A DNA stretch of 64,000 bases from Rubritalea squalenifaciens DSM 18772 (lineage in GTDB: Bacteria; Verrucomicrobiota; Verrucomicrobiia; Verrucomicrobiales; Akkermansiaceae): positions 930,001 through 994,000 of the forward strand of contig NZ_FQYR01000003.1 in assembly GCF_900141815.1 (NCBI RefSeq), given 5' to 3'. Positions 1 through 64,000 of the stretch are shown piece after piece; position 1 is the first letter of the stretch, and each line of letters opens with the position of its first letter. The translations under genes and the position numbers were made by a program. The notes under the pieces were generated by a model. It was not told the DNA's origin, searched no databases, and saw nothing but the letters and a program-made list of their open reading frames with translations.

Positions 1-926
1 AGAAGATGCCAGCTTTGCACGAAATGTACGAGCAGTACGTGAAAGATTTTGGAGACCGCTGCCTGGAAGAGCTCAAGCTCGAATCACCAACTGTCGAGGA
101 CAGCCCCAACTCATTGCTCAACTCCATCGGCATGCTAGCCATGAATCCCTCTCGTCATACGCCACCGGTGACCAGAGGCCCGAGCAAGATTGAGCAACTC
201 TCTTGGCTCAAGAAAGTCCGCTTCAACTGGATACTCAAGCAAACCCGTAACCGTGTACGCGACCGGGAAAACTTGCGCTTCGAGCGCACCCGCCTATTCG
301 GCAGAGTGCGCAAGATCATGGTGGAAATCGGCAAGCGTCTCCACGCAGACTACCTCATCGATCAACCCGAGGATGTTTTCCTGCTCAAACTTGACGACAT
401 CCTTGGTGTCACGGACGGCAGCACTGACGCCCATTCCCTGAGAGATATTGTCGAGGCCAGACGCTCCTCACTGGAGAAAGCCATCGCTGGCCCTGTTCCA
501 CCGGATCGCTTTGAAACGCGCGGACCTGCTCATCGATACAGGGAATTCAAAACGACTCTCAAGGAACCCGATCTCAGCGCTACGGATCTGGAAGGCACCC
601 CTGCCTGCCCAGGCAGCGTGAAAGGCAGGGTAAGAGTGGTTACCAATCCCCGGAATGCCACCTTGTTGCCCGGGGAGATTCTCGTCGCCCAACAGACGGA
701 TCCAGGCTGGGTCGTCTTGTTCCCACCAGCGGCAGGTTTATTGGTAGAGAGAGGCAGTTTGCTCTCCCATTCAGCCATTGTTGCCAGAGAGCTCAATCTT
801 CCCTGTATCGTCTCCATTCCCCATGTCACCAAAGTCCTGAAGACAGGAGACATGGTAGAAATGAACGGACGAACCGGAGCCATTCGCATCATCAAAATGG
901 AGGAAACGCTCAAGAAAGAGGAATAA
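1..926 (+). CDS. PEP-utilising enzyme, C-terminal part (5' end outside window)
   Basis: The reading frame is open to the left edge, so the Met at position 6 is probably internal and the gene starts outside the window. The last ~90 residues form a PEP-utilising-enzyme mobile (phosphohistidine) domain: GEILVAQQTDPGWVVLF is followed by GSLLSHSAIVARELNLPCI, whose His in LSHSAIVARE is the expected phosphorylated residue, and a closing NGRTGAIRI. Upstream, FGDRCLEELKLESP and a basic helical stretch (ERTRLFGRVRKIMVEIGKRL) resemble the region before this domain in PEP synthase-like and rifampicin phosphotransferase-like proteins. Such enzymes transfer phosphate from ATP or PEP through the His to a small acceptor. 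The ATP-grasp half is not visible, so the substrate cannot be named. Confidence 0.8.
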   Translation, partial: KMPALHEMYEQYVKDFGDRCLEELKLESPTVEDSPNSLLNSIGMLAMNPSRHTPPVTRGPSKIEQLSWLKKVRFNWILKQTRNRVRDRENLRFERTRLFGRVRKIMVEIGKRLHADYLIDQPEDVFLLKLDDILGVTDGSTDAHSLRDIVEARRSSLEKAIAGPVPPDRFETRGPAHRYREFKTTLKEPDLSATDLEGTPACPGSVKGRVRVVTNPRNATLLPGEILVAQQTDPGWVVLFPPAAGLLVERGSLLSHSAIVARELNLPCIVSIPHVTKVLKTGDMVEMNGRTGAIRIIKMEETLKKEE

Positions 927-972
927 TTCACTCTTTGACCTCCTCTTACTTTTTAGTTAACGTAACTCGCAG

Positions 973-1395
973 ATGACTCGCAAACTGGCATCACTAAGCT
1001 TCATTCTCGTCCTGATCTCCATCATGGCGCTGAAGCACCCTGCCTTTGCGTATTGCCTCTGCGAGCACAAGATTATCACGCTCCATGAGTGCAGCAATAT
1101 GGCGAAGGCCAGTTCGGAGGAGCCTCCAAGCTGCCCTCATTGCGCTGCGAAAGAGCGTCAGGAAAAAGCCAAGGAGAACTGCACACTGGAGATCTCCTTT
1201 GATGCTGGAGACTTCTTCTGGCAGGACGGTACAGATACCCCCCATCCACCAAGTGCAGCAGATGCCCCTCCATTGGTTTATATTGATCTGAAACTTCCTC
1301 GACCAAGCGGAAGTGATCACGGTGTCTTGGCGCGTCAGAACGCACCACCACCTCGCCCGCCATTGCGAGCTTATACCGGTATTTACCGGCTTTGA
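973..1395 (+). CDS. Cys-rich exported protein, unknown function
   Basis: This 140-residue protein begins with a clear Sec signal peptide (basic MTRK, hydrophobic core, cleavage likely after HPAFA). The mature part opens with CLCEHK, then HEC, CPHC and a further Cys, a spacing that suggests metal binding or disulfides outside the cytoplasm. The C-terminal third is Pro-rich. It lies about 130 bp upstream of an HlyD/ABC/FtsX export operon on the same strand, so it may be a periplasmic metal chaperone or sensor for that system. That role is inferred from position and Cys content only; I do not recognise a named family, though small Cys-rich DUF2946-like proteins occur beside efflux systems. Confidence 0.65.
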   Translation: MTRKLASLSFILVLISIMALKHPAFAYCLCEHKIITLHECSNMAKASSEEPPSCPHCAAKERQEKAKENCTLEISFDAGDFFWQDGTDTPHPPSAADAPPLVYIDLKLPRPSGSDHGVLARQNAPPPRPPLRAYTGIYRL

Positions 1396-1523
1396 TTTCT
1401 AGAAAGTAATTGTCCCGCAATTTGCTGCGGAACAGGCTCGCGCCTCATTTGGCACGGGCGTTCATGTTAACTTTAGTCTTCAGAACTAATGTTTTCTTCC
1501 ATTTTAAAGTTACTTTCACACTT

Positions 1524-2945
1524 ATGTCATTAGACACCTTAAAAAAGGACACCAGTCACCATAGTGATTCGCCCAAGCGTAGCTATGCCTGGATGCTCCC
1601 ACTATGCCTACTCATTGGCTTCCTACTCGTTATCCTGATACTCTTTGGTAAGACCTTCCTTCCAGCCACTGAGGTGCAAACAGCACCCGTGATCACACTG
1701 AGGCAGGCGCAAGATGCACAATCCTCCAACCAGCCTGTAACCACTGGATCCACCAAGGGTGAACTGCTCTTTCAAGCCACCGGCTGGATAGAGCCAGATC
1801 CCTACACTACCTATGTTCCTACCCTGACCAATGGTATCGTAGACAAAGTACTCGTGCTCGAGGGTGAGTCCGTCAAAAAGGGCCAGCTATTAGCTACTTT
1901 AATCCAAGAAGACGCCGAACTCGACCTCAAACAGGCTGAGAAGAAGGTAACAGCCATGCAGGCACGTATTCACGCTCACTGTGCCGCCAAAGACATCATC
2001 GATGAAGAAATTGTCGCCGCTCAGCAAAAAGCGGCAGCTCTAGCGGAAGAGCTCAAGAGCCTGAATGATCGCTACGACCGATTGACCAGACTCACTTCTG
2101 GTGCCATTCCCGAGCAGGACAAGATCCAGGCCAAGTTCCTGGTCACACGCCAACAGGCTCTCATAAAAGAAGCCAAGGCTGAAGTCCCACAACTAAAGGC
2201 TAAGCTAGTACAGATCGATCTTGAGAGAGAAACCATGGAGCGCAACTTGGAGGAAGCTGGCATTGAGAAAGATCGCGCCCAGCTGGCATTTGACCGCACC
2301 AAGATCCACTCCCCAATGGATGGCATCGTTCTAAGGCTCCATGCGGCACCGGGTAAAAAGCGCTACATCAACATGGATGATCCCCATTCAGCAGAAATAG
2401 TCGAACTCTATGATCCAAACATGCTGCAAGCACGTATCGATGTGCCGCTGACAGAAGCCGCCGCGCTTTCCGTCGGTCAGGCGGTAACCCTGACGAGCGA
2501 ACTGCTCCCGGACAAGGAATTCTCCGGAGTGGTCACACGAATCACAGGTGAAGCGGATATTCAGCGCAATACACTTCAAGCCAAAGTTTCGATAAACAAT
2601 CCGGACCCAAGGTTACGTCCAGGCATGCTGGTACGTGGTAAATTCTTCTCAAGCGGCCAGCAAAGCACAGTGGCCAGTGACTCAAGACCCTCAGGGAGAT
2701 TGGCTCTCTATGTTCCCGAGGCAGCACTTTTTGAGATGAGTGGGAACTCAGCCAAGGTCTGGGTGGCAAGTGAGAGTGACACTGTAGAAATGCGTGATCT
2801 CACCCTGACTCAAGTGACCAGGGAAAACCACAGACAAGTCACTGAAGGGCTTCGCTCAGGGGAACAGGTTATCCTACCTCCTTTCGATAACATCACTCCA
2901 GGAGACCGCATCATCCCCACTCCAACCAAACTCTCTAGCAAATGA
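1524..2945 (+). CDS. HlyD-family periplasmic adaptor of an ABC efflux system
   Basis: A membrane-fusion protein that would link the inner-membrane ABC transporter encoded next to it to the periplasm. A single N-terminal membrane segment (LLIGFLLVILILFGKTF) is followed by the first half of a lipoyl-like domain (NGIVDKVLVLEGESVKKGQL), a long alpha-helical hairpin rich in Lys/Glu/Ala, the second lipoyl half (KIHSPMDGIVLRLHAAPGKK) and a beta-barrel part ending near LRPGMLVRGKFF. The frame is open from 1410, but the Met at 1524 directly precedes a typical short cytoplasmic tail, so I chose it. The stop overlaps the next start (ATGA), indicating translational coupling with the ATPase. The DevB/MacA-like order adaptor-ATPase-permease supports the call; the substrate is unknown. 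Confidence 0.88.
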   Translation: MSLDTLKKDTSHHSDSPKRSYAWMLPLCLLIGFLLVILILFGKTFLPATEVQTAPVITLRQAQDAQSSNQPVTTGSTKGELLFQATGWIEPDPYTTYVPTLTNGIVDKVLVLEGESVKKGQLLATLIQEDAELDLKQAEKKVTAMQARIHAHCAAKDIIDEEIVAAQQKAAALAEELKSLNDRYDRLTRLTSGAIPEQDKIQAKFLVTRQQALIKEAKAEVPQLKAKLVQIDLERETMERNLEEAGIEKDRAQLAFDRTKIHSPMDGIVLRLHAAPGKKRYINMDDPHSAEIVELYDPNMLQARIDVPLTEAAALSVGQAVTLTSELLPDKEFSGVVTRITGEADIQRNTLQAKVSINNPDPRLRPGMLVRGKFFSSGQQSTVASDSRPSGRLALYVPEAALFEMSGNSAKVWVASESDTVEMRDLTLTQVTRENHRQVTEGLRSGEQVILPPFDNITPGDRIIPTPTKLSSK

Positions 2946-3634
2946 TCTCCATAAACAACCTCACCAAATCATTCACCAAAGGTAAAGTGACCATCACCCC
3001 CCTGAAGGAGCTTTCCCTCAATGTCGAGACGGGTGAATTCCTCGCCCTGATGGGGCCATCAGGCTCTGGAAAGACCACCTTGCTGAACATGATCGCGGGA
3101 ATTGATTCACCCAGCTCTGGTTCGCTAGAGGTCTCAGGCAGAGACATAGCCAAACTATCGCGTTCAGCCCTGACCAAGTGGCGATCCGAGCATGTGGGCT
3201 ATATTTTCCAGCTCTATCATTTGGTCCCTGTACTGACTGCCTTTGAAAATATCGAACTCCCTCTCCTTCTCACGAAGATGAGCAAAGCCGAGCGCAAAGA
3301 GAAAGTCCTCGCCGCGCTGGAGCTCGTTGGTTTACAGGACAGAGCGAATCACCGCCCTACCGAGCTATCCGGAGGACAGGAACAACGTGTCGCGATCGCC
3401 CGCGCCATAGTGCATGACCCCGACTTGCTGGTAGCTGACGAGCCGACCGGAGATCTTGATCGCGAATCAGCTGACTCGATCCTCGGACTCCTTCGCGCTC
3501 TAGCAGCGGATCATAGTAAGACCATCATCATGGTAACCCATGATCCGAAGGCTGCTGCAGCGGCTCACCGCACTCTTCATCTCGAAAAAGGCCAACTGGT
3601 CGATGAGCCTGAACCAATCGAAAAAGTCCGATGA
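2942..3634 (+). CDS. LolD/MacB-type ABC transporter ATP-binding protein
   Basis: A cytoplasmic ATPase of 230 residues, normal for this subfamily. Walker A is GPSGSGKTT, the signature is [14 protein letters not shown] (Gln-Glu-Gln instead of the usual Gln-Gln-Gln), Walker B is [12 protein letters not shown], and the H-loop is MVTHDPKAA. It overlaps the adaptor by 4 bases at the start and the first permease by 4 bases at the end, so adaptor, ATPase and permease are probably translated together. MacB/LolD-type ATPases drive conformational work across the periplasm with FtsX-fold permeases, and both permease partners follow immediately. The exported or extracted substrate is not evident. Confidence 0.92.
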
Positions 3635-4767
3635 AGTTTTTTCTATTAGCACTGAAGAACGTTACCCGGCATCGGATCAGGTCTCTCCTCACCGTGCTCG
3701 GGGTAGCAGCTGGTATGTTTCTTTTCACCTCGGTTGAAACCATGCAGTTCTCGCTGGCTCAAGCCACGGAAGAAACCGCGGATGACACCACGCTGGTCGT
3801 CTATCGCGAGAACCGTTTCTGCCCGTCCACATCACGTTTACCTGAGCACTACCTTCCTGTCATTGAGAGAATTGAGGGCGTCACCAGTGTCATCCCTATC
3901 CAGATCGCCGTCAATAACTGCGGTGCCTCTTTGGATGTGATCACCTTCCGTGGCATCCCTCCAGAACGACTGAAAAAGTATAACCCGGAACTCCAGATCA
4001 TCTCAGGATCCTATGATAATTTCCTGAAGCGATCCGATGCAGCGCTGGTAGGCGAGCAATTCGCCAAACGACGAGGCCTTTCCCCCGGACAGAACTTCGA
4101 AGCCGTCGGTGTCAATGTCTACGTGGCTGGCATCATCAGCTCTCAATCACCGCAGGATAACAACGTGGCCTACGTCCACTTACCCTTCCTCCAGCAAGCC
4201 TCAAAGATCGGCCTGGGTATCGTCACGCAATTCAATGTCAAAGTGAGCTCTGCCAGCAAGCTGGATGCAATCGCCAAACAAATCGATGACACCTTTAGCT
4301 CCGATCAGCAACCGACTAACACTCGTCCAGAAAAAGCCTTCTTTGCTGATACCGCCAAGCAAATGATCCAGCTCATCGGCTTCACTCGCTGGCTTGGTCT
4401 GGGAGCCGTACTCGCCGTACTCCTTCTCGTCGCCAATGCTGTGCTTCTCATTGTGCGTGGCAGAGTCAAAGAGACGGCCATTTTACAAACCATTGGCTAC
4501 TCACGTTTCGCCATAGCCCAAGTTGTTTCCTATGAAGGCATCTTGCTCGGCTTAATCGGCGGTTTGATTGGAGTCCTCGGCTCAGTGGCCTTCTTCTACT
4601 TACAGGCATTCACACTTGGCAATGAAGGTCTCACTCTCGCCATCACGCCGGACCTAGCTGTTACCTTGAAAGGTCTGATCGTAGCTTTGCTTCTTAGTCT
4701 CGTAGCCTCCATCTACCCAGCCTGGAAAGCCACTTCCAAACCTTTAGCCGAGAGCCTCAAACACTAA
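3631..4767 (+). CDS. FtsX-like ABC permease, first of a pair
   Basis: A 378-residue integral membrane protein with the FtsX/MacB layout: one N-terminal membrane helix (residues ~20-40), a periplasmic domain of about 200 residues (VVYRENRFCPSTSR onward), then three membrane helices in the last ~125 residues. The C-terminal block contains the typical coupling sequence around VKETAILQTIGYSRFAIAQVV and ends YPAWKATSKPLAESLKH. It overlaps the ATPase gene by four bases. A second FtsX-like gene follows after 4 bp, so the working transporter is probably a heterodimer of two permeases on a homodimeric ATPase. Confidence 0.88.
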   Translation: MKFFLLALKNVTRHRIRSLLTVLGVAAGMFLFTSVETMQFSLAQATEETADDTTLVVYRENRFCPSTSRLPEHYLPVIERIEGVTSVIPIQIAVNNCGASLDVITFRGIPPERLKKYNPELQIISGSYDNFLKRSDAALVGEQFAKRRGLSPGQNFEAVGVNVYVAGIISSQSPQDNNVAYVHLPFLQQASKIGLGIVTQFNVKVSSASKLDAIAKQIDDTFSSDQQPTNTRPEKAFFADTAKQMIQLIGFTRWLGLGAVLAVLLLVANAVLLIVRGRVKETAILQTIGYSRFAIAQVVSYEGILLGLIGGLIGVLGSVAFFYLQAFTLGNEGLTLAITPDLAVTLKGLIVALLLSLVASIYPAWKATSKPLAESLKH

Positions 4768-4771
4768 CATC

Positions 4772-5920
4772 ATGCTTCCATTCACTTACGCACTTAGAAA
4801 CCTCTTCAGGGACCCTTCCCGTCTGGCCCAGACTGTAGGAGGTGCTGCATTGGTGGTTTTGCTGATGGTGTCTGCGGCAGCGCTAAACCACGGCATGACT
4901 CAGGTACTCTCAGCCTCAGGATCTCCCAATAATGTAATCATCATGGGTGCTGGCTCAGAGGAATCCATCGAACGCTCGGAAGTCCATCTGGAGGCAGAAG
5001 CTGCGGCAGCCACCGGCATTGACAATACAGCGACTATTCTTGGAACACCTGCCGTCTCCGGTGAGATCACCTACCAAGCTCCCATCAGGACAGAATCAGG
5101 GAAAGAGGAACCCGCCCTGCTGCGTGGAGTGCTTCCCAAAGCCCTGCTCGTCCACACGACAGTAAGACTGCTCGAAGGCACCTTTCCAAATTCCGGAGAA
5201 GTCATGGTGGGGAAACTTGCACACAGGAAGCTTGGCATTCCGGAGAACGAAATTGCCGTTGGCAAGACCCTCTATTTTGGCAACGTTGCCCATAAGATCA
5301 GTGGGATCTTTTCAGCCCCAGGCACCGTGCTGGAATCTGAAATCTGGTTCGATCGCAATGACCTCTCCACCCTAACGCAGCGTGATACCCTATCCGCGAT
5401 TTACGCACGATTGGACAGCCCGGAGGACTTCGACAATGCTCATGTATTCACACTCCTCAGAAACGACTTAGAGCTCTCAGCTCTGCGCGAGGATGACTAC
5501 TATTCGAAACTCGAAAGCTTCTACGCCCCTATTAAGATCATGATCTGGCTAACTGTTTCCTTGGTTGCAGCCGGAGCTATCTTTGGAGGTTTGAATACAC
5601 TCTATGCGGCTTTCGGCTCTCGTACACGCGAAATGGCCACACTCCAGTCCATTGGCTATACGCGCAAAGCTCTGTTAGTTTCACTCCTACAGGAATCTTT
5701 GTTAGCCACCATGACGGGCACCTTGATCGCCCTGCTCATCGCTTCACTATTTCTCGAAGGGATCACCGTGCCATTTTCAGTAGGTACGTTTACCCTAACG
5801 CTTTCCCCCTCTGTCCTCATCACGGGCTTAACGACTGGGCTTTTGCTCGGCACACTGGGAGCGCTTCCCCCAGCGATACGAACCCTTGCCCCCAAACTCA
5901 ACAAAGCACTAAGATCTTAA
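4772..5920 (+). CDS. FtsX-like ABC permease, second of a pair
   Basis: A 382-residue paralogue in architecture of the preceding permease: an N-terminal membrane helix (TVGGAALVVLLMVSAAA), a periplasmic domain of about 210 residues, and three C-terminal helices with the conserved stretch SRTREMATLQSIGYTRKALLV. The two permeases differ strongly in their periplasmic parts, which fits a heterodimer with asymmetric contacts to the adaptor. It starts 4 bp after the first permease and is followed 14 bp later by a lipoprotein gene, so all are likely one operon. Function is export or extraction driven by the shared ATPase; substrate unknown. Confidence 0.86.
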   Translation: MLPFTYALRNLFRDPSRLAQTVGGAALVVLLMVSAAALNHGMTQVLSASGSPNNVIIMGAGSEESIERSEVHLEAEAAAATGIDNTATILGTPAVSGEITYQAPIRTESGKEEPALLRGVLPKALLVHTTVRLLEGTFPNSGEVMVGKLAHRKLGIPENEIAVGKTLYFGNVAHKISGIFSAPGTVLESEIWFDRNDLSTLTQRDTLSAIYARLDSPEDFDNAHVFTLLRNDLELSALREDDYYSKLESFYAPIKIMIWLTVSLVAAGAIFGGLNTLYAAFGSRTREMATLQSIGYTRKALLVSLLQESLLATMTGTLIALLIASLFLEGITVPFSVGTFTLTLSPSVLITGLTTGLLLGTLGALPPAIRTLAPKLNKALRS

Positions 5921-5934
5921 ACAACAGATAAACC

Positions 5935-6477
5935 ATGAAGAAAACAATAACAGCAAGCATCACTGGACTCAGCCTTCTTTTCCTCGCCAGCTGTGGCGAC
6001 AAGCCCGCTGAACAGAACTCAGCTCAAAGCGAACAACCGCAAGCCTCACCTCTGGAAAATATCGTGCTGAAAGACGAGCCTACAACCGCCATCTCTATCG
6101 CTGAAGCAAAGCAAAAGCCAACCCCAGGCAAAGAGGTGACCATTAAAGCTAAGGTCATCGGACGCTCCGCTCCCATCGTAGACGGGCTTGCGGTCATACT
6201 CGTCGGAGATCCAGAGAAGCTGACCTCATGTGATCTCATGCCTGACGACCACTGCACCACTCCATGGGATGTATGCTGCGATGATCCTGATGAAATCAAA
6301 AACCATACTGCAACCATTCAAGTACTCGATAAAGACGGCAAGCTGGTCAAGAATAGCCTCAGAGGTATCGGTGGTCTCAAAGAGCTGAGCTACCTCACCA
6401 TTTCTGGGGTTATCGACGAGAAATCCAGTAAGGATAATCTCGTGATCAACGCCTCAGGCATCTACATCAAGCCATAG
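5935..6477 (+). CDS. Lipoprotein of the efflux operon, OB-fold-like
   Basis: A 180-residue lipoprotein: signal sequence with lipobox LASC (Cys 20), then a Gln/Ser/Ala-rich tether. The globular part runs from PGKEVTIKAKVIGR to NASGIYI and has a beta-rich pattern resembling small OB-fold domains of periplasmic proteins. It contains three separate Cys positions in SCDLMPDDHCTTPWDVCCDD, again suggesting metal or disulfide chemistry. It begins 14 bp after the second permease and is probably co-transcribed with it. I do not recognise a named family; a role in substrate or metal handling for the transporter is inferred from position and Cys content. Confidence 0.7.
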   Translation: MKKTITASITGLSLLFLASCGDKPAEQNSAQSEQPQASPLENIVLKDEPTTAISIAEAKQKPTPGKEVTIKAKVIGRSAPIVDGLAVILVGDPEKLTSCDLMPDDHCTTPWDVCCDDPDEIKNHTATIQVLDKDGKLVKNSLRGIGGLKELSYLTISGVIDEKSSKDNLVINASGIYIKP

Positions 6478-6492
6478 TCACTTACTCAACAG

Positions 6493-6517
6493 GCCTTCCG
6501 CAACGCTTGCGGAAGGC
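6493..6517 (+). terminator. Strong hairpin between lipoprotein and permease genes
   Basis: An 11-bp perfect inverted repeat (GCCTTCCGCAA / TTGCGGAAGGC) closes a 3-nt CGC loop 15 bp after the lipoprotein stop. There is no run of T after it, so it is not a textbook rho-independent terminator. It may act as an RNA-stability or processing hairpin, or as a weak terminator separating the ABC operon from the permease gene at 6547. Confidence 0.55.
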
Positions 6518-6546
6518 TTACCCAAACCACACCTCACTCATCTACC

Positions 6547-7614
6547 ATGTCCTGCTGCTCAAAGCCAAAGAAGGAGGAAAAGCCCAGCTGCTGCTCATCC
6601 GGTGGCAAGAAGAAGATTGACTGGATCTTCTGGATTTCCTTGGCCGTCATCGTGATCGCCTACCCGCTTCACTTCTTCATGCATGGCAAGATGGAGACAA
6701 AGCTCGGCATCTTCACCCACGGCGTCTTTGAACTGATCAACCAGATGTGGTGGGGGGTACTCTTTGGAATCGCTGCACTCGGCTTTATCGGCAAAGTCCC
6801 GCGTGAGCTCATCCAGAATTTTCTAGGACAAGGCGGCACGCTGCGCGGCATAGCCAGAGCCTGTGGTGCAGGCCTTCTGCTAGACCTCTGTAATCATGGC
6901 ATCCTAATGGTCGGAGCCAAGCTCTACGAGCGAGGAGCCTCATTGGGGCAGGTCTTCGCCTTTCTCATTGCCAGCCCCTGGAACTCACTCTCACTGACCC
7001 TGATCCTCTGGTCCTTGGTCGGCCTAAAATGGACCCTTCTATTCATTCTTGGCTCAGCGGTAATTGCGATCATTGCAGGCTATCTAACGGATAAGATCAT
7101 TAGCAATTCATCCTTACCCAAGAACCCTAACACCCTGCCCCACGATCCAGATTTCAAACTCAGAAAAGAGATCAAAGAACGATGGAAGCAGACCAAATTC
7201 ACCAAGCAGTTTTTCTTCTCCGCACTCAAAGACGGCGTACTTGAATCCAAGATGATCATTCGCTGGCTTTTCCTAGGTACAATCATGGCCGCGGGCCTTC
7301 GCGCCTTTATCCAGCCGGAAACATTTTCCGATTGGTTCGGCCCCTCTGTACTCGGATTAGTCTTCACCCTCATTGGCGCCACTGTCATCGAGGTGTGCTC
7401 TGAAGGCTCCTTACCGATCGGCACCGACCTACTCAACCGCGCAGGCGCACCTGGTAACGCCTTTGCCTTTCTGATGGCTGGAGCCTCCACCGACTACACC
7501 GAAATCATGGTGCTGCGTGAAACCACCAAGTCCCTCAAGCTTACATTCTTGCTACCCATACTTACACTTCCCCAGATCATTCTCATCGCCCTGATGATGA
7601 ATGCTATCCAATAA
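6547..7614 (+). CDS. YraQ/ArsP-like permease with N-terminal Cys-Cys pairs
   Basis: A 355-residue polytopic membrane protein of the DUF318 permease family, which includes ArsP and the SO_0444-type putative Cu/Zn efflux transporters. The cytoplasmic N terminus carries two Cys-Cys pairs (MSCCSKP and SCCSSGGKKK), likely a metal-sensing or metal-binding tail. About eight membrane helices follow in two repeats, joined by a charged loop (HDPDFKLRKEIKERWKQTKF). The second repeat holds the family-typical EVCSEGSLPIGTDL and FLMAGASTDYTEIM. It follows a Cys-rich protein and an ABC efflux operon, so the whole stretch is plausibly a metal or metalloid resistance region. The exact ion cannot be read from the sequence. 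Confidence 0.82.
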   Translation: MSCCSKPKKEEKPSCCSSGGKKKIDWIFWISLAVIVIAYPLHFFMHGKMETKLGIFTHGVFELINQMWWGVLFGIAALGFIGKVPRELIQNFLGQGGTLRGIARACGAGLLLDLCNHGILMVGAKLYERGASLGQVFAFLIASPWNSLSLTLILWSLVGLKWTLLFILGSAVIAIIAGYLTDKIISNSSLPKNPNTLPHDPDFKLRKEIKERWKQTKFTKQFFFSALKDGVLESKMIIRWLFLGTIMAAGLRAFIQPETFSDWFGPSVLGLVFTLIGATVIEVCSEGSLPIGTDLLNRAGAPGNAFAFLMAGASTDYTEIMVLRETTKSLKLTFLLPILTLPQIILIALMMNAIQ

Positions 7615-7671
7615 AAGACTGAACCTTTTCAGCTACCAGACGATTCTTTGAAATGATATAGACACTTCCCT

Positions 7672-8274
7672 ATGAAGTGTTCATCTATCATCCCCATCGT
7701 CGTATCATTGCTTACACCTGCTCTGCTTGGCCAAGTCGCGGAGGTCGAACTGGATGTTTCCACACCTGCAATTTCCAAATCTATCCGAGGCTCCATCTAT
7801 CCCCTGATCTGGCAGGCCACGATTGACAAAGAAAACATCACCATCCCCCTATCCGAAGTCTCAGCCTACGGCGTGCAGGAATACGCGGTGGGCACCACCA
7901 CCTATGTGCGGGAACTTACCATTACTCTCAAGTCCAGGAGCGTGATTCGCGCCTACTACCTCACCAACAGGCTCAAGGATGAGTTTGACCAGAGCAGGAC
8001 AGTCGAAATCCTCACGCGGGCTCACAAGCGTCTCAGTGGCCAATAGGTCAATCCCGTCTACAAGATCATGCCGGAGACTACCCACAAGCAGGTACTCGAG
8101 TACCGAGTCGAAAACAAAGCTTCTGTGGACACCCTTTACCAAAGTCTACACAAGACCTACATAAAGTACCTCATCAAAGACCTCGTCCCCAGCCAGCGCC
8201 AAGATGCCATCGCCTCTATCAAGATCGAAACTGGCAAGGAAGATGAAGAAGTAGAACTAGAAGGAGCCGAGTAA
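7672..8274 (+). pseudogene. Secreted protein split by an in-frame TAG
   Basis: The first 124 codons (7672-8043) encode a protein with a signal peptide (MKCSSIIPIVVSLLTPALLG) and a beta-rich body ending KRLSGQ. A single TAG at 8044-8046 interrupts the frame. The same frame then stays open for 75 more codons to TAA at 8272-8274, reading VNPVYKIMPETTH and then a Lys/Glu-rich, protein-like tail. No ribosome-binding sequence is seen before the internal ATG at 8068. One C-to-T change (CAG to TAG) would explain the structure, so this is either a recent pseudogene, a stop read through at some level, or a sequencing error. Family not recognised. Confidence 0.6.
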
Positions 8275-8593
8275 GTGATTACCCCTGTAGGCTCAGGCTG
8301 TCTGAGCCTTAGTCCAAGTACCTATGAGAACAAAATTTCTGTTCCTAGCTGACCATTAAACCCTGTTCTACTCAGCCATGTATCAACCTACATAAAATGC
8401 AGCAGCCAATCGGTTCACTTCAATGGTAGGTTCACTCTCTTGTCTGACTGTACTCGCCCCCCACTGTGACCGCAGAGACAAACTCTCCAATCCCCAACCT
8501 CTTCCTGCGCACCTCAGTTCTGCAGAATTAAAGTCACCTGACAATAAGGCGAATGGATCCCTGGAGCCATTCGCCTCATCCTAACAAATTCTT
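8275..8593. other. Intergenic region between convergent genes, no gene seen
   Basis: About 320 bp without a convincing gene. It contains a perfect hairpin at 8289-8309 (AGGCTCAG / CTGAGCCT, 5-nt loop), close behind the broken secreted-protein gene and possibly its terminator although no T run follows. A longer hairpin at 8547-8576 fits the end of the TonB receptor transcript on the other strand. Nothing else stands out. Confidence 0.6.
8547..8576 (-). terminator. Terminator hairpin of the TonB receptor gene
   Basis: A 10-bp perfect inverted repeat (AGGCGAATGG / CCATTCGCCT) with a 10-nt loop lies 18 bp beyond the stop of the minus-strand receptor gene. On that strand it is followed only by TATTG, so the T tract is weak. 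It may also stop transcripts arriving from the plus strand. Confidence 0.6.
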
Positions 8594-10891
8594 CTAATAG
8601 CGCCACTCCGCGCCGATTGAGAACGTGCGTTGGCGCTCGGGGCGATTGGTATAAGCTATTTCGTCGAAGAGGTTATCGATGCGGGCGTTCAGAGAGATTC
8701 CGCTGTCGAACCTGTATTGTGCGCTGAGGTCAAAGATCAGCCTCTCACCGACTGCCTGATAGGTGTTCTTCGTGTCGGCATTATCGATACGTTCGAAGAT
8801 GTGGCTCTGGTAGCGTCCGCCTATGGCAGTTTCGAGATTTTCGCTCCAGCGATAGCGCAAGCTAGCGTTAGCACGCCACTTGGGCACACCGGGGTATTCG
8901 TTGCCCTCGACAGTCGGGTTTGTGTCATAGCGCTCGATCTCGCTATGCATCCAGCCTGCACCAAATGAAGCCTCAAGCCTAGGGATGAGGAAGTCACGGC
9001 GGAGCACGAAGGCTTCGAGTCCGTAAGTTTTGACTTCGTCAATGTTGTTGTACGAAGGTGGCTGGCGCGGAGGTGGCGGCAATCCTGGACCGGATGGACC
9101 GGAAGGATCGACAAACTGCTGGAGTATGGCGTCCTCCGTCGTGTTCTGGAAGAAGGTCAGACGGACGCGGCCTTTCTCTAGATTGCGTATCCAGGAGAGC
9201 TCGATGCTATCGCTGACTTCAGGCTGCAAGTCAGGGTTGCTGAGAATGAGCGTGCCGTCCACGTCTTCTTCCAGGCGATAAAGCTCCTGCACGAGCGGGA
9301 AGCGGTAAGTATGGGCCAGGTTGAGACTGAGGCGGTCCTCCGAATTAATCTCATACTCCAGCGTAAACTTCGGGGAGAGGCCAGTTTCCTCGCGATCCTC
9401 GTAACGGTCGCGTTCGATCGAAGTAACCGGGGGGCCAGGAGGTAGGCTAGTTACCGTATAGTCAGCGAAGCCATCGCTACTGACCCAGCGCTCAGCACGA
9501 AGTCCGGCGATCGCTTTCCAGTTGTCCGCAATTTGCCATCCGAGTGTAGCAAACAAAGCGTGGACGTCGGTTTGCCCACCAGTACGCTGGTCGAAGCTGC
9601 CGTCACCGTTGAGGTTGAGGTTTTCAAGCACGCCCCGTGTCCATTCGTAGCCGACATAGCCATCGAGAGTTTCGTGGCCGAAGATCTCTGACTTGGAGAA
9701 AGTCGCTTTACCGTTAAGCCAATAGGCATCAGGTGTTTCAGTGATCCGATTGGCGTTTTCATTGACGCTTTCGAGAATCTGAAAGGCACTTAAGGTGAGG
9801 TCGTATGTCCAGTCACGGGGAAGATCTCCACTAAGGCCGAGGCCATTGAGCCACTCCGACTCGCGGCGGGTTTCACTGCCGGCTAGACCTGGGTTGATAC
9901 GGAAAGGGCGCCCCTCGAATACGGCGTTTCCTGAGTTCACAGGCTGGCCGGTGTTAGCATGAGTAAGGTAACTTTCCGGATCATCAGCCACAGACTTGCG
10001 CTCTGAGTAGCGGCTCGTCCAGCGCAGTGTGGCGGTTTCAAAATAGTGCTCCAGATCAAGCGCCACTGTCCCCACGGTGGTTTGGCGAGTTCCCTGAGAA
10101 CCATAGACAAGGCGTTCTTCGCCCTCGGGGTTTTTGTCTAGATAAGCGCCGGTTACCGGAGTCGGCGGACCTCCCGGTTCTGGACCAAAATTCGTAGTGG
10201 TGAAAAAGCGCTGAGGGTTACCCTCCTCCTCGAGGTAGCTGCCTGAGATACCAAATCCCCAGTCACCTATCCGCTCACTAACACGGAAATTGGTACGGTA
10301 GCCCTCGTACACATCGTCGGTTCCGTAGAGGTCGAAATCATGCCAGAAGTAGCGAATGCCAGCCTCTACCGCCCTCTGGTCGACCGGGAGAGTGCGGTAG
10401 TGAATGACACCTGCCGAGGCGTAACCACCGTAGGCTGCGGAAAAAGGACCATACTGTAATTCCACAGAATCAATTGTCTGTGGATCTACGAGATTGAGAC
10501 GGGGCGCCCCCGCCGCACCCGCCCTAAGTGGGTTGGAGATAGGAAAGCCGTCGACCAGTACCCAGAGCCTACCGTTGGCCAGTGCGCTTTGATCGCGCAC
10601 TGCGATAAGCGACTCGTCCGAGCCGATAGCCGGCTTGTTCACATTGACATTGGGGAAGTAGCGCAGCAGATCAGCCGCATCAGTCGGCTCCCATACCGCG
10701 AAATCATCGCGGTAGAGCTCAGGCCTGGTGCCTGGCGCATCCACTGGATTTGAATTGGCCGTGATGACGGACTCTTCCAATTGGTAGATCGGATCTTTGG
10801 GTAGATCTTCATCTGCATGGAGCCCACCTGTTACAGCAAGCAGAGGTAAAAGTTTGAGGTGTAGGGTCTGTTTCATCAGTGATGTCTTCAC
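8594..10891 (-). CDS. TonB-dependent outer-membrane receptor
   Basis: A 765-residue outer-membrane protein that would import a siderophore, vitamin or glycan with TonB energy. A signal peptide ends near LHADED; the plug domain (residues ~35-160) includes ESVITANSNP, GRLWVLVDGFPIS and VDPQTIDSVELQYGPFSAAY. The remainder is a beta-barrel with frequent aromatic-ended strands and finishes in RTFSIGAEWRY, with the terminal aromatic residue expected for BAM insertion. The frame starts at a GTG; an ATG five codons later (10876) is an equally good start. No cobalamin, thiamine or other riboswitch was recognised upstream. Monocistronic, with its own terminator; the substrate is unknown. Confidence 0.9.
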   Translation of the reverse strand: MKTSLMKQTLHLKLLPLLAVTGGLHADEDLPKDPIYQLEESVITANSNPVDAPGTRPELYRDDFAVWEPTDAADLLRYFPNVNVNKPAIGSDESLIAVRDQSALANGRLWVLVDGFPISNPLRAGAAGAPRLNLVDPQTIDSVELQYGPFSAAYGGYASAGVIHYRTLPVDQRAVEAGIRYFWHDFDLYGTDDVYEGYRTNFRVSERIGDWGFGISGSYLEEEGNPQRFFTTTNFGPEPGGPPTPVTGAYLDKNPEGEERLVYGSQGTRQTTVGTVALDLEHYFETATLRWTSRYSERKSVADDPESYLTHANTGQPVNSGNAVFEGRPFRINPGLAGSETRRESEWLNGLGLSGDLPRDWTYDLTLSAFQILESVNENANRITETPDAYWLNGKATFSKSEIFGHETLDGYVGYEWTRGVLENLNLNGDGSFDQRTGGQTDVHALFATLGWQIADNWKAIAGLRAERWVSSDGFADYTVTSLPPGPPVTSIERDRYEDREETGLSPKFTLEYEINSEDRLSLNLAHTYRFPLVQELYRLEEDVDGTLILSNPDLQPEVSDSIELSWIRNLEKGRVRLTFFQNTTEDAILQQFVDPSGPSGPGLPPPPRQPPSYNNIDEVKTYGLEAFVLRRDFLIPRLEASFGAGWMHSEIERYDTNPTVEGNEYPGVPKWRANASLRYRWSENLETAIGGRYQSHIFERIDNADTKNTYQAVGERLIFDLSAQYRFDSGISLNARIDNLFDEIAYTNRPERQRTFSIGAEWRY

Positions 10892-11083
10892 AAGATTTGA
10901 GGCATAGGGAGTACCCCTCGTTATGGGTTATTTCGTCAAGTGCATTCGTTCTTGGCATCTCCTAACAAAAAGCTTCCAACCCCGTCATACACTACGATTA
11001 AAATGAAAGAATGTTCCACCGAACCACCTCATCTATTTATGATCACAATGTGGAAACACAAATAAAACTTGTCTCAAATCACC

Positions 11084-11117
11084 CGATATCAATGTTGTGA
11101 TAACAGTCGATATCAAT
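11084..11117. repeat. 10-bp direct repeat upstream of the TonB receptor
   Basis: CGATATCAAT occurs at 11084-11093 and again at 11108-11117, 24 bp start to start (a little over two helical turns). The pair lies in the intergenic stretch between the TonB receptor and the lipoprotein, both on the minus strand. It could be a tandem operator for the receptor gene; nothing in the window identifies the regulator. Confidence 0.45.
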
Positions 11118-11158
11118 TCGGATTTTAACTGCTTAATTTTACGTGAAATGTGGCACTA

Positions 11159-11542
11159 TTAATACTCGGCCCGATACACGATATATATTCTGTCTTTCAG
11201 CTCCTTAGCTTTGTACCCGGGCATCTCTGGTAAATTCTTTCCCTCAAACAGTATCAAATACCTATTTCCATTGTGGACGAAGCTTACAGCATCAGGATCT
11301 TCAATGGAGCCGACCAGCTTTTGAAAAAATGTTTTTCCATTAAGTTGTGCACACTCTGAAAACATATCTGTCGTAAACATATAGTCACCGGGCCCCATTA
11401 TCGGATTATCATCCACCAGATTATCATTGATAGGTATGGATATACTATCCACACACTCCAGCCAGCAGTCTGCATCCAGGGAGTCAGGATTACGACTACA
11501 TGCACATAGCAACAAGGCAGATACAAACAATAACAGTTTCAT
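11159..11542 (-). CDS. Small lipoprotein, unknown function
   Basis: A 127-residue protein with a short lipoprotein signal (MKLLLFVSALLLCAC; lipid-carrying Cys 15 in LCAC). The mature part is acidic at first (DSLDADCWLECVDSI) and beta-rich later (NRYLILFEGKNLPEM). Three further Cys residues lie in the first 90 residues. The gene and its flanks look noticeably more A+T rich than neighbouring genes, which can indicate recent acquisition. It lies upstream of the TonB receptor on the same strand but about 270 bp away, so co-transcription is doubtful. No family recognised. Confidence 0.6.
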   Translation of the reverse strand: MKLLLFVSALLLCACSRNPDSLDADCWLECVDSISIPINDNLVDDNPIMGPGDYMFTTDMFSECAQLNGKTFFQKLVGSIEDPDAVSFVHNGNRYLILFEGKNLPEMPGYKAKELKDRIYIVYRAEY

Positions 11543-11672
11543 GATTTCAATTAGCCATCCAATATTTTGGGCATTGGATTCGGTTCAGGTGTCACGGTGT
11601 TGTGTCACAATTAGAGTTTCTGAACCCTTTATTTACAAGGAACCCCTATTTAATCAAGGTTTTCGGGGTAAT

Positions 11673-11749
11673 TGGAGGCGGAGGCGGGATTCGAACCCGC
11701 GAATGTCGGTTTTGCAAACCGATGCCTTAGACCACTTGGCCACTCCGCC
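11673..11749 (-). tRNA. tRNA-Cys (GCA), CCA encoded
   Basis: Read on the minus strand, the sequence folds as a cloverleaf: acceptor GGCGGAG/CTCCGCC (7 bp), a D arm closed by GCC/GGC, anticodon stem TCGGT/ACCGA with loop TTGCAAA giving anticodon GCA, and T arm GCGGG-TTCGAAT-CCCGC. The discriminator base is U, as expected for tRNA-Cys, and CCA is encoded at the 3' end. It is a single tRNA with no neighbouring tRNA genes. Confidence 0.95.
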
Positions 11750-11847
11750 TTGGATGTTTTGGCTCCACCGTTTGGTGGTGCGGGGAGTTCCTACCCGCTC
11801 TCTCGCTGGCTGTCAACAGAACAAAGCGAGAAATTCCTCAACTTTGC

Positions 11848-13134
11848 CTATTTTTCTCCCAGTTCATCAGTGATTGCGGCCTCTATCGCCTTGAGCATCA
11901 ACTTGATTTCATCCTCATTGATGGCCAAGGGTGGCATGACAACAATCGTGTCCAAAATCGCTCTGGTGAGGAGTCCGTGCTTTCTGGCGGCGACACAGAC
12001 CTTTTCCCCCACTCGTTCAGCAGGCTCAAATGGTAAACCGTCCTGCTGGCGCAGCTCGATGCCGGCCACCAAGCCGCATTGGCGGACATCCCACACCCAG
12101 GCGCTGCCTTGCTTCAGCTCCTGCAAGGCCTCCTGCAGCAGGCTGATCTTAGGCTGCAGGATCTCGAGGGTTCTTTCCTGCTCGAACACTTCCAGGCTGG
12201 CCAAGGCCGCCGCACAGCCAAGCTGACTCGCCGTGTAGCTGTGACCATAATAGAATGCGCGCTCTGCACCTCCGAGGAAGCCTTCATAGATCGATTCCCG
12301 AACCATCGTGGCAGCCATCGGGAGATAACCTCCGGTCAGCCCCTTAGCCAGGCAGAGGAAATCGGGCACCACGCCGTCGTGCTGGCAGGCGAACATTTTC
12401 CCAGTCCGCCCAAAGCCAGTCATGACCTCATCCAGGATGAGGAAAATCCCCTGCTCTTCTGTAAAATCTCTGAGTTCACGCAGCATACTCTCGGGCCAGA
12501 CATGGATCTGATTCACCCCCTGCACCATGGGCTCAATGACCACACCCGCGACTCTCTCCAGCCCCTCGAGGGCTTTCAATTCTTCCACACTAGTGACGAA
12601 TCTGACGGGGAAACCGAACTTGCGAAATCGCGAGAAAAAGGCATCCACCCCACCCAGGCTGGCAGCCCCCATGGTATCTCCATGATAGCAATTGATGAAG
12701 GCCACGAATTCGGTGCGTTCTTCTTCCTGGTTCTGCAGCCGGTACTGGATCGCCATTTTGAGAGCGCACTCGATGGCGGTGGAGCCGTCATCGCTGAAGA
12801 AGGTCCGTTTGAGCTCGGTCCCTTCAAAAAAGCCTGCCAGCTTGCGGGCTAGCTCTCCCGCCTTAGGATGGGCAAAGCCAAGGTAGGACGTATGAGCCAC
12901 CTGATCAAGCTGCTGCTTGATCGCAGTATTAATCGCCGGATGGTTGTGGCCATGGACATTGGTCCAGATAGAAGCATTTCCATCAATGTAGCGATTCCCC
13001 TCAGTATCTTCTAACCATACCCCCTCACCTCTGACCAACATGAGAGGTTCATGCTCGGCAGCAGTCCATTCGGATTGCCGGGTAAATGGGTGCCAACAAA
13101 ACTCCTTGTCGTCACTGATAGCCTGCCTGCTCAT
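11848..13134 (-). CDS. bioA: Adenosylmethionine-8-amino-7-oxononanoate aminotransferase
   Basis: A PLP-dependent class III aminotransferase making 7,8-diaminononanoate in biotin synthesis. The N-terminal WHPFTRQSEW is the pattern typical of BioA, and GNASIWTNVHGHNHPAIN follows. ILDEVMTGFGRTGKMFACQH contains the PLP-contacting Asp, and AKGLTGGYLPMAATM contains the Schiff-base Lys. Length (~428 residues) is normal. The frame extends to a GTG at 13167; I prefer the ATG at 13134, which has GGATGAG just upstream, but 13143 is also possible. No other biotin gene lies nearby, so it appears as a single gene. It is divergent from the oxidoreductase at 13317. Confidence 0.88.
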   Translation of the reverse strand: MSRQAISDDKEFCWHPFTRQSEWTAAEHEPLMLVRGEGVWLEDTEGNRYIDGNASIWTNVHGHNHPAINTAIKQQLDQVAHTSYLGFAHPKAGELARKLAGFFEGTELKRTFFSDDGSTAIECALKMAIQYRLQNQEEERTEFVAFINCYHGDTMGAASLGGVDAFFSRFRKFGFPVRFVTSVEELKALEGLERVAGVVIEPMVQGVNQIHVWPESMLRELRDFTEEQGIFLILDEVMTGFGRTGKMFACQHDGVVPDFLCLAKGLTGGYLPMAATMVRESIYEGFLGGAERAFYYGHSYTASQLGCAAALASLEVFEQERTLEILQPKISLLQEALQELKQGSAWVWDVRQCGLVAGIELRQQDGLPFEPAERVGEKVCVAARKHGLLTRAILDTIVVMPPLAINEDEIKLMLKAIEAAITDELGEK

Positions 13135-13316
13135 CTCATCCATACAATGCAGGCATAAATCACTCACCTGCGATCATCAACACCAATACGTCCCAACTGG
13201 TATAGCTATTGGGCTATTCAAATTTCACTAAATTCTCCACTAATTTACGTATTTTGACGATTAAGTTGAAATATTTACCATTTTGATTCAGTTTAATGAC
13301 CATTACCAAAAACATC

Positions 13317-14594
13317 ATGGAAGAAACACGCAGAAACTTCATTAAAAAGACTGGTACGGTGGCCGCATTGAGCGCTCTCCCTGTAGCCTCCTACGCGCAG
13401 TCCTCCGCAAAATCTGAAATCAAAGTCGCACTGATCGGCTGTGGTGGCCGTGGTACTGGCGCTGCCTCTCAAACCCTGAATGTAGAAGGCACAAAACTTG
13501 TCGCGATCGCAGACGCCTTCGGCGATAACCTCAAGACCTGCCTTGACCGCCTCAAAAACCAATACAAAGAGAAGGTCGACATTCCTAAAGAGCGTCAATT
13601 TGTTGGATTCGATGCCTATAAGGGTGCGATTGATGCAGCGGACGTTGTTATCCTAACAACACCTCCAGGCTTCCGCCCTATCCACTTCGATTACGCAGTC
13701 GCCAAAGGTAAGCACGTCTTCATGGAGAAGCCAGTGGCTACCGATGCAGCTGGCGTACGCTCCGTTCTTGAGAATGCCAAGAAAGCGGACGAGAAAAATC
13801 TTAAAGTCGTTGTCGGTCTCCAGCGTCACTACGATGAGCGCTACATCGAGACAGTGAAGCGCGTCCACGGTGGCGAGATCGGTGACATTGTATCCGCCCA
13901 GTGCTACTGGAACTCCGCCGGTGTTTGGGTACGCCCACGCACTGACAAGATGACTGAAATGGAATACCAGATGCGTAACTGGTACTACTTCAACTGGCTC
14001 TGCGGTGACCACATCGTAGAACAGCACGTTCACAACATCGATGTCATCAACTGGTTCATGGGTGACCAGTATCCTGAAGTTGCTCAGGGCATGGGTGGTC
14101 GTCAGGTGCGCGTGGGCAAGGATTTCGGTGAGATTTTCGACCACCACTTCGTAGAGTTCACCTACGGTAATGGTGCAATCATGAACTCCCAATGCCGCCA
14201 CACCAGAGGCGCTATGAACCGTGTAACTGAATACGTGGCAGGTACCAAAGGTAGTGCTGGCCCAGGTATCATTCGCGACCACAAGGGTAAGGTTCTCTGG
14301 CGCTACAAAGGCCGCCCAGCCAACCCATACCAAGTCGAGCACAATGAGCTCTACCGCCACATCCGTGAGGACAAGCCACTGAACAATGCCTACTACGGTG
14401 CCAAGTCTACCATGACAGGTATCATGGGCCGCATGGCCACCTACTGTGGCAAAGAGCTCAAGTGGGACGAAGCTCTCAACTCCGAAATCAGCATCATCCC
14501 GAAAGAGTTCACCTGGGAATCCGATCCAGGACCTAAGCCTGGTCCAGACGGGGTCTACCCATGTGCGATTCCTGGTAAAACCAAGGTCATCTAA
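13317..14594 (+). CDS. Tat-exported Gfo/Idh/MocA oxidoreductase
   Basis: An NAD(P)-dependent oxidoreductase of the Gfo/Idh/MocA family, probably acting on a sugar or polyol in the periplasm. The N terminus carries a twin-arginine signal (TRRNFIKKTG, then a hydrophobic segment ending SYAQSS). The Rossmann motif is VALIGCGGRGTGA, and HVFMEKPVATD contains the family EKP catalytic motif, at a normal distance. Total length ~425 residues is typical. The frame opens at 13296, but starting at MEETRR (13317) places the Arg pair correctly. Exported members of this family are abundant in Verrucomicrobiota and Planctomycetota; the substrate cannot be assigned. A strong terminator follows. Confidence 0.9.
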   Translation: MEETRRNFIKKTGTVAALSALPVASYAQSSAKSEIKVALIGCGGRGTGAASQTLNVEGTKLVAIADAFGDNLKTCLDRLKNQYKEKVDIPKERQFVGFDAYKGAIDAADVVILTTPPGFRPIHFDYAVAKGKHVFMEKPVATDAAGVRSVLENAKKADEKNLKVVVGLQRHYDERYIETVKRVHGGEIGDIVSAQCYWNSAGVWVRPRTDKMTEMEYQMRNWYYFNWLCGDHIVEQHVHNIDVINWFMGDQYPEVAQGMGGRQVRVGKDFGEIFDHHFVEFTYGNGAIMNSQCRHTRGAMNRVTEYVAGTKGSAGPGIIRDHKGKVLWRYKGRPANPYQVEHNELYRHIREDKPLNNAYYGAKSTMTGIMGRMATYCGKELKWDEALNSEISIIPKEFTWESDPGPKPGPDGVYPCAIPGKTKVI

Positions 14595-14620
14595 CACCCT
14601 TTTCCAAACTGATTTAGTAA

Positions 14621-14649
14621 GTGCACCCGATCACCGGGTGCACTTTTTT
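14621..14649 (+). terminator. Rho-independent terminator of the oxidoreductase gene
   Basis: GTGCACCCG pairs with CGGGTGCAC across a 5-nt loop and six T residues follow. It is located 27 bp after the stop codon. Confidence 0.9.
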
Positions 14650-14716
14650 GTTTCTTGTGTTACCTTTTGCAGCTTTGTCCTAGACGCCCACTAGGTTTCT
14701 GCGCAGTGTACCCTGC

Positions 14717-17700
14717 ATGAAAGTTCATGCTGTCGTCATCGCTTTTTGTCTGTCTGCCTCCCTCAAGCTTGCTGCAGATCCCGCAAATCCTGTCGAGGAA
14801 CGCTGGGTCTTGGCCGATGACAAATCAACTGTCCTGAAAACCCTGACACCCGGCACAGATGACTACTTCTTCTATCATGCACTCTATCAGCAGCATCAGG
14901 GAAACCGTGAAGCTTACTTGAAGCATATCCATGCATGGGAGGAAAAACTCAAGAAGAACAAAGAATCAACACCAGAACGTCTACGTCAGCTTGAGAACCG
15001 GCAGGCCCTGCTTAACTTTGAGTCAAACAATGAGTCTCTTAAGAGAGAAGGGCAACGACATCTGACAAACTATCTCGACCTCACTCTCCATCACGACAAA
15101 CCTCTCTCAAGAGAAGAAATCCAACTCCCCAGCAGTGTTGATGCGGATAAAATCAGCGCCGAAGCCTTTGAGAAAAACCTAGTTGGACATCTTCCATCTC
15201 AGCGGCTGAGACAAATGACAACAACCAAACTCCGCGCCATGGTGGTCAGCGAGCGGGCTTGGGACCAAGAGACCAGAAAGACACTACTAGGCAAGGTCAA
15301 GCGCGCCGATATTCCTGGCATGGAAACACTCTTGCAGGCCAATTTTTCAGACGAACGCAATGGATTGAAGTTCGAGGATGTCGCCTGCCATAGGAATCTG
15401 ACAGCACCCCAGCTGGATGCTCTCTCGAAGCAATTCCCGCAGCTACTACAGAACAAAACCTTCTTGAAGATACGCCTTGAGCGACTCAGAGGGACACCCA
15501 GCCAAGAGCTGGATATGCGACGCAATCCTGAAAAGCTGATCGTATGGCTGGAAAAGGTGGATGAGTTCACCCAGACTCTCCCACCACACTTCAACACGCT
15601 GAAAGCAGAGACTCTGCACCACCTCTTGCGCTGCAAAGCAGATGCTGATGAGTATCCGCTAGATCTTTTCGTCCGCTACCTGACTCTTCCACGGCCACCA
15701 GCTTCGATCTGGCGCCCAAGCACCAAAGTGCACGAACATGTGGTCAAGTTCCCCTCCGGTCTACTTGCAAACGACTGCCTTCCTTCTGTCCATAATGAGT
15801 CAGCCCTGCTGGAAAAGTACTTGGATCAGCTACTGACCGATAAAGTCTCACAAGACCGCATTGCTCCCTATTTTGAAAGCGACTACTTCCGCAAGCGCAC
15901 AGCGATGGCTCGTATCCAAGCAGGCATGGTCTACGACAAGGATGCAATCTCACCTAAGGAATACGTGGCTCTTAGAGATGAGGCTTCTCTCAGGATAGCC
16001 TCCTCTTCAAAAAACCATTTTCTCGCAGAGGATCAGGTATCGCTCAATCTTGATCTCAAGAATGTCGACCAGCTCACCGTTTCGATTTACCAGTTAGATT
16101 CACTAAATTACGCACTCAAGAATCATAAGACGATTGATCTCTCTCTTGATCTCGGAGGACTCTCCCCCAACATTTCACGTAAGATTGATTTCGATCAAGA
16201 CCCCTTGCTCAAGCACCGTCACACCCTTGCGCTTCCTGAACTGAAAGGTGTCGGTAGTTGGATTGTCAAATTACAGGGCAACAGTCAGAGTGCCACCGCT
16301 CTGATACTCAAAGGTGAAATGCACAGCTCGGTCAGAGATACTGGCTCAGGCCAAGAAATCTTCGTAACTGATTTTCAGGGGCAGGCTTTGGAGAATATTG
16401 AAGTCCACGTTGACTCCAAAAAATACACCACGGACGCCAACGGGATCGTCGTGCTTCCATACGCTACTTACAGCAAAAGGTCTCAGGTGATTCTCCACCA
16501 ACCGAACAAAGAGACTGGTACTGGCCGTACACGCCTAGTCACAGTCTATCGAAAATCTGCACGCCAGGAGCTTCAGCTCTCCTCCATCGCCCATCCCGAA
16601 CAATGGCTCAGTGGTCAAACTGCCAAAATTTACCTACGTCCATCGTTCTTAATCAATAACAAGCTCGCTGACCTCAACTACTTGAGCGACACTCGCATTA
16701 CTCTGGAAGGAATCCTAGAGGATGAAAGTAAGATCCGGCTAACGAAAATCGAAAACCCCTCACTCTCTGCCTACGACTATCTGCCAGTACAGTTTCATGT
16801 TCCAGAAAACCTGAACCGCATTGATATCCTGATGGAGGCCGTCATCAAGCCCCCACACCTCCCTACTGAAACCCCCGTCAATGCGAAGCTCCAGTTAGTA
16901 ACTCTCTCCAGCACAGACACCCAAAAGATTGCCCATGGCTACTTCCAAAAGACCCCAAATGGCTGGACCCTGTCTATCCTAGGGCTCAATGGCGAGCCGT
17001 TTCCCGGCCATGACCTCACCCTGAGTTTCAAGCACAAGCATTACACGAGACAACTAGAACTCGGCCTCCGGACCGATAAGAGTGGCGTGATTCAACTCGG
17101 TTCCATGGAAGGCATTGAGTCTGTCTCACTCGAGAACAACTCCACTCATGCTTCCTGTAAGCTTAACCTTTCCTCCACCAAATACATCTCGGCCAAACAG
17201 CAATATACGTCTGGCAAAGACATCGAACTCCTGCTTGCTTCCCCACCATCACTCTCTGCGCTTTCCTACAGCCTAACATCAATCGACAACCAAAAGGCTA
17301 GCTACTTTGCAAACCTCGCTCTGGCTGGCGAAAAACTCCTTATCAAGAAACTTCCCAAGGGTGAATACCGACTTCAAGTCGAGGGCTTCGAACCACTCTC
17401 ATTCCATGTCGTAGCGGCTACGCGCCAAGGAGCTTGGGCCACCCATCAGGGCAGCTCTTATGAAATCGACACCTCCAGCTATCCTGTGATCGCTGATCCA
17501 AAGCTGAATAGGGAGCAGGTTGAAATCCAGGTTGCTAACTACAGCAAGGACGCCCGCGTTCACCTCGTGGCATCACGGTTTAGCGACAACTCGGCAGCCA
17601 TGCGCCCCAACCTGCCAGCTTCTGCGGACATGGACATCGTACGCTTTGGTTTCTACCCCTCTACTTGGAACAATGGCGGCACTCTTTCCTCCGAACAGCA

Positions 17701-20700
17701 GTACATCATCACCCGCCGTAATGCTCCCCGTAGACTGGGCAATATGCTTCCCAAGCCAACCTGGCACCTACAACCATGGGAATCTAACAAAATCAGTGAA
17801 TTCAACGAATACTACGAAGATGCGGAAGACGGTAACGATTCCGGACGTGGAAGCGCCAGTTTCGGGAGGAAAGGGAAAGGCAAGTCCGCTGGTTCCCTGA
17901 ACCCTCTTAGCTCGGACAGTCCGTTGACATTCCTAGCGCACCCTGCAGTCGTTCTCTGCAACCTGAAGCCTAACGAGCAAGGCAAGTTATCCATCAACCT
18001 CAAACGTTTCCGCCATCACAGCAGACTCGATATTATCGTGACTGATGGTGTGAACTCCACTAGCCGTCAGATAGCATTACCTGCGTCTCTTATGGAAACA
18101 AGAGATCAGCGCCTTCTGAAAACTCTGGATACAGCCAAGCACTTCAAATCAAGGCAAACCAGAGCCGTGCTCAAGCCGGGAGAAAAGGTGGAGATTGAAA
18201 ATATTTTGCATGCCAAATGGAAAGCTTACTCCTCGCTTTCTAACGTTTGGTCTTACTTCCATACACACGCAAATAGCCAGGAGTTCCGTGAGACGATTAA
18301 TCTCCTCACCCCGGCTCTCCACTGGCCTAAGCTAGAACAGCAAGAGAGACTGGCTCTATTAGAGACAGCCGGAGGCTTCGAGCTTCACCTCTTTATCAAA
18401 AAACGTGATCCCGAGTGGTTCGAAAAGCATGTAAGACCCATGCTCACCAATAAGCGACGCAAAGCCTTCATCGACCACTACCTGCTTGACCACGACCTCG
18501 CGCCTTATCTTGAATTGGCAAAATACCAGAACCTCAATGTCATTGAGAAAGCGCTCTTAGCCCATAAGTTGCCAGGCAAGAACAAAGAGATCCTGGAGCA
18601 CCTTGAGATGCTTCACTGGCGATCCAATCCTTCCCCCGAGGTGCATACCGAGTTGTTCACCTCACTCCTGCGCCAGGAAATGATGGAGAATGCCCAGATT
18701 GCCGTCCATACTAAAACAGGAGGCTCTCTGAAGCTGCGTAAGAAGCTGAGCCAAATTACGATACCCGTAGTAGATTTTAATAACGTCTCTGTCGAGGAGG
18801 CGTTGGATTTCATTCGCTTGCGATCACGTGAACTGGACAAAAGCTCATTCGATGGAACTGATGTTGGCTTAAACATTACTGTTAGAAAACCAACTATCGT
18901 TGGAGGAGATTACGGCGACACAGGTGGCTTTGGAGACACAAGCAGTCCTGGCAGTAAAAAAATCGACAATCTTCAGCTCCGCAACGTCCCGATGCAGGTC
19001 CTACTCGATCAGATCTGCAAAAAAACCGGACTTCGCTATCGCATTGAAGACCACGGAGTCGTCCTGCTCCCCGCCACCGATTCGGACGATGCGGAAATTT
19101 TCACGAGAAGCATTCAAGTTCCTCCAGATTTCATGACCTTGATGGGTGACGGTGGAGGTACCGAGGATTCATTTGATGGTTCATCTGATCCTTTTTCTTC
19201 ACCATCTGACGCTGGTGGCATTGGCCTCCGAGCGACTCCGCCAGCAAAAGAGCTTCTCGAGAAATCCGGCATCACTTTCCCGGAAGGCGCCACAGCCACG
19301 TTCGACAAGCGCACAGGCATGCTGACCATTCGGAATACGGCGACCAATCTTGATCTAGTCGACGCCCTCACCCAGTCATTACGGGAAAGTCCAGCGAGTT
19401 CTAAGACAACACGCACATACAAGCGGACATCAGCCTCCCCCTCTAACACTCCACCTGCACCACAACAGGCTGGGGGCTCTGACTCTGATGACCCTTTTTC
19501 TACCGCTGGAGGAAGCATCCAAAATACTCTCCGTGAGAGATTCTCAGTCACACCAGCTACACCCTTATATGATCCACAGACCTTGCCTAATGAGACCAAG
19601 GCCTATCTGGAAGCAAACTACCTACGCCGCAGCCAAACTAGTGCTCGATTGAATGTACCAATCAATCGCTTCTGGCTAGATCTGGCAGCCTGGGATGGCA
19701 AGTCCCCTTTCCTTTCGCCACACTTTGCTGAATGCCGTTATAATGTTCACGAAGCCCTGATCGCCCTGGCATTCCTCGATCTCGATTTCGAGGGACAAGA
19801 CATCGACTCGGCTATTGAACAAAATACACTCTCTGTGACAGCGAAACAGCCTACCCTGCTTTACTACCAAGACACCATCGCTGTAGAGAAAACAAACAAG
19901 GACAACTCCCTGTTAGGCTCCTTACGCTATTTCCTCAAAGGTGATGAATTTACCGTTACCAAAGAGGGCAAGAAAAAGGAAAACAGTATTCAGGATGACC
20001 AATTCCACAGCCGCGCTATCTACAATGCTGATCTGATTATCACCAATCCGACAGGTCTAGAGCGCGAAGTGGAAATCCTGCGCCAAATTCCTGCTGGAGC
20101 CATCAGAATCGACTCCAATGAATCTCTGGAATCCACGAAGACACTGATTCCACCTCACGGTAGCCACCGCCAAGTGATTAGCTTCTACTTCCCAGCGGCT
20201 GGTGAATACACACACTACACACCAGAGATTTATGAAGATCATCAACTCGCTATTGGCCTGCCAGCCAAGTCACTCAAAGTAAGCGCTTCCCCTAAGCCGG
20301 AAGTGACCGATTCATGGTACCACATCGCAACCAATGGATCTGATCAAGAACTACTCACCGCTCTGCGCACCAGACAATTCCAGCCAAATGATTTTGATGA
20401 TCTGGGTTGGAGGCTAGCCGACCGCGACCTCTACCTTAAAGTTGTCGAGATCCTCAGAACCCGCAAGTTAAGCGCTCCTGCAGTGGAGCAGTTTGCCTTC
20501 CGCCATTACGATTCAGAGACAGTATCCACTTATCTGGCTAAACCTGATCACTTTTCGAATCAATTTGGGTCCTACTTTGACACCCAATTAGCAAACATCT
20601 CGCCATACACAAACAGACGCTTCGAGGACACCGAATGGAGACCTCTGGTAAAAACCCGCAGCTACCAACTGAGGGACAACCTCCCGATTAGCCAGATCCC

Positions 20701-21622
20701 GGTATGGGATGATTATCTGGATCTTCTCAGTCACCTGATTTGGATGCCGGCACTGGGCAACGAAGAGAAACTCACTATGGTCTATCACCTCTTCAGTCAT
20801 GAACGAGATGCGGAAGCCCTCCAGCTTCTCAATACCTGTGAGCGCTCCCAGACTGAGGCAAAGATGCAATGGGACTACCTCAAGGCATACGCTCTATTCT
20901 CGGAAGCTAAACCAGAAGAAGCCGTCTCTCTAGCCAAACAATGGATGAACAAGTCCACTCCACAGTGGGATCAGCGCTTCCAGTCCATCCTGGATCAGAT
21001 AGAGGAAATCAAATCCGCTTCTCTGATGGAGTCCGATTGGGGGCAGACTGAAGAGAGCCAAGACCAGCAATGGTCCGCCCAGATCACGCCAGATCACCAA
21101 CTCGTCATCAATCATGATGGACTGGAGCAGCTCATACTGAAAGTCTATCCGATTGATTTAGAGTTTCTGTTTACCGCGACGCCCTTCCTTGAGGGGCAAA
21201 ATCAAGTCCATACCGCTGTATTGCCTGCCAAGACCATGGTGATCCTATTGGATAATAAGGAAAAGATCTCTAGCTCTGCACTTCCTGAGGAATTCAAGAC
21301 TGGAAACAAGCTTCTAGTATTAGAGGGCGCAGGTTCTAGCTGGGTGCAGACACTGCAGTCCTCCACCCTCGTCGTCACTCCAAATAAAGGACGCGGACTA
21401 CTTCAGGCATCAGCCAATGGAAAACCGCTGGCAAAAACCTACATTAAAATCTATGCTGAAACCAATGATGGCGAAGTGGTCTTTTTCAAAGACGGCCACA
21501 CCGATCTGCGAGGCATGTTCGACTACCGCTCCCACAACGAATATGCACCAGCTGATATCCGTAAGTTCGCCATCTATGCAGACCATGAACTACACGGAGC
21601 CAGAACCATTGAAATCAAGTAA
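14717..21622 (+). CDS. Giant secreted protein, macroglobulin-like with N0-like insert
   Basis: A 2301-residue protein with a signal peptide (cleavage near LKLAAD). Residues ~20-430 are mostly helical and unrecognised. From ~434 to ~1110 come repeated beta-sandwich stretches resembling alpha-2-macroglobulin MG domains: GSWIVKLQGN, KKYTTDANGIVVLPY, SGQTAKIYLRPS and AHPAVVLCNLKPNEQGKLSI. No thioester motif (GCGEQ-like) is visible. At ~1345-1570 lies a secretin/TonB short N-terminal (N0/STN)-like region: QITIPVVDFNNVSVEEALDF, LRNVPMQVLLDQICKKTG, and a Ser/Asp/Gly-rich loop. The C terminus has FFKDGHTDLRGMFDY in a last beta domain. Only 19 bp separate it from an ABC-2 ATPase gene. Role unknown; cell-envelope protection or assembly is a guess from the domains. 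Confidence 0.75.
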   Translation: MKVHAVVIAFCLSASLKLAADPANPVEERWVLADDKSTVLKTLTPGTDDYFFYHALYQQHQGNREAYLKHIHAWEEKLKKNKESTPERLRQLENRQALLNFESNNESLKREGQRHLTNYLDLTLHHDKPLSREEIQLPSSVDADKISAEAFEKNLVGHLPSQRLRQMTTTKLRAMVVSERAWDQETRKTLLGKVKRADIPGMETLLQANFSDERNGLKFEDVACHRNLTAPQLDALSKQFPQLLQNKTFLKIRLERLRGTPSQELDMRRNPEKLIVWLEKVDEFTQTLPPHFNTLKAETLHHLLRCKADADEYPLDLFVRYLTLPRPPASIWRPSTKVHEHVVKFPSGLLANDCLPSVHNESALLEKYLDQLLTDKVSQDRIAPYFESDYFRKRTAMARIQAGMVYDKDAISPKEYVALRDEASLRIASSSKNHFLAEDQVSLNLDLKNVDQLTVSIYQLDSLNYALKNHKTIDLSLDLGGLSPNISRKIDFDQDPLLKHRHTLALPELKGVGSWIVKLQGNSQSATALILKGEMHSSVRDTGSGQEIFVTDFQGQALENIEVHVDSKKYTTDANGIVVLPYATYSKRSQVILHQPNKETGTGRTRLVTVYRKSARQELQLSSIAHPEQWLSGQTAKIYLRPSFLINNKLADLNYLSDTRITLEGILEDESKIRLTKIENPSLSAYDYLPVQFHVPENLNRIDILMEAVIKPPHLPTETPVNAKLQLVTLSSTDTQKIAHGYFQKTPNGWTLSILGLNGEPFPGHDLTLSFKHKHYTRQLELGLRTDKSGVIQLGSMEGIESVSLENNSTHASCKLNLSSTKYISAKQQYTSGKDIELLLASPPSLSALSYSLTSIDNQKASYFANLALAGEKLLIKKLPKGEYRLQVEGFEPLSFHVVAATRQGAWATHQGSSYEIDTSSYPVIADPKLNREQVEIQVANYSKDARVHLVASRFSDNSAAMRPNLPASADMDIVRFGFYPSTWNNGGTLSSEQQYIITRRNAPRRLGNMLPKPTWHLQPWESNKISEFNEYYEDAEDGNDSGRGSASFGRKGKGKSAGSLNPLSSDSPLTFLAHPAVVLCNLKPNEQGKLSINLKRFRHHSRLDIIVTDGVNSTSRQIALPASLMETRDQRLLKTLDTAKHFKSRQTRAVLKPGEKVEIENILHAKWKAYSSLSNVWSYFHTHANSQEFRETINLLTPALHWPKLEQQERLALLETAGGFELHLFIKKRDPEWFEKHVRPMLTNKRRKAFIDHYLLDHDLAPYLELAKYQNLNVIEKALLAHKLPGKNKEILEHLEMLHWRSNPSPEVHTELFTSLLRQEMMENAQIAVHTKTGGSLKLRKKLSQITIPVVDFNNVSVEEALDFIRLRSRELDKSSFDGTDVGLNITVRKPTIVGGDYGDTGGFGDTSSPGSKKIDNLQLRNVPMQVLLDQICKKTGLRYRIEDHGVVLLPATDSDDAEIFTRSIQVPPDFMTLMGDGGGTEDSFDGSSDPFSSPSDAGGIGLRATPPAKELLEKSGITFPEGATATFDKRTGMLTIRNTATNLDLVDALTQSLRESPASSKTTRTYKRTSASPSNTPPAPQQAGGSDSDDPFSTAGGSIQNTLRERFSVTPATPLYDPQTLPNETKAYLEANYLRRSQTSARLNVPINRFWLDLAAWDGKSPFLSPHFAECRYNVHEALIALAFLDLDFEGQDIDSAIEQNTLSVTAKQPTLLYYQDTIAVEKTNKDNSLLGSLRYFLKGDEFTVTKEGKKKENSIQDDQFHSRAIYNADLIITNPTGLEREVEILRQIPAGAIRIDSNESLESTKTLIPPHGSHRQVISFYFPAAGEYTHYTPEIYEDHQLAIGLPAKSLKVSASPKPEVTDSWYHIATNGSDQELLTALRTRQFQPNDFDDLGWRLADRDLYLKVVEILRTRKLSAPAVEQFAFRHYDSETVSTYLAKPDHFSNQFGSYFDTQLANISPYTNRRFEDTEWRPLVKTRSYQLRDNLPISQIPVWDDYLDLLSHLIWMPALGNEEKLTMVYHLFSHERDAEALQLLNTCERSQTEAKMQWDYLKAYALFSEAKPEEAVSLAKQWMNKSTPQWDQRFQSILDQIEEIKSASLMESDWGQTEESQDQQWSAQITPDHQLVINHDGLEQLILKVYPIDLEFLFTATPFLEGQNQVHTAVLPAKTMVILLDNKEKISSSALPEEFKTGNKLLVLEGAGSSWVQTLQSSTLVVTPNKGRGLLQASANGKPLAKTYIKIYAETNDGEVVFFKDGHTDLRGMFDYRSHNEYAPADIRKFAIYADHELHGARTIEIK

Positions 21623-21641
21623 CAACACTCCCGACTCCTGA

Positions 21642-22601
21642 ATGGAAACCGCTACACAATACGCAGTCTGCATCAGCGACCTCCGCATCGACTATGGTTC
21701 ACATGTGGCGGTGAAGGACATGAACCTGGATATTCCCCAGGGAGTCATCTATGGACTCGTGGGTCCTAACGGCGCAGGAAAGACCTCCACTTTCAAGGCA
21801 CTCACCTCCCTGCTAGAACCTACCAACGGCCATATCTCGATCAATGGGCACGACATCGTAAAGAAAAGGCGCCACGCGCAGACAAGCATTGGCTATATGC
21901 CGGACCTCGCTCCTGTAGCCTCTGATCTGCGTGTCTGGGAATTTCTGGACCTCTTTGCCGCCTGCCACGGGCTGGAGGGCAAAGCCAAGAAAAACAGAGT
22001 CAACGAATGCCTCTCCTTGGTTGAGCTTGCGGATAAGCGGAATGACAACTGCAAATCTCTTTCGCGAGGCATGATGCAGCGCCTCGTCTTGGCTAAAACC
22101 ATGCTACACCGCCCATCTCTGCTGATCTTGGATGAACCAGCCAGCGGCATGGATGTACGCTCCCGGGTTTCACTCAGACGCATTTTACGGCAGGTCTCCG
22201 ATGAAGGTGCCACCGTGATGGTCAGCTCGCACATCCTTCCCGAGCTATCAGAAATGTGCGACATGATTGGCATCCTGCATCATGGACAACTGTTGGAGAC
22301 GGGCACGGTAGACGAGGTCATGCACAGAATGACCAGCCTACTCCCCCATATTCATCTCACGCTGGCGCGCCCCGCCAGCTCACACTGGGAGTCCTGGCTG
22401 AAAACCAAGCCCAAAGTCAAAGATGTCCACGTCCACAGTTCACTCTCTACATCCTTTGTGTATGAGGGTGATAATACAGAGCTTTCAAACCTGCTCATGG
22501 AGGCAATGCAATCTGATCATCCGATATGCCGAGTCACTGAGAAGCGCCATAGTCTGGAACAAATCCTGATGGAACTTGAGGAAGAGGAGTACTCCCGATA
22601 A
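21642..22601 (+). CDS. ABC-2-type transporter ATP-binding protein
   Basis: A 319-residue ATPase. Walker A is GPNGAGKTS, the signature is SLSRGMMQRL (a divergent form of LSGGQ), Walker B is LLILDEPASGMD, and the H-loop lies in VMVSSHILPELSE. The ~90-residue C-terminal extension is typical of ATPases paired with ABC-2 membrane subunits such as CcmA/NosF/GldA types. It begins 19 bp after the giant secreted protein and precedes the membrane subunit by 23 bp, so the three are probably one transcription unit. Confidence 0.9.
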   Translation: METATQYAVCISDLRIDYGSHVAVKDMNLDIPQGVIYGLVGPNGAGKTSTFKALTSLLEPTNGHISINGHDIVKKRRHAQTSIGYMPDLAPVASDLRVWEFLDLFAACHGLEGKAKKNRVNECLSLVELADKRNDNCKSLSRGMMQRLVLAKTMLHRPSLLILDEPASGMDVRSRVSLRRILRQVSDEGATVMVSSHILPELSEMCDMIGILHHGQLLETGTVDEVMHRMTSLLPHIHLTLARPASSHWESWLKTKPKVKDVHVHSSLSTSFVYEGDNTELSNLLMEAMQSDHPICRVTEKRHSLEQILMELEEEEYSR

Positions 22602-22624
22602 ATTATTTTACTCGTATCACAGCA

Positions 22625-24346
22625 ATGCCCGAAGACTCACTTTCCTCACTGCCCCAGTTCTGGCAAATCTGGAAGAATCCCATCTTTACCCGTTATCGCC
22701 GCTCCAAGCTGCGCATCTCCGCACTCATCACTGGCGCTTTACTGTATGGCGGTCTCTCTGTGTTTATTCTCCTCGTCAGCATTGGCATTACTTCTGAACA
22801 TTTACAAACCAAGTTTGAGGACGCGGCCATCTACCCCTTCATAGCGCTCATCTTCCTCCAGATCATGATCATGAACTTTGGAGGCACAGGCGCGGTCGCT
22901 GCGGGTATGGCCCGGGAATCCATTGATGATGTTCTGACCTACCAACGACTCACCCCACTCAGCCCACTGACCAAAGTAATCGGCTACCTAACAGGCCTTC
23001 CGATCAGACAATATTACCACACTCTCACCACGGTACCGGTCACCATAGCGCTGATTTTCATGGGCGGCATCGAGATGAAAATCTGGCTCCCTATCTACAC
23101 GGTGCTCTTCACCTCCACCATTATGTTCCACCTGTTGGCCATGTCGGTGGGTTTCATCATGGGAAAAAAATTCTCGGCCTTGATCTCTCAGGGCTTGGTT
23201 GCTCTGCTGTATCTGGCGTTCCCTCAGTTATCCAAATTCGGCTTCGTCGTCTTTGAATACCTCACCATGCGCCCCACTCTTTTCATTAGCCTACAGGGTG
23301 AAATCCCCATCAACTATGGGCGTAGTGAAACAGCGATGTTCTTCAATTGGGAGATTAGCCACACTTGGTACAGCATCGCCGTACAGACCTTGCTCAGTCT
23401 CGTTTTCCTCTCCATTCTACTACGTAGATGGCGTCAAGAAAGCGCCCATCTCTTAAGCAAGGCGCAGTCCGTATTGATGTGTGCCGTAGCCCACACCATC
23501 ATACTTGGAGGTATCTGGGCAAACACGAGCAACGGAGCCATTTTTGATGTCGACTTCAATCAGGCTCGCCCTGAATCTAAGAGATTCCCTACACCACCGC
23601 CGCCAGAGCAAAAGCAAGGCATCCCTCCCGAACTTCTCACACAAAACCCCAAAGCGGTGATCGTGGAAGAAGTAATCGAACAAAACCCCCAATACGTTGC
23701 CTCCACGATTATTGGTGTCTATGGCCTGATCTCACTGGCTCTCGCCGTGCTTCTTCAGTACCTCTACACTCCAGACAAATTTACGTATTTTGCGGGTATC
23801 CGCCAGCGCCTCAAAGATGGCCGCAGCAGCTTTGCTCTTTTCCCTGACTCCGCCTCAGCCATCCCGACGACTCTCGTCATCACGGTCATGAGTATCTATG
23901 CCTGGCTTCTCTATAGTCGCCATTTGCTTAATACGGCTGAAATCCAGCAGTATCTTGATGGCCGATCCTGGCAGTCACTGGAGACCCTGATCATCCTGAC
24001 TCTCTCCGCCCCTTTACTAGGCCACGGATTCGCTATGGAGCAATGGGGTAAGAAGCTCATCGGCACAATGGCTCTCTTCATCTGGGTCATTCCACTTGCT
24101 ATTGCTCTTCTCGGAACAGCATGGAACTTGAATCAGGATATCTTTGGGCTGCTCTATGGCTTCTCCCCACTAGCCATGGTTTTCGCTCCGGCTTTTGGAT
24201 TAACCCACTTGGATTACCTCATGGACAGGCCTTTCATCGTAGGCTCCCTGATTGGGACCACCTTGTATTTCGCCTTATCAGTTATCGCTTTGACGATGAT
24301 TATCAAGCGCCACAAGCTCTTCCTGGTAACCCAAAAAAGAGGCTAA
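22625..24346 (+). CDS. ABC-2-type transporter membrane subunit
   Basis: A 573-residue integral membrane protein with about a dozen hydrophobic segments. It starts with a cytoplasmic N terminus (FWQIWKNPIFTRYRRSKLR) typical of ABC-2 permeases, then a helix at ~35-60, and DVLTYQRLTPLSPLTKVIGY, the usual region between helices 2 and 3. A Pro-rich linker (FPTPPPPEQKQG) separates two halves, suggesting a fused double permease. It forms a transporter with the ATPase upstream. Given the linkage to a 2301-residue secreted protein, the transporter could act on that protein or on an envelope polymer, but this is inferred from position only. Confidence 0.8.
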   Translation: MPEDSLSSLPQFWQIWKNPIFTRYRRSKLRISALITGALLYGGLSVFILLVSIGITSEHLQTKFEDAAIYPFIALIFLQIMIMNFGGTGAVAAGMARESIDDVLTYQRLTPLSPLTKVIGYLTGLPIRQYYHTLTTVPVTIALIFMGGIEMKIWLPIYTVLFTSTIMFHLLAMSVGFIMGKKFSALISQGLVALLYLAFPQLSKFGFVVFEYLTMRPTLFISLQGEIPINYGRSETAMFFNWEISHTWYSIAVQTLLSLVFLSILLRRWRQESAHLLSKAQSVLMCAVAHTIILGGIWANTSNGAIFDVDFNQARPESKRFPTPPPPEQKQGIPPELLTQNPKAVIVEEVIEQNPQYVASTIIGVYGLISLALAVLLQYLYTPDKFTYFAGIRQRLKDGRSSFALFPDSASAIPTTLVITVMSIYAWLLYSRHLLNTAEIQQYLDGRSWQSLETLIILTLSAPLLGHGFAMEQWGKKLIGTMALFIWVIPLAIALLGTAWNLNQDIFGLLYGFSPLAMVFAPAFGLTHLDYLMDRPFIVGSLIGTTLYFALSVIALTMIIKRHKLFLVTQKRG

Positions 24347-24430
24347 AGTTCAAACACTTAATCATCATCTCTTTCCTCAAAAACTGACTTCAATGAAATA
24401 AATCTTCCTGTGTGGGCTCTTAACATTCAC

Positions 24431-24871
24431 ATGAACATCATCAAGAAACTCAGTATCACTCTATTCGCTCTTCTCGCCTTCAGTGGAATCTCCCTAGCCG
24501 GCGATGGATGGATGACCAATATCGAACAAGCTCTTGCCAAGGCCAAGACGAGCAAAAAACCAGTCATGGTAGAGTTCACAGGCTCGGATTGGTGCCCACC
24601 ATGCATCCGCATGCACAAGCAAGTATTCTCCAAGGACGAATTCCTCAAGAAGGCATCTAAAGGCTTCATTCTCGTAAAAATCGATATTCCAAATGGTAAC
24701 AAAGATCTCCGCGCCAAAAATGAACCAGTTCTTCAGAAGCACAAAGTACGTGGAGTCCCAACCGTGATCGTCTTCAGCCCTGAAGGCACCGAACTCGATC
24801 GCTTTACGGCATCCAGCTATCCGGACGTCAAAAGCTTCCTTGCCAAGCTCAAAGAGAGCCTGAAGTCCTAG
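24431..24871 (+). CDS. Secreted thioredoxin-like protein (WCPPC)
   Basis: A ~146-residue exported thioredoxin-fold protein. A signal peptide ends at ISLAGDG; the active site is SDWCPPCIRMHKQVF, and VRGVPTVIVFSPEGTELDRF contains the cis-Pro loop (GVPT). This matches the thioredoxin_7-type periplasmic disulfide reductases common in Verrucomicrobiota and Bacteroidota. The frame opens at 24410, but the Met at 24431 begins the proper signal peptide. It follows the ABC transporter on the same strand with ~80 bp spacing and has its own terminator. Likely a periplasmic disulfide reductase or isomerase; client proteins unknown. Confidence 0.85.
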   Translation: MNIIKKLSITLFALLAFSGISLAGDGWMTNIEQALAKAKTSKKPVMVEFTGSDWCPPCIRMHKQVFSKDEFLKKASKGFILVKIDIPNGNKDLRAKNEPVLQKHKVRGVPTVIVFSPEGTELDRFTASSYPDVKSFLAKLKESLKS

Positions 24872-24903
24872 GACTGCTCCAAAAAGCACACTCAAGCCTT
24901 TAG

Positions 24904-24933
24904 AGGTCACTCCGCTACAGAGTGACCTTTTTT
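24904..24933 (+). terminator. Rho-independent terminator after the thioredoxin gene
   Basis: AGGTCACTC pairs with GAGTGACCT across a 7-nt loop and runs directly into six T residues. Confidence 0.9.
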
Positions 24934-25026
24934 AGGCACGTATTTCCATGGACTTATTCACAAAATCACGCATTCCGCATCTTGGATTTGACCGTTAGGC
25001 TAGGCCTATTCCAGTATAAAAATCTC

Positions 25027-26466
25027 ATGTCGACCGACACAGCACCCGCCAAGAAAAAGAACGGCCCGGAACTCCAGAAATCCTCCTACCAAAGCGATGA
25101 GGAAAAGATCGCCCAGCGCTCTCTTCCAAACGCCACAGGTCCGGAGAAGTCCCTGCTATCATCCATGCTGCAGGACCCTGCCGAGTACGTCATGCGTTCT
25201 GAAGAAATGGGTCTGACACCGGAACATTTCTACCACCCTTCCCACCAGGCCCTTTACAAGGTCATCCGTGATCTCTCGAACATCGGCACCAAGATCGAAC
25301 TCGTCTCTCTGACCCAGACTCTCATGGATCGCGGCATCCTTGAGAACATTGGTGGTCCCTCTGCCCTCACGGAGATCTACACCTACTCGCCGACGGCGGC
25401 TCACTTTGATCACCACCTCGGGATCGTCAAAGACAAGTTCATCCTGCGAAATATCATCAACTCCTGCACCGAGGCGATTACCCGCTCCTACGAGGACCAG
25501 GAAGAAGTTGCCGGCCTGCTTGACGAGGTGGAACAGCGCATCTTCGCCATTCGTGAAGGTGCGGACATCGAACAGGCACCAACCGTTAAAGAGGACGTCA
25601 AAAAGGTCATTGAGAACTTCGAGAAATATCTCGCGGGTGGTGGCCAGCCAATGGGTATCAAGACTGGCTACTCCCAGCTAGACTCCATGTCCAACGGACT
25701 GAAGGCTGGTGAAATGTTCATTATCGCCGCCCGTCCTTCCATGGGTAAGACCTCCTTCGTGATGAACCTGGTGGAGCACATCTGCTTGGATCAAAAGCTT
25801 CCCTCTATGGTGTTCTCATGCGAGATGACCTCTGAGCAGATCGTTCAGCGTCTTCTTTTCGCACGCGCCAAATACGCTATTTCCAACCTGCGTAACGGTT
25901 TCACTCCAACGAAGGCTGATTTGGTCCGCATCAAGAATGCTGCTCAGGAAATCGCCGAATCCAAGCTCTTCATCGATGACACCGCGGGTATCTCCATCTC
26001 GGAGCTGCGAGCCAAAGCTCGACGCAAAAAGAAGGAAGAAGACATCCAGTGTATCGCGATTGACTACCTTCAGCTGATGAAGTCTACCTCCAAGCAGGCT
26101 CAGGGTTCACGTGAACGTGAGATTGCGGAAATTTCCGCGGGCCTCAAGGCCTTGGCTAAGGAGCTTGCCATTCCGGTTCTCGTTCTTGCCCAGCTTAACC
26201 GTGGTCCAGAAAACCGTGGTGGTTCCCCACGTATGTCTGACCTTCGTGAATCCGGTTCCATTGAGCAGGACGCCGATATGATTGGCCTGCTCTTCCGTAC
26301 CGCCTACTACGCCGAGGATCAGGAGCAACGTGACGAGCAAGACGGCATCGCCGAACTCAACCTGGCCAAGAACCGTAACGGTCCTACCGGCTCCATCCCT
26401 CTCACCTTCATCAAGGAACTCATGCGCTTCGAAACCCGCGCCTTTGATGACAGCGTTCCTGAGTAA
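25027..26466 (+). CDS. dnaB: Replicative DNA helicase DnaB
   Basis: The ring-shaped helicase that unwinds DNA at replication forks. The N-terminal DnaB domain is clear (EKSLLSSMLQDPAEYVM, TPEHFYHPSHQALYKVI), followed by the RecA-like motor with Walker A ARPSMGKTSF, IDYLQLMKS (Walker B), and the C-terminal signature NRGPENRGGSPRMSDLRESG then IEQDADMI. I start at 25027 because the upstream frame (from 24922) runs through the preceding terminator region and lacks a DnaB-like sequence. The resulting ~479 residues is normal. A TATAAA at 25015-25020 lies so close to the ATG that the mRNA could be almost leaderless. Single gene between two terminators. Confidence 0.95.
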   Translation: MSTDTAPAKKKNGPELQKSSYQSDEEKIAQRSLPNATGPEKSLLSSMLQDPAEYVMRSEEMGLTPEHFYHPSHQALYKVIRDLSNIGTKIELVSLTQTLMDRGILENIGGPSALTEIYTYSPTAAHFDHHLGIVKDKFILRNIINSCTEAITRSYEDQEEVAGLLDEVEQRIFAIREGADIEQAPTVKEDVKKVIENFEKYLAGGGQPMGIKTGYSQLDSMSNGLKAGEMFIIAARPSMGKTSFVMNLVEHICLDQKLPSMVFSCEMTSEQIVQRLLFARAKYAISNLRNGFTPTKADLVRIKNAAQEIAESKLFIDDTAGISISELRAKARRKKKEEDIQCIAIDYLQLMKSTSKQAQGSREREIAEISAGLKALAKELAIPVLVLAQLNRGPENRGGSPRMSDLRESGSIEQDADMIGLLFRTAYYAEDQEQRDEQDGIAELNLAKNRNGPTGSIPLTFIKELMRFETRAFDDSVPE

Positions 26467-26481
26467 ATTACATCTCTCCCG

Positions 26482-26517
26482 ATGCCCCGTGAATTTAAAA
26501 CTTCATGGGGCATTTTT
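26482..26517 (+). terminator. Rho-independent terminator of dnaB
   Basis: ATGCCCC pairs with GGGGCAT, with an inner TGAA/TTCA extension, and T5 follows. It is located 15 bp after the dnaB stop. Confidence 0.85.
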
Positions 26518-26570
26518 GTTAGGTAATCATTTTTCTTGTCAAAGTCCCTAACTGCATGCATTCAAGAGTC

Positions 26571-26630
26571 ATGTTCAAAACAATACAGCGCCTTCGACGT
26601 ACTGCGCGTGCACATCGCACGGGCCGCTAA
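26571..26630 (+). CDS. Candidate Arg-rich leader peptide of the rtcB-like gene
   Basis: A 19-codon ORF encoding MFKTIQRLRRTARAHRTGR, with six Arg codons (positions 7, 9, 10, 13, 16 and 19) and a TAA at 26628-26630. An in-frame ATG at 26556 would add five residues including one more Arg. The Shine-Dalgarno sequence is poor (AAGAG only 2 nt before the ATG), which lowers confidence. It is placed between the dnaB terminator and a second rho-independent terminator, about 130 nt before the RNA-ligase gene, exactly where an attenuator leader peptide would sit. The ORF overlaps both strands of a small hairpin that competes with an antiterminator pairing. Confidence 0.5.
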   Translation: MFKTIQRLRRTARAHRTGR

Positions 26631-26698
26631 GCTGTATTTGAGTTTTTAAAGCTACTCTACTTCGCCGCCCTGCTGATGTTCACGCAGGGCTTTTTTTT
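26582..26698 (+). promoter_or_regulatory. Candidate transcription attenuator upstream of rtcB-like gene
   Basis: Three pairings can be read. Hairpin A is CGTGC (26607-26611) with GCACG (26617-26621). Antiterminator B is GCACGGGC (26617-26624) with GCCCTGC (26667-26673): seven pairs with one bulged C. Terminator C is GCCCTGC with GCAGGGC (26684-26690) plus T8. A excludes B, and B excludes C. An outer 8-bp stem, AATACAGC (26582-26589) with GCTGTATT (26631-26638), encloses A. A ribosome at the leader stop codon would cover the B segment and permit C; one stalled at the Arg codons would free B. The pairing is read directly; the regulatory function is inferred. Confidence 0.5.
26667..26698 (+). 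terminator. Rho-independent terminator upstream of rtcB-like gene
   Basis: GCCCTGC and GCAGGGC form a perfect 7-bp stem with a 10-nt loop, followed by eight T residues. No ordinary gene ends here, so it terminates either a short leader transcript or a small RNA of roughly 120-150 nt. Confidence 0.88.
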
Positions 26699-26707
26699 GC
26701 CCACCCC

Positions 26708-26741
26708 GTTCTCTTGGAGAGAACACACGATCTAACAGATC
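26708..26741 (+). promoter_or_regulatory. Two small hairpins in the rtcB-like 5' leader
   Basis: GTTCTC/GAGAAC (26708-26724, 5-nt loop) and GATCT/AGATC (26729-26741, 3-nt loop) lie between the terminator and the start codon at 26761. No Shine-Dalgarno sequence is obvious before the ATG. They may stabilise the mRNA or control translation; the function is not known. Confidence 0.35.
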
Positions 26742-26760
26742 ACCTCTTTTAAAGATTTAT

Positions 26761-28299
26761 ATGATTACCAAACAAACACTCATCAATGCCGGTTGGGCGG
26801 ACACAGCAGAACTCGATTCCGTTCACCAGCATGCTCTGGATCTGATCAACGAAAAGCAGATCACAGACGAAAAATACCTGCTAAAACTCCTGAAGAAGAA
26901 ATTCCCGGATACTCATGGTGCTCTTACCATGAGAAGCTCCCCTGCGCCTCTCGCGATAGCCGTGGAGGCGGATTCCAAGGAGGCTGAGAAGAATTTGGCC
27001 AAAGCCATTTCCCAAATGACCGAGCTGCTCAAGTGTCCGGTCGTGAAAGCCGGTGCCCTCATGCCTGATGCATGCCCGTCAGGAAACGAAGCTGCTAGCT
27101 TTCCCGTGGGAGGAGCCATCGCTGTGGAGAACGCAATCATTCCGGCTGCGCATTCTTCGGATATCTGTTGTTCCCTGCATGCCAGCTTCTTCCATAGTTC
27201 TTTACCAGTACAAGAACTGATGGACCACCTCAGTCGGTCCACAAGGTTTGGTCCAGGTGGACGGGCTCCTCAGGACATGGTGTATCATCCTGTCTTGGAT
27301 GAAGCGGTCTGGAACAATCCTTTCCTCAGAAGGCTTCAGGACAAGGCTGCCGTTCACATTGCAGATCAAGGAGATGGCAACCATTTTGCCTTTCTTGGTG
27401 AAATGAAATGCACACCCGAGTTGCTTTCGACACTTCAAGAGAATGGTCAGAGTAAACTGGCTGATAACCTCTCCAAGTATGAATCTATGAAAGTACTCGT
27501 GACTCATCATGGCTCCAGAAGCCTCGGAGCCACTGTATATACCCGAGGTCTGGAAGCTGCGGTGAAACACACAAGAAAGTTCGCGAAAGGCATCCCAGAA
27601 GAAGCCGCGTGGGTCTCCATGAATACGAGAGAGGGTCAAGAGTATTGGGATGCCCTCCAGTATCTATCAAGATGGACCAAGGCGAATCACGAGACCATTC
27701 ATCACCTGTTTCTGAAAAGTATCAGTTCTGAGCTGATCGACTCTGTAGGTAATGAGCACAACTTCGTGTGGCGGGAAGATGATCTCTACCTCCATGGTAA
27801 AGGAGCCACCCCAGCTTGGTCCAGTAGTGATGAGCATCCCCTGCTCGGACTTATTCCCATGAGTATGTCCTCACCCATTTTGCTGACCTTGGGAGCCAAT
27901 AATCAGGATTATCTATCCTTCTCACCTCACGGTGCTGGCAGAAACCTCTCTAGAAGAGGCCTACTGCGTAGGTATGAGAGGAAAAGGCAAGGCGTCGATA
28001 CGGAGAGAATGAAAGCGGACATAGCATCAGCCACCCACAGCATCGATGCCCGGTGGTACCTCGGCTTGCCCGATATCACAGAGACACCCCTCGCCTACAA
28101 AGATCCGGCCCAGATCAAAGCCATGATGAGCAAGTATGGTCTGGCTAACGTCATTGCCGAAATCACGCCCCTGGGATCGATCATGGCTGGACGTTCACCA
28201 AAATTCGAAAAGGAACTCACCCCGAAACAGCTACGCCAAATGCAACATCGTGCCGACCGACGCAAAGCCCGACAACGCAACTGGCAGGACGAGATGTGA
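26761..28299 (+). CDS. RtcB-family RNA ligase
   Basis: A 512-residue member of the RtcB family, which joins RNA 2',3'-cyclic phosphate (or 3'-phosphate) ends to 5'-OH ends using GTP and Mn2+, and repairs cleaved tRNA. Conserved landmarks in order: GGAIAVENAIIPAAHSSDIC (metal Asp/Cys), DQGDGNHFAF (Asn of the GNHF motif), VTHHGSRSLG (metal His), GNEHNFVWRE, and SPHGAGRNLSRRG, whose His is the expected guanylylation site. It is about 100 residues longer than E. coli RtcB and has a basic C-terminal tail (MQHRADRRKARQ), so it belongs to a divergent subfamily. It sits behind a candidate attenuator and before three chaperone genes. No archease, PrfH, Rsr or RtcR gene is adjacent. Confidence 0.88.
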   Translation: MITKQTLINAGWADTAELDSVHQHALDLINEKQITDEKYLLKLLKKKFPDTHGALTMRSSPAPLAIAVEADSKEAEKNLAKAISQMTELLKCPVVKAGALMPDACPSGNEAASFPVGGAIAVENAIIPAAHSSDICCSLHASFFHSSLPVQELMDHLSRSTRFGPGGRAPQDMVYHPVLDEAVWNNPFLRRLQDKAAVHIADQGDGNHFAFLGEMKCTPELLSTLQENGQSKLADNLSKYESMKVLVTHHGSRSLGATVYTRGLEAAVKHTRKFAKGIPEEAAWVSMNTREGQEYWDALQYLSRWTKANHETIHHLFLKSISSELIDSVGNEHNFVWREDDLYLHGKGATPAWSSSDEHPLLGLIPMSMSSPILLTLGANNQDYLSFSPHGAGRNLSRRGLLRRYERKRQGVDTERMKADIASATHSIDARWYLGLPDITETPLAYKDPAQIKAMMSKYGLANVIAEITPLGSIMAGRSPKFEKELTPKQLRQMQHRADRRKARQRNWQDEM

Positions 28300-28321
28300 C
28301 ATTATTACACGTCATAATGTC
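28298..28321. repeat. Inverted repeat overlapping the rtcB-like stop codon
   Basis: GACATTAT (28298-28305) and ATAATGTC (28314-28321) are perfect 8-bp arms with an 8-bp centre. The left arm includes two bases of the stop codon TGA. It precedes the true terminator by 20 bp and could be an operator for the Hsp20 operon or an RNA 3'-end structure. Confidence 0.45.
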
Positions 28322-28340
28322 GCAGCGACCCATATTTGTC

Positions 28341-28366
28341 ACACCTAGAAGCTAGGTGTCATTTTT
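28341..28366 (+). terminator. Rho-independent terminator of the rtcB-like gene
   Basis: ACACCTAG pairs with CTAGGTGT across a 3-nt loop, then T5 after two bases. It overlaps the first codons of the longest possible Hsp20 frame (from 28356), which argues for the later Hsp20 start. Confidence 0.85.
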
Positions 28367-28493
28367 GATTCATTCTAATTTTCCTTATAAACAAGGGATT
28401 TTGAGAGCAAAACCGCAACCTTCCACTATTGGCATTCAAGCTGCATCTATGTTTTCAGAATCAGAACATTCTAAATACGAAATCAATAAAACC

Positions 28494-28877
28494 ATGAGAA
28501 CAGTATCACCATTCGATCAAAGCTTTTTCAATAGCATCAACAGCATCCTCAATGATGCCTTCGGAGAATTCAACCTGACTCCTGTGCAGGAAGATTACCA
28601 GATATTCTCCACTCCAGAGGGGTGGAGTATCCGCACCGATCTTCCAGGCTTCGAGAAGTCCGAGCTCTCCCTCCATTTCGAGGACAACGCGCTCCACCTC
28701 AGGGCGGAGAAAGCTCCAGAAGCTGAGAGCAAGCGCCCGGCTGTGGAGCATCGATTTGCCCTGGGCGAGGAAGTCGACACTCAGGGAATCTCCGCGAAGT
28801 TAGAAAACGGAGTTCTGGAAATCACCTTGCCACGTAAAGAAGCCGAGAACCTCAGCAAGCAAATCGAAATCCTTTAA
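28494..28877 (+). CDS. Hsp20/alpha-crystallin small heat-shock protein
   Basis: A 128-residue small heat-shock protein that holds unfolding proteins in a refoldable state. The alpha-crystallin domain runs from DYQIFSTPEGWSIRTDLPGF through LENGVLEITLPRKE; NGVLEITLP matches the conserved A-x-x-x-n-GVL-x-hydrophobic pattern, and the tail carries IEIL (an I-x-I-type anchor). The frame is open from 28356, but that region contains the previous terminator and has no Hsp20-like sequence, so I start at the ATG at 28494. A second Hsp20 gene follows after 38 bp, suggesting an operon of two small heat-shock proteins. Confidence 0.88.
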   Translation: MRTVSPFDQSFFNSINSILNDAFGEFNLTPVQEDYQIFSTPEGWSIRTDLPGFEKSELSLHFEDNALHLRAEKAPEAESKRPAVEHRFALGEEVDTQGISAKLENGVLEITLPRKEAENLSKQIEIL

Positions 28878-28915
28878 TACCAACTAACTATCAAACTTAA
28901 ACTTTAAGAAAAATC

Positions 28916-29344
28916 ATGAGCAACGAAGAGATCACCAACAAGCAAGAGTCCGTGGATACTGCATGCAGCAACACTCAGTGCTGTGAGCTTGAAAAAAGCC
29001 ACCAGTCAGTACCGAGCATCACTCAACGCGCTCAGTTCCATATCAACGAGAATGAAACGGGACTGGCCCTTGAAGTGGATCTCCCCGGGGCCTCCAAGGA
29101 ATCCGTGAAGATCACCTCTGAGAACAACCAGCTCAGTATCACTGCTGAGAGGAATCCATCCTACCCTGAGGACTGGCAGCTTCTTAACGACAGTGCTAGG
29201 GCTACCCAGTACAGACTGAAGCTCAATCTCAGTGACAAACTGAATCTCGCTGCCACCAAGGCAACCTTCCAAAATGGAGTCCTCCTTATGGAGATTCCCC
29301 GACGAGAAGAAACCTTGCCGCGCGAAATCGACATCCTGAACTAA
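28916..29344 (+). CDS. Second Hsp20/alpha-crystallin small heat-shock protein
   Basis: A 142-residue Hsp20 paralogue. It has a polar N-terminal arm with a Cys cluster (TACSNTQCCELEK), then an alpha-crystallin domain (ENETGLALEVDLPGASKESV to FQNGVLLMEIPRRE), and ends with REIDILN, an I-x-I-type motif. Pairs of adjacent but divergent Hsp20 genes often make hetero-oligomers. The Cys-rich arm is unusual for the family and could give redox response or metal binding, in keeping with the Hsp33-like chaperone gene that follows. It is co-oriented with and close to the first Hsp20 gene. Confidence 0.88.
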   Translation: MSNEEITNKQESVDTACSNTQCCELEKSHQSVPSITQRAQFHINENETGLALEVDLPGASKESVKITSENNQLSITAERNPSYPEDWQLLNDSARATQYRLKLNLSDKLNLAATKATFQNGVLLMEIPRREETLPREIDILN

Positions 29345-29373
29345 TATCACTTTTTCATAGTAGGTGTGATGGG

Positions 29374-29443
29374 GGCCGGGTGTAAGGGTTTTCGCCCGGC
29401 CAGATTTCCCACATTCTCTCACGAGGATGTGGGAAACTTTTCT
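29374..29443 (+). terminator. Tandem hairpins after the Hsp20 pair
   Basis: A GGCCGGG/CCCGGCC hairpin (29374-29401) is followed immediately by TTTCCCACAT/ATGTGGGAAA (29405-29436, 10-bp stem, 12-nt loop) and then CTTTTCT. The second is a reasonable terminator for the Hsp20 operon. Both lie upstream of the Hsp33-like gene. Confidence 0.65.
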
Positions 29444-29587
29444 TTACCCGACCGCAGAGACACACCACTTTATCCCCGCACCGGAAACACAGGATCTTCC
29501 CTACTGCAAAGAAAAGTTCTGTTCATTCCGCCTCAAACGCGCCACACACCCGCTCAACAAGCACTCATCCTAGACCATTACAAACCA

Positions 29588-30346
29588 ATGGAAGCTGTAG
29601 AAGAATTTACCAAAATCGAATCCATTTTCGTACGCCACCGCAATGCGCTGCTGGTGCGTGGTCAGTTTACCCCAATTTTTACCGACTATTACCTGCACCT
29701 GATGGATCTGAAGCTACGTCACAAGGAAGACCTTGATCAAAAGCTCAAGGACCTCTTGGCTCTGCTGACCCTGCATATGACTGCTCGCCCATGGGCAGAG
29801 ACCATTGCTTGGACGGTCAATCTGCGTGCTCCTCGCGTAAATTTCTTTGTCACCGGTGGCTCAACCCAGGAGAACATCACAGGCAACCTCTTCACCGAAA
29901 ACATCAAGGAAGCCGACAGAAACATTCTCTATTCCCAGACCATCGTCCCTAGCTCAGAAGGCCGCAAATCCACTGTCGAGCTGGATAGCAATGACCCGTT
30001 CGAGTGGCTAGAAACCTACTACACTCAGAGTGAGCAGCGACCAGCCCGCGCATTCCAGCTTAAGGATGAAAACTACGCCATTATCGCAGCACAACCTGAT
30101 TGTGATTACGAATGGCTGGAATCCCTCAATGCCGAAGATGTGGAAAAAATAATGGAAACCGAGGAAACCAAAGTACTGGAGACTCGCAAGTTCCGCTTCT
30201 TCTGCGGTTGTAGTGTAGAGAAAATCCTCCCAGCATTAGCCGCCTATAAAAACAACAAAGAAGCCCTCTTCCACGGAGATCCGGCTATCGAGGTAAGCTG
30301 CCCACGTTGTGCAGCCAAATACATCGTTACCCCAGACATGCTTTAA
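29588..30346 (+). CDS. Hsp33-like redox-regulated chaperone
   Basis: A ~252-residue protein whose C terminus has the Hsp33 zinc-site layout: FFCGCSVEKIL (Cys 206 and Cys 208) and VSCPRCAAKY (Cys 238 and Cys 241). In Hsp33 these four Cys residues bind zinc when reduced and release it on oxidation, which activates holdase activity. The N-terminal part (RNALLVRGQFTPIFTDYY, PRVNFFVTGGSTQENITGN) agrees with a divergent Hsp33 core. The frame extends to 29366 through two hairpins, so I chose the ATG at 29588. It follows two Hsp20 genes and an RNA-repair ligase, pointing to a stress-repair cluster. Confidence 0.8.
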   Translation: MEAVEEFTKIESIFVRHRNALLVRGQFTPIFTDYYLHLMDLKLRHKEDLDQKLKDLLALLTLHMTARPWAETIAWTVNLRAPRVNFFVTGGSTQENITGNLFTENIKEADRNILYSQTIVPSSEGRKSTVELDSNDPFEWLETYYTQSEQRPARAFQLKDENYAIIAAQPDCDYEWLESLNAEDVEKIMETEETKVLETRKFRFFCGCSVEKILPALAAYKNNKEALFHGDPAIEVSCPRCAAKYIVTPDML

Positions 30347-30388
30347 ACTATCACCCCACTCCCTCGGTCTAGCAGGGAGATACAAAAA

Positions 30389-31642
30389 ATGAAACAGATT
30401 GCTGAAACATTCGCACAATACGTTCTACCAACCTACGGTAGATTTCCACTGATTCCAGAAAAGGGCAAAGGCTCCTATCTCTGGGACTCTGAAGGAAATA
30501 AATATCTCGATTTCTGCACTGGCATCGCCGTGTGCTCCATCGGCCATTGCCACCCACGCCAGGTGGAAGCCATCCAGAAGCAGGCTGCCAACTTACTTCA
30601 CTGCTCTAACCTCTATCAGATTCCGCAGCAGGCGGAACTGGCTAAAGTTATTGTTGAGGATTTCGTCAAACTTCCCGGGAAGATCTTCTTCTCCAATTCA
30701 GGCGCTGAATCCAATGAGGGGCTAATCAAGCTTGCACGCAGATTTGGCAATGCTTTCCCCGCTGAGGATGGCAGCCCAAGACATGAGATCATCACCTTTG
30801 GAAAATCATTCCACGGTAGAACAATGGCTACACTGACAGCTACAGGTCAGGAGGCCATTCAAGAAAACTTCTTCCCTCTCGTTCCAGGAGCCAAATACGC
30901 GATCTACAACGATCTTGAGTCTGTAGAGAAAGCCATTACGCCACACACGGCGGCCATCATGCTGGAACCGATTCAAGGTGAAGGCGGCATCTTTGCAGCC
31001 ACCCCGGAATTCCTGAGAGGTCTCAAAACATTGTGCGACAAACATAATCTCCTCCTATTCTTCGATGAGATTCAAGCTGGCTTTGGAAGAACAGGAGAGA
31101 CCATGGCGTGGCGCTCCATAGCACCAGAGATTGAGCCAGACGGCATCTCCTGGGCAAAAGGCCTCGGTGGCGGCTTCCCAATCGGCGCTTTCTGGTCATC
31201 CGATCGCAAGGTCACCGGTTCTGACGTCAGTATCTCTTCTCTGCTCGGTCCTAAATCACACGGCACTACCTACGGCGGCAACCCTCTGGCCAGCACCGCA
31301 GCACTTGCCGTACTCAACGAGATCAAGGATGCTGAACTCTGTAAGAATGCTACACAGCGTGAGGCTCAGATCCGCACAGAGGTAGCTGGCTGGGTCATGC
31401 CATGCCTCAAAGAACTCAGAGGCAAAGGCCTCATGCTGGGCTTTGGCCTGCATGCAGACCAGATGAACATCCCTGAAGGATCCACCGCAGCACTCCACAT
31501 AGTCAATACTCTCATGAGTAAAGGAATTCTGACTGTACCCGCTGGTGCCGAAACAGTACGCTGGCTACCTCCGCTCAATGTCAGCGAAGACGAAGTCTTC
31601 GAAGCCCTTCAGACCATGAAGGAAGTTCTCCAAAACGCCTAA
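30389..31642 (+). CDS. argD: Acetylornithine aminotransferase
   Basis: A PLP-dependent class III aminotransferase of 417 residues in arginine biosynthesis, interconverting N-acetylglutamate semialdehyde and N-acetylornithine. Key stretches: LDFCTGIAVCSIGHCHP near the N terminus, FFSNSGAESNEGLIKLAR, EPIQGEGGI, LLFFDEIQAGFGRTGE (PLP Asp), and SWAKGLGGGFPIGAF (Schiff-base Lys). These fit ArgD better than ornithine or GABA aminotransferases, though some ArgD proteins also serve lysine synthesis. It begins 42 bp after the Hsp33-like gene, has its own strong terminator, and stands apart from other arg genes. Confidence 0.9.
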   Translation: MKQIAETFAQYVLPTYGRFPLIPEKGKGSYLWDSEGNKYLDFCTGIAVCSIGHCHPRQVEAIQKQAANLLHCSNLYQIPQQAELAKVIVEDFVKLPGKIFFSNSGAESNEGLIKLARRFGNAFPAEDGSPRHEIITFGKSFHGRTMATLTATGQEAIQENFFPLVPGAKYAIYNDLESVEKAITPHTAAIMLEPIQGEGGIFAATPEFLRGLKTLCDKHNLLLFFDEIQAGFGRTGETMAWRSIAPEIEPDGISWAKGLGGGFPIGAFWSSDRKVTGSDVSISSLLGPKSHGTTYGGNPLASTAALAVLNEIKDAELCKNATQREAQIRTEVAGWVMPCLKELRGKGLMLGFGLHADQMNIPEGSTAALHIVNTLMSKGILTVPAGAETVRWLPPLNVSEDEVFEALQTMKEVLQNA

Positions 31643-31649
31643 TCATCTA

Positions 31650-31678
31650 TGTGCCAGCCATCGCTGGCACATTTTTTT
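31650..31678 (+). terminator. Rho-independent terminator of argD
   Basis: TGTGCCAGC pairs with GCTGGCACA across a 4-nt loop and is followed by T7. Confidence 0.92.
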
Positions 31679-31896
31679 ACCTCTGACTAGCCACCTAGTC
31701 CGGTGATATGCGTATTCAATCTTTTGAATGACAAGCCCTCATATACTCAGTCGATGCGAAACTAGCCTTTTCTCTAGGATCATGAACCACTTGCGACTGG
31801 ACACCAATTGACAGCTCAAGGTGCGCATGACGAAATTTGACCAGCTGTAATATTTTTTGCAATAGCATCGTACAGGATTTGTACTAATCTTACACC

Positions 31897-33915
31897 ATGC
31901 TTCGCACACTGCTCTCCATTGCCTTGCTCTCATTTGGCACACAAAGCCTTCTCGCGGTCCCCACACCGGAACAACTTCTTAGGAATCAGACTCACAGCTA
32001 TATCAATGAGTCCAAGCTTCCTGAGTCCGCGGAATCCAAGGAATTCGCCACCCTCCTGTCCAAAACACCAGAATGGCAACGTGAACTCTGTGACTCGGGC
32101 CCGGTAGAAGACGCAGCCAAGACAGTCCAAGTATTGTTCGACATTTGGAAAACAGACAAAGAGCTGGTCAAACGCCCTATCGACCGTGCCATGGCCACAG
32201 CTTGCGCGCTCGAAGGCGGCCATTTCGACTGGAATAGCGAGGCCATGCTCGAGCGCTATGAATATTTCCGAGACAAGTGGAATCTAGGTCTGCTCAATAT
32301 CATGTACAAAGACCTGACGGTGTTTGAACGCCGCTATCTGGCACATGGAGTTCAGCACCGGCACCTCAACGGTTTGGAATCCATGGAGTACCAAAATACC
32401 GAGGTATGTCTTCCCGCTGAGCGCTATACCGGTGCCTGCTGGTATGCACGGTGGATTTTACTCAATCCTTTCGGCGACACCATTCACGGCCCACTCTATT
32501 ACCAACCCTACCGAAACAGCTGGACCAATGCTGCGGAAATGATTCGCAACATCGGTGGCGTCTGCGGCTCTCTCTCCAATTTTGGCGCTGCTGCAGCGAT
32601 CGCCAATGGCGTTCCAGCGATCACCATGGGTGAACCTGGACACTGTGCCTACACGGTAATGATCAAGCATAACCAATGGCAGCCAGCTTACTCCCTCTCT
32701 TGGAAACGCGGTATCCACCGCCCATTTTACGGTCAATCCTCATGGGGCTGGCATGTGCTTACCAACAGAGCCATGGCAGACACGAAGGATGTTTACGCTT
32801 CAGCGGACATCAGACGCTTGGCGATGGACTACGGCAAGAAAAAGCTCACTGGCAAAGCACTGGAAACGATCGCCATTGCACGCCGCAAGTATCCTCTCGA
32901 TTGGCAGAACTGGCAAACTTCTGCAGAGCTAATGAATGAACTCAACGGACCTACCAGCCAATGGCAGGAGCTTCATCAAGACACCCTGCAATTACTCGCC
33001 AGCACTTCACCCGAAGCCGCTTGGACCTTGCTCGACAAGTATGTCTATAAACACGTTCTCCCTGAAGGTAAGGACAAGGCGGACGACCGAGAAAGAATTC
33101 TCCTCGCCTACCAAAAGTCCATCTCTGGCTGGGGCGTCGCCCGCTGGGAATACGACCGCGCACTCAGCAAGCAAATCAAGCTACTCGCTGGAGACAAAAA
33201 CCTGGAAGACCAATTTGCGGTTTCCTGCTTTGGGGCACACGTCAAAGAAAACACCCTGACCCCAGTCATTCTAGAACACCAGCTTTCCCGCATCGGTAAG
33301 GACGACGACCGACGCTCACAATTTATCGCCTCGATTGGCAAAGGACTCAGCAAGGGCAAAGGTGATGACTTCAACAATGTCATCGATACTCTTGCCAAAA
33401 AGATCCTTCCGGATGCGGCTAAAAATGGCGACAAGTCCACGTTCCAGTTCATCGGCTCCCTTACCAAGAAGGTTTTCAAGCCAACAGAAATTTCACCTGA
33501 GAAATTCCCTGGCGTCCTGCTTTCATCTGGCGGCACCTTTACCATTGATGAGCCAGGCAATCGCTGGGACAACCCAGCAAGACACTGGGGTGTTATCGAG
33601 GAACATGGTGGCGATTTCCACACTGGAAGTAAGAATCCTCATGCCACCATACAACTTGGCAACTACGGTCTCCTCTCTGGGGTTACTATCGTCACCCGAG
33701 GTGGCCACATTGGCCGCCTGAATGGAGCCATCTTAGAGACATCCCTGGATGGCAAGGAATGGACAACCGTGTATACCTTCTCGAATGTGAAACGCGTTAA
33801 TCGCATTCCTTTGGCTGACAAAAAAATCGAGGCGGGATACGTCAGAATCAGTCACCCCAACAAGCAGCATCTTCACTTTGAAAAATTCCACGTCTACGGA
33901 AAGAAGATCAACTAA
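31897..33915 (+). CDS. Exported transglutaminase-like protein with discoidin domain
   Basis: A 672-residue secreted protein with a signal peptide (cleavage near SLLAVP). Residues ~190-300 resemble a papain/transglutaminase-like fold: GGVCGSLSNFGAAAA supplies a candidate nucleophile Cys 223 and EPGHCAYTVM a candidate His 249. After a helical middle part, the last ~110 residues (HWGVIEEHGG to FEKFHVYGKKI) form an F5/8-type (discoidin) domain, with TIQLGNYGLLSGVTIVTR and LETSLDGKEWTTVYTF. Such domains usually bind carbohydrate. The next gene also ends in a discoidin domain. Likely a secreted peptidase or transglutaminase targeted to a surface polymer; this is inferred from the fold-like motifs. 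Confidence 0.65.
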   Translation: MLRTLLSIALLSFGTQSLLAVPTPEQLLRNQTHSYINESKLPESAESKEFATLLSKTPEWQRELCDSGPVEDAAKTVQVLFDIWKTDKELVKRPIDRAMATACALEGGHFDWNSEAMLERYEYFRDKWNLGLLNIMYKDLTVFERRYLAHGVQHRHLNGLESMEYQNTEVCLPAERYTGACWYARWILLNPFGDTIHGPLYYQPYRNSWTNAAEMIRNIGGVCGSLSNFGAAAAIANGVPAITMGEPGHCAYTVMIKHNQWQPAYSLSWKRGIHRPFYGQSSWGWHVLTNRAMADTKDVYASADIRRLAMDYGKKKLTGKALETIAIARRKYPLDWQNWQTSAELMNELNGPTSQWQELHQDTLQLLASTSPEAAWTLLDKYVYKHVLPEGKDKADDRERILLAYQKSISGWGVARWEYDRALSKQIKLLAGDKNLEDQFAVSCFGAHVKENTLTPVILEHQLSRIGKDDDRRSQFIASIGKGLSKGKGDDFNNVIDTLAKKILPDAAKNGDKSTFQFIGSLTKKVFKPTEISPEKFPGVLLSSGGTFTIDEPGNRWDNPARHWGVIEEHGGDFHTGSKNPHATIQLGNYGLLSGVTIVTRGGHIGRLNGAILETSLDGKEWTTVYTFSNVKRVNRIPLADKKIEAGYVRISHPNKQHLHFEKFHVYGKKIN

Positions 33916-33948
33916 GCTCTCTTTCAATCACACAAACCATACTCTCCC

Positions 33949-35337
33949 ATGCGGACTTTACTCATTTATCTGCTAGGCATCACCAGTCTATTCGCAGCCC
34001 CAACGCGTTCAAATTCCTTTCCGGAAGCTTTGAGCACAGCAAAATCCACCAAGACTCCGGTGGCCGTTTTGCTGTATGCAAGCAGCTGGCATTTGGCCAG
34101 CAAGCGCTTTCACGACCAACTCTGGCAAGCTGAGCCTTTTACCAAGGAGCTAAGGTCTTCAGTCATCTTGACCCAAATTGATGTCCCTCAGCTATTAGAT
34201 AAAGAAGAGGCGAAAAAGTTTTCTGCATCCAACAAAGGCTGGAACCAGAAAGCCATCAAATCCTATCCAGCAATCCAGCTCTACTCTCCTGACGGCTTTC
34301 TCCTGAAAACCTATCAAGGAAGAGAACTCCGGGTACTCACATCCCCCCTCGCGCTGGCTGCCCACATTGATAAAGTTGTCGCTGAATCGATGACCAGAGA
34401 CTCCCTCCTCGCTCAAATCAAAAAGGCTCGCGAGACGAAAAACTCTGAGAAGGAAGCCGCTTTGTTAGCCAAGAGAGCAGGACTTACCATCAATCAGGAA
34501 GCAAAGATGGTAGAACAACTCCTGAATGCGGACCCCAAGGATCAATCCGGCTGGCAAGCTCGCCTTTCATTCAAAGGATGGGACTTCGTTCGCCACATCT
34601 CTGATCTCATTTCCAAGGAGGAGACGGACAAGGCCATGCGTGAGGTAGACAGCATGCTGAAATCCGATGCCTATACATTAGAACAAAGAGTACTCATCCT
34701 CGGAGCTAAAGGGCGCATCCTCGTGGCGCAGAACAAACTGGAGGAGGCTTGGTCCTATTTCAATAAAGCCTATGAAACCGCGCCAGATAGCGCCGAGGCC
34801 ATTGCCATGCTCGACTATGGACGCCATCAAGCAGGCATCCCGTTACGTCTGGCATTCCCTGATGGCTCACCGTTCAATGACAATTACTATGGCAACAATC
34901 TAACCAAGGACAATGCCACCTACACCACTTCATCTTCAGAGGGAAACACCTCCGATCACGACACGCTCTTTTCTGGCCGTTATGCCAAGCAAGGCTTTGC
35001 CTTCCACACCAAGAAAGAAGCACGTCCCCATATCGTCATCGACTTGAAACACAAGGCCTCCATCAATGCCATCCATATTGTCAACAGACACCGACGCCTT
35101 CACGAACGTGCAGCTAGCCTAGCTGTCTGGATTTCTGATGATTCTACTAACTGGTCAAAAGTCTGGTCAGCAGATGGCGCCAAGGCAGAATGGAATATTA
35201 TTCTCAATAAAGAGGGCTCGAAAGCACCAACAGGCAAGTTCCTGAAGATCGGACTAGATAGTGACCAGCCCGAACACTTGCACCTGCAAGCTGTAGACGT
35301 ATTGGGTGAATTCCTCAAATCGACTAACATTCCATAG
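33949..35337 (+). CDS. Exported thioredoxin-fold protein with discoidin domain
   Basis: A 462-residue secreted protein with a signal peptide ending at SLFAAPT. Residues ~20-145 look like a thioredoxin fold (TPVAVLLYASSWHLASKRF, SYPAIQLYSPDGFLLKTY), but the usual CxxC active site is absent: SSWHLAS stands in its place, so it is unlikely to be a redox enzyme. A helical TPR-like middle follows, and then a discoidin domain (ARPHIVIDLKHKASINAIHI, SLAVWISDDSTNWSKVW). It starts 33 bp after another discoidin protein on the same strand, so the two are probably co-expressed and may bind the same surface polymer. Confidence 0.7.
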   Translation: MRTLLIYLLGITSLFAAPTRSNSFPEALSTAKSTKTPVAVLLYASSWHLASKRFHDQLWQAEPFTKELRSSVILTQIDVPQLLDKEEAKKFSASNKGWNQKAIKSYPAIQLYSPDGFLLKTYQGRELRVLTSPLALAAHIDKVVAESMTRDSLLAQIKKARETKNSEKEAALLAKRAGLTINQEAKMVEQLLNADPKDQSGWQARLSFKGWDFVRHISDLISKEETDKAMREVDSMLKSDAYTLEQRVLILGAKGRILVAQNKLEEAWSYFNKAYETAPDSAEAIAMLDYGRHQAGIPLRLAFPDGSPFNDNYYGNNLTKDNATYTTSSSEGNTSDHDTLFSGRYAKQGFAFHTKKEARPHIVIDLKHKASINAIHIVNRHRRLHERAASLAVWISDDSTNWSKVWSADGAKAEWNIILNKEGSKAPTGKFLKIGLDSDQPEHLHLQAVDVLGEFLKSTNIP

Positions 35338-35355
35338 AATCCTCTTTTCAAGGAA

Positions 35356-35383
35356 GCATGCTGAGTTCAGTTTCTCAGCATGC
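35356..35383 (+). promoter_or_regulatory. Hairpin that contains the start codon of the DUF2059 gene
   Basis: GCATGCTGAG (35356-35365) and CTCAGCATGC (35374-35383) form a perfect 10-bp stem with an 8-nt loop. The ATG at 35380-35382 is inside the right arm. The only good Shine-Dalgarno sequence (AAGGAAG, 35350-35356) lies 23 nt upstream at the left foot of the stem. The fold should hide the start codon, or bring the ribosome site near it. Confidence 0.6.
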
Positions 35384-35862
35384 GATTCATAACATCTCTG
35401 CTCGTCCTCTCGTTCACACTCAGCAATCTTGCTCATGCCGAGGACAAAGCTCCCCCATCTGCTGCAGAAGAGCTGGTTAACTTGATCGATTTGGAGGGCA
35501 CTATGAGGGATTCCACCTCAACAGCATTCAAGCCCTACCTCGACCAACTCAAGCAGCAGGGATATGCAGAAGAAACTGTCAAAAAGATCGAAGTAGCCTC
35601 TCAGAACTATTTCGACCAAATTGCGACTGATCCAGGCCTCCATAGAGAAATCGTAGGACTCTACAGCAAAAACTTCACCGAAGCAGAGCTGCGCGAACTG
35701 ATCCATTTTTACCAGACTCCACTGGGACAGAAGACCTTGAAATGCCTTCCCTTGCTGATGCAGGACAGCATGAACCTCGGGCAAAAGTATGCGTTAAAGT
35801 ATGCGGAGAACTACAAGGCAGAGGTGCAAAAAATCATGGAGGCCGATAAAGAGGCAAAGTAA
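35380..35862 (+). CDS. DUF2059-domain exported protein
   Basis: A 160-residue secreted protein with a signal peptide (cleavage near LAHAED). The mature part is alpha-helical and contains the DUF2059 pattern in the second half: VGLYSKNFTEAELRELIHFY followed by QTPLGQKTLKCLPLLMQDS. Proteins with this domain are widespread in periplasms; the molecular function is unknown. It follows the two discoidin proteins on the same strand, but a hairpin that hides the start codon separates it, so it may be translated under separate control. Confidence 0.82.
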   Translation: MRFITSLLVLSFTLSNLAHAEDKAPPSAAEELVNLIDLEGTMRDSTSTAFKPYLDQLKQQGYAEETVKKIEVASQNYFDQIATDPGLHREIVGLYSKNFTEAELRELIHFYQTPLGQKTLKCLPLLMQDSMNLGQKYALKYAENYKAEVQKIMEADKEAK

Positions 35863-35971
35863 ACAAGCCCACCATCCCCCCACTTAGCGAGCTCAACAGC
35901 AGTGCTCGCTGTAAACAAATCTACATAAGGGGACATTGTAACACACCCCTCTGAGTACACAGACTTTCTAC

Positions 35972-36003
35972 AAAAAAAAGGGTATCCCATGTGGATACCC
36001 TTT
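35972..36003 (-). terminator. Rho-independent terminator of acnB
   Basis: On the minus strand, AAAGGGTATCC pairs with GGATACCCTTT across a 5-nt loop, followed by a T run. It is located 37 bp after the acnB stop. Confidence 0.92.
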
Positions 36004-36039
36004 GAAATTTGTGAGCTAGACTACTCTTCGAAGGAGCAT

Positions 36040-38814
36040 CTATGCGCTGAGTTCTGCAATAGGCGGGGCAAATGTTGTCAGCTTGATACCTGTAACAGCG
36101 GCCTGGTATTCCTCCATATTAGGAATTCTACCAAGGATGGCTGAGAGCACGACCACAGGAGTGGAAGCAAGGAGTGATTCACCCTTCTTACGATCAGAAT
36201 CTGCCACCACACGACCTTGGAAGAGACGTGTAGATGTCGCCATGACGGTGTCACCTTTCTCTGCCTTCTCCTGGTTACCCATGCAGAGGTTACAGCCCGG
36301 ACGCTCAAGATACATCATGTTCTCGTACTCTGTACGAGCTGTGCTCTTTGGAGCGTTGTCGTCGAATTCGAAACCAGAGTACTTCTGCAGAATATCCCAG
36401 TCACCCTCGGCCTTAAGCTCATCGATGATGTTGTATGTAGGTGCGGCAACTACCAGAGGTGCATTGAACTTCACCTCACCCTGCTGCGCTTCCAGATTCT
36501 TGAGCATCTGAGCCACGATCTTAAGGTCACCTTTGTGGACCATGCAGGAACCCACGAAGCCGAGATCCACAGTTTTCTCACCACCATAGAAGTCGAGCTG
36601 TCTGATGGTATCGTGAGTGTAACGCTTAGAAACGTCCTCATTGTTTACATCCGGATCAGCAATCATTGGCTGAACGATCTTATCAAGATCTACAACAAAC
36701 TCAGCTGAATACTTGGCGTTCGTATCAGGAGTCAGCGCAGGCTTCTCACCAGACTTGATCTCTGCGATGCGCTTGTCTGCTCTACCGATCAGACCCTGGA
36801 GAACCTTGGCGTCGTTGTCCATGCCCTTGTCGATCATGATCTGGATGCGGCTCTTAGCAATCTCAAGTGACTCGATCAGAGTCTCGTCCTGGGAAATGCA
36901 GATAGAGGCTTTTGCCTTCATCTCAGCAGTCCAGTCTGTGAATGTGAAGGCCTGGTCAGCGAGGAGAGTACCGATGTGCACCTCAATGATTCTGCCCTGG
37001 AATACGTTCTCACCACCAAACTGCTGAAGCATTTGTGCCTGAGTAGCGTGAACGACATCACGGAAGTCCATGTGATCCTGCATAGTTCCCTTAAAGGTCA
37101 CCTTCACGGATTCTGGGATCGGCATTGTCGCCTCACCTGTAGCAAGTGCCAAGGCAACCGTACCAGAGTCAGCACCAAATGCTACACCCTTGGACATTCT
37201 TGTGTGGGAGTCACCACCGATAATGATTGCCCAGTCATCCACTGTCAGGTCGTTGAGAACCTTGTGAATCACGTCAGTCATGGCATGATACTCGCCTTTA
37301 GGGTCACGTGCTGTGATCAGACCGAAGTTGTGCATGAAGCTCATCAACCTTGGAATGTTCGCCTGAGCTTTCTTGTCCCATACAGAGGCAGTGTGGCAGC
37401 CGGACTGGTAGGCACCGTCTACGGTAGGAGAAATGACTGTCGCAGCCATCGCTTCCAACTCCTGAGAGGTCATCAGACCTGTGGTGTCCTGTGAGCCTAC
37501 GATGTTCACTTTGACACGAACGTCTGAGCCTGCGTGCAGCACCATGCCTTCAGGAGCACCTACTACATTTCTGTTGAAAATTTTCTCAACAGCTGTGAGG
37601 CCCTGGCCTTCGTGAGAGATTTCTTTGGAAGGAGCGTATACTGGTGCTGCTTCTACACCAAGGATGCTTGCCGCCAGTGACTGGAGCTTCTTACCGAAGA
37701 CAACTGCGTAGGAACCACCTGCTCTGATAAACTCAACCTTCTGAGGTGTGAGAGCTGAGGAAATGTCCACCAACTCCTTATTGCCTTCACCATAGAGCTT
37801 CTTGTCCGTGGTGTTGATAGTCAGAATTGTGCCTGTATCCACGGAATAGGCCTGCTCGAGAACTGGCTCACCATTCTCGTCGACCACTACTTTACCGTCT
37901 GCATCGACCTTCTTGACCCAGTTTTTCAGGTCAATCCCGATACCACCAGTAACACCAACGGTTGTCAGGAAGATTGGAGAAATGCCGTTCGTACCGGCAA
38001 CAACTGGAGAAATGTTCACGAATGGCACGTACGGGCTAGCCTGCATACCTGCCCAGAGAGCTACGTTATTGATACCAGACATTCTGGAAGAACCTACGCC
38101 CATGGTACCCTTCTCAGCGATCAGCATGACGCGCTTGTCTGGGTGAGCGGCCTGAAGCTCGGAGATTTCCTCCTGAGCCTGCTCAGAGATGAAGCACTTA
38201 CCGTGCAGCTCACGGTCTGAGCGTGAGTGAGCTTCGCCACCTGGAGAAAGCAAATCGGTAGAAATGTCACCTTCACCTGCGATGTAGGTCACTACCTTGA
38301 TTTCTTCGGGTACCGCTGGAAGCTTTGTGTAAAACTCAGCGCTCGCGTAGCTCTCAAGAATCTCCTTGGCGATTGGATTGCCAGCTTTGAAGGCTGCTTC
38401 CAGTCTATCGGTGTCCGCATCATAAAGGAAAACCTGAGTCTTCAGAACTTCAGCAGCCTGCTTGGCGGTTGCCTCGTCATCAGCCAGTGCCAAGTCGAGA
38501 AGCACCTCGATAGATGGGCCACCCTTCATGTGAGACAGAAGCTCAAAGGCAAATTCTGGAGTAATCTCCTCCACAACTGATTCACCGAGAATGATCTCCT
38601 TCAGGAAAGCCGCTTTCACGCCTGCCGCGCTGGTCGTACCCGGCAGCACATTGTAGATCAAAAACTTAAGAGAGTCACTTCTGTGCTCATTGTTCAGATC
38701 TTTGATCTGCTCGATGATTTCCGCCAGCAGCTCACCGCTGTCAATAGGCTTAGGGTGGAGCCCCTCGCTCTTTCTTTCTTCGATCTCCTTGATGTAATCC
38801 GTGTAAAATTTCAT
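36040..38814 (-). CDS. acnB: Aconitate hydratase B / 2-methylisocitrate dehydratase
   Basis: The AcnB-type aconitase of the TCA cycle, interconverting citrate and isocitrate through a [4Fe-4S] cluster. The N terminus, YTDYIKEIEERKSEGLHPKP, is the typical AcnB HEAT-like start. MLIAEKGTMGVGSSRMSG belongs to the swivel domain, which comes before the catalytic core in AcnB, unlike AcnA. Cluster Cys residues are in GFVGSCMVHKG and ERPGCNLCMGNQ. The frame extends 12 codons upstream to 38850; I favour the Met at 38814 because homologues begin with the helix that follows. Divergent from acnA, with a ~140-bp shared promoter region. Confidence 0.93.
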   Translation of the reverse strand: MKFYTDYIKEIEERKSEGLHPKPIDSGELLAEIIEQIKDLNNEHRSDSLKFLIYNVLPGTTSAAGVKAAFLKEIILGESVVEEITPEFAFELLSHMKGGPSIEVLLDLALADDEATAKQAAEVLKTQVFLYDADTDRLEAAFKAGNPIAKEILESYASAEFYTKLPAVPEEIKVVTYIAGEGDISTDLLSPGGEAHSRSDRELHGKCFISEQAQEEISELQAAHPDKRVMLIAEKGTMGVGSSRMSGINNVALWAGMQASPYVPFVNISPVVAGTNGISPIFLTTVGVTGGIGIDLKNWVKKVDADGKVVVDENGEPVLEQAYSVDTGTILTINTTDKKLYGEGNKELVDISSALTPQKVEFIRAGGSYAVVFGKKLQSLAASILGVEAAPVYAPSKEISHEGQGLTAVEKIFNRNVVGAPEGMVLHAGSDVRVKVNIVGSQDTTGLMTSQELEAMAATVISPTVDGAYQSGCHTASVWDKKAQANIPRLMSFMHNFGLITARDPKGEYHAMTDVIHKVLNDLTVDDWAIIIGGDSHTRMSKGVAFGADSGTVALALATGEATMPIPESVKVTFKGTMQDHMDFRDVVHATQAQMLQQFGGENVFQGRIIEVHIGTLLADQAFTFTDWTAEMKAKASICISQDETLIESLEIAKSRIQIMIDKGMDNDAKVLQGLIGRADKRIAEIKSGEKPALTPDTNAKYSAEFVVDLDKIVQPMIADPDVNNEDVSKRYTHDTIRQLDFYGGEKTVDLGFVGSCMVHKGDLKIVAQMLKNLEAQQGEVKFNAPLVVAAPTYNIIDELKAEGDWDILQKYSGFEFDDNAPKSTARTEYENMMYLERPGCNLCMGNQEKAEKGDTVMATSTRLFQGRVVADSDRKKGESLLASTPVVVLSAILGRIPNMEEYQAAVTGIKLTTFAPPIAELSA

Positions 38815-38991
38815 GGTTTGCGTGCGCGCAGTCTCCACTTCATATTTCATATTTCAAGAACATTTCCATGCTATGACCCACCCGACTGAAACAATTTAAA
38901 TGGATGTTTGTTTCTGCCGCTTTTCTGGGTAAAGTTAGATTAATCAGCACAAACGTAACTTAGACTAAATAAAAAGAACGTAATTAAGACT

Positions 38992-41862
38992 ATGGCATTA
39001 GATACTATCAGAACTTTCCAAACCGGCTCAGGCCAAGAAGGCAAGTACAACTCCCTCCCTGCTCTCCAAGAGCAAGGCTTCGACAAGATCAGCCGCCTAC
39101 CAGTCTCCATCCGAATCGTGCTGGAGTCCCTACTCCGCAACTGCGATGGCCGAAAAGTCACCGAAGAGGACGTAAAGAATCTGGCCAACTGGAATGCTGC
39201 GGCCCCAGGAAATTACGAAGTACCATTCACGGTAGCCCGTGTCGTCCTCCAGGACTTTACCGGAGTACCACTGGTTGTAGACCTCGCAGCCATGCGTAAT
39301 GCAGCTGCAGAGACTGGTGCAGACCCTGCTGTCGTCGAGCCACTCGTCCCAGTCGATCTCGTGATTGACCACTCTGTTCAGGTGGACTTTGCTGGTTCCC
39401 AGCAAGCGCTCAATCGCAACCTTCAGATCGAGTTCATCCGCAACAAGGAGCGTTACGAATTCCTCAAATGGGGTCAGCAAGCTTTTGATACTTTCAGCGT
39501 AGTACCTCCGGGCATCGGTATTGTTCACCAGGTCAACCTTGAGTACCTAGCCAAAGGTGTTCTGGAGAAAGAAGGCACTTACTACTTCGACTCCCTCGTG
39601 GGCACAGACTCCCACACCACCATGATCAACGGCCTAGGAGTCGTCGGTTGGGGTGTTGGCGGCATTGAGGCTGAAGCGGCCATGCTCGGCCAGCCTGTCA
39701 CCTTCCTCGTACCTGAAGTAGTTGGAGTGTACCTCCACGGTGAACTCGCTGAGGGAGTGACTGCGACAGACCTCACGCTCCGTATTACCGAGATCCTTCG
39801 AGCCCACGGCGTGGTAGGCAAGTTCGTCGAGTTCTACGGTCCAGGTGCGAAGGCGCTCTCCCTTCCCGACCGCGCAACCATCGCCAACATGGCTCCCGAA
39901 TACGGCGCTACCATGGGATTCTTCCCTGTTGACGAGGAGTCCGTTTCCTATCTCCGCGGCACAGGTCGCTCCAAGGAGATCTGTGAAACTGTCGAAAATT
40001 ATTTCAAGGCTCAGGAAATGTGGGGCATTCCTGAAAAAGGCGAAATCGATTACACAGACGATCTCGAACTAGACCTCGCATCCGTGGTGCCTGCTGTATC
40101 TGGACCTAAGCGGCCGCAAGACCGTATCGACGTGCCAGACCTCGGCAACAAGTTTAACGAGCTCTTCACCGCGTCCACAGCCGATGGCGGTTTCGGCCGC
40201 ACTGAGGACACACGTAACATCAGCGTAGACATCCACATGCCGGAGCCGGCAGGTGTCGCTATTGGCTCCCTTCTCGACGACTTCACCCCAGGAGCTGAGA
40301 TGGACAAAGCTGAAATGACCACCAACCGCCCTACACCCGATGCTGTAGACGCAGCTGAAGCCTTTGATCCAATTGATACCCAACTCAAGCACGGCTCCGT
40401 GCTCATCGCGGCAATCACCTCTTGCACCAACACCTCCAATCCAAGTGTGATGCTTGCCTCTGGTCTGGTTGCCAAGAAAGCCAATGCCCTTGGTCTGACT
40501 GTGCCACCTTACGTAAAGACATCCCTCGGCCCGGGATCCCGTGTGGTGACTGACTATCTAAATAAGACAGGCCTGCAGACTGAACTCGACCAACTCGGCT
40601 TCCAGACCGTCGGCTATGGCTGTACCACCTGTATCGGCAACTCCGGCCCACTTCACCCGGCTATCGAGGGCGCGATTAAGGAAGGAGATCTCGTATGCGC
40701 ATCCGTACTCTCAGGTAACCGCAACTTTGAAGCACGAGTCCACGGCTCCATCCGTGCGAACTTCCTCATGTCCCCTCCACTCGTGGTAGCCTACGCACTT
40801 GCTGGCCGCGTCGACCTCGACCTCGCACATGACCCAATCAGCACCGACAAGAACGGCAATCTCGTTTACCTCAAGGACATCTGGCCAACCATCGACGAAC
40901 TCAAGGAAGTCATCGACTCGGCTCTCGTTCCAGAGGTCTTCAATACCCTCTACAGTAACCTCGACACCGCCAACCAGAACTGGGTCGACATCGTCTCTGA
41001 TACTGGTGACATCTACTCATGGGACGATAAATCAACTTACATCCAAAACCCGCCGTTCTTCGAAGGCTTCTCCCGGACTCCAGCCACAGAAGGTAAAGAC
41101 ATCACCGATGCTCGCCCTCTCGGAATCTTCGGCGACTCAGTAACCACAGATCACATTTCTCCAGCTGGCGCAATCGTACCCACATCTCCAGCCGGCCAAT
41201 ACCTCCTTGAGAATGGAGTGGAGAAAGCCAGCTTCAACTCCTTCGGTTCACGTCGAGGCAACGACCGCGTGATGACCCGTGGCACATTCGCCAACGTCCG
41301 CATCAAGAACACCATGTGCGAAGGCACCGAAGGCGGATACACCCAGTACTATGGACCGCAGGAAGTACCAGCTCCAGACAAGGAAATCGCACCAGTCAAC
41401 GGCGGTAAACCCGCCTTCATCTACGATGCGGCACAGGCCTACGCGAAGGATGGCACCGACCTCATCGTGATCGGCGGTGAAGACTACGGTATGGGTTCCT
41501 CACGTGACTGGGCAGCCAAGGGCACTCGTCTACTCGGAGTATCAGCCGTCATCACCAAATCCTTCGAGCGTATCCACCGCTCCAACCTCATCGGCATGGG
41601 CGTGCTGCCACTCAACTTCAAGGACAAGTCCGACTACGACAAGGTGGCAAACCTCTCTGACGCTACATTCAGCATCATCGGTCTTACTGGTGAACTGAAA
41701 GCATCCCAGAATGCGACGCTCGTGGTAAGCAAAGCTGACGGCTCCAGCTTCGAGGTACCCCTCATCGTGCGCCTCGATACCCCCGCGGAGATCGACTACT
41801 ACCTCAGCGGAGGCATTTTGCCTTATGTCCTCAACCAGATTCTCGACAACGCCGAGGCCTAA
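38992..41862 (+). CDS. acnA: Aconitate hydratase A
   Basis: An AcnA/IRP1-type aconitase of 956 residues. The start, [20 protein letters not shown], and [20 protein letters not shown] are family hallmarks; cluster Cys residues are in [13 protein letters not shown] and [13 protein letters not shown]; the C-terminal swivel has [16 protein letters not shown]. It catalyses the same TCA step as AcnB but is generally more stable to oxidation, so organisms with both often use AcnA under stress or iron limitation. It lies head-to-head with acnB and ends at a strong terminator. Confidence 0.95.
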
Positions 41863-42196
41863 TTCTACCATATAGACTACTCATCAAAGCGGTTGCCGTT
41901 CACACGGCAGCCGCTTTTTCATACCCACCTAGTTCAGGCCTCTTAAACATCAGAAAGTCACAAGCACTCGCCAAACTCAGACAACAGCTTGTGATTATGA
42001 GCCCATATTTAGCCAACATATAGCCCAGACATTAATCTATCGCGTTGATTTACCGCGATATCGCGCAAAAAATCAATTTTACGATGCGCCACATCAGATT
42101 CCAGCGTAATACAACCAAGCGTTTATACGTTAACAAATGAGCTCAGAAGATCCTTTAAAATGAGACTTCTCCTCACGGACACACATTGGATTAATT
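41863..42196 (+). other. Intergenic region before the sulfatase gene
   Basis: This holds the acnA terminator at its left end and, at 42054-42065, the perfect 12-bp palindrome CGCGATATCGCG, nested within a wider TTGATT/AATCAA pair. The rest is A+T rich and probably contains the sulfatase promoter. No gene was recognised. Confidence 0.6.
41888..41919 (+). terminator. Rho-independent terminator of acnA
   Basis: AGCGGTTGCCGT pairs with ACGGCAGCCGCT with one internal mismatch and a 4-nt loop, running directly into T5. Confidence 0.9.
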
Positions 42197-45100
42197 ATGT
42201 TGAAACTCCTCACTCACCTACTACTCACAGCCACTACCCTCCTTCCTGTTCTCAGCAGCGCTGATGAAACGCCCCAACCTAATATCGTATACATTTACGC
42301 TGACGACCTTGGCTGGGGGTACATTGGAGCGAACGGCCAAACTCAAGTAAAGACCCCCAACCTAAATGCCCTAGCCGATTCTGGCGTCAATTTTACACGA
42401 GGCTATGGATGCACTGTTTGCTCCCCTGCACGCTCATCTCAACAAACCGGCTTTCATCAAGGCCACACCTGGACCGATCGTAATGACCCAGATTCCTCCA
42501 AAGCCATTCGTAGTGATGACACCACCATCGGTGACGCGCTCAAGTCTGTAGGCTACCGTACAGCCTATTTCGGGAAATGGGGCTATGGGGCTGATTCAGC
42601 CCAAAATGATCCAGCTATCAACAACCCACAAACACTGCCGATCAATCACGGATACGACATAGTTCTCGCCGAGCTTCACCACGTCCGAGCTCACACATTC
42701 TTTCAGCCTACGCTATGGCGCTCGAATACAGACGATGAGACGCCGACGACAGCACTCGTCCCTAACACCATTCCGAACGACGCTACTTTACCCACTTACC
42801 CAGCCTACCAGAATGACCCAGGCTATCCTAGTACGGCCTACTGTGATGATTCCTACGCTTTCGCAGCACTTGATTTCGTCAGATCAGAAGCACAGGACAC
42901 CAGCAAACCCTTCTTCTGCCTGCTAGCCTTCCAGATTCCTCACACGCCACTAGGAAACATTACCTCACTTCCAAAATGGTTCGATGAATACAATGATGTA
43001 GCTGGCTCTGACTCATGGCCCCAAGACTCCAAAGAGTTTGCAGCTATGGTAACCAGAATGGACGCCCATATCGGCAACCTGCTCGCCGCACTGGAAGATC
43101 CGAACAACGATGGAGACAAATCTGACTCCGTCCTCGACAATACTCTCATTGTGTTTGCATCTGACAATGGAGGTCAAAGTAGTGGTGAAGCATCCAGCCC
43201 CCTCTCCTTCTTCTCAGGAAACTCTAACTTAAGAGGTGCCAAGGGCAACATTTACGAAGGCGCTATCCGCGTGCCCATGCTGATGAAATGGAAAGGCAAG
43301 CTTGCTGCTGGCAGCACCTCTTCTCAAGTGGTCGACGTGACCGACATGCTTCCCACCTTCTGCGAACTCGCTGGGGCTGATATCCCAGTTGGCCTGGACG
43401 GAGTGTCTCTGGCTCCCACCATCACTGGGGAAGGACACCAAAGAACGCGTGACTTCATTATTCACGAAGCAGGAAGCAAAGCTTCCATCATCCGTGGAAA
43501 CTACAAGCTTGTTAAGGACGGCGGCTATGCCCTCTACAACCTAGACAGCGACCCATCGGAAAGCACAGATATCTCAGCTTCTAACACGGACCTGGTCAAT
43601 GAACTGACCACTCTCCTTCTCGGAGAACGCGTCACTGAGCCTGACAACTTTGCAAATACTTACCACACATGGACTGGCGCCGACGAAGCCAGCACCTCAA
43701 ACGCCAGCAACTGGTCTGACTACGACTACTCTAACAACGGAACTTCATACCTAAGCGACTCCGGTTCCCCTCAAGCATCTTGGAGCACCAAGATGGAGAA
43801 CACGAACGCCTCTGACAATACGGCAGTGGCTGATGCCAACATCGAGACCCTAGGCATAGAGATCGAAGGCGACTCCCACCTACAAATACTGAATCTATCC
43901 AGCCACACCTTGACTGGACGCAACGAAATCCGCATCGGAGCCAAAGGCAAGGTCAGCATGGAAAACGGTACACTCGATTCCCTCCGCTGGGTTGACCTCC
44001 AGAACAAAGGTGAAATCGAGGGAAGCGGCACAATCAATGCCACATTCTATCATTCTGGCACTTACACCAATACGCCCACAACTGAAACGACCATCCCCGG
44101 CAACGGGGTGGAACTCATTCAAAATGGAGGATTCGAATCTGGTGCCGATACCGGCGGTGGAGACTACTCCTACACCACACTGGAAAACTGGACCACTGAT
44201 GGATCAAGCCCAAACAACGATGGCGCCAAGCCTAACAACGCCAAAACAGGAACGTATCGGGGCCTCATTGAGGGAAATACCTCAAATTCAAACCTAGTTC
44301 AAAATACAGGTACATCCCTGCTATCCGGTGACGTTTTCACAATCAGTTTCTGGCACAGAGGATTCAGTGGTTGGTCCACCGGAGAAGAAGCCAAAGTAAG
44401 TTTGTATTATCTGGATAACAGCAACAATCCCGTAGAAATCTTCGGTAACACCTTTGCTCTCACCAACGGAACTTGGGTTGAGGCCAGCTATACTACGACT
44501 GCTCTGTCAGACAGTAATGCTGTAGGTAAAAACCTCTACATAAGCTTAAGCCCCGCCAATGGTGCATCAGGCTTTGCCTCCTTTGATGACGTTTCTCTAA
44601 GCAGACAAGGCGAAGAGGTCACGGTCCCGTCAGCCAGAAAGCTCGTCGTGACCTCCAATTATCGCGCCTCAGAGACAGCTTCCACCGTTTTGAGCGTGGC
44701 TGGAAAGACCACTGCCGCTGTGGATTACACCCAAATTCAGGTAGCAGGCTCAGCAGCGCTCGATGGAAGCCTCTCATTGGATATCGATCCATCTTTCACA
44801 CCATCCACTGGTGATACATTTACGGTTCTCACAGCCGGTTTAATTACTGGTAAATACGCACACGCAGATGACATTATCAATGTAGGCGATCATTTCTTCA
44901 AGATCACTTACAATGCTCAAAATGTAGTCCTAGAAAAAATCGCCGCAACTGCAAATGGCACCCCTCACAGCTGGCTGGACGACAATGGTCTGAATTCAGG
45001 TGATTACGACGCGGCCGACTTAGAGGATAGTGACAATGATGGACAACCTAACTGGAAAGAGTTCATCTCAGGAACAGACCCTAACTCACCAAGCTCAGTC

Positions 45101-45319
45101 ATCGGCACTATCATCCAGCCTGAGGTAGGAGCCGATGGACTCACTCTCTCATGGGATTTTAAACCAAACAGACTGTACTATGTGGAGACTTCAACCGACT
45201 TGACCAACTACATCACTCTGGACGGACCTTTTTCAGGTGAACCTTCTACCTACGTCTACAGCATCCCTAACGACTTAGATGGCTCTCGCTTCTATCGCAT
45301 CAGAGTCGCCAGACGCTAA
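42197..45319 (+). CDS. Secreted multi-domain sulfatase
   Basis: A 1040-residue exported type I sulfatase, expected to remove sulfate esters from algal or animal polysaccharides. A signal peptide ends near LSSADE. The catalytic domain (residues ~27-490) begins PNIVYIYADDLGWG and contains CSPARSS, the formylglycine consensus with Cys 75; ASDNGGQSSGEA supplies metal ligands. Beyond it come an autotransporter-like beta-strand region (~510-625), a CBM-like galactose-binding domain (~635-815; LIQNGGFESG, ASFDDVSLSR), a Ca-binding-type repeat (DSDNDGQPNWKEF), and a terminal verrucomicrobial module ending FYRIRVARR. No PEP-CTERM motif is present. The modified Cys requires a sulfatase-maturing enzyme from elsewhere. 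Confidence 0.92.
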   Translation: MLKLLTHLLLTATTLLPVLSSADETPQPNIVYIYADDLGWGYIGANGQTQVKTPNLNALADSGVNFTRGYGCTVCSPARSSQQTGFHQGHTWTDRNDPDSSKAIRSDDTTIGDALKSVGYRTAYFGKWGYGADSAQNDPAINNPQTLPINHGYDIVLAELHHVRAHTFFQPTLWRSNTDDETPTTALVPNTIPNDATLPTYPAYQNDPGYPSTAYCDDSYAFAALDFVRSEAQDTSKPFFCLLAFQIPHTPLGNITSLPKWFDEYNDVAGSDSWPQDSKEFAAMVTRMDAHIGNLLAALEDPNNDGDKSDSVLDNTLIVFASDNGGQSSGEASSPLSFFSGNSNLRGAKGNIYEGAIRVPMLMKWKGKLAAGSTSSQVVDVTDMLPTFCELAGADIPVGLDGVSLAPTITGEGHQRTRDFIIHEAGSKASIIRGNYKLVKDGGYALYNLDSDPSESTDISASNTDLVNELTTLLLGERVTEPDNFANTYHTWTGADEASTSNASNWSDYDYSNNGTSYLSDSGSPQASWSTKMENTNASDNTAVADANIETLGIEIEGDSHLQILNLSSHTLTGRNEIRIGAKGKVSMENGTLDSLRWVDLQNKGEIEGSGTINATFYHSGTYTNTPTTETTIPGNGVELIQNGGFESGADTGGGDYSYTTLENWTTDGSSPNNDGAKPNNAKTGTYRGLIEGNTSNSNLVQNTGTSLLSGDVFTISFWHRGFSGWSTGEEAKVSLYYLDNSNNPVEIFGNTFALTNGTWVEASYTTTALSDSNAVGKNLYISLSPANGASGFASFDDVSLSRQGEEVTVPSARKLVVTSNYRASETASTVLSVAGKTTAAVDYTQIQVAGSAALDGSLSLDIDPSFTPSTGDTFTVLTAGLITGKYAHADDIINVGDHFFKITYNAQNVVLEKIAATANGTPHSWLDDNGLNSGDYDAADLEDSDNDGQPNWKEFISGTDPNSPSSVIGTIIQPEVGADGLTLSWDFKPNRLYYVETSTDLTNYITLDGPFSGEPSTYVYSIPNDLDGSRFYRIRVARR

Positions 45320-45336
45320 GCCCGGAGAAAGATCAT

Positions 45337-45377
45337 AGACATCACCCGATTTCTCCATAATGTATGGGGTGATGTCT
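45337..45377 (+). promoter_or_regulatory. Inverted repeat covering the NYN-LOTUS start codon
   Basis: AGACATCACCC (45337-45347) and GGGTGATGTCT (45367-45377) are perfect 11-bp arms around a 19-nt loop. The preferred start codon ATG (45372-45374) is inside the right arm. It can act as a terminator for the sulfatase transcript or hide the start codon in the mRNA; no T run follows. Confidence 0.55.
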
Positions 45378-46130
45378 AATGCTACCAATCCTAACAACAA
45401 ACATCTCTGTGTTCTCATTGATGCCGATAACACGCCATCTTCCATTATCGCCCCACTCCTGAAGGAAATCGCCAAATACGGCACGGCCAACGTGAGAAGA
45501 ATCTACGGTGACTGGACGAGCAACCAGCTGGGCAAATGGAAGGACACCCTTCTGGATCACTCTATCCAGCCAAAACAGCAATTCTCCTACACCACAGGCA
45601 AGAACGCCACAGACATCGCAATGATCATCGATGCGATGGATCTGATGTACACCAACCGGTTTGATGGTTTCTGCCTCGTATCCAGCGATTCCGATTTCAC
45701 CCCTCTTGCGGCCCGAATCCGTGAGCAAGCCATCACTGTTTACGGCTTTGGTCAGAAGAAAACTCCAAAGGCATTCGTTGAGGCATGTGATAAGTTTGTT
45801 TATCTCGAACTTCTAGATCCCCAACCTCAGATCGCCCCTACCAAATCATCACTTTCCTCCGACAAACAGCTTTTGTCCTATCTCAGAACGGCTATCGAAG
45901 CCACCAGTGATGACTCCGGCTGGGCACATCTAGGCGGCATTGGAAGCAACATCAGTAAACAGGCGCCGGACTTTGACTCCCGCTCCTATGGCTTCACCAA
46001 GCTAAGCGACTTAGTAAAAAATCACAGTTCTCTGGAAGTAAAATCATCGGGTAAAAACATCCTTGTCCGCATCAAACCAACCAAGAAAAAAGCGGCAAAG
46101 AAAACAGCTAAAAAGGCAGCCAAGAAGTAG
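45372..46130 (+). CDS. NYN-domain nuclease-like protein with LOTUS domain
   Basis: A ~252-residue cytoplasmic protein. The N-terminal half is a NYN (LabA/DUF88-like) PIN-fold RNase domain: LCVLIDADNTPSSI, GKNATDIAMIIDAMDLMY and FCLVSSDSDFTPLAARIREQ provide the usual acidic residues. The second part (DKQLLSYLRTAIEATSDD to KNHSSLEVKSSGKNILVRI) matches an OST-HTH/LOTUS domain, an RNA-binding fold associated with NYN domains. The tail is a low-complexity Lys/Ala stretch, likely a nucleic-acid-binding extension. Predicted RNA-processing or decay factor. I start at the Met at 45372; a Met four codons earlier (45360) is possible. It ends 8 bp from a convergent ABC operon. Confidence 0.85.
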   Translation: MSNATNPNNKHLCVLIDADNTPSSIIAPLLKEIAKYGTANVRRIYGDWTSNQLGKWKDTLLDHSIQPKQQFSYTTGKNATDIAMIIDAMDLMYTNRFDGFCLVSSDSDFTPLAARIREQAITVYGFGQKKTPKAFVEACDKFVYLELLDPQPQIAPTKSSLSSDKQLLSYLRTAIEATSDDSGWAHLGGIGSNISKQAPDFDSRSYGFTKLSDLVKNHSSLEVKSSGKNILVRIKPTKKKAAKKTAKKAAKK

Positions 46131-46138
46131 CCCCACCC

Positions 46139-47158
46139 TCAATAATCCCTCCGAGAAAACTTCCAAAGGGCCAGTCCAAGTATGAGCACTTCGAAACCAG
46201 CTGATGTTAAGTAGAAGTATGACAAGCTATGCCTTGTCCTAGTTCGCTTCTCTATACGCGGCTGCTTGACCTCGATAGAGCCATTCTCCATCGAGGTATT
46301 CAGATCAATGTGATCAAGATAAGAATTGGATTGTCTAAGCTTTACCAGAGAATTTAGAGAGATCGTCACTTCCCTAACCTTGGGAAGCGGAATCATCAAT
46401 TTATCCAATGCCTCATAAGTGGACCTAAAGAAGGATCCCTCCTCTGTATCGTCTACTTTATGGAAGCCACCACTGGTCCAGTCGGGAGCTATTTTCTCCG
46501 CAGGCATCGCGACGCCGAACTTGTAGCTAAGATCCTCGGAAATCTGGACCCCCCAAATGCACGCCCAGAAGCAGATCCCTACCAACAAGGCGATCATGCT
46601 AGAACGACTAATAATCCCCACCAACACCTGCACACAGTGAATCAAGCTATAGGCAAAGGTAATCACTGGTATTACCCAAAAGATTGACCAGTTAAAATAA
46701 TTCAACCGGAATGCCAGCGCAGCAAAAATCAACACTGAGAAGATTGTCATCTGGATTAGCACAAAAAGCAGACAGCCAATATACTTGGTGATGAAGAGCT
46801 TCGTACGTGAGACTGGCTTGGAAAGACTCACCTCCACTGCCCCTTCACGGGTAAACTCAGGAAACACTGAGACAGTACTAATTAAAGCCAGCAAGATCGA
46901 TCCGCTACCCACCCAAAACCTGTTAATATAATTTCGGAACAGCTCCACGTAAAACCATTCCCCCTCAGGCGTATTGCTATTCACATAGTCACTGTCCTGC
47001 TGAAAGAGCCCAAAACCAATGGAATATCCACTTTCATTCAATCCAATCGATAAATAAATCAGGCCAATCAGCCCCGAAATAGTCAAAGAGATCCAAAACA
47101 ATTTGTGAGCCATCAGCATCCTGATGGAATCTAGCAATATGGTATAAATCTGACGCAT
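46139..47158 (-). CDS. ABC-2-type transporter membrane subunit
   Basis: A 339-residue membrane protein with about six hydrophobic segments. It begins RQIYTILLDSIRMLMAHKLF, a usual ABC-2 N terminus; VFPEFTREGAVEVSLSKPVS and RTKLFITKYIGCLLFV are the conserved region between helices 2 and 3. A periplasmic domain of ~100 residues precedes the last helix. It lies 18 bp after the ATPase gene of the same transporter. The NosY-like design suggests export or envelope maintenance; the substrate is unknown. Confidence 0.82.
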   Translation of the reverse strand: MRQIYTILLDSIRMLMAHKLFWISLTISGLIGLIYLSIGLNESGYSIGFGLFQQDSDYVNSNTPEGEWFYVELFRNYINRFWVGSGSILLALISTVSVFPEFTREGAVEVSLSKPVSRTKLFITKYIGCLLFVLIQMTIFSVLIFAALAFRLNYFNWSIFWVIPVITFAYSLIHCVQVLVGIISRSSMIALLVGICFWACIWGVQISEDLSYKFGVAMPAEKIAPDWTSGGFHKVDDTEEGSFFRSTYEALDKLMIPLPKVREVTISLNSLVKLRQSNSYLDHIDLNTSMENGSIEVKQPRIEKRTRTRHSLSYFYLTSAGFEVLILGLALWKFSRRDY

Positions 47159-47176
47159 GAATCGTAGTCGAATGGA

Positions 47177-48124
47177 TTACTTGTTCGCTCCCACATAGCC
47201 ACCTGGGCCAACACCTTCCACAGCCGCCATGAAGAGATCCTCCAGCGACTGCCTTGTCTGCCTCAGTTCTTCGATCACAATACCACGCAGACGCAAGGCA
47301 TCGATCACATGCTGAATGTCACTCGCATCCCCCACTCTCGCCTCTATCAGCCCTTCACCAATAGTCAGGGATTCCTCCTGCTCCAGATCTTCAAGCAAGT
47401 CTGATGGGATCTGTCCATGGTATCTCATCGAATACTTGACATCTTCATTCATGAGGGCGTCCAAATTGCCCTGCTTGATTACCTCCCCTTGACTCAGAAT
47501 CGCCACACTGTCGCACACCATCTCCAATTCACCCAACATGTGGCTGTTGATAAAAACGGTCCTCCCCTGATCCTTCAACTCCTTGAGAACATTACGCATC
47601 TCACGTCGACCTTGAGGATCCACCCCATCAGTCGGCTCATCGAGAAACACAATCTCAGGATCATTCACCAGAGATTGCGCCAGCCCGATTCGCTGCTTCA
47701 TCCCCTTGGAATAGGTCTCCATCTTACGATCTGCCCACGCGCACATCCCTACGAACTCCAGCAATTCACCCTCGCGTTTCTTGGCAAATTTCCTAGGCAC
47801 ATCACACAGACCTGCTGAGTAAGCGATCACCTGACGCCCTGTCAAATACTCTGGAAAACGCGCATGCTCAGGCAGATAGCCTACTTTTTTCAGTGTCGGC
47901 TTATGCCCCACTGGGTGTCCTAACAGCACCCCCTTGCACCGGGTTGGCTTGATGATTGTCAGTAAAATCTTCAGCAAGGTACTCTTCCCTGCGCCATTTG
48001 GACCGAGCAAACCAAAGATCTGTCCCTTAGGCACTTTCAGATTAATGCCCCGCAAAGCCTCTACTTTTCCTTTGTAGCGCTTCCGGACATCACAGATATC
48101 AATGGCACAGGGTTGATCGTTCAC
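47177..48124 (-). CDS. ABC-2-type transporter ATP-binding protein
   Basis: A 315-residue ATPase with Walker A GPNGAGKST, signature YSKGMKQRIGLAQ, Walker B IVFLDEPTDGVD and H-loop FINSHMLGELE. A C-terminal extension of ~90 residues follows, as in NosF/CcmA-like ATPases. It is the first gene of a two-gene operon with the membrane subunit downstream and is divergent from the M48 protease gene across ~105 bp. Confidence 0.92.
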   Translation of the reverse strand: MNDQPCAIDICDVRKRYKGKVEALRGINLKVPKGQIFGLLGPNGAGKSTLLKILLTIIKPTRCKGVLLGHPVGHKPTLKKVGYLPEHARFPEYLTGRQVIAYSAGLCDVPRKFAKKREGELLEFVGMCAWADRKMETYSKGMKQRIGLAQSLVNDPEIVFLDEPTDGVDPQGRREMRNVLKELKDQGRTVFINSHMLGELEMVCDSVAILSQGEVIKQGNLDALMNEDVKYSMRYHGQIPSDLLEDLEQEESLTIGEGLIEARVGDASDIQHVIDALRLRGIVIEELRQTRQSLEDLFMAAVEGVGPGGYVGANK

Positions 48125-48229
48125 ATTTCCAAACTAACTCATAAAATCTGCACTCAACCAGAAAATTTTCACGTCATTCCCCGTATTCTCTATTGGACAA
48201 AAAATAACCCTGATCACATTGATTGAATT

Positions 48230-49021
48230 ATGAAATACTGGCTGGCCTCTATTTCCCTGACTACTATCACTCTTCTCAGCTCCTGCGTGCCCACTTCCCC
48301 AGCTATGGATCAGCATGGACATGTTCACGTTGAACAATCCAGCTCCAGCCTCAGGGCCCGGGGGCTGAAGGAGTTTGAGGATATCAAGCGGGTAAAACGC
48401 ATCTCGTTGGATCCTAAACTCAACCAACAGGTTCAGCGTGTCGCAGCACGCCTCAAACCAGTCATCCCTTTACAGAATGCTGCTTGGGAGTTTGTTATCT
48501 TCGTAGACGATGAACCCAATGCCTTTGCCCTTCCTGGAGGAAAAGTTGGTATTCACACCGGACTCTTTAAAATTACTCAGAACGATGCAGGACTTGCTGC
48601 GGTGTTAGGCCACGAGATTTCCCATGTCACCTCAAATCACGCAGGCAAACGCCAGCGCCAGACCCTTGGACTCGCAGCAGGAGGCTTACTCCTGGATCAA
48701 ATGCTGAAAGGGCAAGGAAGCTCGGATGAAGACCGTGTTCGTGCCGCTGCCTTGTATGGGGCAGGCGCTACGGTTGGAGTGGCACTCCCGCACTCACGCC
48801 GTCACGAGCTTGAAGCAGACCGTATCGGTGCTATCTTCATGGCAAGAGCGGGTTACGACCCCAAGGAAGCAGTTGCCATGTGGGAACGATTTGCAGCCTA
48901 TAACAAGAAAAAAGGCAGCCGCACTCCGGAATTCCTACGCACCCACCCATTGGATGACACCCGCATCAATGCACTAAAAGCTTTCATGCCACAGGCTTTG
49001 CAGGAATATCGTAACCACTAG
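48230..49021 (+). CDS. M48-family lipoprotein metalloprotease
   Basis: A 263-residue periplasmic zinc protease. The lipobox is LLSSC (Cys 20). The zinc site is HEISH (residues 128-132), with the third ligand Glu in ELEADRIGAIFMARAGYDP. This layout matches LoiP/BepA-like M48 proteases, which degrade or help mature outer-membrane proteins. No TPR domain is attached, so it is closer to LoiP than BepA. The msrA gene follows 33 bp later; together they may serve envelope protein quality control. Confidence 0.88.
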   Translation: MKYWLASISLTTITLLSSCVPTSPAMDQHGHVHVEQSSSSLRARGLKEFEDIKRVKRISLDPKLNQQVQRVAARLKPVIPLQNAAWEFVIFVDDEPNAFALPGGKVGIHTGLFKITQNDAGLAAVLGHEISHVTSNHAGKRQRQTLGLAAGGLLLDQMLKGQGSSDEDRVRAAALYGAGATVGVALPHSRRHELEADRIGAIFMARAGYDPKEAVAMWERFAAYNKKKGSRTPEFLRTHPLDDTRINALKAFMPQALQEYRNH

Positions 49022-49054
49022 ACACCTCATACAGCTAGAAACCTCTGACTTGCC

Positions 49055-49711
49055 ATGATGAAATTAAAAGACATATTCACGCTCTGCTCGCTCAGCGTAG
49101 CAGCCCTCTTTTTCTCAACCTGTAAACCAGCCATGTCGGAAGAACAAAAGAAACCAGCAAAGATGCCCGAAGTCCCTGAGGGATTCGAACAGATCACACT
49201 TGGTGCCGGGTGCTTCTGGTGTGTTGAGGCCGTCTACAACCGTATCGATGGCGTGAAGTCCGCTGTATCTGGATACATGGGCGGAAAGACCAAGAACCCT
49301 ACCTATGAAGAGATCTGCACAGGATCTACTGGTCACGCCGAAGTAGTACACGTCACCTACGACCCCAAGAAAATTTCCACGGAAGAGATTCTCGCATGGT
49401 TCTGGCAACTGCACGACCCGACCACCCTGAATCGACAGGGAAATGATGTAGGCACCCAGTACCGCTCAGCCATCTACTACTACAGCGACAAGCAAAAAGA
49501 CGTTGCAGAAAAGTCCCTCAAGGAAGCTCAGAAAAACTTCAAGGACAAGATCGTTACAGAAATCACGAAAGCTTCTGAACTGTACCCTGCTGAGGTCTAT
49601 CACCAAGACTACTACAGGCTGAACAAGAACAGCAATGGGTACTGCCGACTAGTCATTGCCCCCAAGATGAAAAAACTCAAGCTCGAGGACAAAGAAAAGG
49701 TGGCTGAATAA
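49055..49711 (+). CDS. msrA: Peptide methionine sulfoxide reductase A, exported
   Basis: A 218-residue protein that reduces methionine-S-sulfoxide in oxidised proteins. The active site is GAGCFWCVEAVYNRIDGV (catalytic Cys 53), with GYMGGKTKNPTYEEICTG and GNDVGTQYRSAIYYYSD conserved. The N terminus has a lipoprotein-like signal ending FSTC (Cys 23), so this MsrA is probably anchored in the envelope rather than cytosolic. It follows an M48 protease gene by 33 bp, fitting repair and clearance of damaged envelope proteins. Confidence 0.92.
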   Translation: MMKLKDIFTLCSLSVAALFFSTCKPAMSEEQKKPAKMPEVPEGFEQITLGAGCFWCVEAVYNRIDGVKSAVSGYMGGKTKNPTYEEICTGSTGHAEVVHVTYDPKKISTEEILAWFWQLHDPTTLNRQGNDVGTQYRSAIYYYSDKQKDVAEKSLKEAQKNFKDKIVTEITKASELYPAEVYHQDYYRLNKNSNGYCRLVIAPKMKKLKLEDKEKVAE

Positions 49712-49737
49712 GCCACCCTTCCTTGAAAACTTTATCC

Positions 49738-49769
49738 AGCAGCGTCACACCTAGTGGCGCTGCTTTTTT
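49738..49769. terminator. Terminator between msrA and thiG
   Basis: AGCAGCG-CAC pairs with GTG-CGCTGCT (with flanking mismatch) and T6 follows on the plus strand. It lies between convergent genes and could serve both, although the T run favours msrA. Confidence 0.85.
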
Positions 49770-49771
49770 AT

Positions 49772-50557
49772 TTAGGCGTTTAGAAATCCAGTCAATGGAC
49801 TGGTGGCACTGGAGCCGTCAATAACTTCTGGCAACCCCATCTCATAAGCCGATCTACCAGCCTTTACAGCCATCTTGAAGGCTTGCCCCATACGCACCGG
49901 ATTACTGGCGATAGCGATGGCAGTATTGACCAACACAGCATCAGCCCCCAGCTCCATCGCCTCAGCGGCATGACTAGGAGCACCGAGGCCAGCATCCACC
50001 ACCACCGGCACTGTAGCCTGCTCCACGATGATACGTACTTGGTCACGTGTCACCACCCCCTTGTTAGAACCGATGGGAGCTCCCAAGGGCATCACCGCCG
50101 CAACCCCCACCTCTTGCAAGCGCTTGGCAAGCACAGGGTCAGCATTGATATAAGGAAGCACCGTGAAACCTTCTTTCACAAGAACTTCTGACGCCTTAAG
50201 TGTCTCGATTGGGTCTGGAAGCAAGTAGGTCGGGTCTGGATGGATCTCCAGTTTCACCCACTTGGGTAGTCCGGCAGCGGCAGCTAGTCGCGCTAACCGA
50301 ACAGCCTCTTCGGCATTCATCGCCCCACTTGTGTTGGGCAGTAGCAAATACTTCTCAGCATCGATGTATTCCAAAATATTGGCATAGGGGTCACTCCCCC
50401 CTGATAGATCGGCACGCCGCAATGCCACAGTCACGATCTCGCTCCCAGTAGCATCCAGAGCATCCCTCATCACCTCATTCGAGGAGAACTTACCAGTACC
50501 CACCATCAGGCGGGATTCAAATTGGCGATCTGCAATGACCAAAGGCTGATTCTTCAT
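49772..50557 (-). CDS. thiG: Thiazole synthase
   Basis: ThiG condenses deoxyxylulose 5-phosphate, dehydroglycine and ThiS thiocarboxylate to form the thiazole part of thiamine. The 261-residue length and the sequence are typical: [42 protein letters not shown] (Schiff-base Lys), [13 protein letters not shown] and [20 protein letters not shown]. No thiS, thiF, thiH/thiO or thiC is next to it and no TPP riboswitch was recognised upstream, so the pathway genes are dispersed. Confidence 0.95.
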
Positions 50558-50637
50558 AGCGGCGCTACGCTAGTACCCATCTTCCCTGCTGCCAATGGTC
50601 AATTCGATCAGCGGGCTATTTATCTGCACTTCCTCCC

Positions 50638-50662
50638 CCAAAAATTTTAAAAAAATTTTTGG
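50638..50662. repeat. A+T-rich inverted repeat upstream of the LysM gene
   Basis: CCAAAAATTTT and AAAATTTTTGG form perfect 11-bp arms around AAA. It lies in the thiG-LysM divergent intergenic region. The A/T tracts should bend DNA; it may be a promoter UP-like or nucleoid-protein site. Confidence 0.4.
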
Positions 50663-50833
50663 ATTATACCTCATTCTTGACCTAATATCGACCTTGCTCG
50701 GGGCTCCTCACCCAAAACATCCCTCATCGTTCATTCACTAGGGCTTATGTGAAGGGATTTCTACGCCATTTTATTAAGTATAATTGAATTTAAACCTTTA
50801 CAAAATATTATTTTTGTAAACAATTAATCCGTT

Positions 50834-51751
50834 ATGAAAACTATTGCCCTAGTCACAGCATCACTCGTCGCTCCGCTGAGCTCCCTGGCTCCAGCACAGA
50901 GCGCCGACACTCTCCGTGCGAAATGCGCGGAGCAGGAACGTCAAATCAAAGAGCTAGAGAAGGAGATCGATTCCCTTCACGCTCTACTCGCCAAGTCCGG
51001 CGACAAACCAACAATCACCTCCAAACAAGGAGCAACCAACACGTCCTACACTACTTACAAAGTTCAGAAGGGCGATACAATGAGCAGCATCGCACGCAAG
51101 AATGGCGTCAGCCTCGCTGACATGCTTGCCGCGAACAGCAGCATCAATGCGAACCGATTGTCCATCGGCCAGGAACTTAAACTTCCAGGCAAAGTGCCTG
51201 CGGAGACCATCTCCAAGGCCGAGCCAGTCATGGAGCCAAGCATCCCTAACACGGTGACCAACTACACCGTTAAAAGTGGTGACACGCTCTACAGCATTGC
51301 TCGCACTCACGGCACTACAGTAGCCGCGATTGCAGCCTGTAACGACAAGCTCAACGCCAGAAGCCTCCGTGTTGGCCAACGCATCAGCCTCCCAAGCAAC
51401 AATGATAGCTCAGCTAAATCTACTCCACAACCAGCTGTGGCGAAGAAAGCTCCAGCACCAAAGCCTGCACCAGCAGCAAAGAAAGAAGCACCTGCTCCCA
51501 AGCCCGCTCCAGCAGTAGCCAAGAAGCAGCCCGCTCCACAGAAAAAAGAGTCTGTGCAGCAAGTAAGCCATACTCCTCAGCAAATGAAGATCCGCACCGT
51601 CACTGTCGATCAGCAGATGACATACGGACAGTTCGCATCCATGCACGGCGTGAGCATTGACCAAGTCAACGAACTGAACAATCTCACCCTAACAAAAAGC
51701 ACAGTATTGGCCCAAGGCTCAGAACTCTACATCCCTGGTGCAAGTCACTAA
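50834..51751 (+). CDS. Secreted protein with three LysM repeats
   Basis: A 305-residue exported protein that should bind peptidoglycan. A signal peptide ends near LAPAQS, followed by a short coiled coil (CAEQERQIKELEKEIDSL). LysM 1 (~75-118) is YKVQKGDTMSSIARKNGVSL, LysM 2 (~140-183) is YTVKSGDTLYSIARTHGTTV, and a degenerate LysM 3 near the C terminus has VDQQMTYGQFASMHGVS. Between repeats 2 and 3 is a linker of repeated Ala-Pro-Lys units. There is no enzymatic domain, so it is probably a structural or adaptor protein in the cell wall. Confidence 0.88.
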   Translation: MKTIALVTASLVAPLSSLAPAQSADTLRAKCAEQERQIKELEKEIDSLHALLAKSGDKPTITSKQGATNTSYTTYKVQKGDTMSSIARKNGVSLADMLAANSSINANRLSIGQELKLPGKVPAETISKAEPVMEPSIPNTVTNYTVKSGDTLYSIARTHGTTVAAIAACNDKLNARSLRVGQRISLPSNNDSSAKSTPQPAVAKKAPAPKPAPAAKKEAPAPKPAPAVAKKQPAPQKKESVQQVSHTPQQMKIRTVTVDQQMTYGQFASMHGVSIDQVNELNNLTLTKSTVLAQGSELYIPGASH

Positions 51752-51799
51752 TCCCCTTATCGTTCAGAACAATTTCTAGGACATAACGACGAAAGGGCA

Positions 51800-51831
51800 G
51801 AACGCCCAGAGAACTTATTCTCTGGGCGTTC
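51800..51831 (+). terminator. Strong hairpin after the LysM gene
   Basis: GAACGCCCAGAGAA and TTCTCTGGGCGTTC form a perfect 14-bp stem with a 4-nt loop, followed by TTCATTGTT. It probably terminates the LysM transcript before the HIT gene, which starts 26 bp later. Confidence 0.8.
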
Positions 51832-51857
51832 TTCATTGTTAGAGTTAATGTACTCGC

Positions 51858-52274
51858 ATGGCCTTCACACTTCACCCACGATTGGAAAAAGGATGTTTTG
51901 ATTTCGGCAAACTCGATAATTGCCGAGTCCTCCTTAAGAACAATGCCACCTTCCCATGGTTCATCATTGTTCCAGAAGTTGATGACTCCATTACTGAGCT
52001 CCACAAGTTAGAGGCTCACGATTTTGCTGCAGTGAGTTTCGTGGTACGGCAAATGTCCGCATTCGTGGACGCCTATTTCCACCCGGACAAAATCAATGTC
52101 GCCAGCATAGGCAACCAAGTTAGCCAGCTCCACATCCACATCGTCGCCCGCTTCGAGAGCGACCCAGCCTGGCCCGGTGTCGTATGGGCCTCCGATGCAA
52201 AGAAACCATACGAGCCAGAGCAAGCAGCTCGCATCAATGCCGCCTATAACGGCGTATTTGACCAGAAAGACTAA
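51858..52274 (+). CDS. HIT-domain nucleotide-binding protein
   Basis: A 138-residue HIT-superfamily protein, probably a nucleotide hydrolase or transferase acting on dinucleoside polyphosphates. The core motif appears as SQLHIHIVARFESDPAWP: the usual first His of H-x-H-x-H is replaced by Gln, as in one known subgroup of bacterial HIT proteins, and the catalytic central His is kept. FPWFIIVPEVDDSITELHKL is the usual N-terminal strand-helix region. Substrate not assignable from sequence. Confidence 0.82.
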   Translation: MAFTLHPRLEKGCFDFGKLDNCRVLLKNNATFPWFIIVPEVDDSITELHKLEAHDFAAVSFVVRQMSAFVDAYFHPDKINVASIGNQVSQLHIHIVARFESDPAWPGVVWASDAKKPYEPEQAARINAAYNGVFDQKD

Positions 52275-52303
52275 AAAAGGGCGCCTCAGTTGAGACACCC
52301 TTC
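52275..52303. terminator. Imperfect hairpin between convergent HIT and dipeptidase genes
   Basis: AAGGG-CTCA pairs with TGAG-CCCTT with internal mismatches, flanked by an A run on the left. That A run would be a T run for the minus-strand gene, so it is a plausible bidirectional terminator. Confidence 0.5.
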
Positions 52304-52329
52304 ATGATAGGCCTCAGCAATGACTGTGC

Positions 52330-53664
52330 TTAGCCTTTCGCCAACTCTTCCAGCAGGTAGCCATTAAGCTTAATGCCCGCCTCGAAGTTTTCGACCCAGA
52401 AGTTTTCGTTAGGCGCGTGAATCTGGCAATCAGGTAGCGCAAGCCCCAGCAATAGACTGTCAGCGCCCAGGATATCCTGCATATCTTTGATAATAGGAAT
52501 ACTACCTCCCTCACGGATGAGCACGGGCTGCTTGCCAAACGCTTTCTCCAGAGCTCTTTGAGCCGCCTTGCCGTCCTCGGAGTGAGGATCACTGTAGTAT
52601 GGCTTACCGTCGTGGCCAACCACGACCTCAACTTTAACACCCTTTGGCGCATGCTTTTCGAAATGAGCCTTCACCTTCTTCTGGATATCCGCCGGATCTT
52701 GATCAGGCACCAAACGGAAGGAAAACTTAGCCATCGCCTTTGCCGGCAAGACAGTCTTAGACCCTTCACCCTGGTAACCACCGCCGACACCATTCACCTC
52801 GGCAGTTGGACGCGCCCATAAACGCTCCGCAGAAGAATACCCCGGCTCCCCGAAGGCTTCAGGAGCCCCAGTGATACGGAGCACATCCTCATCACTGACA
52901 CCCGGAATTTGAGCCCACATCTCACGCTCCCAATTTTCAAGAGGCTTCACATCGTCATAGAAACCATCAACAGCAATCTTGCCATTTTCATCGTGCAGAC
53001 TCGCCACCAATCTAGCGACAGCAGTTGCTGGATTCGCCACTGCACCACCAAAGACGCCAGAATGCAGATCACCCTTAGGACCAGTAACCAGCACCTCACA
53101 ACAGGCAATACCACGAAGTCCATAGCCCATGGTTGGCACACCTTTGGCCACCATACCTGTATCTGAGACCGCAATCACATCACACTTCAACTCATCCTTG
53201 TGAGCTTGCAGGAACGGCACAAGATTTGGACTACCAATTTCCTCTTCTCCTTCAAACAAGAAGATCAAGTTCACAGGCAACTCCCCCTTCTCCTGAAGGG
53301 TCTTCTCCACACCTAGCAAATGAGCCATGAGCTGCCCTTTATTGTCCGTAGCACCACGAGCCCAGATACGATCATCCTTAATAACCGGCTCAAATGGCGG
53401 CGTATCCCACAGCTCCACCGGATCCACAGGCTGTACGTCATAGTGACCATAAATCAGCACCGTCTTCCGGCCCTCCCGATGATCGTTTCGCGCGATCACG
53501 ATAGGATGCTTCGGCGTCTCGTGCAGCTCAACACCGAGCCCCATTCCAGTCAACTTCTGGACCAGCCAGTCGGCGCAGGCACGGACATCACCAGCATGCT
53601 CGCTGGCGGTTGAAATGCTCGGAAATCTTAGCAAAGTGAATAAATCTTCCAAATGAGAATCCAT
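52330..53664 (-). CDS. M20-family metallo-dipeptidase
   Basis: A ~444-residue dizinc peptidase of the M20 (carnosinase/PepV-like) group. VLIYGHYDVQPVDP has the first metal ligand His and Asp, WARGATDNKGQLMAHLLGVE the bridging Asp, and LIFLFEGEEEIGSPNL the catalytic Glu pair. GDLHSGVFGGAVANP marks the dimerisation domain, and the C terminus holds the last His in DCQIHAPNENF. The frame reads from 53700, but the Met at 53664 (DSHLEDLFTLLRFPSIST) matches the family N terminus. Cytoplasmic; likely cleaves dipeptides or acyl-amino acids. Confidence 0.92.
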   Translation of the reverse strand: MDSHLEDLFTLLRFPSISTASEHAGDVRACADWLVQKLTGMGLGVELHETPKHPIVIARNDHREGRKTVLIYGHYDVQPVDPVELWDTPPFEPVIKDDRIWARGATDNKGQLMAHLLGVEKTLQEKGELPVNLIFLFEGEEEIGSPNLVPFLQAHKDELKCDVIAVSDTGMVAKGVPTMGYGLRGIACCEVLVTGPKGDLHSGVFGGAVANPATAVARLVASLHDENGKIAVDGFYDDVKPLENWEREMWAQIPGVSDEDVLRITGAPEAFGEPGYSSAERLWARPTAEVNGVGGGYQGEGSKTVLPAKAMAKFSFRLVPDQDPADIQKKVKAHFEKHAPKGVKVEVVVGHDGKPYYSDPHSEDGKAAQRALEKAFGKQPVLIREGGSIPIIKDMQDILGADSLLLGLALPDCQIHAPNENFWVENFEAGIKLNGYLLEELAKG

Positions 53665-53774
53665 AGCCCATGTAATGCACCCCACTAAGGAAAAGCTCAA
53701 GCGAAATGGAGCAACAATCTAAACATAGCCCCACAAAAGGCACGTTTATTGACCTGCACCCAATCTCAACCAAC

Positions 53775-53801
53775 AAAAAAGACGCACCGTAAACCAGTGC
53801 G
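53775..53801 (-). terminator. Terminator of the YlbF-family gene
   Basis: On the minus strand, CGCAC pairs with GTGCG across a 9-nt loop and is followed by a T6 run. It is located ~30 bp after the stop codon. Confidence 0.7.
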
Positions 53802-53832
53802 CCTCTTCGTTGTAAATTTTCTGGAATGCGGA

Positions 53833-54261
53833 CTAGCAACCGCAGCCGCCGCCACCACCACCGCCACAGCAACCACCGTTAGCTGCAACAAAGTCCTCTT
53901 CATCAGGCACACGACCAAGCTCCAGAGTGAGACCGACGTACTTACCGATAGCCATCTGAAGTGTCTGAAGCTCACGCTGAGCTTCCATGAAGTTAGTAAC
54001 CACCTCATTCTTGAGAAGCTCTTCACGCGCTTCTTCGAATGCAGAGATATCGGCCTCAGAAAGCTCTACTCCAGAGCGTTGCTTGTGGTTCAACTCTTCG
54101 CCGCGCTCATGCACAGACTGATACTGAAGACGAGCTTCGTCGTTACCGAGGAACTTTTCTACACTTTCCTGAAGTGTCTTGAACTCGGATTCTTCTACGA
54201 TGGAGGAGCAAAGATCCTTGGTCTTTGCCATGATGGTGGAATCGTCTGCAATCAAACTCAT
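53833..54261 (-). CDS. YlbF/YmcA-family protein with Cys/Gly-rich tail
   Basis: A 142-residue, mostly helical cytoplasmic protein matching the Com_YlbF (YlbF/YmcA) family: IMAKTKDLCSSIVEESEFKT near the N terminus and NEVVTNFMEAQRELQTLQMA in the long last helix. In Bacillus, YlbF, YmcA and YaaT form a complex that binds Fe-S clusters and controls RNase Y-dependent mRNA maturation. Here the C terminus ends in a glycine run with four Cys (GGCCGGG to GCGC), absent from typical members and suited to metal or cluster binding. It is divergent from the nuo operon. No YaaT-like gene is nearby. Confidence 0.8.
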   Translation of the reverse strand: MSLIADDSTIMAKTKDLCSSIVEESEFKTLQESVEKFLGNDEARLQYQSVHERGEELNHKQRSGVELSEADISAFEEAREELLKNEVVTNFMEAQRELQTLQMAIGKYVGLTLELGRVPDEEDFVAANGGCCGGGGGGGCGC

Positions 54262-54381
54262 GCCCGTCGTTAACCCCGGATTTCCACTTTGGCAATAGGC
54301 GTTTTCGACAATGCCCTCATTTCCCCCGTTTTATCCACCAAGCCTTCTAAATTAGCTTGATTCATCACTGTAATGAAACGC

Positions 54382-54399
54382 TTGTGAAATTTTTCACAA
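54382..54399. promoter_or_regulatory. 18-bp palindrome in the nuoD / ylbF-like promoter region
   Basis: TTGTGAAATTTTTCACAA has perfect 8-bp arms around TT. It lies between two divergent genes, 61 bp before the nuoD start, where an operator for complex I genes would be expected. The half-site TTGTGAAA resembles dyads bound by helix-turn-helix regulators; the protein is unknown. Confidence 0.5.
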
Positions 54400-54459
54400 T
54401 CAGGCTTGTTACCTCGTGTCTTTTTTTGTTTTCTGCTGAAGTCGCAAACGATTTTATCA

Positions 54460-55722
54460 ATGACTGACTCCAAAACCACAGCATACGAGGCTCCCGACAA
54501 TGCAACAAAAACAGCGGCTGCCGTAGCCGACTACCACGCGGAGGCCGACGATATGATGGGAGAAAAGATGGTCCTAAATATGGGCCCCTCTCATCCAGCT
54601 ACTCACGGAGTACTCCGTCTCATCCTAGAACTGGACGGTGAAATCATCACCAAAGCGACTCCTGATGTAGGCTTCCTGCACCGCGGCGATGAAAAGATCG
54701 CGGAGAACATGACCTACAACCAGTTCGTTCCCTACACAGACCGCCTCGACTACCTGGCACCACTGGCGAACAACGTCGCCTATGCTTGCGCCGTCGAAAA
54801 ACTCATGGGCTGGGAACTCCCACCACGTGGCCAAGCCGTCCGTGTATTGGCTTGTGAACTTGCCCGAATTTCAGCCCACATGCTTGGAGTCGGGGTATGT
54901 GCCATGGACGTGGGCGCAATGACCGTTTTCCTCTACACCTTCAACGAGCGCGAGAAGATCTACAACCTCTGCGAACAACTGACCGGTGCCCGCTTCACCA
55001 CTTCATACACCCGTATTGGTGGTCAACTCCGAGATCTACCTGAAGGCTTCGAAGGGAGAGTTCGCACCTTCCTTGATGAATGTGACGAGCAGATCAATGA
55101 AATCGCCACCCTTCTGGATAAGAACAAGATCTTCATGAATCGCATGTGCGATGTAGGAGTCATCTCCAAGGAGGACGCCATCAGCTACGGCATCACTGGA
55201 CCGAACCTCCGTGCCTCCGGCGTTGAACGTGACCTACGCAAGGACTCCCCTTACCTCGGCTACGAGAAATACGATTTCGATGTACCAGTAGCTGAAGAAG
55301 GCGACTGCTACGCACGCTACCAGATCCGCATGGAAGAGATGCGCCAGTCCATCCGTATCATCCGCCAGGTGCTCGACAACCTTCCAGAAGGTCCAGTCAA
55401 CATCATCGATCCGAAGAGCGTCCTTCCAAACAAGGAAAAGGTCCTCATGTCCATGGAGGAGCTCATTCACCACTTTATCGTCACGACTCAGGGTATCGAT
55501 GCCCCTGAGGGCGAAGTCTATTTTGGTCATGAAAACCCGAAAGGCGAACTCGGGTTCTATATTCACTCCAAAGGTGGAGGCGTGCCGCACCGCCTCAAGA
55601 TCCGCAGCCCCTCCTTCGTCAACCTTTCTATCTGCTCGGAGCTACTTAAAGGCACCATGGTTTCAGACGTTCCCGCCATCCTGGGATCGCTGGACTTTGT
55701 GATGGGTGAATGTGACCGCTAA
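54460..55722 (+). CDS. nuoD: NADH-quinone oxidoreductase subunit D
   Basis: The 49-kDa-type subunit of complex I that helps form the quinone pocket. NMGPSHPATHGVLRL is the family hallmark (quinone-site His), and FLHRGDEKIAENMTYNQFVP, ARISAHMLGVG, GARFTTSYTRIGG and the C-terminal SLDFVMGECDR are conserved. Start placed at 54460; the frame from 54406 would add an unconserved hydrophobic stretch. First gene of the nuo cluster in this window: nuoA, nuoB and nuoC are not upstream, where a divergent gene begins instead. Confidence 0.95.
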   Translation: MTDSKTTAYEAPDNATKTAAAVADYHAEADDMMGEKMVLNMGPSHPATHGVLRLILELDGEIITKATPDVGFLHRGDEKIAENMTYNQFVPYTDRLDYLAPLANNVAYACAVEKLMGWELPPRGQAVRVLACELARISAHMLGVGVCAMDVGAMTVFLYTFNEREKIYNLCEQLTGARFTTSYTRIGGQLRDLPEGFEGRVRTFLDECDEQINEIATLLDKNKIFMNRMCDVGVISKEDAISYGITGPNLRASGVERDLRKDSPYLGYEKYDFDVPVAEEGDCYARYQIRMEEMRQSIRIIRQVLDNLPEGPVNIIDPKSVLPNKEKVLMSMEELIHHFIVTTQGIDAPEGEVYFGHENPKGELGFYIHSKGGGVPHRLKIRSPSFVNLSICSELLKGTMVSDVPAILGSLDFVMGECDR

Positions 55723-55762
55723 TCATCACGTATTTTTCAAGATTTTAGAGACAAACGATCTT

Positions 55763-56338
55763 ATGTCCCAAGACATTACGCTAGAACAAGCCGTCGCCCA
55801 CGTCCCCTCTCCTGGGGACCAGCACTTCAAGCCATTCGAGGCGAGTGCTGAAATCGAAGCACTGGCCGACGAACGCATCTCTCACTACCCAGTCAGCAAG
55901 CTCTCCGCAGTGCTGCCCCTGCTTCACATCGTACAGCATCACTTTGGCTACATTTCCAAAGAAGCAATCAGCTGGGTGGCAAACAAACTGGAGATCGAGC
56001 CGATCAAAGTTCTCTCAGTGGTTACTTTCTACCCAGGATTCCGCCAGGTAGCTCCGGGCAAGTTCCACTACCGTGTCTGCCGCACACTTTCCTGCGCCAT
56101 GGCTGGCTCCTATGAGCTGATGGACAAGATCTGTGAAATCACCGGAATCGACCGATCAACCTTGTCTCACGACAACCCGATTGCTGTGTCCCCATGCGGC
56201 AACTACTCAGTGGAATTCGCTGAGTGCCTCGCCTCCTGTGGTTCTGCTCCTGTCTGCCTCGTCAACGACGATTTCCACGAGAACATTTCACCAGACGACG
56301 CCAAGTCCTTCGTCGAGAAAACTTCCGCCCAAAGCTAA
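55763..56338 (+). CDS. nuoE: NADH-quinone oxidoreductase subunit E
   Basis: The 24-kDa-type subunit carrying the N1a [2Fe-2S] cluster. The Cys ligands are CRTLSC and, about 40 residues later, CLASCG. The thioredoxin-like fold is led by SKLSAVLPLLHIVQHHFGYI, typical of NuoE. The frame is open from 55706, overlapping nuoD, but the Met at 55763 gives the expected N terminus. It is followed by nuoF 18 bp later. Confidence 0.93.
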   Translation: MSQDITLEQAVAHVPSPGDQHFKPFEASAEIEALADERISHYPVSKLSAVLPLLHIVQHHFGYISKEAISWVANKLEIEPIKVLSVVTFYPGFRQVAPGKFHYRVCRTLSCAMAGSYELMDKICEITGIDRSTLSHDNPIAVSPCGNYSVEFAECLASCGSAPVCLVNDDFHENISPDDAKSFVEKTSAQS

Positions 56339-56356
56339 CACTGACCTTACGCACCA

Positions 56357-57751
56357 ATGTCAGAAATCAAATATCTTCCAGGCAAAGAGCCTCATCCTGC
56401 TGAGCACCGCTTGATCTTCAAAAATATCGATCGCGAAGGCTGGGATACCTCTATCGAGACCTACATGGCAGACGGCGGCTACGACCAGCTTAAGAAAGCG
56501 GTCGAAATGGAACCTTCCGCCATCACTGATGAAGTTAAGAAATCTGGTCTCCGCGGACGTGGTGGCGCAGGCTTCCCGACGGGTGTCAAGTGGGGCTTCA
56601 TCCCACCTAACAACACCAAGCCTGTCTACCTGATCTGCAACTGCGACGAATCCGAGCCTGGCACCTTCAAGGACCGCTACATCGTCCACCAAGATCCACA
56701 CCAGCTCATCGAAGGCATGGTCATTTCCGCTTTTGCGGTGGGCGCCCATACCGCCTTCATTTATATGCGTGAGGAATTCCCCGCTGCCGCCATTATCATG
56801 GAGAAGGCGATCGAGGAAGCACGCGCGAAAGGTTTTGTCGGCAAAAACATTCTCGGTACCGGGTTCGATCTCGAAATCTGGGTACACCGTGGTGCGGCAG
56901 CCTACATCTGCGGCGAGGAAACCGGCCTGATCGAGTCTCTCGAAGGCAAGCGCCCATACCCACGCATCAAGCCCCCCTATTTCCCGGCAGCTCTCGGCCT
57001 CTACATGGCTCCTACCATCGTGAACAACGTCGAGTCCCTCTGCCACGTAAAGCACATCCTCGAGATGGGCGGCGACGAATACGCTAAGCTCGGTGTCGAA
57101 CGAAACACTGGCACTCGTATTCTTTGCGTCTCTGGTGACGTGAAAAAGCCCGGTTACTACGAAGTACAGGTCGGCAAGATCACCATGGGTGAACTGCTCA
57201 ATGACATCTGTGGAGGTCCCAAGGACGGCAGAAAGTTCAAGGCCGTCATTCCCGGTGGTTCCTCATCCAAAATTCTCCGTTGTGACGAGACATTTAAACT
57301 AGGCCGTGGCGATGATGCCAAGGAGATCTCCTTCTGGGATATCCAGATGGATTTCGACACTCTAGCAGCCTGCGGCTCTATGGCGGGCTCTGGCGGCGTG
57401 ATCGTTCTCGACGATTCGCGTAAAATGTCTTGGGTGCTCAACAACATCAACCACTTCTACGCTCACGAGTCTTGCGGCCAGTGTACTCCATGCCGTGAGG
57501 GTAACGGCTGGATGAAGAAAATTTCTGACCGACTCGTCACAGGCAAGGCAAATCCAGAAGACATCAAGACTCTGGAAGAAGTCGCCTATCAGATCGACGG
57601 CAAGACCGTCTGCGCCTTCGGTGAAGCTTCCTCATGGCCTGTCGAGGCCATCATCGCCAAGTTCCGCGACGAGCTTCTCGAAGACACCTCCGAAGACAAT
57701 CACTACCTCTCCAAAGAACAGCTCCAAAGGGAATTATATCTGAAGAAATAA
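56357..57751 (+). CDS. nuoF: NADH-quinone oxidoreductase subunit F
   Basis: The 51-kDa-type, NADH-oxidising subunit with FMN and cluster N3. GLRGRGGAGFPTGVKWGF is the FMN/NADH site, NCDESEPGTFKDRYI is conserved, and SCGQCTPCREG provides three of the [4Fe-4S] Cys ligands. The 464 residues are normal. Only ~24 bp beyond its stop begin the heptamer repeats of the first four-helix-bundle element, before nuoG. Confidence 0.96.
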   Translation: MSEIKYLPGKEPHPAEHRLIFKNIDREGWDTSIETYMADGGYDQLKKAVEMEPSAITDEVKKSGLRGRGGAGFPTGVKWGFIPPNNTKPVYLICNCDESEPGTFKDRYIVHQDPHQLIEGMVISAFAVGAHTAFIYMREEFPAAAIIMEKAIEEARAKGFVGKNILGTGFDLEIWVHRGAAAYICGEETGLIESLEGKRPYPRIKPPYFPAALGLYMAPTIVNNVESLCHVKHILEMGGDEYAKLGVERNTGTRILCVSGDVKKPGYYEVQVGKITMGELLNDICGGPKDGRKFKAVIPGGSSSKILRCDETFKLGRGDDAKEISFWDIQMDFDTLAACGSMAGSGGVIVLDDSRKMSWVLNNINHFYAHESCGQCTPCREGNGWMKKISDRLVTGKANPEDIKTLEEVAYQIDGKTVCAFGEASSWPVEAIIAKFRDELLEDTSEDNHYLSKEQLQRELYLKK

Positions 57752-57774
57752 CAACCTACACATCAGCACTAACC

Positions 57775-58191
57775 GTAGCAAGTAGCAGGTAGGAAGTAGC
57801 TAAACAATGGAAGCCGCAAAGACATACAGAGACCTCAAAGTTTGGGAACGAGCACACGCATTCGTTCTTGAAGTCTATGCGCTCACAAAATTCTTCCCTG
57901 AAGACGAAAAGTACGGGCTCACCTCTCAATTACGTAGAGCGGCAATCTCAGTCCCCTCAAACATTGCTGAAGGATTTAGCCGATGGAATAACGAGGACAA
58001 ACTAAGATTTTATAACATTGCTGAAGCCTCTCTAGCCGAAGCTGACTATCAGTTGCTTTTAGCTAAAGATTTGAAGTATGCAGATCCAGTCATTGCTCAT
58101 AATCTCGCAGAAGAGACCAAACGGCTACTAACCAATTTCATCAAATCAATACGCCAGTATTGATAGCTACCAGCTACTCCCTACTAGCTAC
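57775..58191 (+). mobile_element. Heptamer-flanked four-helix-bundle element 1
   Basis: Left arm 57775-57802: four 7-nt units of consensus GTAGCWR. Right arm 58164-58191: four units of the same kind in inverted orientation, starting right after the ORF stop codon. Read as inverted repeats in perfect register, 21 of 28 positions match (22 pairs in RNA counting one G-U). The arms enclose only the S23-type gene. No transposase and no clear target duplication are present. Mobility is inferred, because three such units share one operon. Confidence 0.65.
57807..58163 (+). CDS. Four-helix-bundle (S23/23S-IVP-type) protein 1
   Basis: A 118-residue helical protein of the 23S rRNA intervening-sequence protein family (pfam05635-like). 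RDLKVWERAHAFVLEVYALT is helix 1, and YGLTSQLRRAAISVPSNIAE followed by GFSRW is the family signature. Family members form homopentameric four-helix bundles with a basic channel in the diversity-generating-retroelement relative Avd; no biochemical activity is established for S23 itself. The gene lies between nuoF and nuoG and is enclosed by inverted heptamer arrays. It is closely similar to the protein at 61312. No reverse transcriptase gene is nearby, so a DGR role is unlikely. Confidence 0.88.
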   Translation: MEAAKTYRDLKVWERAHAFVLEVYALTKFFPEDEKYGLTSQLRRAAISVPSNIAEGFSRWNNEDKLRFYNIAEASLAEADYQLLLAKDLKYADPVIAHNLAEETKRLLTNFIKSIRQY

Positions 58192-58209
58192 ACTCATTAC
58201 AAACCAACG

Positions 58210-59952
58210 ATGTCCGACACACCAACAACGCAGCTCCCTAAAGACCTCGCCGCCGAGAAAGGCATGGTCAACGTCCAGATTGACGGTCACTGGATCCAGG
58301 TACCGAGAGGCACCCGCATGATCGAGGCCTGCAAAATGGCTGAAAAGGAAGTCCCGCACTACTGCTACCATCCGAAGCTTTCCTCTCCGGGTAACTGCCG
58401 TATGTGTTTGGTTCAGATGGGCATGCCACCACGTCTTGCTCCAGGCCAAGAGCCTGAGTATGATGAGAAAGGCTATCAGGAAATTGGCTGGATGCCGCGC
58501 CCGGTAATCGCATGCGCGAATACGGTTGCTGAAAACATGGGTATCCGTACCCAGGGTGAGCTCGTGGAGAAGACACGTGAAGGAGTGATGGAGTTCCTCC
58601 TCATCAACCACCCGCTCGACTGCCCGATCTGCGATCAGGCCGGCGAATGCACCCTTCAGGAGTTCTCCGTCGAGCACGGCCGCGGCCAGTCCCGCTTCCT
58701 CGAAGACAAGGTCAAAAAGCCAAAGAACGTAGACATCGGCCCGCGTATCAATCTCGATGACGAGCGCTGCATCATGTGTTCACGCTGTATCCGTTTCATG
58801 GATGAAGTTGCTGACGACGCAGTTCTCGGTTTCACCGACCGAGGCACTCACACCACCCTTTCCTGCCACCCGGATCGCAAGCTTGATTCCAACTACGGCA
58901 TGAACACGATCGACCTCTGCCCGGTGGGAGCTCTTACTTCCAAAGACTTCCGCTTCCAGATGCGCGTCTGGTTCCTCAAGGAGACCAAGTCTATCGACGT
59001 CAACTGTGCTACTGGCTGTAACACCACAATCTGGACGCGCGGTAACGAAATTTACCGAGTCACTCCACGTCTCAACAACGACGTCAATTCTGAGTGGATG
59101 CCAGACTCTCACCGCCTCTCCTTCCATGAGGTACAAGGTGACAACCGCCTCACTGATCCAATGATCAAGGTCGGCCACAGCCATGAACCTACTGACTGGG
59201 ATTCCGCCCTAGAGGCAGCTGTCGATGCACTCAAGCAATTCGAGGCTTCCGAAGTCGCCGTCATTGCTTCCGCCCGCCAGACCAACGAGGAACTCTTTCT
59301 TTCCAAGACTCTCGCGGACGTGATCGGCACAACAGCTATCGCTACCGTGCCACGAACAGGTGAAGCCGATGGTAAACTTATCTCTTCTGATCGCAACCCG
59401 AACACCAACGGAGCCAAGCTCATCCTCGGCGAAAATGCCGTCAACAATCTTGGCTCTATCAAATCTGGTCTCGCAGACGGCACGATCAAAGCTCTCATCG
59501 TTCTCAATGAGGACCTCTTTGAGGCCGCTGGATTCAGCCATGAAGACTTGGGTAAGGCTGAGCTCATTATCTCTTCCCATATCATCGCAAACCCAACTGC
59601 ACACGCCAGCCACATCGTACTCCCTAGCTCCAGCTTTGCAGAGAAGCGGGGCAGCATGATCAACGTTACTGGACGTCTCCAGCGTCTAAACCAAGCGGTT
59701 CAAGCTCCTGGCAATGCCCGTGACGACTGGGAAATCATCCGCGATCTCATTCTCGCCTACACAGGTGAGAAGAATGACCTCTACATGCTTGAGGACGTCA
59801 TCAAGATCATCGCTCAGGCTGTTCCTGCATTTGAAGGCATCACTCTTTCCAAGATTGGTGACCAAGGTACTCAGCTCATCGAGACAGGAGAAAGCATTCC
59901 ACTTCTCGAACGCGAGAAGGAGCGTGTCGCCAACCGCGAAATCGTCGGCTAA
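58210..59952 (+). CDS. nuoG: NADH-quinone oxidoreductase subunit G
   Basis: The 75-kDa-type subunit with several Fe-S clusters. The ferredoxin-like N terminus has CYHPKLSSPGNCRMC and CANTVAENM; the His-Cys cluster region is HPLDCPICDQAGECTLQ; CIMCSRCIRF and CPVGALTSKDF hold the next [4Fe-4S] cluster. The molybdopterin-oxidoreductase-like C-terminal domain is short, and the whole protein (580 residues) is well below the ~700-900 of many NuoG proteins; the frame looks intact and ends naturally. It starts 19 bp after element 1. Confidence 0.94.
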   Translation: MSDTPTTQLPKDLAAEKGMVNVQIDGHWIQVPRGTRMIEACKMAEKEVPHYCYHPKLSSPGNCRMCLVQMGMPPRLAPGQEPEYDEKGYQEIGWMPRPVIACANTVAENMGIRTQGELVEKTREGVMEFLLINHPLDCPICDQAGECTLQEFSVEHGRGQSRFLEDKVKKPKNVDIGPRINLDDERCIMCSRCIRFMDEVADDAVLGFTDRGTHTTLSCHPDRKLDSNYGMNTIDLCPVGALTSKDFRFQMRVWFLKETKSIDVNCATGCNTTIWTRGNEIYRVTPRLNNDVNSEWMPDSHRLSFHEVQGDNRLTDPMIKVGHSHEPTDWDSALEAAVDALKQFEASEVAVIASARQTNEELFLSKTLADVIGTTAIATVPRTGEADGKLISSDRNPNTNGAKLILGENAVNNLGSIKSGLADGTIKALIVLNEDLFEAAGFSHEDLGKAELIISSHIIANPTAHASHIVLPSSSFAEKRGSMINVTGRLQRLNQAVQAPGNARDDWEIIRDLILAYTGEKNDLYMLEDVIKIIAQAVPAFEGITLSKIGDQGTQLIETGESIPLLEREKERVANREIVG

Positions 59953-60001
59953 TCCATTTTATCCATCTAATTAATCCTCTCCGGTCAACTATATCGCCAC
60001 C

Positions 60002-61297
60002 ATGGACATCGACCTAACATTCATCCTCATCACACTGGCAAAAATCATTGGTTTCACCTTTGTGCTGACTCTTCCTATCATCGCCTACTCCGTGTACGCC
60101 GAGCGCCGCTTCTCAGCGGTAATCCAGGACCGCGTAGGCCCAAACCGCACAGGTATTCCGCTTACCTTGTTCGGCTTCAAAAAGGACATCCCGCTGCAAG
60201 GTTTGCTCCAGCCACTGGCTGACGGTCTCAAGTTCATCCTCAAGGAAGACTTCGTACCGGCACACGTGAACAAGTTCTTCTTCTGGATTGCTCCAGCACT
60301 TACCATGGTGCCAGCACTCCTCACACTCGGAGTCATCCCATTCGGTTCGGAACTTTTCGGTGAAAAGCTGGTCATTGCTGACCTCTCCGTAGGTCCACTC
60401 TTCATCTTCGCGATCGCTTCCCTCTCCGTATACGGAATTACCTTTGCCGGATGGGCTTCCAACAATAAATACTCCTTCTTTGGTGGTGTTCGTTCCTGTG
60501 CGCAGATGATTTCCTACGAGATCGCCCTCGGCCTTTCCATCATCCCTGTGCTCATGATCTTCGGTGAGCTCAACCTGACCAAAATCGTTGAGTGGCAGGC
60601 TAACAACGGCTGGCTCCTGCTCCCCTTTACTTGGGAAAATGGTGCTTTCCAATTCGGCCTCTACGAATTTGGCGGAGCCTTCGGCGCCTTCCTGCTGATC
60701 CCACTTGTGATCTCCTTCTTCATCTTCACCATCTCCATCTTCGCGGAGACCAACCGCATGCCTTTCGACCTTCCTGAATGCGAAACCGAGCTCGTTGGTG
60801 GTTACCACACTGAGTACTCCTCCATGAAGTTCGCTCTCTTCTTCCTCGGTGAATACGCCGCGATGATTGTAGGTTCCGCCCTCATTGTCACCCTCTTCTT
60901 CGGAGGCTGGTCACTCGGTTTCGGTCTCGATGAACTCCTCAAGAATCCAGATGGTTCTTGGGTTGACTATGCTGGTCTCATCCACCTCGGCGCCTTCCTT
61001 ACCAAAGTGGTCGCCTTCATCCTGTTCTTCATTCTTGTTCGCTGGACTGTCCCACGTTTCCGCTACGACCAGCTCATGAAGCTGGGCTGGGTCGTCTTTT
61101 TTGAACTCGCCCTCATCAATATCCTCGTCGCAGCCCTCATCATCGCAGCACCTAGCATGCTTGAGCGTGGTGAAGGTGTGGCCGTAGCAGCCCTTGCCGC
61201 CGGAATTGTGATCTTCTCCGTAGTCATGGTCATGATCGCAAAGAGCCTCGATAAGAAGACAGAATCACGAATTAAGAATCAAGAACTAGCAAACTAG
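60002..61297 (+). CDS. nuoH: NADH-quinone oxidoreductase subunit H
   Basis: The ND1-like membrane subunit that forms part of the quinone tunnel. AERRFSAVIQDRVGPNRTG and ETNRMPFDLPECETELVGGY are unmistakable, and about eight membrane helices are visible. At 431 residues it is longer than the usual ~330-350. The last 12 residues (TESRIKNQELAN) are encoded by the left heptamer array of element 2 (61261-61288 and the following bases), so the element has supplied the current C terminus and stop codon. Confidence 0.95.
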   Translation: MDIDLTFILITLAKIIGFTFVLTLPIIAYSVYAERRFSAVIQDRVGPNRTGIPLTLFGFKKDIPLQGLLQPLADGLKFILKEDFVPAHVNKFFFWIAPALTMVPALLTLGVIPFGSELFGEKLVIADLSVGPLFIFAIASLSVYGITFAGWASNNKYSFFGGVRSCAQMISYEIALGLSIIPVLMIFGELNLTKIVEWQANNGWLLLPFTWENGAFQFGLYEFGGAFGAFLLIPLVISFFIFTISIFAETNRMPFDLPECETELVGGYHTEYSSMKFALFFLGEYAAMIVGSALIVTLFFGGWSLGFGLDELLKNPDGSWVDYAGLIHLGAFLTKVVAFILFFILVRWTVPRFRYDQLMKLGWVVFFELALINILVAALIIAAPSMLERGEGVAVAALAAGIVIFSVVMVMIAKSLDKKTESRIKNQELAN

Positions 61298-61711
61298 AAT
61301 CCAAGCGCATAATGAGCACCAAGATTCATTCATATGAAGATCTTGTAGCGTGGCAAAAGGCTCATGCTCTGGTGCTTAGAATCTACCAAACAACGAACAC
61401 ATTTCCAAAAGAAGAACTCTTCGGACTAACCTCCCAACTCAGACGCGCCGCAGTTTCAATTCCCTCCAATATTGTCGAAGGATTTGGACGCTGGGGCAGC
61501 AATGAAAAGAAACGCTTCTACAACATCGCTCAAGCTTCTCTGAAAGAAGCTCATTACCAACTCAGACTCGCAGAAGACCTCAATTATGCAGATACAACAG
61601 ACACAAGATTACTCGCGAATGAAGTCGAACGCCTTATCGGCGGACTAATCAAAGGTGTCCCGCATACAGAGAAAAGCTCTTCTTGATTCTCAATTCCTGA
61701 TTCCCAATTCT
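61261..61711 (+). mobile_element. Heptamer-flanked four-helix-bundle element 2
   Basis: Left arm 61261-61288: four 7-nt units of the type RGAATYR (three AGAAYYA-like, one CGAATTA). Right arm 61684-61711: four inverted units of the same type, the first beginning with the TGA stop codon of the enclosed ORF. Paired in register, 19 of 28 positions match, or 21 with G-U pairs, and most mismatches are transitions. The left arm overlaps the end of nuoH coding sequence; the right arm ends 8 bp before nuoI. Confidence 0.62.
61312..61686 (+). CDS. Four-helix-bundle (S23/23S-IVP-type) protein 2
   Basis: A 124-residue protein of the same family as the one at 57807: EDLVAWQKAHALVLRIYQTT for helix 1 and FGLTSQLRRAAVSIPSNIVE with GFGRW as signature; NEKKRFYNIAQASLKEAHYQ aligns with the equivalent helix of protein 1. 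The two are clear paralogues. It lies between nuoH and nuoI inside element 2. Its stop codon is part of the right heptamer array, showing that ORF and array behave as one unit. Function unknown. Confidence 0.88.
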   Translation: MSTKIHSYEDLVAWQKAHALVLRIYQTTNTFPKEELFGLTSQLRRAAVSIPSNIVEGFGRWGSNEKKRFYNIAQASLKEAHYQLRLAEDLNYADTTDTRLLANEVERLIGGLIKGVPHTEKSSS

Positions 61712-61719
61712 AAATTATA

Positions 61720-62289
61720 ATGGCCGAAGTAAAAAAACTGAAGCGACCTGAGCTCGACGCCGGTGAGAAAATCTATCTCATCGCCCTCGCCAAAGGTGCC
61801 CTCGTCACACTGAAGCACGCGTTCAAATCCATGATTGGTAAGTCACGCGGTGCCGATAGCCTCAAATCATCCGGCTTGGGTATCACCATGCAGTACCCTG
61901 AGCAGAAATGGGATGACCAGCTGCCAGAGCACTACCGGGGCGCCCCTGCCCTCGTTACTGACGAGCAAGACCGCGAACGCTGTGTTTCCTGCCAGCTCTG
62001 TGAATTCATCTGCCCACCTAAGGCCATCAAGATCATTCCTGGTGAGATTCCAGCCGATGACGAGTGGTCCAAAGTCGAGAAGCGTCCTAAGGAGTTCGAT
62101 ATCGACATGATCCGCTGCATCTACTGCGGCATGTGTGAAGAGGTCTGCCCTGAGCAAGCCATCTTCCTCCGCAAAGACTACGCCATCACCGGGACATCCC
62201 GTGAAGATATGGTTCACAACAAAGAGAAGCTGTACGAAATCGGCGGCAAGCGTGTCGGCCTCGTCAACAAGTGGAATGAACTAAAATAG
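61720..62289 (+). CDS. nuoI: NADH-quinone oxidoreductase subunit I
   Basis: The 23-kDa-type subunit with two [4Fe-4S] clusters (N6a/N6b), linking the peripheral arm to the quinone site. The Cys motifs are CVSCQLCEFICPPKAI and CIYCGMCEEVCPEQAI. The 189 residues are normal. It begins 8 bp after the right array of element 2 and its stop codon overlaps the first heptamer of element 3, so it is enclosed by elements on both sides. Confidence 0.95.
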   Translation: MAEVKKLKRPELDAGEKIYLIALAKGALVTLKHAFKSMIGKSRGADSLKSSGLGITMQYPEQKWDDQLPEHYRGAPALVTDEQDRERCVSCQLCEFICPPKAIKIIPGEIPADDEWSKVEKRPKEFDIDMIRCIYCGMCEEVCPEQAIFLRKDYAITGTSREDMVHNKEKLYEIGGKRVGLVNKWNELK

Positions 62290-62795
62290 TTAACAGTTAT
62301 CGGTTAAAAGTTATTAGAGATTTTGCAGCACTGGTGTGCTGATCTAAATATGGAAACACAGATTACATCATTTGAAGATTTGGAAGCCTACAAAGCATGT
62401 AGGGAGTTCCGCATTTTTGCATGTACTGTGATTGCAAAATCTCTCAACCAGCAAAAAGAATTTGAATTAGCTAAGCAGTTAAAAGATTCCGCTAGATCCA
62501 CAACAGCGAACATTGCCGAAGGCTACGGAAGGTTTCATCACCTCGATAATGCCAAGTTTTGTTCAAACGCTCGTGGCTCTCTCTATGAAGCTCTCGAACA
62601 CATCATCACAGCTAGCGACGAAGGATTTACTACAGAACAAAATCTATCTACCTCCAGAGAATACTTTGAAAAGTCAGTTAAACTATTAAACGGCTACATC
62701 AATTACCTCTACCGTTCCGCTAACAAATCAAAAAATCAATCAGCTCCCCAGAGCTGCTAATTAACCAATTAACACCTAACCAATCACTCTTAACT
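62288..62795 (+). mobile_element. Heptamer-flanked four-helix-bundle element 3
   Basis: Left arm 62288-62315: four 7-nt units RGTTAWN (AGTTAAC, AGTTATC and similar), starting within the nuoI stop codon. Right arm 62768-62795: four inverted units (plus a possible fifth at 62761-62767). In register, 21 of 28 positions match. The right arm ends 3 bp before the GTG start of nuoJ. The enclosed ORF belongs to the same superfamily as in elements 1 and 2 but to a different branch. Confidence 0.62.
62350..62760 (+). CDS. Four-helix-bundle (S23/23S-IVP-type) protein 3
   Basis: A ~136-residue helical protein. FEDLEAYKACREFRIFACTV is helix 1, and LAKQLKDSARSTTANIAEGY with GRFHH replaces the LTSQLRRAA-PSNI signature of the other two, placing it in a separate subgroup of four-helix-bundle proteins. 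NAKFCSNARGSLYEALEHII matches the next helix. I start at the ATG at 62350; the frame also has one at 62323. Located between nuoI and nuoJ in element 3. Function unknown. Confidence 0.85.
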   Translation: METQITSFEDLEAYKACREFRIFACTVIAKSLNQQKEFELAKQLKDSARSTTANIAEGYGRFHHLDNAKFCSNARGSLYEALEHIITASDEGFTTEQNLSTSREYFEKSVKLLNGYINYLYRSANKSKNQSAPQSC

Positions 62796-62798
62796 ATC

Positions 62799-63365
62799 GT
62801 GCCTACACCACTTTTCTACATCTTCGCACTGATCATGCTTGCGGGCGGTATCTGCGTAGTAGCGCTGAAGAACCCGGTTTCCAGTGCACTCGCGATGATT
62901 ACCTCCTTCATCGGTCTCGCTGCTCTGTTTGTTGGACTGAATGCCTACTTTGTCGGTGTTCTTCAAGTCCTCGTCTATGCAGGTGCCATCATGGTCCTCT
63001 TCCTCTTCATCATCATGCTTCTTGATATCAAGAAGGAAGAAGGCAAGACCCGCAGACTATCCTTCATCTCTGCAGGCATCATGGTACCTCTTCTGTTAGT
63101 CCTCCAGCTCATTGCCGTCCTCCAGACAAGCAACCTTGGCGACTTCACACCTATCACCAAGGAATCCATGGCGATCAGCGCCCAGAGCCTTCCTGAAGGA
63201 ACTGCCAAAGCTAGCTTGGAAAGCGGTGATCTCCCCGATGTAAACCTGATCGGCCAGAAACTCTTCACTGACTACAACTTCCCCCTCCAAGTTGTGGGCG
63301 TACTCTTGCTTGTCGCCACCGTGGGCTGTGTGGCTCTCTCCAAGAAACTCAAATCCAAAGGCTAG
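62799..63365 (+). CDS. nuoJ: NADH-quinone oxidoreductase subunit J
   Basis: The ND6-like membrane subunit: about five membrane helices, with the conserved VGVLQVLVYAGAIMVLFLFI containing the pi-bulge helix. The 188 residues are usual. The start is GTG, directly after the right heptamer array of element 3, and no Shine-Dalgarno sequence is visible, so translation may depend on reinitiation or on the local RNA fold. It is followed by nuoK after 30 bp. Confidence 0.92.
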   Translation: MPTPLFYIFALIMLAGGICVVALKNPVSSALAMITSFIGLAALFVGLNAYFVGVLQVLVYAGAIMVLFLFIIMLLDIKKEEGKTRRLSFISAGIMVPLLLVLQLIAVLQTSNLGDFTPITKESMAISAQSLPEGTAKASLESGDLPDVNLIGQKLFTDYNFPLQVVGVLLLVATVGCVALSKKLKSKG

Positions 63366-63395
63366 ACACAAGCAACCTGAACCTTTTCCTATCCA

Positions 63396-63719
63396 ATGAC
63401 TGCTAGTCTCACAGAATACCTTTTCATGTCCGGCCTCCTCTTCGCCATTGGTTTGGCAGGAGTCATCATCCGTCGGAACATCATTGTCATCTTCATGTGC
63501 CTGGAGCTCATGCTCGCTGCGGCATCCCTCACCTTGGTCGCCTTCTCCAGAGCGAATCTCGGTGCAGATGGACTGCCTGACTATGACGGACAGATGCTTG
63601 TCTTCTTCATCATCACCGTGGCTGCAGCTGAAGTTGCTGTAGGTCTCGCCATCATCGTCGCGCTCTATCGCGCTAGACAGACAGTCTCCACGGACGACCT
63701 CACCAGCCTCAAAGGATAA
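63396..63719 (+). CDS. nuoK: NADH-quinone oxidoreductase subunit K
   Basis: The ND4L-like proton-pumping subunit: 107 residues, three membrane helices. [20 protein letters not shown] has the conserved Glu of helix 2, and [20 protein letters not shown] the Glu of helix 3. It lies between nuoJ and nuoL in the standard bacterial order. Confidence 0.95.
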
Positions 63720-63756
63720 CCCATTTTCTAATCACTAGCTCTATAAGTTTCATCCC

Positions 63757-64000
63757 ATGCAAGCTTGGATCTTACTCTTCCTACCTCTCGTTAGTGCCAT
63801 CATCATCCACTTTCTGCTCAGACAGAAATTGGCGACGATCGCTGCCGTGCTCGGCACTGTAGCTACAGGCATTGGCCTAGCCCTCTCCTTCCTGCTACTT
63901 GGCAGCACGGATACTCCAGCCCCAATCCACTGGATATCTGTTGGCGACTTCCATATCGATATCGGCCTGAAGCTCGACCAGCTCTCCACCGGCATGATGA
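63757..64000 (+). CDS. nuoL: NADH-quinone oxidoreductase subunit L (3' end outside window)
   Basis: The first 81 codons of an ND5-like subunit, open to the right edge. MQAWILLFLPLVSAIIIHF is the usual first helix, a second helix follows (TVATGIGLALSFLLL), and FHIDIGLKLDQLSTGMM is the conserved stretch before the third helix in NuoL. Position after nuoJ and nuoK agrees with the standard order. The main proton-channel region lies beyond the window. Confidence 0.88.
   Translation, partial: MQAWILLFLPLVSAIIIHFLLRQKLATIAAVLGTVATGIGLALSFLLLGSTDTPAPIHWISVGDFHIDIGLKLDQLSTGMM

Follow-up and report, generated by a model that had tools for sequence, protein, structure and literature searches.

Three armed IVP genes in a nuo operon

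The end of the window, i.e. the whole stretch of 64,000 nt of Rubritalea squalenifaciens DNA analysed here, carries a nuo (complex I) operon broken by three small IVP genes. IVP stands for 23S rRNA-intervening sequence protein, the family PF05635 / TIGR02436, also named four helix bundle protein. They lie between nuoF and nuoG (element 1), nuoH and nuoI (element 2) and nuoI and nuoJ (element 3), nuo gene names having been assigned by reading of the ORFs. The features are as follows.

57775..57802, + strand: element 1 left arm, 4 units GTAGCAA, GTAGCAG, GTAGGAA, GTAGCTA, i.e. GTAGCAAGTAGCAGGTAGGAAGTAGCTA
57807..58163, + strand: element 1 IVP gene, 118 aa, predicted four-helix bundle protein (AF2 pLDDT 95.5), PF05635 E 5e-36
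58164..58191, + strand: element 1 right arm, inverted copy TAGCTAC, CAGCTAC, TCCCTAC, TAGCTAC, i.e. GTAGCTAGTAGGGAGTAGCTGGTAGCTA
61261..61288, + strand: element 2 left arm, AGAATCA, CGAATTA, AGAATCA, AGAACTA, inside the upstream nuoH ORF
61312..61686, + strand: element 2 IVP gene, 124 aa, PF05635 E 4e-36
61680..61711, + strand: element 2 right arm, GATTCNN-type units, overlapping the stop of the IVP gene
62288..62317, + strand: element 3 left arm, AGTTAAC, AGTTATC, GGTTAAA, AGTTATT, AG, overlapping the nuoI stop codon
62350..62760, + strand: element 3 IVP gene, 136 aa counted from ATG, PF05635 E 1e-20
62759..62795, + strand: element 3 right arm, TTAACCAATTAACACCTAACCAATCACTCTTAACTAT

Element 1 thus consists, over about 420 nt, of a single PF05635 gene with inverted arms on both sides, each arm made of some 4-5 tandem 7-nt units, and complementary ends surround the ORF in the window elements. 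Period-7 arrays were detected by TRF at 57775-57800, 58164-58191, 61261-61285 and 62288-62313, and a period-14 array at 61680-61710, in the right arm of element 2. The three proteins score 124, 124 and 74 bits against PF05635 (cut-off 33.8) and 117, 116 and 73 bits against TIGR02436 (cut-off 24). The genome contains 6 PF05635 genes, and arms were found around all of them. No transposase is present between the arms: the IVP ORF fills the interval, its only matches being PF05635 and a sub-threshold bAvd. An Rfam scan of the 54-64 kb region returned no RNA family above gathering score and no rRNA, nor was rRNA found by Rfam in 20 element loci, most of them weakly armed. The nuoH frame continues through the left arm of element 2 (61255-61297), which adds a tail ending in TESRIKNQELAN.

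Arms agree within elements and repeat with a period of seven

The left arm of element 1 had been proposed to match its own right arm at 21 of 28 positions, and alignment with the reverse complement of the right arm returned exactly this figure. The original prediction held further that each element has a heptamer of its own, shared by its two arms. In the genome of the window, own left and right arms of the six elements matched at 16.7 of 23 positions on average (11.4 for other pairings, 11.0 for shuffled partners), and among the 720 possible pairings only the true one reaches the observed mean, a test made slightly favourable by the fact that arm ends were picked with a joint heptamer.

For an unbiased test, we used raw 110-nt flanks, with no selection for good arms. 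A first set was built from PF05635 genes, present in 43 of 58 related genomes; 115 regions were retrieved and 109 intact elements kept. Across these 109 same-order elements, flanks scored 15.55 with their own partner and 7.07 with others (0/10000 permutations), and restricting the permutation within genomes gave 0/5000. A second set was gathered from Bacteroidota, Planctomycetota, candidate phyla, Acidobacteriota, Proteobacteria, Firmicutes, cyanobacterial plasmids and IMG/VR contigs, by a collection scan with a 7-sequence protein alignment, an alignment of 20 diverse proteins being too varied. Its 112 elements, from other phyla, viral contigs and plasmids, scored 15.61 with their own partner and 6.97 with others (0/10000 permutations). 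The flank tests in both sets, at about 15.6 versus 7.0, thus show that arms are alike within, and not between, elements, the opposite of the outcome that would have spoken against the prediction.

The period was visible in the same flanks, as a lag-7 autocorrelation of +0.10 upstream and +0.09 downstream, recurring at lags 14 and 21. This excess was absent from the ORF in both sets, and from the outer flanks in the first set. Period 7 was reproduced in the second set (113 elements). Heptamer arms around genes of this known protein family are thus genuine and widespread, and have gone largely unremarked.

The purine-G start noticed in the three window elements turned out to be part of a general plan. 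We phased the 138 two-armed elements that passed a score threshold, on which the exact figures depend: the unit begins with A or G (A 68%, G 17%), followed by an anchor G (87% overall; within a single element its conservation is 97%). The third base is mostly T or a purine, with C at 7%, and the remaining four positions are free. The median arm has 4.6 units.

Heptamers follow the protein

It had been suggested that heptamers define specificity classes matched to each protein, in which case proteins and heptamers should cluster congruently. Similarity at the five non-anchor positions of the heptamer increases with protein identity, from 0.41 below 50% identity to 0.54 at 50-60%, 0.69 at 60-70% and 0.83 above 70%. 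In the same comparison, 4-fold degenerate sites were identical at a proportion of 0.28-0.37, i.e. near saturation. Protein pairs with at least 60% identity had a heptamer similarity of 0.717, as opposed to 0.41-0.42 for unrelated pairs (0/5000 permutations), and the 58 such pairs located at different loci still reached 0.702 (0/5000 permutations). Heptamer conservation thus parallels that of the protein and goes beyond that of silent DNA.

Specificity classes are thus supported above about 50% protein identity. Sharp classes are not: below 50% identity, heptamer-protein congruence gave no signal, and over the whole set a rank Mantel test was not significant (131/999), a Pearson Mantel test on 89 elements giving 67/5000. 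At the nrdB-nrdA junction (11 genomes), a partial Mantel test given host divergence was not significant either (r 0.17, p 0.125). One genome counts against congruence at this junction: G009 has AGTGATC-type arms and a protein merely 47-54% like the other AGTGATC proteins found there. Arms of the five disrupted genes, a small number of cases, were not clearly weaker than those of intact genes (p 0.29).

We searched for the protein residues that best predict heptamer sharing. Columns 57 and 65 of the element 1 protein, in the turn between helices 2 and 3, came first (z 8.3-8.4, null maximum 6.5); they are a lead only, since the pairs in this test are not independent.

Insertion sites and probable exchange

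Among the 109 elements of the first set, 80 were found between two co-directional genes oriented the same way as the IVP gene, and arms mostly lie within about 10-20 nt of the neighbouring stop and start. The nuoH-nuoI gap measures 422 nt in the window versus 26-38 nt in four same-genus genomes without the element, and the nuoI-nuoJ gap 509 nt versus 32-49 nt in same-genus genomes without the element. These empty sites all come from other species, in which the sequence between genes has diverged too far for the junction, or a target duplication, to be located. The nuoI-nuoJ gap of another genome (G010, 270 nt, L137) seems to retain part of the element 3 ortholog, truncated and with arms that have faded.

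An element occupies the nrdB-nrdA junction, recognised from Pfam matches, in 11 genomes. Two of them, G017 and G029, belong to one genus and have flanks 92-94% identical at this place; their IVP proteins are 60% identical, with heptamers AGTTTTC and AGTGATC, respectively. The G017 element resembles that of G023 (protein 79%) and the G029 element that of G035 (74%), both in the other genus, and heptamers match as well. This exchange pattern, a single illustration, fits an element moving or being replaced as one unit. Moreover, the elements that G017, G023 and G024 carry at nrdB-nrdA have exactly the same left arm, AGTTTTCAGTGTTCAGTTTTCAG, as the one that G040 carries at a metK-ahcY-like junction; the G040 protein is 59-65% identical to those of the other three genomes.

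Plasmids carry such genes too. In Nostoc edaphicum, an IVP gene on a plasmid occupies the nrdB-nrdA gap, in reverse orientation. Other cyanobacterial plasmids have IVP genes between cas10/cmr3 and cas6/cas4 (L198:1198-1554 and L200:1198-1557), and three more (L385, L386 and L387) have IVP genes with 7-nt arms, AAAAGGG-type or, between nrdB and nrdA, AGTAGGG-type.

Arms without a gene

Gene-less arms were sought in the window's own genome by pattern search. Four consecutive GTAGNNN units occurred 71 times. An island of contig C2 (G000:C2:295000-454999, L360-L367) contains 21 inverted pairs of such arms, 132-134 nt across, with inner hairpins and no IVP gene inside; these pairs carry the heptamer class of element 1. 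The island also houses most of the GAAT- and GTTA-class arrays of the genome, and ORFs cover about 49% of it in a simple scan. AGTTTTC arms gave 60-88 matches in G023 and G024. In a gammaproteobacterial genome having gene-less paired GGGAATC arms, the sole IVP gene is itself flanked by GGGAATC arms, in an accB-accC-like gap; its protein leaves the family profile after about 64 positions, and so may be damaged. We infer that gene-less arm pairs are the offspring of full elements. In G064 (L141), the nuoH-nuoI and nuoI-nuoJ gaps (143-144 nt) hold paired ACAGAATT-type arms and no gene.

A protein that may read its own arms

Both arms of an element share a heptamer, and heptamers are similar among closely related proteins, so that recognition of its own arms by the protein is probable. 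The element 1 protein has a close structural match in 2gsc (TM 0.92), and also matches 2rld. 2gsc, the structure of xcc0516 from Xanthomonas campestris ATCC 33913, is a homopentamer (PMC4990558, as well as the title of Lin et al. 2006 as listed in PMC10053308). The account that we favour, and judge rather likely from these sequence comparisons, is that the element's own pentamer-forming protein would bind the tandem units of the arms as its cognate sites, gene and arms evolving and travelling as a unit. Each unit would be a half-specified binding site, in which the universal purine-G anchor could be used by any IVP protein, while the bases after it would be read by the protein of that clade. 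An identical heptamer would be needed on both arms because the same protein would bind both. As the solved relative is a five-fold ring, several of an arm's units could be bound by a single ring. For both arms, the commonest length of the longest RG chain at 7-nt spacing is 5 (37 and 35 of 138 elements), versus 2 in control flanks; chains range from 0 to 16, so that the fit to five subunits is loose. Gene and arms would evolve and travel together, settling in gaps between co-directional genes of operons.

TRAP, the trp RNA-binding attenuation protein, is an 11-subunit ring that reads regularly spaced AG-containing RNA triplets, one per subunit. We liken it to the proposed IVP ring purely by analogy, as fold, subunit number and RNA-triplet target differ.

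Arms might instead be selected as an RNA stem, pairing in the polycistronic mRNA so that RNase III or an effect on translation renders the insertion harmless, as in the intervening sequences (IVS) of 23S rRNA. Elements are indeed found inside operons, on the coding strand; in the predicted minimum-energy RNA folds of the three window elements, 21-25 base pairs form between the arms; and RNase III cuts the 28-bp stem that closes the Coxiella 23S IVS (PMC4990558). However, a stem needs neither a 7-nt period nor an RG anchor, and arm mismatches compatible with G-U pairing were fewer than those of A-C type (89 vs 132, and 47 vs 81 in the first set). This is the opposite of what RNA pairing predicts, and we consider this explanation unlikely.

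A purely mutational origin of the concordance appears quite improbable. Slippage would make the tandem heptamers, and template switching (quasipalindrome correction) would copy one arm to the other, with no recognition by a protein. One-sided expansion does occur in some arms, e.g. about 12 AGTGGGC units in G052, and the order of units agrees between arms in some elements (G017:C5, G055:C47), this agreement being weak overall (mean z 1.0). Yet such copying predicts neither a period of 7 in all clades, nor a universal RG anchor, nor a heptamer kept with the protein when silent sites are close to saturation. Copying between arms may add to concordance beside recognition.

Under passive co-inheritance, arms would go back to a single inverted pair, and would match the protein because the parts travel together. 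Joint travel does seem to occur at nrdB-nrdA (AGTGATC shared by G029 and G035, AGTTTTC by G017 and G023, across two genera), but co-inheritance is very improbable as a sufficient explanation: among proteins at least 60% identical, 4-fold sites are close to saturation, at 0.32-0.37 (floor about 0.27), versus 0.69-0.83 for heptamers (baseline 0.41).

Relation to known systems

Recognition of the arms by the IVP protein, as favoured above, would give a role to a family with no known function (PMC4990558). The nearest known layout is the 23S rRNA IVS of Leptospira and Coxiella with an S23/IVP ORF, likewise a PF05635 protein in a short element with complementary ends (PMC4990558). The window elements are in nuo, and their relatives in nrd and other protein operons, rather than in 23S rRNA; their arms are tandem heptamers, and RNase III cutting belongs to the IVS whereas these elements are known from sequence. 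By location they are not 23S IVS, though they look to be built alike.

The same fold occurs in Avd, the accessory protein of diversity-generating retroelements (DGRs; 4dwl and 8ub7, TM about 0.75 to the element 1 protein); among DGR ribonucleoprotein structures, 8ub7 and 8ube contain a chain that matches this protein. In contrast to DGRs, the elements contain no reverse transcriptase, and their neighbours are nuo genes. The window proteins stay below the cut-offs of the Avd profiles (bAvd 28.5 bits vs 40, DivGenRetAVD 23-32 vs 80), and were not retained as DGR Avd.

Heptanucleotide repeats are over-represented in bacteria, with no explanation given (PMC4692102). Passages searched in published reports describe GGGAATC arrays in Xanthomonas, with 70-75 inverted pairs (Rehm et al., PMC4692102), TAACTGA repeats in Beggiatoaceae and cyanobacteria, for which MacGregor 2015 speculates on a repeat-binding mobile protein (PMC4679880), and paired heptanucleotide sites in Geobacter (PMC2700814). 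Like the arms, these are 7-nt units, mostly intergenic and, in Xanthomonas and Geobacter, often in inverted pairs; unlike the arms, the GGGAATC, TAACTGA and Geobacter repeats are not tied to PF05635 in those passages. Our literature search, mainly of openly available papers, found no link between heptamer repeats and PF05635.

Once the two are linked, each acquires a function that can be put to the test: the protein would bind the ends of its own element in a sequence-specific manner, and the repeats would be the sites that it binds. Heptamer and protein also co-vary over hundreds of natural pairs, so that the family already supplies data from which a recognition code could be worked out. More tentatively, and with doubt prevailing, PF05635 proteins might form pentameric rings bacteria-wide, each subunit reading a single 7-nt repeat through a constant RG contact and a code that differs between clades, in which case many known heptanucleotide repeats (GGGAATC, TAACTGA and others) would be element ends or their gene-less offspring.

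A second, unrelated family has a similar layout. Around PDDEXK_3 (GxxExxY) genes (L139:1009-1431, L388-L417), flanking repeats show no peak at lag 7 and one at lag 9 (about +0.05), and one such gene occupies the nuoH-nuoI gap of G011.
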